From Akkermansia muciniphila (GTDB lineage Bacteria; Verrucomicrobiota; Verrucomicrobiia; Chthoniobacterales; Chthoniobacteraceae), in the NCBI GenBank assembly GCA_945906945.1, contig CAMDSZ010000007.1, positions 1 to 32,783 of the forward strand: a stretch of DNA of 32,783 nt, read 5' to 3'. Positions 1-32,783 of the stretch are shown piece after piece (positions within the stretch are counted from its first letter, which is position 1; the number at the start of each line of letters is the position of its first letter). The notes beneath the pieces are model-generated. The model worked only from the letters and a program-made list of their open reading frames with translations. It ran no database searches and had not been told where the DNA came from. The position numbers were made by a program, and so were the translations under genes.

Positions 1-694
1 CAAAGATCGGCTTGAAATCCACCTCGCCCATGCCGGGCCCACGACGGTTCGGATCGTTTGCATGAAAATGCGCCATGTCACCTGCGTGCTTTCGGACGAT
101 ATCACAGATGGGCGTCGGCTCGGTGGACATCGCCTTCACGTCGAGATGCAGTTTATAGTGCTCGGATCCGATCATCCGCATGAGTTCCGCACCGAGGTCG
201 GCGGTTCTAAGGAAATCTCCCTCCTCGGGACCAAGCGGTTCAATCGCAATGGTCACTCCGCATTCCTCCAGAGTTGGAATGACGCGCTGTAAAGCGTCAG
301 CCGCGTAACGCATGCCATCGTCGTGCGACACCCCCGGCAAGAGGTTGCGTTGCTTGGGAGAGCCAAGCACCATGAGGTGGCCTCCGAGGTCGCGGCACAG
401 ACGCGTCAGCTCGCACAAGTAATCCGCAGTCGCCGTCCGCGTCTGGGCGTCGGGTGTGGTAAGGTAAAATCCTTCGGTCTTCGCGAGCAGCCAGTGCAGT
501 CCGATGATTTCGAGCCCGGCATCGGCGGCAATTTTGCGTAACTCGACTCGGCGAGCCGCCGGCACCTGATGCGCGTATTCCGCGAGAGTAAACGGCGCCA
601 CTTCCAGCCCGGTGTAGCCACACTTGCTCGCGAACGCGCAGGCTTTCTCGAAAGGCCACTCACCAAAAGTCTCGTTACAGATCGCAAATTTCAT
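1..694 (-). CDS. Sugar phosphate isomerase/epimerase (AP endonuclease family 2-like TIM barrel), 3' part truncated by window edge
   Basis: Reverse-strand translation from ATG at 692-694 gives MKFAICNETFGEWPFEKACAFASKCGYTGLEVAPF..., with an open frame to the window start. It is absent from the ORF track because it is incomplete. Xylose-isomerase-like TIM-barrel pattern. Confidence 0.85.
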   Translation of the reverse strand, partial: MKFAICNETFGEWPFEKACAFASKCGYTGLEVAPFTLAEYAHQVPAARRVELRKIAADAGLEIIGLHWLLAKTEGFYLTTPDAQTRTATADYLCELTRLCRDLGGHLMVLGSPKQRNLLPGVSHDDGMRYAADALQRVIPTLEECGVTIAIEPLGPEEGDFLRTADLGAELMRMIGSEHYKLHLDVKAMSTEPTPICDIVRKHAGDMAHFHANDPNRRGPGMGEVDFKPIF

Positions 695-759
695 GGGGCA
701 GATAGATCAAAATGCTGAAAGTCACCTTGCTTTTTCGCTTACAAAATCGGCCGTTGCAA

Positions 760-809
760 GTTCCGCCCTCAGGATGGCTGGCGGAACCTCCGCGCGAGCG
801 CGGCGGAAC
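760..809. other. Overlapping inverted repeats (alternative hairpins) in the isomerase/cvfB intergenic region
   Basis: gttccgcc (760-767) is a perfect reverse complement of ggcggaac at both 780-787 and 802-809. An inner ccgcg-cgag-cgcgg hairpin sits at 790-803. Confidence 0.5.
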
Positions 810-862
810 AGCAGGATGAATTTCCTTTCCGCCGGTGCGTCGGTGCCTAACGATCGCCGGAT

Positions 863-1702
863 ATGGCTGTTTTAGGGCAACGAAATTCTCTGGCGGTACT
901 TCGCGAATCCCCGCATGGCGTCTATCTGGATGCTGCCGAATTGGGCGAGGTTCTGATGCCGGCCAAATACGTGGGCCCAGAGCTGAAAGTGGGAAGCGTC
1001 GCCGACGTGTTCCTTTACCGCGACTCCGAAGACCGGCTTGTGGCGACAACCCAGGAGCCGCTGGTGATGGTGGGGCAATGTGCCTGCTTGAAAGTGGTCG
1101 GCGTGCGGGGGGGGATCGGCGCCTTCTTAGACTGGGGACTAGAGAAGGATCTGCTGCTGCCATTGCGCGAACAAACCGGATCGCTGGCCATCAATGACTG
1201 GGTCGTCATCATGGCGGTGCTCGACGAGCGCTCCAACCGGCTGATCGCCACGTCCCGTCTCAAGCGGCACCTCGACCAAACGCCCGCCGCCTTCACCGCG
1301 GAACAAGCGGTTCATCTGGTGGTCGCGCAGGAAACGCCGCTGGGCTACCGGTGCGTGGTCGACCACACGCACTGGGGCATGCTTTACAGGACGGAACTCG
1401 GCGGACCGCTGCGGATCGGTGACGAATATCAGGGCGTTGTTCGGCTGGTTCGCGAGGATGGCAAGGTGGACTTGCGCCTCGACCAGGCCGGCTACAGGCG
1501 CATCGCCCCGCTGGCGGATCAGATTTTAGACGCGATCAAGCAGAACAACGGCCGCCTCGAACTGCATGATAAGACGGATCCCGAGACCATTCGGGAAATG
1601 TTCGCGTGCAGTAAAAAATCGTTCAAACAGGCGGTTGGCTCACTGTTCAAGGCGGGCAAAATTGAACTCAAGGACAACGGCCTCGAACTGCCGAGGCGTT
1701 GA
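863..1702 (+). CDS. CvfB-like S1 RNA-binding protein
   Basis: 279 aa. N-terminal 'G..N.L.V.R....G.YLD....GEVLMP.KYV' and S1-like repeats (GAFLDWGLEKDLLLPLREQ) with a C-terminal winged-helix-like tail (FACSKKSFKQAVGSLFKAGKIEL), typical of the CvfB/YitL family. Confidence 0.85.
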   Translation: MAVLGQRNSLAVLRESPHGVYLDAAELGEVLMPAKYVGPELKVGSVADVFLYRDSEDRLVATTQEPLVMVGQCACLKVVGVRGGIGAFLDWGLEKDLLLPLREQTGSLAINDWVVIMAVLDERSNRLIATSRLKRHLDQTPAAFTAEQAVHLVVAQETPLGYRCVVDHTHWGMLYRTELGGPLRIGDEYQGVVRLVREDGKVDLRLDQAGYRRIAPLADQILDAIKQNNGRLELHDKTDPETIREMFACSKKSFKQAVGSLFKAGKIELKDNGLELPRR

Positions 1703-1723
1703 AGGTAGAGGCGTCAGAGGCGT

Positions 1724-1880
1724 CGACAACCCCTGGGACCGCGCAGCCCCAGCTGCGCTTCGACGAAGATTGCACCAAAGAGGTGGCACTGCAGCGCATC
1801 AGCAAAGAGGTGCAACCCGTCCCGGTGTCAGGAAATTGAAGCGGAGCTGGGGCTGCGCGGTCCCAGGGGGGATGCCGTGA
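1724..1880 (+). repeat. Dispersed intergenic repeat, copy A, with 28-bp inverted ends
   Basis: Left ccctgggaccgcgcagccccagctgcgc (1731-1758) vs right gcggagctggggctgcgcggtcccaggg (1841-1868), 27/28 complementary. Shares the core gattgcaccaaagaggtg (1768-1785) with copies B and C. Confidence 0.85.
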
Positions 1881-1990
1881 TTTCGCTGTGCGCCCGCGAA
1901 TCTGCGGCGTGTTTTTTGTCGGAAACCCATTTATTTTTCAGTAGAGGTAGGCGTTTCGTTGGAAAAGTTCTGTGCTAAGGTTTGAGGCTT

Positions 1991-2839
1991 GTGAAGACAC
2001 CCGCAATTTCGATCAAGAATCTCACGAAGGAATTCTCGATTCCCTTTCGAACAGAAAGGCTTAGGGCCGTGCGCAGTCTGTCGCTGGAGGTCCCGGCCGG
2101 TGAAGTGTACGGACTGTTGGGGCCCAACGGTTCGGGCAAGAGCACGACCATGAAGATTTTGCTCGGCCTGGTGACTCCGACTGCCGGGAGCACAGAGATC
2201 TTCGGCATCAGTTCACGCCAAGTTGAAAGCCGCGAGCAGGTCGGGTTTCTCCCTGAAAACCCCTATTTTTATAAATACCTGACCGGCCTCGAAACCCTGT
2301 TGTTTTTCGGGAAACTCTGCGGCCAAAGAGGCTCCGAACTGGCAGACCGCGCCGCGGAGCTGCTGAAGGTGGTTGGATTGGAATCCGCCTCGGACAGGCG
2401 GCTGAGTGGTTACTCCAAGGGGATGCTCCAGCGGATCGGCCTTGCGCAGGCCCTCATTGGAAACCCGAAACTGCTGGTCCTCGACGAACCAACCGCAGGG
2501 GTTGACCCCGCCGGCTCCCATCAGATCCGTGACTTGATTGTGCAGTTCAAAGAAAAAGGGATCACTGTTCTGCTGTGCTCCCACCTGCTGAGCCAGGTGC
2601 AGGAAATCTGCGATCGGATCGGCATCCTGAACGAGGGGGCCCTCTTGTTGGAGGGACGCGTGAACGACCTGGTCTCTGCGCACAACCAGACCGAATTGCT
2701 CCTTGAGAACGCCACCCCGGACTTCTTAAATGAAATCGAGAGGCGCGCGGCGGAATGCGGAGTGCGGGTGCTGGATCGCCGGATGCCGCAGCGCGATTTG
2801 GAGCGCTTTTTTCTCGAGGTCACCCGGAACAAATCATGA
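1991..2839 (+). CDS. ABC transporter ATP-binding protein (ABC-2 exporter type)
   Basis: Walker A GPNGSGKST, signature LSGYSKGMLQRIGLAQAL, Walker B LLVLDEPTAGVD. GTG start assumed at 1991. Confidence 0.9.
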   Translation: MKTPAISIKNLTKEFSIPFRTERLRAVRSLSLEVPAGEVYGLLGPNGSGKSTTMKILLGLVTPTAGSTEIFGISSRQVESREQVGFLPENPYFYKYLTGLETLLFFGKLCGQRGSELADRAAELLKVVGLESASDRRLSGYSKGMLQRIGLAQALIGNPKLLVLDEPTAGVDPAGSHQIRDLIVQFKEKGITVLLCSHLLSQVQEICDRIGILNEGALLLEGRVNDLVSAHNQTELLLENATPDFLNEIERRAAECGVRVLDRRMPQRDLERFFLEVTRNKS

Positions 2840-3717
2840 GCGAATCGACGTCCCATCCCTTTTTCTCCCAAGGACGAGTCATGGCGCTGGCGCACAACAC
2901 GTTTTTGGAGCTGGTGCGGCAGAAGGTGTTTTATTTCCTGCTGCTGTTTGCACTGCTGATTATCGGCAGTTCTCTTTTCACTGTGGAATTCAGCTTCCAG
3001 AGCCCGTTGCAGGTGCTCAAGGACGTCGGGCTTGGCGCGATGAGCATTTTCAGCTGGCTGCTGGGGTTGCTGTGCACGGCGATGCTTTTGCCCAAGGATA
3101 TCGAAGACCGGACGCTCTACACTATTCTGGCGAAGCCGGTCCCGCGTTTTGAATATATCACCGGCAAATTGCTGGGCGTATTCATGATGATAGGGCTTTC
3201 GATTCTGCTGATGTCCGTTTTGTTCGCGGCGGTGCTCGGTATTCGCGAACAGCAGGAGCTCGCGGAGATCGCACGCATCACCCCGGTGGAGGAACTTGAA
3301 GCGGCCCTAGCGGCGGTTCGGGCGTCCGCGTTTCAATGGAATCTGCTCGCAGGTGTGGCGTTGATTTTCCTGAAAGCGGCGTTGTGCTCAACCCTCACCC
3401 TGTTGCTGTCCACCTTCGCGACGTCGTCCGTGTTTACGGTGCTGATCTCTGTGGTGGTCTACTTGATCGGGCATGTGCAAGGGATCGCACGTGAATACTG
3501 GCTGCGCCCGGGCGAAGTATCATTACTGGTGAAAGGCGGCATCGCGGTGATGGCCCTGCTCTTTCCTGATTTGCAGCTTTTCAACGTGGTGGACGAAATC
3601 GCCATCGGCACGAAAATCCCGCTGGACCTCTTCCTACAGGTGACCGGATTCGGCCTGCTTTACACCGTCGTTTATTTCATGGTTGCTCAGGTGGTTTTCG
3701 CGACCAAGGAGCTCTAG
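2836..3717 (+). CDS. ABC-2 type transporter permease
   Basis: Multiple hydrophobic segments. ATG at 2836 overlaps the upstream stop (ATGA). Sequence 'LPKDIEDRTLYTILAKPVPRFEYITGKLLGV' is typical of ABC-2 permeases. Confidence 0.88.
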   Translation: MSESTSHPFFSQGRVMALAHNTFLELVRQKVFYFLLLFALLIIGSSLFTVEFSFQSPLQVLKDVGLGAMSIFSWLLGLLCTAMLLPKDIEDRTLYTILAKPVPRFEYITGKLLGVFMMIGLSILLMSVLFAAVLGIREQQELAEIARITPVEELEAALAAVRASAFQWNLLAGVALIFLKAALCSTLTLLLSTFATSSVFTVLISVVVYLIGHVQGIAREYWLRPGEVSLLVKGGIAVMALLFPDLQLFNVVDEIAIGTKIPLDLFLQVTGFGLLYTVVYFMVAQVVFATKEL

Positions 3718-3843
3718 CCGCACAACGACACCCCGAAGGCAGTTTGTGTTTTACTCAAAAACCATCGCTTCTCCACAGGCCATGCATTCCAAGCCCGCAA
3801 TAGGCAGCCGAGCTGCAAGCCTCACCCCAGAGGGAGGTGCGGC

Positions 3844-4608
3844 TTGAAGCATTTGTTTACGGTGCTGTTCGGCCTCCTGGCTTTTGGAGTCCTAAAAACG
3901 CCCGCTGAACATCATTTGCTCGAGGAGGAGCGCGCCTGCGGATTTCAGCTCGCCCAGGTAAACAACAACACTCGGGCGCAGCTTGGACAAATGGGATTCA
4001 TTGCCGCTCTGAGCGGGTTTCGGGCAGTGATGGCTGACTTTTTATGGATCCAGGCTGGCAACTCCTTTGAGTCCACCGATTGGGCGCGGCTTGAAGTGTT
4101 CCTGCACTCCGCGACGCAACTACAGCCGAGGGCGGTGGTTTTTTGGGAGATGGCGCACTACCATATGGCTTACGACGCCGCCATCGCCGTGAAGGGGGAC
4201 GAGTCGCGCCAGCCCAACCAGGCGTTGCGCAGGCGCGCCGAACGCGAGTTTCACCAGATTGGAGAGGGGTTTCTGCTGCGCGGGATCCAGTTTAACCCCG
4301 ACAACGCGCGCCTCTACGAGTGCTTGGGCAATTTGTACAAGAACCGGATGCAGGATCACCTGAAGGCGTCCCAGAGCTATGCTTGCTCGGCTCAAAAGCC
4401 CGGCGCGATGGGCTATGTCCGGAGATTTGCGGCTTTCGAACTTGCGAAGGTGCCCGGCAAGGAGCAGGAGGCGTATGAACAATTAAAGGAGCTGTATCTT
4501 GAGGGTCCGCAGCAGCGCGTCCCCACCCTCCTCACCCTGCTTAAGGAGCTGGAACAAAAATTGGCTGTCCCAGAGGATTTGCGCGTTTCCAATCCCCAGA
4601 ACCCATAG
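3844..4608 (+). CDS. Conserved hypothetical protein, TPR-like, signal-anchored
   Basis: 254 aa. N-terminal hydrophobic segment and helical repeat-like 'FNPDNARLYECLGNLYKNRMQDHLKASQSYACSAQKPGA'. TTG start preceded by gggaggtg. Confidence 0.65.
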   Translation: MKHLFTVLFGLLAFGVLKTPAEHHLLEEERACGFQLAQVNNNTRAQLGQMGFIAALSGFRAVMADFLWIQAGNSFESTDWARLEVFLHSATQLQPRAVVFWEMAHYHMAYDAAIAVKGDESRQPNQALRRRAEREFHQIGEGFLLRGIQFNPDNARLYECLGNLYKNRMQDHLKASQSYACSAQKPGAMGYVRRFAAFELAKVPGKEQEAYEQLKELYLEGPQQRVPTLLTLLKELEQKLAVPEDLRVSNPQNP

Positions 4609-4779
4609 AGTTGTGTTGTTGAATAGGGAGTTTGATTTCAGAAAGATCCTCTATAGGGTTTGACGAATTGGTGAGAGATGCTTTTCTGTTTGATTCCGCC
4701 TTCGCTCAGCCAGTCCTAAGCGGGGCCGGAAGATTTTAGCGATACAAAGTCCACCCGCCCTACCGCCCTTCACTGCCCC

Positions 4780-5502
4780 ATGCGCTACGCAATTTTTGGT
4801 GACGTACATGCCAACCTCGAGGCCCTCCAGGCCGTTTTGGAGGATGCTCGCGCCCATGAGGTCACCCATTACGTCTGTCTGGGAGACTTGGTCGGGTACA
4901 ATGCCGACCCTGTCGCATGTCTGGAGCTGGTGCGTTCGATGGAATGTCCGATTGTCAAAGGCAACCACGACGAACAGGCGTGCGAGGTGACAGACCTCAG
5001 TTATTTCAACCCGCTGGCCGCCCGTGCGATTCAATGGACGCGAGACCAGCTTACTGACGAACACAAGGAGTGGCTGAAGGCGCTGAAGTTTTCGCGGTTG
5101 GTTCGGAACTTCACGATCGTACATTCCACGCTGGATTCACCCGCGAGCTGGGGCTACGTGCTCAGCGATTTGGATGCGAGCGCCAGCTTCAGCTACCAAC
5201 ACACGCAGCTTTGCTTTTACGGTCACACTCACGTGCCCCGCGCCTTCATACGCGATACTCGCGTTCACGAAGTCGCTCCGGATCTGATCACCTTGGAGGC
5301 CGGCAAGAAGTACTTTTTCAATGCGGGCTCCGTGGGCCAGCCTCGCGACCAAGACTGGCGCGCATCCTACGCCATCTACACACCGGCCGAACAAACCATC
5401 CAGTGGCGCAGACTTTCTTACGACATTGAGACCGCGCAGAAGAAGATCATCGCTGCCGGACTGCCTGAGCGATTGGCCCTCAGACTTGCCGAAGGCCGCT
5501 GA
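4780..5502 (+). CDS. Metallophosphoesterase family protein
   Basis: MRYAIFGDVHANLEAL, VCLGDLVGYNADP, KGNHDE and YGHTHVPRAF motifs of calcineurin-like phosphoesterases. Confidence 0.92.
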   Translation: MRYAIFGDVHANLEALQAVLEDARAHEVTHYVCLGDLVGYNADPVACLELVRSMECPIVKGNHDEQACEVTDLSYFNPLAARAIQWTRDQLTDEHKEWLKALKFSRLVRNFTIVHSTLDSPASWGYVLSDLDASASFSYQHTQLCFYGHTHVPRAFIRDTRVHEVAPDLITLEAGKKYFFNAGSVGQPRDQDWRASYAIYTPAEQTIQWRRLSYDIETAQKKIIAAGLPERLALRLAEGR

Positions 5503-5566
5503 AGTTTTCCGCACGCCGGATCCCTTTGCCAAATAAGCCGTCCATTCGGCGCTCGTTTCACACGTC

Positions 5567-6577
5567 ATGAATCCGCAATGGAACGGCGCGCCACCCGAAT
5601 CCATTCTAGTCATCAAGCCCAGTTCGCTGGGCGACGTGGTTCATACGCTGCCAGCGGTTGCGGCGCTCAAAAAATTCTGGCCAACGTCCTCTATCAGCTG
5701 GCTAGTGAACCCCGAATGGGCTCCGGTTCTAGATGGGAATCCCCATCTAGATCGCGTTCATATTTTCCCGCGCGCCCAGTTCCGAGGGGTCTCAGCCGCT
5801 TGGCGAATGCTCCAGTGGGCGCGTCACTTTGGCCGTGAACACTCAGCGGAATTGGTGTTGGATTTTCAGGGCTTACTGCGCTCAGCCGTGGTCGGGCGGT
5901 TCGCACGAGAAAAGCAACTCCACGGCCTCTCGGACGCACGCGAAGGCGCAGGTTTTTTCTACGATTCGACCGCGCGCCTGGAGTCGTACCGAGCAACACC
6001 GATGCACGCCGTGGACCGTTACCTGGCTCTGGTCCAGTCACTAGGCGTCCCGCCTGCGGGGACAGCGAATCTGGAATGGCCTCTCCCAGACGGAACGCTC
6101 CCCGCTGATTTCACCGCAGGCAAACCCTACGTGGTGCTGCATCCGTTTTCGCGGGGCAAAGGCAAATCCTTGTCCATCCCAGAGGTGCAGCTGCTTTGCC
6201 AGACAATGGCTCCGCAGCGCGTGATCCTTCTCGGGCGGTCGGATCTGGAGGTCCCGAGGATGGACCACGTGGAAAATTACCTCAACCGTACGTCCCTTGT
6301 GGAATCCATCAGCATCCTGCGTCGCGCCTCCTGGGTTGTCAGCGTCGATAGCGGGCCGATGCATCTGGCGGCGGCGCTAAGTCCGCGCGTGCTTTCGATC
6401 CACACCTGGAGCGACCCTCGAAAGGTGGGCCCGTACCCTGCCGAGGCCTGGGTTTTGAAGGACTCGAGAATCCGCCGCCGCGGGGAATCTGATGCCGATG
6501 GGTTACCCGCAAACGACATGAAGGGGGTGGGAGTCTGGGTACTCAACCAACTCGCCGCCCACTCAGCTATCGCCTAG
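5567..6577 (+). CDS. Glycosyltransferase family 9 (heptosyltransferase-like)
   Basis: ILVIKPSSLGDVVHTLPAVAALK... and VSVDSGPMHLAAALSPRVLSI motifs of ADP-heptose:LPS heptosyltransferases. Confidence 0.9.
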   Translation: MNPQWNGAPPESILVIKPSSLGDVVHTLPAVAALKKFWPTSSISWLVNPEWAPVLDGNPHLDRVHIFPRAQFRGVSAAWRMLQWARHFGREHSAELVLDFQGLLRSAVVGRFAREKQLHGLSDAREGAGFFYDSTARLESYRATPMHAVDRYLALVQSLGVPPAGTANLEWPLPDGTLPADFTAGKPYVVLHPFSRGKGKSLSIPEVQLLCQTMAPQRVILLGRSDLEVPRMDHVENYLNRTSLVESISILRRASWVVSVDSGPMHLAAALSPRVLSIHTWSDPRKVGPYPAEAWVLKDSRIRRRGESDADGLPANDMKGVGVWVLNQLAAHSAIA

Positions 6578-6715
6578 CCTCCAAGGGCGAGTCACGATAG
6601 GGTTCACTGCAGTAAAAACACCCACCCTTGTTCTCCTCCCCGTCCACCGGCTTGCCTGTGAACCTTCTCGAGCACAGCCTAGCGATCTTCCTTTTTTCGA
6701 CTCCGCCTATTTTCC

Positions 6716-8512
6716 ATGTCCCCGCTGTACCGTAGAGTCCTGTCGTATTTTCTTCCGCACTGGTGGCCGACGCTGATGGCGTCCCTGCTCACCGTCGTGC
6801 AGACGCCATTCAACCTGCTCAAACCGTGGCCGCTCGCATTTCTTGTGGCCCAGGTCCTCCCCGCAATCGGCAAGCCGGCACACGGCCTTTCACTGACTTT
6901 CTGGAAATACTCCTATTCGCTCGCCGAATGGACCATCCCGCAAATCATCGCGGGCTGCAGCATCTCGGTCGTGATTTTTCACATCTTCTCCGCATGGCTG
7001 CATGTGGTTTCACAGATGATGTACTACCGCGTCGGTTTGCAGGGGTTGCTCGACCTGCGCACCGACTTGTATTCGTACCTGCATTCGCTGCCGCTCAAGT
7101 ACCACGATGCGCGGCGGAGTGGCGATTCGACCTTCCGCGTTGCGTACGATTCACAGTCTTTGCAGGCATTCTATTCGAAAGCGATTTTCCTTTTCCAGAG
7201 CGCGAAGGATCTGGCGAGCATTCTTGTCACGATGTGGGCGCTTGATGTGCAGGTGACGCTGCTCTCGCTGTCCGTGGTGCCCGTAATGGTCATCACCTTC
7301 AAGCTCTTCGCCAAAAAAGTGCGCGACCAGTCCACCCGCATTGCAGAACGCGAAAGCGCGGTGCTGAGTCTCGCCCAAGAGGGGCTCAGTTCCGTGAAGA
7401 TGGTGCAGGCCTTCGGCCGCGAAGAGGACGAGGTAAAACAGTTCTCCATCTCGGCCCAGCAGAGCCTGAAGGAAAACATGCGGATGCAATACATCTCGAT
7501 GAACAGCTCGATGATTGTGGCAACCTTACTCATGGGCGGCACCGCTGCGTTGTACTGGCTCGGCTCGCTCCACGTCATGAGCGGGGCGTTGAGCGTCACC
7601 AGCCTGCTTGCGATCACCAACTACCTCTCCCTCCTCTATCAGCCCATTGATTCGATCACTTCGGTGGGTTGGGATTTGGAGCGTGCAGCCGGCAGCGCGC
7701 GCCGTTGTTTCGAAGTGCTCGACCACGCGGACGATGTCGCTGACAAACCCAATGCAACCGAGCTCTCCGGTACCCACGGCGAACTTGTTTTTGAGGATGT
7801 CAGTTTCGGGTACACCTCTGAACGCAACATCATCGAACACGTCAATCTCACGCTCACACCGGGGCAGACCGTGGCGTTTGTGGGAACAACGGGGGCGGGA
7901 AAAAGCACGCTGCTCTCGCTGGTCCCACGTTTTTACGATCCGACCGGGGGCCGGGTGCTGCTTGATGGTAAGGACCTGCGCGATCTATCCAAGAAATCCC
8001 TGCGGGCGCAGATTTCCATCGTGCTACAGGATACGCTTCTGTTCTCTACAACGGTCAGGGAAAATATCGCGTACGGCCGTCCCGGAGCTACGGAGGCGGA
8101 AATCATCGAGGCTGCAAAGCGCGCTCAGGCCCACGAGTTCATCATGGCGATGCCTGAGGGATACGGGTCGCAGGTGGGAGAGCGCGGCGGTCACCTCTCG
8201 GTGGGGCAGCGCCAGCGGATCGGGATCGCCCGGGCATTTCTAAAGAACGCACCCATCCTGCTCCTCGACGAACCGACATCCGCGCTGGACCCGACCACCG
8301 AGTCGGCCATCATGCAGACCATCGAAGGTCTGATGCAGGGGCGCACCACGCTGATCATCACACACCGGCTCGCAACCATCCACAACATGGACAAGATCGT
8401 TGTTCTCGGCCCCGGCGGGGTCGTCGAGGAGGGGCGCGGCCCTGAATTGGTGCGGCGCGGCGGTTTTTACGCGAATCTGTATCACTCGGCGAACTTGGGA
8501 CAGCAAAGCTAA
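6716..8512 (+). CDS. ABC transporter ATP-binding/permease fusion (MsbA-like)
   Basis: N-terminal TM domain. GTTGAGKSTL Walker A, LSVGQRQRIGIARAFL signature, ILLLDEPTSALD Walker B. Confidence 0.92.
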   Translation: MSPLYRRVLSYFLPHWWPTLMASLLTVVQTPFNLLKPWPLAFLVAQVLPAIGKPAHGLSLTFWKYSYSLAEWTIPQIIAGCSISVVIFHIFSAWLHVVSQMMYYRVGLQGLLDLRTDLYSYLHSLPLKYHDARRSGDSTFRVAYDSQSLQAFYSKAIFLFQSAKDLASILVTMWALDVQVTLLSLSVVPVMVITFKLFAKKVRDQSTRIAERESAVLSLAQEGLSSVKMVQAFGREEDEVKQFSISAQQSLKENMRMQYISMNSSMIVATLLMGGTAALYWLGSLHVMSGALSVTSLLAITNYLSLLYQPIDSITSVGWDLERAAGSARRCFEVLDHADDVADKPNATELSGTHGELVFEDVSFGYTSERNIIEHVNLTLTPGQTVAFVGTTGAGKSTLLSLVPRFYDPTGGRVLLDGKDLRDLSKKSLRAQISIVLQDTLLFSTTVRENIAYGRPGATEAEIIEAAKRAQAHEFIMAMPEGYGSQVGERGGHLSVGQRQRIGIARAFLKNAPILLLDEPTSALDPTTESAIMQTIEGLMQGRTTLIITHRLATIHNMDKIVVLGPGGVVEEGRGPELVRRGGFYANLYHSANLGQQS

Positions 8513-8634
8513 GTACCCCTACAACAGCGGTGACGCTGCGGTTGCCTTTCCGCCACGACCCTGCTAACTCCCCACAACACTTGGAGTTTCCGTGACGCCC
8601 CGGCGGATTGGGAACCCCTCAACAAACACACTTC

Positions 8635-9807
8635 ATGCAGAAGAAGAAAATTATCGTAATGGGTTTCATGGCCGGCTGTCCGATCGCCGGCGTTCTCTGG
8701 CAGCACATCCATTACATCGTGGGTCTTCAGAGACTGGGGTATGATGTGTACTACATCGAAGACTCGGCGCGCCTGCCCTACGACCCCGTTGCGTATGAGG
8801 TGAACGAGAGCTACCGCTACGCGGCAAAGCTGATGGACACCCTCTCGAGGGAATTTGGATTTGAGGGGAAATGGGCCTACTGCGCGCGCTACATGAAGAA
8901 GCCCGAATGCGTGGGCATGTCGCTCCAAAAGGTGCGCGAACTCTACGTTGAAGCTGAGGCGATCCTCAACGTTTGCGGCGCACAGGAAATGAACGAGGAC
9001 CTGCTCAAATGCCAGCGTTTGATTTACGTCGAAAGCGACCCGGGCATGGAGCAGCTGCTCATTGATAACGCCGGTGGCAAGGTGCCCGAATATCTGCAGC
9101 GCCACCACACCCTCTTCACTTTCGGTGAACTCGTGGGGACCAAGGACTACATGGTCCCCAGTCATGGCGTGAGCTGGCTTCCCACACGGCAGCCCGTGGT
9201 CACGGACTTTTGGAAAACCGACGGCCCGACGCGTTCCAATGCGCGCTTCAGTTCCGTGGCGAACTGGAACACCAGCGGACGCAAGGACGTGGTCTGGAGG
9301 GGCAGCAACTACATCTGGAGCAAGTCGCTTGAGTTCCTAAAGTTCGTCGAAGCCCCCGTCCGGGCCGGCGAACCCTTCGAGCTAGCCACTGAGATCCTCG
9401 ACGAACACGCGCACAAGCGCTTCCTAGCAAACCGCTGGGAGTTTGCCGACTCGCGTCAGACCTCCATTGACTGGCACCAGTACCGGCGTTACTTGCAGGA
9501 GTCCAAAGGCGAATTCACCGTGGCAAAGGACCAGTACGTGCGCTTGAAGACTGGATGGTTCAGCGACCGCTCGGCGTGTTACCTCGCCGCCGGAAGGCCG
9601 GTGATCACCCAAGAGACCCAATTCACAAAGCTCTACGGTGGCAAAAAGGGACTCATCGCTTTTGAAACCCTCGAAGACATCGCCGAGGCGGTCAAATCGA
9701 TCAACGCCGACTACGCCGCGCACTGCAAGGCAGCTTATGAAATTGCTGTAGAGGAATTCGAAGCGACCAAAGTCATCAAATCCATGCTGGACCGGGCAGG
9801 AGTGTAG
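8635..9807 (+). CDS. Glycosyltransferase-like protein (GT-B/CgeB-like)
   Basis: MQKKKIIVMGFMAGCPIAGVLWQHIHYIVGLQRLGYDVYYIED, with C-terminal 'GWFSDRSACYLAAGRPVITQETQFTKLYGGKKGLIAFETLEDIAEAV' typical of GT-B glycosyltransferases. ATG at 8635 preferred over TTG at 8608. Confidence 0.7.
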   Translation: MQKKKIIVMGFMAGCPIAGVLWQHIHYIVGLQRLGYDVYYIEDSARLPYDPVAYEVNESYRYAAKLMDTLSREFGFEGKWAYCARYMKKPECVGMSLQKVRELYVEAEAILNVCGAQEMNEDLLKCQRLIYVESDPGMEQLLIDNAGGKVPEYLQRHHTLFTFGELVGTKDYMVPSHGVSWLPTRQPVVTDFWKTDGPTRSNARFSSVANWNTSGRKDVVWRGSNYIWSKSLEFLKFVEAPVRAGEPFELATEILDEHAHKRFLANRWEFADSRQTSIDWHQYRRYLQESKGEFTVAKDQYVRLKTGWFSDRSACYLAAGRPVITQETQFTKLYGGKKGLIAFETLEDIAEAVKSINADYAAHCKAAYEIAVEEFEATKVIKSMLDRAGV

Positions 9808-9916
9808 ACGCGCTTCCCCGGCATCCCGCCACGCGAACTTCCGAAGGTTTTCAGCCCCAAAATAGATCGATTCCAATTGGTCTGGTCCGGCGTTTTCATG
9901 CTAGCTTACAATCACC

Positions 9917-10585
9917 ATGCGCAAGAGTAACCTCTCAAAACTGGTCTTTGGAGCACTGCTGCTGCTCCTCGGTGTCGCCGTCTGGTACATCCTCAAGCCC
10001 GACCCAATCTCGACCGGCACCGCCTCTCGGATCCCTACGTCCGAGACAGCGCCGAGTCAGGCGCCGTCTGAACTCAACCTTTCCACTTCGAGACCCGGAC
10101 CTGATTTGGCCATCCCCGCCGATCGGCCGATGCCCACCGCGCCTTCCCCCACTGAGGATGGCATACCGGTTTGGGAACGAAAGATCGACGCAGCGCTCCG
10201 CTCGCAGGGCGAACACTCCGCAATCGCCCTCGGGCTTTTGTCCGAGGTCAACAGCATGCCTGCCGAGGGCCAGACCGCCGCCGCGCAGCATATTGTGAAC
10301 CTGATCGCAGATAAGGATTACCTCCAGATGCTGCCTTACATCAAAAACGCACGGCTCGACCACGGGTTCCAGGAAATCATTGTTGCTGAAAGCCTGAACC
10401 GCCCCGACCCCGTCAAACTCCCCATCCTGCTTGCAGCCGCGCGCGCTCCCGGCCATCCCATGGCCGAAACAGCGGTCTCGGTCCTCACCGTTCTTCTGGA
10501 CGTCAACCACGGTACCGATTGGGCGAAATGGGAGCAGTCGATCAAACAGTCCCTGGAAAGCGCAGCAAAGGAAGCACAACCCTGA
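9917..10585 (+). CDS. Hypothetical protein with N-terminal membrane anchor
   Basis: MRKSNLSKLVFGALLLLLGVAVWYIL TM segment, then a Pro/Ser/Thr-rich linker and helical domain. Confidence 0.6.
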   Translation: MRKSNLSKLVFGALLLLLGVAVWYILKPDPISTGTASRIPTSETAPSQAPSELNLSTSRPGPDLAIPADRPMPTAPSPTEDGIPVWERKIDAALRSQGEHSAIALGLLSEVNSMPAEGQTAAAQHIVNLIADKDYLQMLPYIKNARLDHGFQEIIVAESLNRPDPVKLPILLAAARAPGHPMAETAVSVLTVLLDVNHGTDWAKWEQSIKQSLESAAKEAQP

Positions 10586-10648
10586 GAAAATCTTGGAAAG
10601 CGATAAGAACGCTTTCTATGGGGCGCAGTCTCAGGCCACTCTGCAAAG

Positions 10649-11587
10649 GTGAAGCTGCTGCTTGTTGATGGTTACTACTACGCGTACCGATCCTTCCACG
10701 CCCTCCCCGGACTAACCAATCCAGCGGGAGAGCCCACAGGGGCCGTCTACGGCTTTCTAAAGTCGCTGCGCCGGATGCTCAAGGACCTTGCCCCCGCCCG
10801 CGCCGCAGTCGTGTGGGACGAAGGGCTACCCGAACGCCGCACCTCCCTGCAACCCGCCTACAAGGCGCAACGCGCTGAAATGCCGGAAACGCTCGAAGCG
10901 CAGCTGGAGTTGATGCGGGAAATGATCACCCTGCTGGGATTCAGCTCCGTGTCGCTTCCGAACACCGAGGCGGACGACCTGATGGCCTCCTACGCGCTGG
11001 CGGCCCGTGCCAAAGGCTGGGAGTGCGTCATCGCAACGGCAGACAAGGATCTATTCCAAATCGTCGCGTCCGACATCCGCGTGTATTCCACCAACAAAAC
11101 GGACTTGAAGACGCCGCAGGACGGTTACGCGCTGCTGGATGAAGATCGGGTTTTGGAAAAGTGGGGCGTACTGCCGCAACAACTCGGCGACATCCTCGCG
11201 ATTGTTGGCGATTCCGCAGACAACATTCCGGGCATTGCCGGCATCGGACCCAAAGGCGCAAGCGCATTGATTTCCAAGTGGGGTTCACTCACGGGAATTT
11301 ACGAAAACATCCAGTCAGTCGGCTCAGAGAAACTCATCGCAAAACTGGTGGGCGGACACACCCGCGTTTTTGAAAACCGCGAAATGGTGCGGCTCGATGA
11401 GGACTTGCCGCTACCAACGCCCATCGAGGAACTCCACATCGCGCCGATGTATGACACTTTGATTCCTGCGCTGGAACGCTGCGGCTTTAAATCATTGCGG
11501 CAGGAAATGCTCGAAGAAATGCAGCGCGTCTCCAAGCAGCCCGCAGTGGCCGCCGCCATTTTGCGGCAGGGTGATTTGTTCGGATAA
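10649..11587 (+). CDS. Stand-alone 5'-3' exonuclease (PolA N-terminal / flap endonuclease-like)
   Basis: LLLVDGYYYAYRSFHAL, NTEADDLMASYA, VIATADKDLFQIV and IVGDSADNIPGIAGIGPKGASALI motifs. GTG start. Confidence 0.9.
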   Translation: MKLLLVDGYYYAYRSFHALPGLTNPAGEPTGAVYGFLKSLRRMLKDLAPARAAVVWDEGLPERRTSLQPAYKAQRAEMPETLEAQLELMREMITLLGFSSVSLPNTEADDLMASYALAARAKGWECVIATADKDLFQIVASDIRVYSTNKTDLKTPQDGYALLDEDRVLEKWGVLPQQLGDILAIVGDSADNIPGIAGIGPKGASALISKWGSLTGIYENIQSVGSEKLIAKLVGGHTRVFENREMVRLDEDLPLPTPIEELHIAPMYDTLIPALERCGFKSLRQEMLEEMQRVSKQPAVAAAILRQGDLFG

Positions 11588-11605
11588 AACTGCAGGGGGC
11601 CCGCC

Positions 11606-12217
11606 GTGTTGATTTGCTTTCACAAGCCGTACGGAATTCTCTCGCAGTTCACACCCGAACAGGGAAGCCGGTGGGGAACGCTCGCGGAATTTGGCTTTCC
11701 GAAAAACGTCTATCCGATCGGGCGCCTTGACGCGGACAGCGAGGGACTGCTGCTGCTCAGCGATGAACCGCAATGGAACGCGCGGCTGCTGCATCCCGAC
11801 CGCGCGCATGTGCGCGAGTACTGGGCGCAAGTGGAACGCATCCCCTCAGAGCACTCGCTTCGGCAGCTCGAGACGGGCGTGACCATAGGAGGCCATCGCA
11901 CGCTGCCATGCCTCGCGGTGTTGCTTGACCCGCAGCCCGAAGTCGCTCCGCGCGACCCGCCAATCCGTGTGCGCAAGACCGTTGCGGACTGCTGGATCTC
12001 ACTCGAGCTGGTAGAGGGAAAATACCACCAAGTGCGCAAGATGACGGCTTCCATCGGCCATCCCACGCTCAGGCTCATCCGCGTGCGGATCGGCCAGCTG
12101 CGTCTCGCGGAGGTCGCCGGCGTAGGTTGCGGCACCTGGGTCGAGCTGGATGCCAGGGGACGTTCCGCGGTGCAGTCCCACGAGCGTCGCGATGATCACG
12201 CGCGGCATACGCGCTGA
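11606..12217 (+). CDS. Pseudouridine synthase, RsuA/RluE family
   Basis: FHKPYGILSQFT, GRLDADSEGLLLLSDE and EGKYHQVRKMTASIGHPTLRLIRVRIG motifs. Confidence 0.9.
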   Translation: MLICFHKPYGILSQFTPEQGSRWGTLAEFGFPKNVYPIGRLDADSEGLLLLSDEPQWNARLLHPDRAHVREYWAQVERIPSEHSLRQLETGVTIGGHRTLPCLAVLLDPQPEVAPRDPPIRVRKTVADCWISLELVEGKYHQVRKMTASIGHPTLRLIRVRIGQLRLAEVAGVGCGTWVELDARGRSAVQSHERRDDHARHTR

Positions 12218-12236
12218 CCCGGGGCCGCGAACAATA

Positions 12237-13121
12237 TTACGAGCCGGGCAAGGAGGCGGGCGAAGAAGCGGGCATATCGCGGATTCGATCCGCGCCGCTG
12301 TAGATATTGAACCGCCCCTCCCTCAAAAACCCGATCAGCGTCATCCCGAAATCGAGCGCGCATTCGACAGCGAGACTAGAGGGCGCTCCCACCGCAGCCA
12401 CCACTTGGATCCCTGCAAGCGCGGCTTTTTGAATCAACTCAAAGCAGGCTCTGCCGCTTAAAAACAGAATATGACTTTGCAGAGGCAGCCAGCCCTTCGA
12501 AAGCGACACCCCCACCAATTTGTCCACCGCGTTGTGGCGTCCGATGTCTTCCTGAACCAGCAGCAGCTTTCCTTCCACATCAAAAAGCGCCGCCGCATGC
12601 AGCCCTCCCGTGGCCCCAAATACTCGCTGCTCACTGAACACCGTATTGCTGAGCGGAGACAACACGGCCGCCGAAATTTGAAGCGTTGGACCGCCGCTTG
12701 GAACCACACAATGAGAACGCACCGCTTCAATACTCGCCTTGCCACACACCCCGCAACTCGAGCTGATGAACGAATGTCGTTGAAACAAATGCGGTGCGAG
12801 TCGGACCGCTTCATCCAACTCCACCTTCACAAGATTGCCCGACTGCTCCGGTCTCTGCACATTTTCACAATGACGAATGGATGACACATCGCTTATCGCC
12901 CTGATCACTCCCTCGGTGAACAAAAACCCCAGCGCGAGATTTAAATCGTTACCCGGGGTTCGCATCGTCACGGCCAGCTCGCGCGTTTCACGACCGGCAT
13001 CGGTTGAATAGCCGAGTTGAATCCCAAGCGGCTCTTCAGACGCCACCAAATCATCCTCCTCGACCACTTTGGTCGCGGTGACTCGCAGAATCTGAAAGGC
13101 CTGCACAGGTGGTTTTGTCAT
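12237..13121 (-). CDS. fdhD: Formate dehydrogenase accessory sulfurtransferase FdhD
   Basis: EEPLGIQLGY, MRTPGNDLNLALGFLFTEGVI, SSCGVCGKASIEAV (FdhD CxxC) and EDIGRHNAVDKLVG motifs. Internal ATG at 13121 preferred over the track start 13238. Confidence 0.92.
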   Translation of the reverse strand: MTKPPVQAFQILRVTATKVVEEDDLVASEEPLGIQLGYSTDAGRETRELAVTMRTPGNDLNLALGFLFTEGVIRAISDVSSIRHCENVQRPEQSGNLVKVELDEAVRLAPHLFQRHSFISSSCGVCGKASIEAVRSHCVVPSGGPTLQISAAVLSPLSNTVFSEQRVFGATGGLHAAALFDVEGKLLLVQEDIGRHNAVDKLVGVSLSKGWLPLQSHILFLSGRACFELIQKAALAGIQVVAAVGAPSSLAVECALDFGMTLIGFLREGRFNIYSGADRIRDMPASSPASLPGS

Positions 13122-13342
13122 TTTGCTCACAGATGCTTCGCCAAGCGCGCCCATAAAACGAGTGAAAACCCGTTGCCGAGCCGTCCGCCGGACCCTTCCA
13201 CGCACCCGTCTTATCTGCGTGCTTGAAATCCCGCCCAAATCAGAGTCTGGATAGCCACTGAACCAACGGTGTCGGACGATAGAAGTATCAAACAGACGCT
13301 CCGCGGCCTGAACCTATCCTTCACTTTACTTATTTCTATCCG

Positions 13343-14710
13343 ATGGTTTTTCTCGAGCGTTCATCCACTGTGGCCGGCCCCGAGTTTTCGCGTTGGATGA
13401 CGCCTCCAGCCGCCATCGCCGTGCACATGTGCATCGGCGAGGTTTACGGATTCAGCGTATTCAACGCGCCACTCACCAAAATCCTTGGCGTCACCCAGTC
13501 GCTGCCCGGCCAGGACTGGACCATCCCGCAGGTGGGCTGGATTTACTCAATCGCGCTATTCATGCTCGGGATCTCGGCGGCGACTTTTGGAAAATGGGTC
13601 GAAAAAAGCGGGCCGAGAAAGAGTATGGTCGCAAGCATGCTTTGTTTCTGCGGCGGCCTGCTGATTGCAGCCCTCGGCGTGCAACTCCACCGCATCGAAC
13701 TGCTGTACCTCGGCTACGGGGTTTTGGGAGGGATTGGCCTGGGCATCGGTTACATCGCTCCGGTTTCAACGCTGATGAAATGGTTTCCAGACCGCCCGGG
13801 CATGGCGACCGGGATGGCAATCATGGGCTTTGGAGGCGGGGCGCTCCTTGGGGCGCCGCTTGGGGTGCAGCTGATGGACCATTTTAAGACGCCCGCCTCC
13901 GTCGGCGTGGCGGGCGCGTTCGCAACCATGGCGGCGCTTTACGCCATTTCCATGCTTTTCGGCGCCTGGATCGTGCGCGTGCCGGCTGAAGGCTGGAAGC
14001 CAGCAGGCTGGGAAGAAAGCCTCCAGAACCACACCAAAGCGGCTGTCCAAGTCAGCGTCGATGTAGCGTGGAAGACACCTCAGTTCTGGCTGCTTTGGGT
14101 GGTGCTCTGCATGAACGTGAGCGCAGGCATCGGCATCCTTGGGCAGGCCTCGCTCATGTGTCAGGACATGTTCGGCGTGGGCGCTGCTATCGGAGGGGGG
14201 TTCGCCGGATTGCTTTCAATCTTCAACATGGGGGGCCGCTTCCTGTGGTCGTCCCTCTCGGATCGCATCGGCAGGCGCGCCGTGTACAGCGTGTTTTTCA
14301 TCGCAGGCGGCGCCCTGTATTGCACGGTGCCGCTGACGCAGCGTGCGGGGGCGCAGGGCTGGTTTGTGGCGGTCACCGCGCTGATCATCTCGATGTACGG
14401 CGGCGGGTTTGCGACGATTCCCGCGTACCTGCGGGACCTGTTCGGCACGATGCAGGTGGGTGCCATCCACGGGCGTCTGATCACCGCCTGGTCGATCGCC
14501 GCGGTGATCGGGCCCTCTCTGATCAACTATATCTCCGATGCCCAGAAGAAGGCGGGTGTTCCAGCAGCAGAGGCCTATAATCTGACAATGTACATCGTGG
14601 CGGGCATGCTGGTCGTTGGATTGATCGCAAACCGTCTGGTGCGCCCGGTCGATCCACGCTTTCATCATCACCCATCCGATGAAGCGGATTGCTCCGCGAA
14701 AAATTCATGA
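13343..14710 (+). CDS. MFS transporter, OFA (oxalate/formate antiporter-like) family
   Basis: 455 aa, 12 TM-like segments. 'AIAVHMCIGEVYGFSVFNAPLTKILG', 'GGIGLGIGYIAPVSTLMKWFPDRPGMATGMAIMGFGGGALLGAPL' typical of the OxlT/OFA family. Confidence 0.9.
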   Translation: MVFLERSSTVAGPEFSRWMTPPAAIAVHMCIGEVYGFSVFNAPLTKILGVTQSLPGQDWTIPQVGWIYSIALFMLGISAATFGKWVEKSGPRKSMVASMLCFCGGLLIAALGVQLHRIELLYLGYGVLGGIGLGIGYIAPVSTLMKWFPDRPGMATGMAIMGFGGGALLGAPLGVQLMDHFKTPASVGVAGAFATMAALYAISMLFGAWIVRVPAEGWKPAGWEESLQNHTKAAVQVSVDVAWKTPQFWLLWVVLCMNVSAGIGILGQASLMCQDMFGVGAAIGGGFAGLLSIFNMGGRFLWSSLSDRIGRRAVYSVFFIAGGALYCTVPLTQRAGAQGWFVAVTALIISMYGGGFATIPAYLRDLFGTMQVGAIHGRLITAWSIAAVIGPSLINYISDAQKKAGVPAAEAYNLTMYIVAGMLVVGLIANRLVRPVDPRFHHHPSDEADCSAKNS

Positions 14711-14853
14711 GAACCGTTCAACTGCTTGTCGCGTGGCTGTGGATTGCGCTCCCGCTTTCGTGGGGCGTGTATAATTCGGCGCTGAAGGCGCTGCCTCTTT
14801 TCGCCGTGAAGCCAGCGCCAGCCGCTGCTCCAGCAACGTCGCCGGTGAAATGA
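14707..14853 (+). CDS. Small membrane protein (MFS transporter small-subunit-like)
   Basis: Manual translation: MRTVQLLVAWLWIALPLSWGVYNSALKALPLFAVKPAPAAAPATSPVK* (48 aa). Start overlaps the MFS stop (ATGA). Missed by the ORF track (<60 aa). Confidence 0.8.
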   Translation: MRTVQLLVAWLWIALPLSWGVYNSALKALPLFAVKPAPAAAPATSPVK

Positions 14854-14905
14854 CCTCACACACCAGTGGGCCATCGCCCAGCCACCCTCCGACTGTCCAG
14901 ACGCC

Positions 14906-16039
14906 ATGATGCGCCTTGCCCTCAAGATGCTGTTCGGCGACCGTGCCAAATATGCGATGCTGGTGTGCGGCCTCACGTTCTGCGCGCTCCTGATGACGCA
15001 GCAGACCTCGGTGTTCTGCGGGCTGCTGCTGTGGACCACAGCCACCGTGCGAAACGTGCGGGTGCCGATCTGGGTCGCAGACGCAAAGGTGGAGCAGGTG
15101 AACGAGGTTGTGCCCCTGCGGGAAATTGACCTGCAGCGAGTGCGCTCCGTTGATGATGTGCAGTGGGCGGTGCCCCTGTTTTGGAGCATCCTGCAGGCCC
15201 GCCTGCCGGATGGCACCTTCCAAGCCGTCCAGCTCACAGGGCTCGACAGCGCGACACTCGTAGGACGACCCGGGCACATCAGGGAGGGAAACATTGAGGA
15301 CCTGCGACTGCCAAACGCCGTCATTGTCGACCAGGTCGCCATATCAAAATTCCGCAAACGCGGCATCGAGCTGCATGTGGGATCCACTTTCGAGATCAAT
15401 GACAAGGAAGCGCGTGTCGTCGCAATCTGTGAGACCGAGCGCTCTTTTTTAGGGCAGCCCTACGTTTTCACCACCTATTCCCGGGCGCTCGAATACTCGC
15501 CGCCGCAACGAAAACTTCTGTCCTTCATTCTCGTTCAGCCAAAGCCGGACGCGGATGTTCCATTGCTGCTTGAGCGCATTGGCAGCCTTGGCGGATTGCG
15601 CGCGTTTTCCTCCGACGACTTCGCACGGCGCACGATCGAGTGGTATTTTAAAAACACCGGGATCCCGATTTCGTTCGGAACCGTGGTGCTCATGGGAATC
15701 ATCGTCGGCATCGCGATCGCGGGCCAGACGTTCTATCTTTTTATTCATGAAAACATCCGCTTCATGGCCGCCCTCAAAGCGATGGGCGCAGGCCGCTTTC
15801 TGTTAATCCGCATGGTGACACTCCAGGCTTTCACCGTCGGATTTACCGGATACGGCCTCGGCGTGGGACTCGCCGCGGGCTTTGGGAACGCGGTGCTCAA
15901 AAAGGGCGAGCCGCCTTTTTACATGCCGTGGCAGGTACTGGTGTTTTCGGGTGCCGTGATCTTGTTAATCTGCATTATTTCGGCGCTGGTAGGCGTAATC
16001 AAAGTGATCCGTGCCGAGGCTGCCATGGTGTTCAAGTAA
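14906..16039 (+). CDS. ABC transporter permease, FtsX/MacB/DevC-like
   Basis: N-terminal TM, large periplasmic domain and C-terminal three-TM FtsX-like block (FGTVVLMGIIVGIAIAGQTFYLFIHENIRFMAALKAMGA). Confidence 0.85.
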   Translation: MMRLALKMLFGDRAKYAMLVCGLTFCALLMTQQTSVFCGLLLWTTATVRNVRVPIWVADAKVEQVNEVVPLREIDLQRVRSVDDVQWAVPLFWSILQARLPDGTFQAVQLTGLDSATLVGRPGHIREGNIEDLRLPNAVIVDQVAISKFRKRGIELHVGSTFEINDKEARVVAICETERSFLGQPYVFTTYSRALEYSPPQRKLLSFILVQPKPDADVPLLLERIGSLGGLRAFSSDDFARRTIEWYFKNTGIPISFGTVVLMGIIVGIAIAGQTFYLFIHENIRFMAALKAMGAGRFLLIRMVTLQAFTVGFTGYGLGVGLAAGFGNAVLKKGEPPFYMPWQVLVFSGAVILLICIISALVGVIKVIRAEAAMVFK

Positions 16040-16073
16040 GCCCGGTCCACTTGATCCACATTGTCTTTCGAAC

Positions 16074-16802
16074 ATGTCCGCCCTTAATGAAATGGAAAAT
16101 GCCGTCACCACCAAGTCGTTGTTAAAAACGTACGGACGCGGGGAAGGAATGGTGCATGCGCTCAAGGGCGTCAATTTCGAGGCGCGCTACGGCGAGTTCA
16201 TGATGATTGTCGGGCCGTCCGGCTGTGGCAAAACAACGCTTCTGAGCGTCATATGCGGGACGCTGGATTTCGAGGAGGGATCCGTGTCCGTGTTCGGCCG
16301 GGACCTCGCGTCCATGAGCCGGTCGCAGCTCACGGCTTTCCGTCGGGATAACATCGGCTTCGTGTTTCAGCAGTTTAACCTAATTCCCACCTGGAACGCG
16401 CTGGAGAACGTTTCCGTACCGTTGCTGCTACAGGGCAAGTCGCGAGCGAACGCTGAACGCGAATCGATCGCATTGATGGAAACGATGGGGATCGGCGACA
16501 AACTGAAGTCTTTGCCCTCGGAGCTTTCCGGCGGCCAGCAGCAGCGCGTGGCGATCGCAAGGGCGCTGGTGCACCGGCCGCGGCTACTGATTTGCGATGA
16601 ACCAACCGCGGCGTTGGATGCGGTTTCCGGCCGGAAGGTCTTGGAGCTTCTAAAAGAGACCGCCTGCAGCCCGGACCGCTGCGTGATCGTGGTCACGCAC
16701 GATAGCCGCATCTTTTCATTCGCCGATCGCATTACCGAGATGGAGGATGGTCACATGAAGGCCGTTCACCAAGCAGGCCAGTATCACGCTTCTTATGTTT
16801 AA
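16074..16802 (+). CDS. ABC transporter ATP-binding protein (LolD/MacB/DevA-like)
   Basis: GPSGCGKTTLLSVICG, LSGGQQQRVAIARALVHRPRLLICDEPTAALD. Confidence 0.92.
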   Translation: MSALNEMENAVTTKSLLKTYGRGEGMVHALKGVNFEARYGEFMMIVGPSGCGKTTLLSVICGTLDFEEGSVSVFGRDLASMSRSQLTAFRRDNIGFVFQQFNLIPTWNALENVSVPLLLQGKSRANAERESIALMETMGIGDKLKSLPSELSGGQQQRVAIARALVHRPRLLICDEPTAALDAVSGRKVLELLKETACSPDRCVIVVTHDSRIFSFADRITEMEDGHMKAVHQAGQYHASYV

Positions 16803-17718
16803 ATACTTTTCATTGCTCGTCGCGCTGGCGGGAATCGGTCTTTCGGTATCGCTCGTCCAGCGTCAGAAAATAGTGCCGCCAGTGCCGCCGCCTCTCACAG
16901 AACCTTCCGCGGCGCCTTATGCGCAGTCCATCGGGGCGCGCGGCCTTGTCGAAAGCATCAACGAGAATGTGCGAATCGCACCATCCGTGGCAGGTCTTGT
17001 GAGTGTGGTTCCAATAAAGGTAGGGGACGAAGTAAAAGCCGGGGATTTGCTGATGCAGCAGGACACGCGCGACGCGGACGCGCAGGTGGCTGTGCAGGCG
17101 GCGAACCTCGCCTCCATCCAGGCGTCGATTCTTGAGGCGGAGGTGGCGCTAGCGGACCGGCAGGATCAGTTCAACCGCATCGAGCAACTGGGCGAGAATC
17201 GCGTGGTCAGCGTGGATGAGAAACAGCGCACCGTCTTCGCCCTGCGTGCAGCAAAAACCAAGGTGGAATCACGCCGGGCGGACCTGGCGGCGGCCGAAGC
17301 CCTGCTGGCTCGTGCCAAAGTGCAACGCGAGTTGCTTCTGGTGCGCGCGCCCCGCGATGGCACCATTCTACAAGTGAACATTCGCGCCGGTGAATACACG
17401 GAGCCGCGCGCTTCAGAGCCCCCGATTCTGCTGGGACAAACCCGCGGGTTTCAACTGCGCGCCGACGTCGACGAGGACAATGCGCCCCGAGTGAAGTCCG
17501 GATGCGAAGCAGTGGCCTTCATCAAGGGGCAGCGTGCAAACGCGATTGAACTCAAGTTTGTCCGAATTGAGCCCTATATTTTGCCGAAACGTTCTCTTTC
17601 GGGTGAGAGCAGCGAACGGGTGGATACTCGCGTTCTGCAGGTCATCTTCTGCTTCGAGCGCCCTGAGACCCCGGTGTACGTGGGCCAGCAGATGGATGTC
17701 TTTCTGAAAGCAGACTAA
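16795..17718 (+). CDS. HlyD-family periplasmic adaptor (membrane fusion protein)
   Basis: N-terminal TM, lipoyl-like halves (GLVSVVPIKVGDEVKAGDLLMQQDTRDAD ... VRAPRDGTILQVNIRAGEY) around a coiled-coil hairpin. Start overlaps the ATPase gene end. Confidence 0.9.
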   Translation: MFKYFSLLVALAGIGLSVSLVQRQKIVPPVPPPLTEPSAAPYAQSIGARGLVESINENVRIAPSVAGLVSVVPIKVGDEVKAGDLLMQQDTRDADAQVAVQAANLASIQASILEAEVALADRQDQFNRIEQLGENRVVSVDEKQRTVFALRAAKTKVESRRADLAAAEALLARAKVQRELLLVRAPRDGTILQVNIRAGEYTEPRASEPPILLGQTRGFQLRADVDEDNAPRVKSGCEAVAFIKGQRANAIELKFVRIEPYILPKRSLSGESSERVDTRVLQVIFCFERPETPVYVGQQMDVFLKAD

Positions 17719-17748
17719 TCGGTAGAAGAGGCTAAAGATCTCGATCCC

Positions 17749-17912
17749 TCGACACCCTCCCCTGGGACCGCGCAGCCCCAGCTGCGCACAGACGCGGATT
17801 GCACCAAGGAGGTGACGAGGCAGCGAAAGGGGCTAAGGGGGGCAAGACATCCGGATGTAAGGCCGCGTGAGCGCAGCTGGTGCTGCGCGCCCCCAGGGGG
17901 GAGGCCGTAATT
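17749..17912 (+). repeat. Dispersed intergenic repeat, copy B
   Basis: Left ccctgggaccgcgcagccccagctgcgc (17760-17787) identical to copy A. Right gcgcagctggtgctgcgcgcccccaggg (17871-17898) 25/28 complementary. Core gattgcaccaaggaggtg (17797-17814). Confidence 0.85.
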
Positions 17913-18150
17913 TGTGCGAGCCGGGTTCAATCGCTCCGTCAGGGCTCAACAGACCGGCTCACGAACACCTGGGCCCTGGACGCGTAAACTCCCCGTTCAT
18001 CGAAACCGCTCCGTGAATTCAAACGCGCCCTTGTTGCGCCCAGTCACGTTTTCGGATTGTGGCCCACGGGGCGATAAGGCTTTATTTTGACCGTCTGATT
18101 CGAAGACGACGTCCGTCGCCTTCTCCATTCCCTCCAAAACCAAACATTAT

Positions 18151-18993
18151 ATGCGTTCCTCTTTTCTTCTTCCCATGCTGGCTCTCGCGGCGGCTACCCA
18201 GCTTTCAGCTGCGCCGATTCCCGATCACCTCCGTCAAAACGGATGGTTTGTCGGTGCCCAGGCCTACACGTTCAAAGAGTTCAGCGCCTTTGAAGCGATT
18301 TCCAAGACCAAGGAAGCTGGTGGAAACGTGATCGAGTTCTACCCGGGGCAAGTGCTAAAGCCGGGCTCCTCCGACAAAGTGCATCACACCATGTCTGATG
18401 CGGCCATGGAGGAACTGAAGGCGGAGCTCAAACGAGTCGGCGTGCATGCCGTCAACTATGGCGTAGTCGGGGCAAAGACTAAAGAGGACGTCGACGCCAT
18501 CATGGGTTTTGCAAAAAAGATGGGCCTCTACTCGGTTTGCAGCGAGTCCACCGAATTGGTCGCCGATTGGGAGAGCGCGGCGAAGGAGTTGGATGTGAAG
18601 GTGGCCTTCCACGAACACGGCGGCTCCATGAGCAACCCGAAATACAAAGTCTGGAACCCACTGTATATTCTTGGCGTGGTTGAAAGCCGCGATCACCGCG
18701 TGGGTGCATGCGCCGATCTCGGCCACTGGTGCACTTCTAATCTGATCCCAGTCGAGTGCCTCCGCATTCTCAACGGACGCATTGTCAGCGTGCATCTCAA
18801 GGACAAGGCAACTACTGGAAAATCGGAGGTTGTTGTCGCAGGCAAAGGCGTGGTGGACGTTGGCGCCTGCCTCGAGGAGCTTAAGAAACAACGTTTTGAC
18901 GGCCACATTTCGGTCGAGCACGAGAACGATTGGAAAGACAATGTCTCGCAAGTCAAAGCGGACATTGATTTCGTCAAGGCCAGCCCGAAATAG
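18151..18993 (+). CDS. Exported sugar phosphate isomerase/epimerase-like TIM-barrel protein
   Basis: Signal peptide MRSSFLLPMLALAAATQLSAAP, then TIM-barrel isomerase pattern (GGNVIEFYPGQ..., VAFHEHG, GACADLGHW, VSVHLKDK, ISVEHEND). Confidence 0.85.
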   Translation: MRSSFLLPMLALAAATQLSAAPIPDHLRQNGWFVGAQAYTFKEFSAFEAISKTKEAGGNVIEFYPGQVLKPGSSDKVHHTMSDAAMEELKAELKRVGVHAVNYGVVGAKTKEDVDAIMGFAKKMGLYSVCSESTELVADWESAAKELDVKVAFHEHGGSMSNPKYKVWNPLYILGVVESRDHRVGACADLGHWCTSNLIPVECLRILNGRIVSVHLKDKATTGKSEVVVAGKGVVDVGACLEELKKQRFDGHISVEHENDWKDNVSQVKADIDFVKASPK

Positions 18994-19023
18994 CAGGCGC
19001 CGGTGCCAGTCTTTTTGAAAACT

Positions 19024-19078
19024 GAGCGAGCGGCGTTGGTACAAACCGACGAACATCACGTCGAATGACCCGCTCGCT
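19024..19078. other. Long-stem hairpin 3' of the isomerase gene (possible terminator or RNA structure)
   Basis: agcgagcgg (19025-19033) vs ccgctcgct (19070-19078), perfect 9-bp inverted repeat. Nested cgttggt-acaa-accgacg (19034-19051). Confidence 0.45.
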
Positions 19079-19166
19079 TTCTTGCTGCCGTTTCGATTTA
19101 TATCGAACACAGCTGAGGCCAGAATCTTGTCCTCCTCAGTTCTGATCCTCGCTTAAAAAGCAAACT

Positions 19167-19233
19167 CCGCCGTGCCCACCGTTTTTAAAGTGGGCAAGGC
19201 GCTTCATTGTGCGGCCGACCGGTCCAACGGCGG
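19167..19233 (+). other. Putative structured 5' leader of the sulfatase gene (multi-stem)
   Basis: Closing stem ccgccgt/acggcgg (19167-19173/19227-19233). Internal hairpins gcccac/gtgggc (19174-19179/19190-19195), gcgc/gtgc (19199-19202/19209-19212) and ggcc/ggtc (19213-19216/19221-19224). Confidence 0.35.
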
Positions 19234-19264
19234 AAACGGATGACGTTTTTGCACCCCTCCCCTA

Positions 19265-21010
19265 ATGAAAAGCATCACAGCATTCCTCGTCGTTTTATTC
19301 ACGTCCCAGTTATTCGCAGCCCCCGCGACTCGTCCAAACGTGATCCTCATCATGTCCGACGACATGGGCTATTCGGACTTGGGTTGCTACGGCGGCGAGA
19401 TTGAAACGCCCAATCTCGATGCACTCGCGATGAATGGTCTGCGTTTTACGCAGTTCTATAACACGGCGCGCTGCTGTCCAACCCGCGCTGCTTTGATGAC
19501 CGGCCTTTACGCACACCAGGCGGGAGTCGGGCACATGGTGGACGGCGCTGGGTCTAAGTCCAGATCGTCCGCCTATTCGGGTGAGTTGAGCAAAAACGCG
19601 GTCACCATCGCCGAAGTACTCCGCACAGCGGGTTACTCGACTTATATGACAGGTAAGTGGCATGTGACAGGGGTCACAAAGCCGAAGACGGAGGCCGACA
19701 AGCATAACTGGCCGTTGCAGCGCGGATTCGACCGCTTTTACGGTACCATCCACGGCGCCGGCAGTTTCTTTGACCCGAACACGCTTACCCGCGACAACAC
19801 ATTCGTCTCGCCCTACGCCGATGCGGAGTATCAACCGGAACAATATTACTACACGGACGCCATCAACGACCACGCCGCCCGCTTCGTTACGGAGCACGCA
19901 AAGACTGCGGCACAGAAGCCGTTCTTCCTGTACATGGCCCACACCGCAGCCCACTGGCCGATGCATGCCAAGGACAAGGACATCGCAAAATATAAAGGCC
20001 GTTACGATGCCGGATACAATGCGATCCGCGCGGCCCGTCTGGGGAAGATGAAACGCTTGAACCTTCTGGATGAACGCTGGCAGATCTCGCCGCAGGTCGG
20101 CGAGTGGAGCACGATGGAGCACAAGGAATGGGAAGCTCGCTGCATGGAGGTCTACGCAGCGATGGTCGACTGCATGGACCAGGGCATCGGGCGTCTGGTC
20201 GATACGCTCAAAACGAACGGCCAGTATGAAAATACGTTGATACTATTTCTTCAAGACAACGGCGGCTGTGCAGAGGGCATGGGGCGCAACGGCCCATTCA
20301 AGCCCCGCGCGGAGAACCCCTCCTTGCCGGTGCTCGCAAACGACTATCTCCAGCCCGACATGATTCCTAAGCAGACACGGGATGGTTTTCCGATGCGCCA
20401 GGGAACAGGCGTCATGCCCGGCGGCGCGGACACCTTTATTGGCTACGGGCGCGACTGGGCGAATGTGAGCAACACGCCCTTCCGCGAGTACAAACACTTC
20501 GAGCACGAGGGCGGCATCAGTTCGCCGCTGATCGCGCACTGGCCCGCGGCAATGCAGGCTGGCAAGGCGGGCGGCAAACAGGCTGGTCATCTGATTCCCA
20601 CGCCAGCGCATCTCATTGACATCATGGCAACCTGCGTTGAACTCGCGGGCGTAAATTATCCGAAGCAGCATCACGAAAACACGATTGTACCAATGGAAGG
20701 CGTCAGCCTTGTTCCCGCCTTCAGCGGAAAACCCATCGATCGCGCGCAGCCGCTCTTCTGGGAGCACGAGGGCAACCGCGCAATCCGAGTCGGCCAATGG
20801 AAGCTTGTCTCAAAGCATCCCGGCGGCTGGGAACTCTATGACATGATTTCTGACCGGACCGAGATGCATGACCTCGCACAGAAGCAGCCCGAACGCGTTC
20901 TGGAAATGGCCGCGCAATGGGAGGCCTGGGCAAGTCGCGTTGGCGTCGCGCAATGGCCTCTTGGCGGTGGCGACAAAAAGAAAAACCAAGGCAAGAAAAA
21001 CGCGCAGTAG
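19265..21010 (+). CDS. Exported sulfatase (arylsulfatase A-like)
   Basis: Signal peptide. RPNVILIMSDDMGYSDLGCYGGEIETPNLD, FGly motif C-C-P-T-R-A-A-L-M-T-G (Cys70, codon 19472-19474), TGKWH, FFLYMAHTAAHWPMHA. Confidence 0.95.
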   Translation: MKSITAFLVVLFTSQLFAAPATRPNVILIMSDDMGYSDLGCYGGEIETPNLDALAMNGLRFTQFYNTARCCPTRAALMTGLYAHQAGVGHMVDGAGSKSRSSAYSGELSKNAVTIAEVLRTAGYSTYMTGKWHVTGVTKPKTEADKHNWPLQRGFDRFYGTIHGAGSFFDPNTLTRDNTFVSPYADAEYQPEQYYYTDAINDHAARFVTEHAKTAAQKPFFLYMAHTAAHWPMHAKDKDIAKYKGRYDAGYNAIRAARLGKMKRLNLLDERWQISPQVGEWSTMEHKEWEARCMEVYAAMVDCMDQGIGRLVDTLKTNGQYENTLILFLQDNGGCAEGMGRNGPFKPRAENPSLPVLANDYLQPDMIPKQTRDGFPMRQGTGVMPGGADTFIGYGRDWANVSNTPFREYKHFEHEGGISSPLIAHWPAAMQAGKAGGKQAGHLIPTPAHLIDIMATCVELAGVNYPKQHHENTIVPMEGVSLVPAFSGKPIDRAQPLFWEHEGNRAIRVGQWKLVSKHPGGWELYDMISDRTEMHDLAQKQPERVLEMAAQWEAWASRVGVAQWPLGGGDKKKNQGKKNAQ

Positions 21011-21113
21011 CAGGCTCCGCGCTGCAATGCCTCGACCTGGAGGTTGGTTGCCTTTCTACAACGCTGGACCGGTGGATTCCAAATGTGACGCCCAGCGTTT
21101 TGACCTGAGTTTT

Positions 21114-22418
21114 TCAAGTGCCGAGTTCGGATATCGTTCCAGTGCTCGAGGCAAATCGGCCAGTTTCTAGGCCCAGACGCTGGAGCATGGTGACGAAGAG
21201 ATTGCACAGGGGCTTGTTGTGCCCGGTGTCAAAAGCCACATGTCCGGCGTGCCTGAATCCGCCTCCGGCGAGCAGGATGGGGAGGTTCGTGCAGTTGTGG
21301 ACATTCGCGTCGCCGAGATTGCTGCCGTAGAGCACCATCGTCGAATCAAGCAGGCGCCCGCCCGTGTTAGTCGTCGCGCCGGCAAGCGAAGTAAACAGAT
21401 CGCGCAAATGGCGCATTTGCTGAAGATCCACCTTTTCGAGCTCGGCCAGCTTCTCCTTTGACTGTCCGTGGTGGCTGAGATTGTGGTAGCCATCGCGGGT
21501 TCGTTGTTCGCCGTCTATCTCGAACACCGGTGTCGCAAACCCGTCGACCATCAGCGTGATAATCCGGGTCGAGTCAGATTCAAAGGCAAGCCGCGCCATC
21601 TCGAGCATGAGCTGAATCTTCGGAAAGAAGCGGGCCTTGTCAGTGATGTCCGTCGGTTCCGCCGTCGTGGCCGCGGGCTTCGCTCTCTGCTCCCATTCGC
21701 CAGAGATTGCGAGCCGCTCCTCTAATTCGCGCAAAGAAGTCACGTACTGCTCAAGTCGGCTTTTGTCACCACTGCCAAGCCCCCGTTCAAAGCCGCGCAG
21801 GTCTTCGCGTACAGCGTCAAGAACGCTACCGCGATTCTTAAGCTGCTGGAGTCGCATGGCAACGGCTTTGGCATCACCCTGTATGAACATTTTCCGGAAC
21901 AAACCCGCCGGACTGTCTTCGGCAGGCAACAACACCCCATCGCGTGTCCATGAAAGGCTTCGGTTTGCCTTGTCGATATTCACCCCGAGATTCAGCGTTG
22001 AAAATCGCGTCTGCTGGCCGGTCGCCTCAGCGGCGAATTGATCAAGCGAGATGGTGTTGCGAAATCCGCTCCGCGTCGGATCGCGTGCCGCCGTAAGAAA
22101 ACAGTTTTCCGTGCTGTGACCTCCGGTGACCGCGGGATGCGATAACCCGCTGAAGACTGTAAATTCACCGCGAAACGCAGCGAGTTCCTTCAAATACGAA
22201 GACCCGGTAAAGTCGACGCCTTTGGTCTTCGGGAAAAAATTCTGCGGAAGCACGCCAAGATTGTTTGAGATAAGGAGCATCCGTTTTGGGGTAGGCGCTT
22301 GCCCGGTGTTTCCAAATACGGGCCTCATGCTCTCGAGCATAGGAAGAACCAATGTCACACCGAGCCCGCGCAGGAAGCGCCGGCGCGGAAGAGGGGTGCT
22401 AAAGTATGGTGATTTCAT
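21114..22418 (-). CDS. DUF1552 domain protein (exported)
   Basis: RRRFLRGLGVTLVLPMLESMRPVFG twin-arginine-like leader. 'PKRMLLISNNLGVLPQNFFP', 'SGLSHPAVTGGHSTENCFLTAA', 'LVDGFATPVFEIDGEQRTRDGYHNLSHHGQS' typical of DUF1552. Confidence 0.88.
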   Translation of the reverse strand: MKSPYFSTPLPRRRFLRGLGVTLVLPMLESMRPVFGNTGQAPTPKRMLLISNNLGVLPQNFFPKTKGVDFTGSSYLKELAAFRGEFTVFSGLSHPAVTGGHSTENCFLTAARDPTRSGFRNTISLDQFAAEATGQQTRFSTLNLGVNIDKANRSLSWTRDGVLLPAEDSPAGLFRKMFIQGDAKAVAMRLQQLKNRGSVLDAVREDLRGFERGLGSGDKSRLEQYVTSLRELEERLAISGEWEQRAKPAATTAEPTDITDKARFFPKIQLMLEMARLAFESDSTRIITLMVDGFATPVFEIDGEQRTRDGYHNLSHHGQSKEKLAELEKVDLQQMRHLRDLFTSLAGATTNTGGRLLDSTMVLYGSNLGDANVHNCTNLPILLAGGGFRHAGHVAFDTGHNKPLCNLFVTMLQRLGLETGRFASSTGTISELGT

Positions 22419-24970
22419 GGGGTGGACTTGGTTCCGAGAAAAATTTCACTGCTCACAAGTGCGTGAATGAGGTCTCGTACGCGGTATTCCCCGAGGGCGC
22501 AGGAATCGAGCATCGCTTCCAGCTCTGCCCGATCCGCAAAGCGAGCTGGCGTTCCGGTGGCATGCAACACGAGATGCGAAAGAAGGCTTTTGGCGAGCTG
22601 TCTGGGATTAGCGGCAAGATGCGTTTTGAGTGCGTGGATATCGGTGAACGACTCGCCGGTGGAGAGTTTTCCCGATGCATCAACCGGCTGTCCGACAAAA
22701 TAGGTGTATGGATGGCCGGCCGGGTCGATTCCGGTGATCTTGTCTCCGCGCTCCATCCCGCGATAACGGTCCCGCCATGCGCCCATCACGTCGAAACTCT
22801 CCATCGCGAATCCCACGGGATCAAACTTCGCGTGGCATGAGGCGCACGTCTTCGACTCGGTGTGTTTTGCGAGCAGAGTGCGGATAGTTGTGGCACCGCG
22901 GATGTCAGGTTCAATTGCGGGCACGCTTTTTGGCGGTGGCGGCACGGGTTGGCCGAGCAGCTTTTCCATGATCCACACGCCACGCAGCACGGGCGACGTA
23001 GTGGTGCCATTAGCGGTGTGCTTCATTAGCGCTGCCTGCGTGATCAATCCGCCAAAAGGACTGCCCTTCGGCAAAGCCACGCGCTGCAGCGCGGAGCCCT
23101 TCACACGCGGCAGATCGTAATGCATCGCCAAGCGGTCGTTCACAAAAGTGAAATCCGAGGCCACTACGGTGCTCGCCGGAGAGTTCTCTCGCACCATCGC
23201 TCTCAAAAAAGCCTGTGTTTCCTTCTCCATGGAGTCCACCAGGTAGTCGTCTTTACGATATTCGGGATACAGGCGCTCGTCAGGGATGTCGCGTCTGAGT
23301 TTTCGCAAATCGAGCCACTCGTCTGCAAAAGTACGCACGAATTGTTCAAAACGGGTATCCTCGATCATGCGCTCGGTTTGTGCACGCAACACGCTTCTAT
23401 CAAGCAAACGCCTTTCGTTTGCGAGGCCGGCGAGCTCTTCGTCCAGCCGCGAGTTCCAGAGAAAATGCGAAAGCCGGTTTGCAATGGCGAAGTGCACTGC
23501 CGCATCCGCCTTTAGCGGTTCGGTAAGATAAAGACAGTGCGATGAACAGAGCAACGCTTGGTAGCCCGCGAGCATCGCATCGACAAAAGCGGCTCCTCCG
23601 TCCAGCTTAGTGCGAATCAACTTCAAAAACGGCTGGTGCGCCTCCTCGCTCATTGGTCTCAAAGCGGCAAGTGAAGCAAAACGACGCAAGAGCCGCTCTG
23701 CATCAACAGCGTTGCCTCCGCCGGGAGGAACGTTGTCAAAAAGCACACGTTCCGATTGTGGCGGCCAGTCCGGCGCCGTGATCGGGCCGGTCACCTCGAG
23801 CCATTGGATTGCCACACCGCGATGCCCCTCGGGTGGCATCGGCGGATAATCGTAGAAAAAACCTCCATCCGTGCGGATGAATGGCACGGGCAACCCGAGC
23901 GGGCTGTACTCGAAAGTTTCGCCAGCCTTGAGATGAATGGTTGTTTCAAACTCGCGCGCCTCAGGCTGCAGATCCATCCACCCTCCGGTCTCCCGTACGT
24001 CGCCTGATACGTCAGCGCCGGATGGCTTCCGCGCGCGAAAGCTCATGGGCACCGGCTCGTGCGAAGGCACCATACGGAAGTCCCGCACCTGCCGCACCGC
24101 ACGTCCCTTGAAGCGCACGCGATAGGCTCCGCCCTCCTTTGAAATAAATCCGCGCGGATAACCGAAATAAGGCCACGTGGCCGATCGGAAAAGCGCGAGT
24201 TCAAGCGTGGAGTCCCCTCTCTGCTCGGGGGACATTGCTTTAAGTTCGGCATCAGTAATGGGGACCATCCGATTGTCGCGCGCGAAGAACATCGCCTCGC
24301 GTCCGCCGAATGTGCTCACGCCTGGAAAAAGGTTAACCCCAGTGAACTGCTGTGTTACCGCTCCAGCAGGAGGCTTGGGGCCCGCCATTGCGGCACGCAG
24401 CGCCGTCTCCGTTGCGTCCAGATAGGCATCCAGCTGCACATGCGACATGTCGAGCAGCACCGAGACTTTCGTGAATCCGTGCGAATCGCGGTCCTCCGGC
24501 AGTTTTTCCCGTATGTCCAAGTTGGGAAGTTTCAGCAGCGTCCGCAGATTGTTTTCAAACTCTACCCGCGTGAGACGCCGGATTGGACCGCGACCGTGTT
24601 GCATCACCTCTGCGCGGTCCACCGCGGTGATCGTCGCTGCTAGGGTGGCGATCATACGGCCGTGTTCTGAATCCGGTAAGTCGCTGTTCTTTGGCGGCAT
24701 TTCGCCCGCCCTGACGCGATCATGGATGCGGATCCAACGCTCGCGAAGGGCGGGGTCCTGCAGGTCTCTTGGGAGTTTGACGAGGTCAAGTCCGCCCTTC
24801 GCTTCGTCCGAGTCATGGCACTCGACGCAGCGTTTTTCGAGGATCGGTTCAAGCTCTTTAAAAGCCGGCAGGTCTTCGCCAACTGCCCACGTCTGCGCGC
24901 ATAAGGCGAACGCAATGGCCGCTAGGAATCGCGGGAGGTCGCGGGGTAGTATTGGCTGTAGCAGCTTCAA
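22415..24970 (-). CDS. Cytochrome c-like DUF1587/DUF1592/DUF1588/DUF1585 protein
   Basis: CVECHDSDEAKGGLDL (CxxCH), GPIRRLTRVEFENNLRTLL (DUF1587-like), 'LITQAALMKHTANGTTTSPVLRGVWIMEKLLG' (DUF1588), 'CASCHAKFDPVGFAMESFDVMGAWR' (second CxxCH). ATGA overlap with the DUF1552 gene. Likely TTG start. Confidence 0.88.
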   Translation of the reverse strand: MKLLQPILPRDLPRFLAAIAFALCAQTWAVGEDLPAFKELEPILEKRCVECHDSDEAKGGLDLVKLPRDLQDPALRERWIRIHDRVRAGEMPPKNSDLPDSEHGRMIATLAATITAVDRAEVMQHGRGPIRRLTRVEFENNLRTLLKLPNLDIREKLPEDRDSHGFTKVSVLLDMSHVQLDAYLDATETALRAAMAGPKPPAGAVTQQFTGVNLFPGVSTFGGREAMFFARDNRMVPITDAELKAMSPEQRGDSTLELALFRSATWPYFGYPRGFISKEGGAYRVRFKGRAVRQVRDFRMVPSHEPVPMSFRARKPSGADVSGDVRETGGWMDLQPEAREFETTIHLKAGETFEYSPLGLPVPFIRTDGGFFYDYPPMPPEGHRGVAIQWLEVTGPITAPDWPPQSERVLFDNVPPGGGNAVDAERLLRRFASLAALRPMSEEAHQPFLKLIRTKLDGGAAFVDAMLAGYQALLCSSHCLYLTEPLKADAAVHFAIANRLSHFLWNSRLDEELAGLANERRLLDRSVLRAQTERMIEDTRFEQFVRTFADEWLDLRKLRRDIPDERLYPEYRKDDYLVDSMEKETQAFLRAMVRENSPASTVVASDFTFVNDRLAMHYDLPRVKGSALQRVALPKGSPFGGLITQAALMKHTANGTTTSPVLRGVWIMEKLLGQPVPPPPKSVPAIEPDIRGATTIRTLLAKHTESKTCASCHAKFDPVGFAMESFDVMGAWRDRYRGMERGDKITGIDPAGHPYTYFVGQPVDASGKLSTGESFTDIHALKTHLAANPRQLAKSLLSHLVLHATGTPARFADRAELEAMLDSCALGEYRVRDLIHALVSSEIFLGTKSTP

Positions 24971-25008
24971 ATGAGTGCGATGTTGAGGCGAAGGCTTGTA
25001 GGGCTTAA

Positions 25009-26418
25009 TCAGGCGATGATTTCGCGGATGACTTTTCCATGCACATCGGTGAGGCGGAAGTCGCGACCCGAATAGCGGTAGGTGAGCTTCTCGTGCTGGA
25101 TGCCGAGAAGGTGCAGAATGGTTGCATGGACGTCATGAATCTCCACCGCGCCTTCCACGGGAAGATATCCATAATCATCGAGGCGACCGTAACTGTGTCC
25201 ACCCTTGAGGCCTGCTCCTGCCATCCAGATTGTAAATCCCCAGGGATGATGATCCCGGCCCGGAGACTTTCCGTAGAGCTCCGTATTCGGGGTGCGTCCA
25301 AACTCTGAGGCGAAAACCACGAGGGTGTCGTCGAGCAGCCCGCGTAATTTTAGGTCCTTCAAAAGTCCAGCGATAGGCCGGTCGATTGCAGCTGCGTTTT
25401 CGAAATGCAGCTTCTCCAGCTCGGAGTGCTGGTCCCATCCGCTTTTCACAATTTCAATAAAACGGACACCCCGCTCCAGTAGACGGCGGGCAGCAAGGCA
25501 TTGGCGCCCGAAATTAGACGTCGCCTTGTGTTCCGCACCGATGCCGTAAAGCTCCATCGTTGCCGCTGATTCCTTGCTGATATCCGTCGCCTCCGGCACT
25601 GCATCCTGCATCACAAACGCCTTCTCGTGATTCGCAATCGCGGCCTCGATAATTTGGTTTTGTTGAACGGAGTCCAAAAAGCTTTTGTCTAGCTGTCGCA
25701 CCGCCGTCATTTTGTTGGACTGCAGTATTTTTGATTTTTCCAAAAGCGCCAGGTCGTCCAGCGCTGCGGCCCCGCTTTGAAAAAATGGTGATGCCTGAAG
25801 CGACGGCGGCAGGAAGCCGTTGGTTCTGCACTGGCGTTTCCGGGAGCCCATCACCACAAACCCCGGAAGATTTTGGCTCTCAGCGCCGAGTCCGTACTGC
25901 GTCCATGCGCCGATGCTGGGGAATCCTTGTAGCAACGATCCGCTGTGCAGAAAACCAATTGCGCTTTCATGGTCGGGCGAGGGACCGGTGACGGCGTGCA
26001 GGAACGTGAGGTCATCCGCGCAGGAGCCGATGTGAGGGAAAAGGTCGCTGACCATTTTTCCACTCTCGCCGTAAGGCCGAAACTCCCATGGGCTCTTTAA
26101 AATTGCTGCACTGGTTCGGCCGGTGATGTCCTCTTTTCGTCCGGGAACATTCAACGGCTGCCCGTTTTCACTCACCAACCGCGGCTTGTAGTCGAAGCTA
26201 TCGAGGTGAGAAAGGCCGCCATCCATGAAAAACCAGACGACTCTCTTTGCCTTACCCGGATGATGAGGCGGCACCAGTTGGACCGGCGAACTGAAGCTTC
26301 TTTCCGCTAAAAGGCCGTTGAATGCCAGCCATCCGAAACCGGAGGACATCGTTTGCAGGAAGGCACGCCGCGAGGGTGTCAATGCGCCTAAAAGAGGATT
26401 GCGAGGGGAAAACTTCAT
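25009..26418 (-). CDS. DUF1501 domain protein, TAT-exported
   Basis: From ATG at 26418: MKFSPRNPLLGALTPSRRAFLQTMSSGFGWLAFNGLL... then 'KRVVWFFMDGGLSHLDSFDYKP', 'FASEFGRTPNTE', 'GRDHHPWGFTIWMAGAGLKGGHSYGRLDDYGY'. Upstream ORF extension to 26796 overlaps the next gene and looks spurious. Confidence 0.92.
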   Translation of the reverse strand: MKFSPRNPLLGALTPSRRAFLQTMSSGFGWLAFNGLLAERSFSSPVQLVPPHHPGKAKRVVWFFMDGGLSHLDSFDYKPRLVSENGQPLNVPGRKEDITGRTSAAILKSPWEFRPYGESGKMVSDLFPHIGSCADDLTFLHAVTGPSPDHESAIGFLHSGSLLQGFPSIGAWTQYGLGAESQNLPGFVVMGSRKRQCRTNGFLPPSLQASPFFQSGAAALDDLALLEKSKILQSNKMTAVRQLDKSFLDSVQQNQIIEAAIANHEKAFVMQDAVPEATDISKESAATMELYGIGAEHKATSNFGRQCLAARRLLERGVRFIEIVKSGWDQHSELEKLHFENAAAIDRPIAGLLKDLKLRGLLDDTLVVFASEFGRTPNTELYGKSPGRDHHPWGFTIWMAGAGLKGGHSYGRLDDYGYLPVEGAVEIHDVHATILHLLGIQHEKLTYRYSGRDFRLTDVHGKVIREIIA

Positions 26419-26443
26419 GATGGGCTGGGCTGCGGGAAGGTTT

Positions 26444-29400
26444 TTACGGGAGGTAGAGAAACTCTTTTGCATTGAGCAGCACGTGGCAAACATCGGTCCA
26501 CAGGCGCTGATCTTGGTTTTGCGAGGCGTAGGGCAGGGCATACGTGGCGGCCTGATCCTGGACGAATGCCAAGAGCGCCTGAGTTTCCTCGTGCGATGGC
26601 TTACGGCCGAGTGCCTCGAGAAACAGGCGCTCCAAGCGCAGATCCAGCGAGACATTTGTAGAAGCCTGCAAACTCTTCGCAGCCCAGACGCTCGCCTGCT
26701 CGTGCACAAAGGAGTTGTTGAGCAACAGCAAGGATTGTCCGGGGACATTGCTTGAATCACGAGATCCCTGCGTGCGCGATGGTTCCGGCGCATCAAACAT
26801 CACCATCAAATGATTCTGCGCCTCGCGCTTGATGTATTGGTAAATACCGCGCCGCTGGTTGGCTGGCCCTGAGCCGTTGCCAAAGTCGCTTGGACCGGTG
26901 TAGCCATACATCTGCGGGTTGAGCTGCCCTGACACCGCCAGCAAACTGTCACGCACGGCTTCAGCGCGCAGCCGCTGCAGGGGCATGTGTGAAAGAAGTC
27001 GGTTTGCGGGATCTTTTCTCTGCGCCTCCTCGGAAGCCGCGCTAACCGTCCGGTACGCCTGCGTGGTCACCATATAGCGCACGAGCTCTTTTATCGACCA
27101 ACCCTGCTCCACGAAGTACGTCGCGAGATGGTCCAGCAATTCGGGGTGCGTTGGCTTCTCTCCCATCACTCCGAAGTTGTCGACGGTGCCGACAATCCCT
27201 TGGCCGAAAATCCAGCGCCACATCCGGTTCACCATCACACGAGCAGTGAGGTGATTTTCCGGCGATACAAGATCTCTTGCGAGTGAAAGGCGCGGACTCA
27301 CCCCCGCGGCATAAGCGTCCGTGCCGCGCAACACCTCCAAGTAACGCCGCGCCGCGGGCTCCCCAGCCGCCTCCGGCGAGCCCCGCCGCTGCACGGGCGC
27401 GTCGAATCCGGCTCCCTGGTCAACCAGCGCTGCCGCCCTTTGGAAGCTCGGCAGCGACTCCTCCAGTCTGCGGTAATCCGCGGCGAGCACCTTGAGCGGC
27501 TCGGGAAGCGATTCCACGCGGTTTCGTATGAGTCCGTGGGCTAGGAGCCAGTTCAACAGGGTCACCTCCTCAGGGAGCGCCTTGTCCTGCATCCAATGGT
27601 CCAGTGCTTTCTCGCAAACGCTTCCCCAGAAGTCCGCCCACTCTTCAGCGGCCCCAGCCCTCCCGGCCGCCGGGATAAAGAGCAGCGCTGTTCTCAACTC
27701 GTCCTGCGGTGGATCCGGACTTTCATGCTGGACGACCTGTTCTACCTCAAACCAGGAGCGCCCCGTGTGATCCTTCGCGGTCATCTTGAAAAACTTCCCG
27801 CCCGCCTCGGATCGCCGGAAGTGCGCAACATCATCCTTGGTCAAAATTTCGAGGTACGAACGGCGGCCCTGCCAGCTGGGCTGGTGCCCCACTTTCACGG
27901 TTACCCAATTCGAAAACCGCGACTCAAAGTGCGCCACCTTGTATCCTTGGGCGATGTTTTCCATCTGCTGGAAATTATGTTGAATGAGCCGCACATGCCC
28001 AGCATCGCCACCAGCGACTTTCAGGCTCACAAATTGAGTCCCAAGCGCGAAGTCCGCCGATCGAACAATCGCGCCGTGTTTGCGCGATAGCCTGTCCGAT
28101 GCAAGACCAGGTGCCACGATGCGCTCCACCAGTTCCACACCGGAGGGGGCGATCGCGAAATCGCTGACCGGTTTTCGTACCGTTTCTGGAAGCACCCCCG
28201 AAATATCCCAGTCCGCGTCGCTGCTGGAAAAGTCTGCGATCACTTTGAACCCTGCCCGGTTTGTTTCCGCCCGCTTCTTGGAGTTTTCGAGGAGCTGCGC
28301 CTGAACCTCCGCGAGTGTCACGCCCCATCCTTTTTGCGCGGCATTCCGGCGCAACATCCAAGGCAAATAGACGGGATCACTCATATCAACCTTTTCCGTC
28401 TTGAGCAGTTTCGCCCACGTCGAATCCGGTGCGATGCCACCAGTGCCCTCCCCTGCAAGGATGCGTTTTAAGGAGGCGCTCTCTCGCTGCAGATCCTCTT
28501 TCCACACTTTTTCCAGCGCGACCTTAATCTGTCCTTTGAGCAGTTGAAGTTCGGAGATGCCGGTCTGCCGGACTTCTTGCGTGTCGATGACAGTTTGCGT
28601 TTGCCGCGAACTGGCCAGCACCCCGAAGATTCCGTAATAGTCACGGGTTGAGATCGCATCGAACTTGTGGTCGTGGCAGCGTGCGCACGCGATGGTGATT
28701 CCTTGGAATGCCTTGCCCAGTGTGTCGATCTGGTTCTCAAGCATCTGCGCTTCCTCAAGCGCGACATCAGTGGCTGTCGAGGATGTTTCCATGAGCCGCA
28801 TGCAGCCGGTTCCAATCGGCGACTCGTTGATTTTCAGTTCGTGGTTGATTCGCGGCGGAAGCAAATCCCCCGCGATATGTTCCTGCACGAAACGGTCGTA
28901 GGGCACGTCATGATTGAAAGCGCGAATCACATAATCGCGGTACCGCCACGCCTCGGGAATCGGGTAGTCACGCACATACCCGCCCGTCTCACCAAAACGC
29001 ATCAAGTCGAGCCAGTGGGCCGCCCAGTTCTCCCCGAACGCGGGCTCCTTCAAAAAGCGGTCCACCAGACGTTCGAACGCGCGCGGCCTCGTGTCGTTGA
29101 CGAAGGCATCCACTTCATCGGGCCTCGGAGGCAGGCCGAGAAGCGCAATCTTCAGGCGCCGCAAAAGCACTTCTTTCTGAGCAGTTGCAGCAGGGCTCAA
29201 TCCAGCCTGCTGCATTTTTTCAAAAAGGAACCGGTCCACAGGGTGTTCCGCCCAAGTGGGATGCTGCACCTCCGGCGGAGTCGGCGATTGGACGGGCTGC
29301 CAGGCCCAATGCGCACGTCGCTCCTCCAACTTTTGGTTCCATTCCTGACGCGAAGCCTCCTCCGCCGTCAGAGGTTTGTCTGGGATACCAGGCAGCCCCA

Positions 29401-29866
29401 TTCGAACCCATCGCGTCAGATCGGCAATCACCCCGTCGGAAAGCCGCGCCTCGCCCTTCGGCATTTTCAGATCGCTCACCTCGTGACGAATGGTTCGAAG
29501 CAAAAGGCTGTTTTCCAGGCTCTCCCTGTCAAGCAACTCGCCGCTCTCGCCACCCTGTTCGAAACCCCCGCGGTAGTCTAAGCGCAACCCACCCTTTGTT
29601 TTTTGGGCACTGTGGCATTCAAAACAGTGATTCAAAAGCACAGGACGAACCCGTGATTCAAAAAACGCGACACCGTCCGGTTCGACCGGCGCAGCCGACA
29701 AAGCCGACGACAGTGCACCCGTAATCCACAAGGCGAATACCATCACAAATGAGCGCGCTTCTATGGATGCGTGTAGGGAAAAACACGAATGCCGAACACG
29801 ATCGAACCAAGCCCAGAGCCGGCCGCGCGATCCCATAGGTGTCTGAAGTGGCGCGAAGGGGGACAT
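26444..29866 (-). CDS. Planctomycete-type cytochrome c-like protein (PSCyt1 + DUF1549 + DUF1553)
   Basis: CFECHSAQKTKGGLRLDYRGG, HPVDRFLFEKMQQAGLSPA (DUF1549), CARCHDHKFDAIS, 'ARVMVNRMWRWIFGQGIVGTVDNFGVMGEKPTHPELLDHLA' (DUF1553). The start could instead be 29743 (MVFALWITGALSSALSAAP signal peptide). Confidence 0.92.
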   Translation of the reverse strand: MSPFAPLQTPMGSRGRLWAWFDRVRHSCFSLHASIEARSFVMVFALWITGALSSALSAAPVEPDGVAFFESRVRPVLLNHCFECHSAQKTKGGLRLDYRGGFEQGGESGELLDRESLENSLLLRTIRHEVSDLKMPKGEARLSDGVIADLTRWVRMGLPGIPDKPLTAEEASRQEWNQKLEERRAHWAWQPVQSPTPPEVQHPTWAEHPVDRFLFEKMQQAGLSPAATAQKEVLLRRLKIALLGLPPRPDEVDAFVNDTRPRAFERLVDRFLKEPAFGENWAAHWLDLMRFGETGGYVRDYPIPEAWRYRDYVIRAFNHDVPYDRFVQEHIAGDLLPPRINHELKINESPIGTGCMRLMETSSTATDVALEEAQMLENQIDTLGKAFQGITIACARCHDHKFDAISTRDYYGIFGVLASSRQTQTVIDTQEVRQTGISELQLLKGQIKVALEKVWKEDLQRESASLKRILAGEGTGGIAPDSTWAKLLKTEKVDMSDPVYLPWMLRRNAAQKGWGVTLAEVQAQLLENSKKRAETNRAGFKVIADFSSSDADWDISGVLPETVRKPVSDFAIAPSGVELVERIVAPGLASDRLSRKHGAIVRSADFALGTQFVSLKVAGGDAGHVRLIQHNFQQMENIAQGYKVAHFESRFSNWVTVKVGHQPSWQGRRSYLEILTKDDVAHFRRSEAGGKFFKMTAKDHTGRSWFEVEQVVQHESPDPPQDELRTALLFIPAAGRAGAAEEWADFWGSVCEKALDHWMQDKALPEEVTLLNWLLAHGLIRNRVESLPEPLKVLAADYRRLEESLPSFQRAAALVDQGAGFDAPVQRRGSPEAAGEPAARRYLEVLRGTDAYAAGVSPRLSLARDLVSPENHLTARVMVNRMWRWIFGQGIVGTVDNFGVMGEKPTHPELLDHLATYFVEQGWSIKELVRYMVTTQAYRTVSAASEEAQRKDPANRLLSHMPLQRLRAEAVRDSLLAVSGQLNPQMYGYTGPSDFGNGSGPANQRRGIYQYIKREAQNHLMVMFDAPEPSRTQGSRDSSNVPGQSLLLLNNSFVHEQASVWAAKSLQASTNVSLDLRLERLFLEALGRKPSHEETQALLAFVQDQAATYALPYASQNQDQRLWTDVCHVLLNAKEFLYLP

Positions 29867-29889
29867 GGCATCTTGGGGGGTTCTTCGAA

Positions 29890-30870
29890 TCAGCGTCGCA
29901 CTTTCAAGCAGTCGCGCAGATGTTCGCTGTCGTAGGCGTGAACATTGGTGATCCGCATTTCCTCGATGCCCGTTGTTTTATCCACGATGCCTTCGATCTG
30001 ATCCACCAGTTGCGCCCGTTGGAGACGCCAGACAATTTTGCCGTCCGAACTCATTTCCACCAAAAGGTCGCTGCCTTCATCCGGTGTCTTCAGGTGGTAA
30101 TCTCCGCAGGCAACGAGCACGTCGCCGTTTTCCAGACACTGCATGCCAAGGAGGTATCGGCATGAAACTCCAAGGTCCTGCGAAGTCCAGCAGGCTAGCT
30201 TGTCTCCATTCTGGTTGATGCGCAGCAGTTGGCCGCCAGTAGAAGTGGCGACCAAAAGAGTGCCATCGCTGCATTGAGTGATCGCGAATGCCTTTTTGAC
30301 AGCTGCCGTCGGCTCCAGCAGTGGCTCGATTGGAATCGACTGCAACACCTGGCCCGTCCCAGACTCGATCTTAAGCAGGGTCTTCCGACCGTATTGGCAC
30401 ACCCAGAACGCGTTTGCTCCCGGAATTTCGCGCACTGTCCTGTATCTAAAGTGAAGGGGATCACTGGAGAGATCCGGCACCGGCGTCTCGCCCACCACCA
30501 CGCCGCTGCGGTCGACCGTGCGAATGCGGTTTGCGCCACTATCCATAAATGCGATCCGCGAGCCTCCATCGAGCACTGCGCAGCTGTTCGCCTCAAGCCC
30601 TTTTTCGCCGCGGGTGGCGGCACTCTCCATGACGAGTTTCTTTGTTGCGTCAAAAACTGACAGCCCGCCGCGATGAACATAGGCGACGCCTCCGTCCGGC
30701 AGCCGCCAGGCGTCGTAAATTCCAGAGTGCCCGGGATGCCTGAGTAGATCGGTGACCCTGCCTTCGCGATTCACTTCGATCACCTGGGTGTCGGCGGCAA
30801 GCAGGAAGCGCTCTTCAGCGCGCAGATTCACTGCAACAGCAAGGGCGATCAGTAAAAATGTGGCTTTCAT
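29890..30870 (-). CDS. Exported beta-propeller-like protein (NHL/PQQ-like repeats)
   Basis: Signal peptide MKATFLLIALAVAVNLRAEE. Repeated blade-like segments (VIEVNREGRVTDLLRHPGHSGIYDAWRLPDGGVAYVHRGGLSVFD; LLRINQNGDKLACWTSQDL; LVEMSSDGKIVWRLQRA). Confidence 0.7.
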   Translation of the reverse strand: MKATFLLIALAVAVNLRAEERFLLAADTQVIEVNREGRVTDLLRHPGHSGIYDAWRLPDGGVAYVHRGGLSVFDATKKLVMESAATRGEKGLEANSCAVLDGGSRIAFMDSGANRIRTVDRSGVVVGETPVPDLSSDPLHFRYRTVREIPGANAFWVCQYGRKTLLKIESGTGQVLQSIPIEPLLEPTAAVKKAFAITQCSDGTLLVATSTGGQLLRINQNGDKLACWTSQDLGVSCRYLLGMQCLENGDVLVACGDYHLKTPDEGSDLLVEMSSDGKIVWRLQRAQLVDQIEGIVDKTTGIEEMRITNVHAYDSEHLRDCLKVRR

Positions 30871-31700
30871 TGGAGGTGTGCCTGCGGGTGAAGCGAACGC
30901 GTTACCATGTCGCCAGCTTTCTTGACCGTGGATGCAATAGCCATCATCCGCTCCTCACTCAACCGCTGGCTTGGACCGCTGATCCACACGCTCGCAATTG
31001 CGTTGCCATCCGGATCAAGAATCGGTGCGCCCAGACAGTGGTGCCCCTCAAGATGCTCGCCCACATCAAAAGCGAAACCCTGGGCGCGCACTGCATTCAA
31101 GCATTTGAGAAAATCCTTCCGGCTGGAAATGGTCCAAGGATGAAACCGCTCGAATTTCATACCGGCGATAATGGCATCCCGCTGCGGCTCCGGCATGAAG
31201 GCGAGCATCGCTTTTCCGGGCCCGCTCGTGTGCAGTGGGAAGCGCGTGCCGCGCTCGACGTAAAATTTGATCAAAGCGCGCCCGATCACCCGCTCCAGCA
31301 CGATACCTTCATGCCCCGAAATGATCCCGAGATGTGCGGCCTCGCCCGTCTGTTCGCTCAGCCAGCGCATCGCCGGCAGAGCCGCCTCGGTTAGCGGCAC
31401 ATCGTCCACCACCGGCTGGCAGAGTGCCAGCATCTGCGCGCCGATGCTAAACCGCTTTTCCGCGTCCCTCACCACGTACCCATGGGCGACGAGCGACTGC
31501 GTGACGCGATAAACAAAGTTCACAGACAAGCCCAGCCTTTCAGCGATCTCGGAGAGCGTCAACCCGGCCGAAGCGCCGCCGAGGCAGCGCAGCACGGCTA
31601 GGGCGCGATCAAGGCTGGGAGTGCTAAATCCCGAGTCGTGGACCGGGGAGGCTTTTTTGCGGCGAGATGTCGTACGGCCGGATGTCGTTTTTTGTACCAT
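30867..31700 (-). CDS. IclR family transcriptional regulator
   Basis: LDRALAVLRCLGGASAGLTLSEIAERLGLSVNFVYRVTQSLVAHGYVVRD wHTH. Effector domain with 'TGEAAHLGIISGHEGIVLERV' and 'LHTSGPGKAMLAFMP'. Confidence 0.94.
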   Translation of the reverse strand: MVQKTTSGRTTSRRKKASPVHDSGFSTPSLDRALAVLRCLGGASAGLTLSEIAERLGLSVNFVYRVTQSLVAHGYVVRDAEKRFSIGAQMLALCQPVVDDVPLTEAALPAMRWLSEQTGEAAHLGIISGHEGIVLERVIGRALIKFYVERGTRFPLHTSGPGKAMLAFMPEPQRDAIIAGMKFERFHPWTISSRKDFLKCLNAVRAQGFAFDVGEHLEGHHCLGAPILDPDGNAIASVWISGPSQRLSEERMMAIASTVKKAGDMVTRSLHPQAHLQ

Positions 31701-31734
31701 TTTCTATATCTGCAATAGACCTACAATATAGAAA
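31701..31734. promoter_or_regulatory. Putative IclR operator: perfect 9-bp inverted repeat abutting the IclR start codon
   Basis: tttctatat (31701-31709) and atatagaaa (31726-31734) with 16-bp spacer. The IclR start codon is at 31698-31700. Confidence 0.55.
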
Positions 31735-31793
31735 CAGCGCTGGTAAAGCTTTTTGATACTCAGAAGAAAGGCCGTCTCCGGTCCCTTACGCTC

Positions 31794-31912
31794 ACATCGG
31801 GATGTCTCGGCCCCCTTTGTCCTCTTTGCGACTGCGCCACCTCTTTGGTGCAATCGGCGTCTGGGCGCAGCTGGGGCTACGCGCTCCCAGGGGGTTGCCG
31901 ACGGATCGACTT
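31794..31912 (-). repeat. Dispersed intergenic repeat, copy C (inverted, one end degenerate)
   Basis: gcgcagctggggctacgcgctcccaggggg (31865-31894) and cacctctttggtgcaatc (31838-31855) are reverse complements of the copy A/B left end and core. gacatcccgatgt matches copy B interior gacatccggatgt. Confidence 0.8.
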
Positions 31913-32076
31913 CCTGAAAATATAAATATCCTGGGTCGCAAAACCTGGCGCCGAGCAAGGCTGTCATCAGCTCGCGCCTCTGACGCTTTGGAGCCAGCAA
32001 CCGCATTCACCAACGATTGGATCCGAATTTCTAGACCTCACTTCCCACCGGATTGCGGTTACCTTTTTGATCACAA

Positions 32077-32424
32077 ATGCAAAACTCGCTGCACCTGCTA
32101 CCACTCATCGCGGCCACTGCTTTTTTGCTGTTTGCACTGATCCTGGTGCACGCGATTTTTTGGGGTATGACATTCACCATCGACGACGTACATGTGCGGG
32201 TACGCGTTTACGGTCTGACCGCCCGCAAGGTCGCGCTAAGCGACATCGAATGGGCGGCGCAGGATTGGGTGTTCTGGAACGAGCATTGGACAAACACGCT
32301 AAATCCAAGACGCATGGTTCTGCTGCGTCGCCGCTCCGGTGTATTCAAAAGCTTTCTAATCAGTCCTCCTTCGCCGTCTGATTTCCTAAGAGAGCTTGGG
32401 GCCCGGGACGTCGCCATACGTTAG
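32077..32424 (+). CDS. Small hypothetical membrane protein
   Basis: 115 aa, N-terminal TM (LLPLIAATAFLLFALILVHAIFWG) followed by a PH-like beta-rich segment (FTIDDVHVRVRVYGLTARKVALSDIEWAAQ). Confidence 0.6.
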   Translation: MQNSLHLLPLIAATAFLLFALILVHAIFWGMTFTIDDVHVRVRVYGLTARKVALSDIEWAAQDWVFWNEHWTNTLNPRRMVLLRRRSGVFKSFLISPPSPSDFLRELGARDVAIR

Positions 32425-32688
32425 CTCGTGCACGCAACCCGTGCCCTGACGCCACACCCGCACCATACACCGGCGGCTTTCAATCCTTCAAAGACATGAC
32501 ACGCACGCGAGCCGGCATCGGTGCGGTTGTGAAAAGGACTTTGCCAAAGGCGGTGCGACGGCGGCGGAAGGGGCTTTGAGAGGTAGAGCTGAGTGTAGGC
32601 TGCGATTTTAAAAAAGAACGCCAGTTCTCAATTCCAAGCTTGACCGGAAAATGCTTTCCAGTAGGGATTTGTGCGCACTCTCTCCTCC

Positions 32689-32783
32689 ATGCAACTCCCC
32701 CGACACCCGCAGGCAGGCTCGCGTTACACGCGCCGCGAATGGCTCCGCATCGGCGGCCTCGGCGCGCTCGGCGTTTCACTGCC
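32689..32783 (+). CDS. N-terminus of a TAT-exported protein (probably DUF1501), truncated by window edge
   Basis: MQLPRHPQAGSRYTRREWLRIGGLGALGVSL: twin-arginine leader typical of DUF1501 proteins. Confidence 0.6.
   Translation, partial: MQLPRHPQAGSRYTRREWLRIGGLGALGVSL

Follow-up and report, generated by a model that had tools for sequence, protein, structure and literature searches.

Two types of gene pair, in which a protein with PSCyt and PSD domains is encoded beside a DUF1501 or a DUF1552 protein, are known in Verrucomicrobia with many copies per genome, and the searched text of He et al. (2017, PMC5615132) suggests a role for them in carbohydrate use. In lake Verrucomicrobia these families reach dozens of copies per genome, and the literature that we searched held no function for the PSCyt/PSD proteins or for DUF1501, DUF1552, DUF1553 and DUF1592. 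A second system relevant here is Route III, a non-phosphorylative pathway for pentoses and deoxyhexoses, which yields pyruvate together with glycolate or lactate (PMC6336799). One putative enzyme of this kind, the L-2-keto-3-deoxyrhamnonate (L-KDR) 4-dehydrogenase 6D9Y, has a basic active site with Lys209 and Arg247 (PMC11199699), and a related enzyme from H. huttiense was used as L-KDP 4-dehydrogenase (PMC6336799). The window analysed here, that is the whole stretch of 32,783 nucleotides, is the entire contig C7 of a freshwater Verrucomicrobia MAG (4.06 Mb in 416 contigs) and carries both pair types stacked behind a gene for an IclR-family regulator.

Anatomy of the six-gene run and the palindrome before IclR

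Six genes follow each other on the minus strand in the order IclR, beta-propeller, PSCyt1/PSCyt2/PSD1, DUF1501, PSCyt1/PSD3/PSD5/PSD4/PSCyt3/PSD2 and DUF1552. Open reading frames and Pfam domains agree here with the preliminary description, which had listed six same-strand genes with these domains. The run and its two neighbours are as follows:

30867-31700, minus strand: IclR-family regulator (HTH_IclR and IclR_C above the Pfam cut-off)
29890-30870, minus strand: exported beta-propeller, putative partner of the PSD4 protein (Sec-like signal; Mala_s_1-like, just below the cut-off)
26444-29866, minus strand: PSD1 protein, PSCyt1-PSCyt2(DUF1549)-PSD1(DUF1553) by Pfam, with two CxxCH motifs (CFECH, CARCH)
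25009-26418, minus strand: DUF1501 protein (Pfam; Tat signal SRRAFLQ)
22415-24970, minus strand: PSD4 protein, PSCyt1-PSD3(DUF1587)-PSD5(DUF1595)-PSD4(DUF1592)-PSCyt3(DUF1588)-PSD2(DUF1585) by Pfam, PSD5 being below the cut-off, with two CxxCH motifs (CVECH, CASCH)
21114-22418, minus strand: DUF1552 (HXXSHH) protein (Pfam; Tat signal RRRFLRG)
19265-21010, plus strand: convergent sulfatase, not counted in the system (Pfam Sulfatase; C-x-P-T-R motif intact as CCPTRAALMTG)
18151-18993, plus strand: exported xylose-isomerase-like TIM barrel protein, not counted in the system (Pfam AP_endonuc_2)

The spacing is also as first described, with 4-bp overlaps between IclR and propeller (30867-30870) and between PSD4 and DUF1552 (22415-22418), gaps of tens of bp elsewhere (23, 25 and 38 nt, with DUF1501 starting at 26418), and convergence on the plus-strand sulfatase gene about 103 bp from the DUF1552 end of the operon. 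For DUF1501 we took the ATG of the Tat signal at 26418 as the start. The longest reading frame of this gene begins with a TTG at 26796 and overlaps the PSD1 gene across 26444-26796; the ATG is the likelier start, and automatic annotation may over-extend the gene. On reading the sequences, twin-arginine signals were recognised in the DUF1501 and DUF1552 proteins and Sec-like signals in the propeller, PSD1 and PSD4 proteins.

A 34-bp palindrome at 31701-31734, TTTCTATAT-N16-ATATAGAAA, abuts the IclR start codon, with TTTCTATATTGTAGGTCTATTGCAGATATAGAAA standing directly before the ATG; from shuffles of the window, 0 such palindromes are expected. In the form TTTCTA-N22-TAGAAA it is found again with identical spacing and in the same place before the orthologous IclR gene at loci L140, L149, L151, L160 and L167, and a near match precedes it at L153. 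A search of the whole genome (4.06 Mb) with the pattern returned the window site only, a count that carries no weight since the reversed control pattern returned three; the case for the site is built on its placement and its conservation. We propose the palindrome as the IclR operator, which would fit local autoregulation of the whole six-gene run by IclR; the earlier claim of a single regulated unit gains support from its conserved place directly before the regulator gene. Scans for promoters and terminators yielded nothing above the chance level, and the run may also have internal promoters. The best NCBIfam models for the regulator (BhcR, PcaR and KdgR) all scored below their own cut-offs, so none assigned it to a known inducer class.

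Pairing in the genome and conservation among relatives

The source genome has 24 matches to PSD2, 24 to DUF1552, 63 to DUF1501 and 55 to PSD1, some of them fragments of one gene. A same-strand DUF1552 gene lies within 4 kb of 23 of the 24 PSD2-type genes and a same-strand DUF1501 gene within 4 kb of 48 of 54 PSD1 genes, and there is no cross-pairing between the two types in this genome besides two stacks. In the window, both the PSCyt2/PSD1 protein with DUF1501 (type 1) and the PSCyt3/PSD4 protein with DUF1552 (type 2) have the domains of their pair and an adjacent partner on the same strand. Of the 24 type-2 units, only those on contigs C7 and C13 are stacked with a type-1 pair. Random placement would give about 0.13 such stacks (P about 0.007), and both stacks share the order PSD1-DUF1501-PSD4-DUF1552. 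The second stack (L123, G000:C13, 8338-16648) is 28-42% identical to the window copy, and its contig ends before any upstream regulator. Elsewhere in the genome a DUF1501 copy (G000:C172:5184-6205) lies in two frames with stop codons in its matches and is probably a decaying pseudogene; a fragment of a sugar dehydrogenase gene (GSDH, see below) on C172 likewise carries a stop.

When 147 relatives were searched with the propeller, about a dozen genomes turned out to have an ortholog (57-73%), and 31 propeller loci came from a scan of named genomes, nearly all of them environmental Verrucomicrobiota MAGs; the viral collection that was searched contained no relatives. MAG titles at L141, L145, L152, L164, L165 and L170 read Akkermansia muciniphila or Klebsiella pneumoniae, labels that look wrong; these loci carry Verrucomicrobia-type PSD operons. 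The conserved core of the 31 loci is propeller-PSD4-DUF1552, and orthologs of all six proteins are adjacent at L160, L167 and L153. An IclR 74-83% identical to that of the window precedes the operon at L140, L149, L151, L153, L160 and L167, and a more distant one (43-48%) follows DUF1552 at L157, L158 and L161-L164. Full-length orthologs of the window PSD1 protein (59-60%) stand beside the core at L142, L150, L153, L160 and L167, and those of the window DUF1501 protein (72-76%) at L142, L143, L150, L153, L160 and L167. The linkage of the two pair types that had been claimed from the window thus recurs in six of the 31 loci, where its own PSD1 and/or DUF1501 orthologs adjoin the core, and at about 15 loci the core has a type-1 gene of some kind as its direct neighbour (about nine beyond the true orthologs). 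A single IclR over both pairs is a feature kept by part of the family, and the type-1 pair is optional. That both pairs always occur together was rejected, given two stacked units among 24 and a core standing alone at L149, L151, L157, L158 and L162-L164.

Propeller and PSD4 protein form a single reading frame in 14 of the 31 loci. In trees, the window propeller groups with unfused propellers (with L140, support 0.987), the window PSD4 is nested in the propeller-fused clade (0.97-1.0), and the window DUF1552 also falls with that clade. Since the window PSD4 and propeller come from different branches, the operon appears to have been rearranged. The history that fits best is loss of the propeller part from a fused ancestor and its replacement by a separate gene upstream. 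Retention of the propeller, whether fused or separate, suggests that PSD4 needs it. A small related reading frame (156-180 aa) lies between PSD4 and DUF1552 at L149 (5590-6060) and L151 (14116-14658) only. The solved relative of the propeller is 3no2 (TM 0.83 to the target), and the model of the fused propeller-PSD4 protein (pLDDT 73, pTM 0.52) gave matches that, among those listed, cover the propeller, with 3no2 as the best. An identification of the propeller as an SMP-30 lactonase was discarded, its solved relative being 3no2 and the lactonase at L155 being a separate gene.

CxxCH motifs, predicted partner folds and sugar-oxidation neighbours

The CxxCH motifs lie at positions 81 and 394 of the window PSD1 protein and at positions 48 and 709 of the window PSD4 protein, one in PSCyt1 and the other in DUF1549 (PSD1) or DUF1588 (PSD4). 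Nearly all complete PSD1 and PSD4 proteins have two such motifs, which are conserved in relatives, and by the CxxCH criterion both are predicted to be exported two-heme c-type cytochromes. We rejected the view that PSD1 and PSD4 are full-length homologs, their alignment being limited to the N-terminal heme domain. Sequence searches of the PDB with DUF1552, the fused propeller-PSD4 protein and PSD1 returned nothing except the propeller relative.

The AF2 model of DUF1552 (pLDDT 84.4) matched sulfatases and their relatives in a Foldseek search against the PDB (best E 3e-7, probability 1.0), and DUF1552 is predicted to be a divergent member of the alkaline-phosphatase/sulfatase-type fold, at a TM-score of about 0.4. 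The profiles of DUF1552 and DUF1501 align in their C-terminal part (94%, E 1.4e-7), and the C-terminal half of DUF1501 aligns with sulfatases in hhalign (89%, E 2e-6), which makes DUF1501 a probable alkaline-phosphatase-superfamily relative by profile. The nucleophile motif of sulfatases has the canonical form CxPSRxxLLTG. The usual Cys/Ser/Thr nucleophile motif was not recognisable in DUF1501 or DUF1552, and both keep an invariant His in a CxPSRxxLLTG-like motif; hhalign of the N-terminal region was not significant. A His in place of the sulfatase nucleophile is offered as a lead only, the motif looking compelling and the N-terminal profile alignment falling short of significance. All 30 DUF1501 sequences compared have WDxH, EFGR and GR[DEN]H, which are compatible with metal ligands.

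Recurrent neighbours of the operon were identified by clustering and by Pfam/NCBIfam. At L160 and L167 one strand reads GlcD-GlcE-GlcF-IclR-PSD1-DUF1501-[propeller+PSD4]-DUF1552-GSDH-SDR-FCD regulator-PSD1b, where GSDH is a homolog of PQQ-type sugar dehydrogenases with a CBM6 domain and a CFACH motif. At L155, genes for GlcDEF, GSDH, an SMP-30 lactonase, a mutarotase, the SDR and the FCD regulator come just before propeller-PSD4-DUF1552; in genome G016 (L128/L146) SDR and FCD directly precede the propeller-PSD4 fusion. GSDH and GlcDEF adjoin the operon at L155, L159, L160 and L167. The source genome has an eight-gene run GlcD-GlcE-GlcF-SDR-FCD-S15/CocE-PSD1-DUF1501 on contig C122 (L173, 106-10951), whose counterparts at L160 share one cluster with the orthologs of the window operon, and on contig C414 a GSDH ortholog followed by an MFS-like reading frame.

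The closest PDB entry to the SDR is 6D9Y, with Lys209 and Arg247 conserved, and by homology only the SDR, which is encoded in the relatives and on C122 and not in the window, would be a 2-keto-3-deoxy-aldonate 4-dehydrogenase. Release of glycolate or lactate by Route III would suit GlcDEF. In eight of the ten genomes of the order that have the SDR, it stands beside DUF1501 or a PSD1-DUF1501 pair, and in the other two it lies on contigs of 3-5 kb. Any sugar-pathway marker is present in only 12 of the 31 propeller loci and none is on the window contig, so the link to a sugar pathway holds for a subset of relatives. An aldonate dehydratase and a diketo-acid hydrolase were not found in the linked cluster; genes of the IlvD/EDD and FAA-hydrolase families occur in the host only elsewhere in the genome. 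On contig C55 (L202, G000:C55, 3431-11279) an IlvD/EDD dehydratase gene is divergent from an FAA-hydrolase-family gene. Further along lie an apparent 2-hydroxyacid dehydrogenase gene and an apparent sugar kinase gene, and the locus possibly encodes another aldonate pathway.

Proposed function and comparison with known systems

The reading that we favour, with a probability of roughly 0.42, is that the operon encodes an exported redox module that is induced by its substrate and serves the oxidative, non-phosphorylative catabolism of aldoses, with the six genes forming one transcription unit autoregulated by IclR. An aldose, or an oligosaccharide of it, would be processed and oxidised in the extracytoplasmic space; sugars of the L-arabinose or L-rhamnose type are the likeliest candidates. 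The c-type hemes of the PSD4 and PSD1 proteins would conduct the electrons, PSD4 would work with DUF1552 and PSD1 with DUF1501, each having its own obligate Tat-exported partner of the alkaline-phosphatase fold, and the propeller would dock on PSD4. Where relatives have the complete cluster, the aldonate would be made by the PQQ-type sugar dehydrogenase, the mutarotase and the SMP-30 lactonase and taken up by a DgoT-like MFS protein. The SDR 4-dehydrogenase would serve Route III, and the glycolate or lactate set free would be oxidised by GlcDEF. We infer binding of IclR to the palindrome, heme loading, electron flow, the substrate and the chemistry of each pair. The exported oxidation named in the preliminary description gains support from the pair of CxxCH motifs that almost all complete partners have and from adjoining sugar-oxidation genes in a subset of relatives. 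A point against the aldose reading is that GSDH would itself oxidise the sugar. The presence of pathway markers in only 12 of the 31 loci, the lack of a dehydratase and a hydrolase in the cluster and the below-cut-off scores of the IclR models also count against it.

The partner fold could also be read in another way, with DUF1501 and DUF1552 as active hydrolases of the alkaline-phosphatase superfamily that strip ester groups off a glycan outside the cell. The CxxCH proteins would then be scaffolds or generic electron-transfer parts and not the oxidising enzyme. The predicted alkaline-phosphatase-superfamily fold of DUF1552, the potential metal ligands shared by all 30 DUF1501 sequences, the esterase genes, of S15/CocE type and others, that lie close by in relatives, and an F5/8-type-C domain in one PSD1 protein would all suit such a function. 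We consider it unlikely, however, since the two CxxCH motifs that almost every complete PSD1 or PSD4 protein retains argue for a redox role, and the Cys/Ser/Thr nucleophile motif is not recognisable in either DUF family. The same CxxCH motifs, together with the adjacency of GSDH and GlcDEF at L155, L159, L160 and L167, could instead indicate a general module, not specific for a substrate, that takes electrons from periplasmic dehydrogenases such as GSDH and hands them to an acceptor outside the cell or to the respiratory chain. A generic carrier would need no partner per copy, though, and both the dozens of divergent paralogous pairs per genome and the dedicated proposed operator suggest substrate-specific roles, so that this explanation, too, seems improbable.

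That the operon degrades a sulfated polysaccharide jointly with its two neighbours, the convergent sulfatase and the isomerase with its export signal, had been suggested from their physical proximity in the window, and sulfatase genes are often near PSCyt genes in lake Verrucomicrobia according to the searched text of PMC5615132. The claim of a sulfated-glycan substrate did not hold up in the comparison: neither the sulfatase nor the isomerase of the window is syntenic in relatives or has an ortholog at any of the 31 orthologous loci, where the sulfatases that do occur are few, variably placed and 24-29% identical, and the window sulfatase is convergent and outside the operon. We regard this idea as very unlikely. 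In a wider and quite doubtful reading, the PSCyt/PSD proteins with DUF1501 or DUF1552 would be a new class of two-component exported oxidoreductases acting on sugars or oligosaccharides, composed of a two-heme protein and an alkaline-phosphatase-fold protein with an invariant His where the nucleophile usually sits. If so, Verrucomicrobia and Planctomycetes would have many oxidative enzymes, each specific for its substrate, that in part take the place of glycoside hydrolases. The palindrome, the fused propeller, the partner fold and the sugar-oxidation genes point to an initial function of these enigmatic proteins that can be tested. If that function is sugar oxidation, these abundant bacteria may process part of their carbon via oxidative enzymes that present annotation overlooks.

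Compared with the alkaline-phosphatase superfamily (sulfatases, phosphonate monoester hydrolases, LtaS and YejM), DUF1552 shares the predicted fold and DUF1501 is similar by profile to sulfatases in its C-terminal half, but the global TM-score of DUF1552 is low (0.3-0.4), and both families lack CxPSRxxLLTG and are paired with a CxxCH protein. The propeller has its fold in common with 3no2 (BACCAC_01654 of Bacteroides caccae), for which we know of no link to cytochromes. With Route III (Watanabe et al. 2019, PMC6336799; 2024, PMC11199699) the clusters of the relatives share a homolog of the SDR 4-dehydrogenase, a lactonase, a sugar dehydrogenase and an aldonate-type transporter. They differ from it in being without the dehydratase and the hydrolase and in having a PQQ-type c-heme protein as the dehydrogenase, and exported PSD/DUF modules are absent from the known pathway. 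The window has the same domain architectures as the PSCyt/PSD pairs in the searched text of He et al. 2017 (PMC5615132), which is without stacking of both pairs, an operator, a propeller fusion, the partner fold or a pathway context. The pair families themselves are known; stacked behind a palindrome and linked to a propeller and a pathway, they form an arrangement that is undescribed so far as the tools used can tell.
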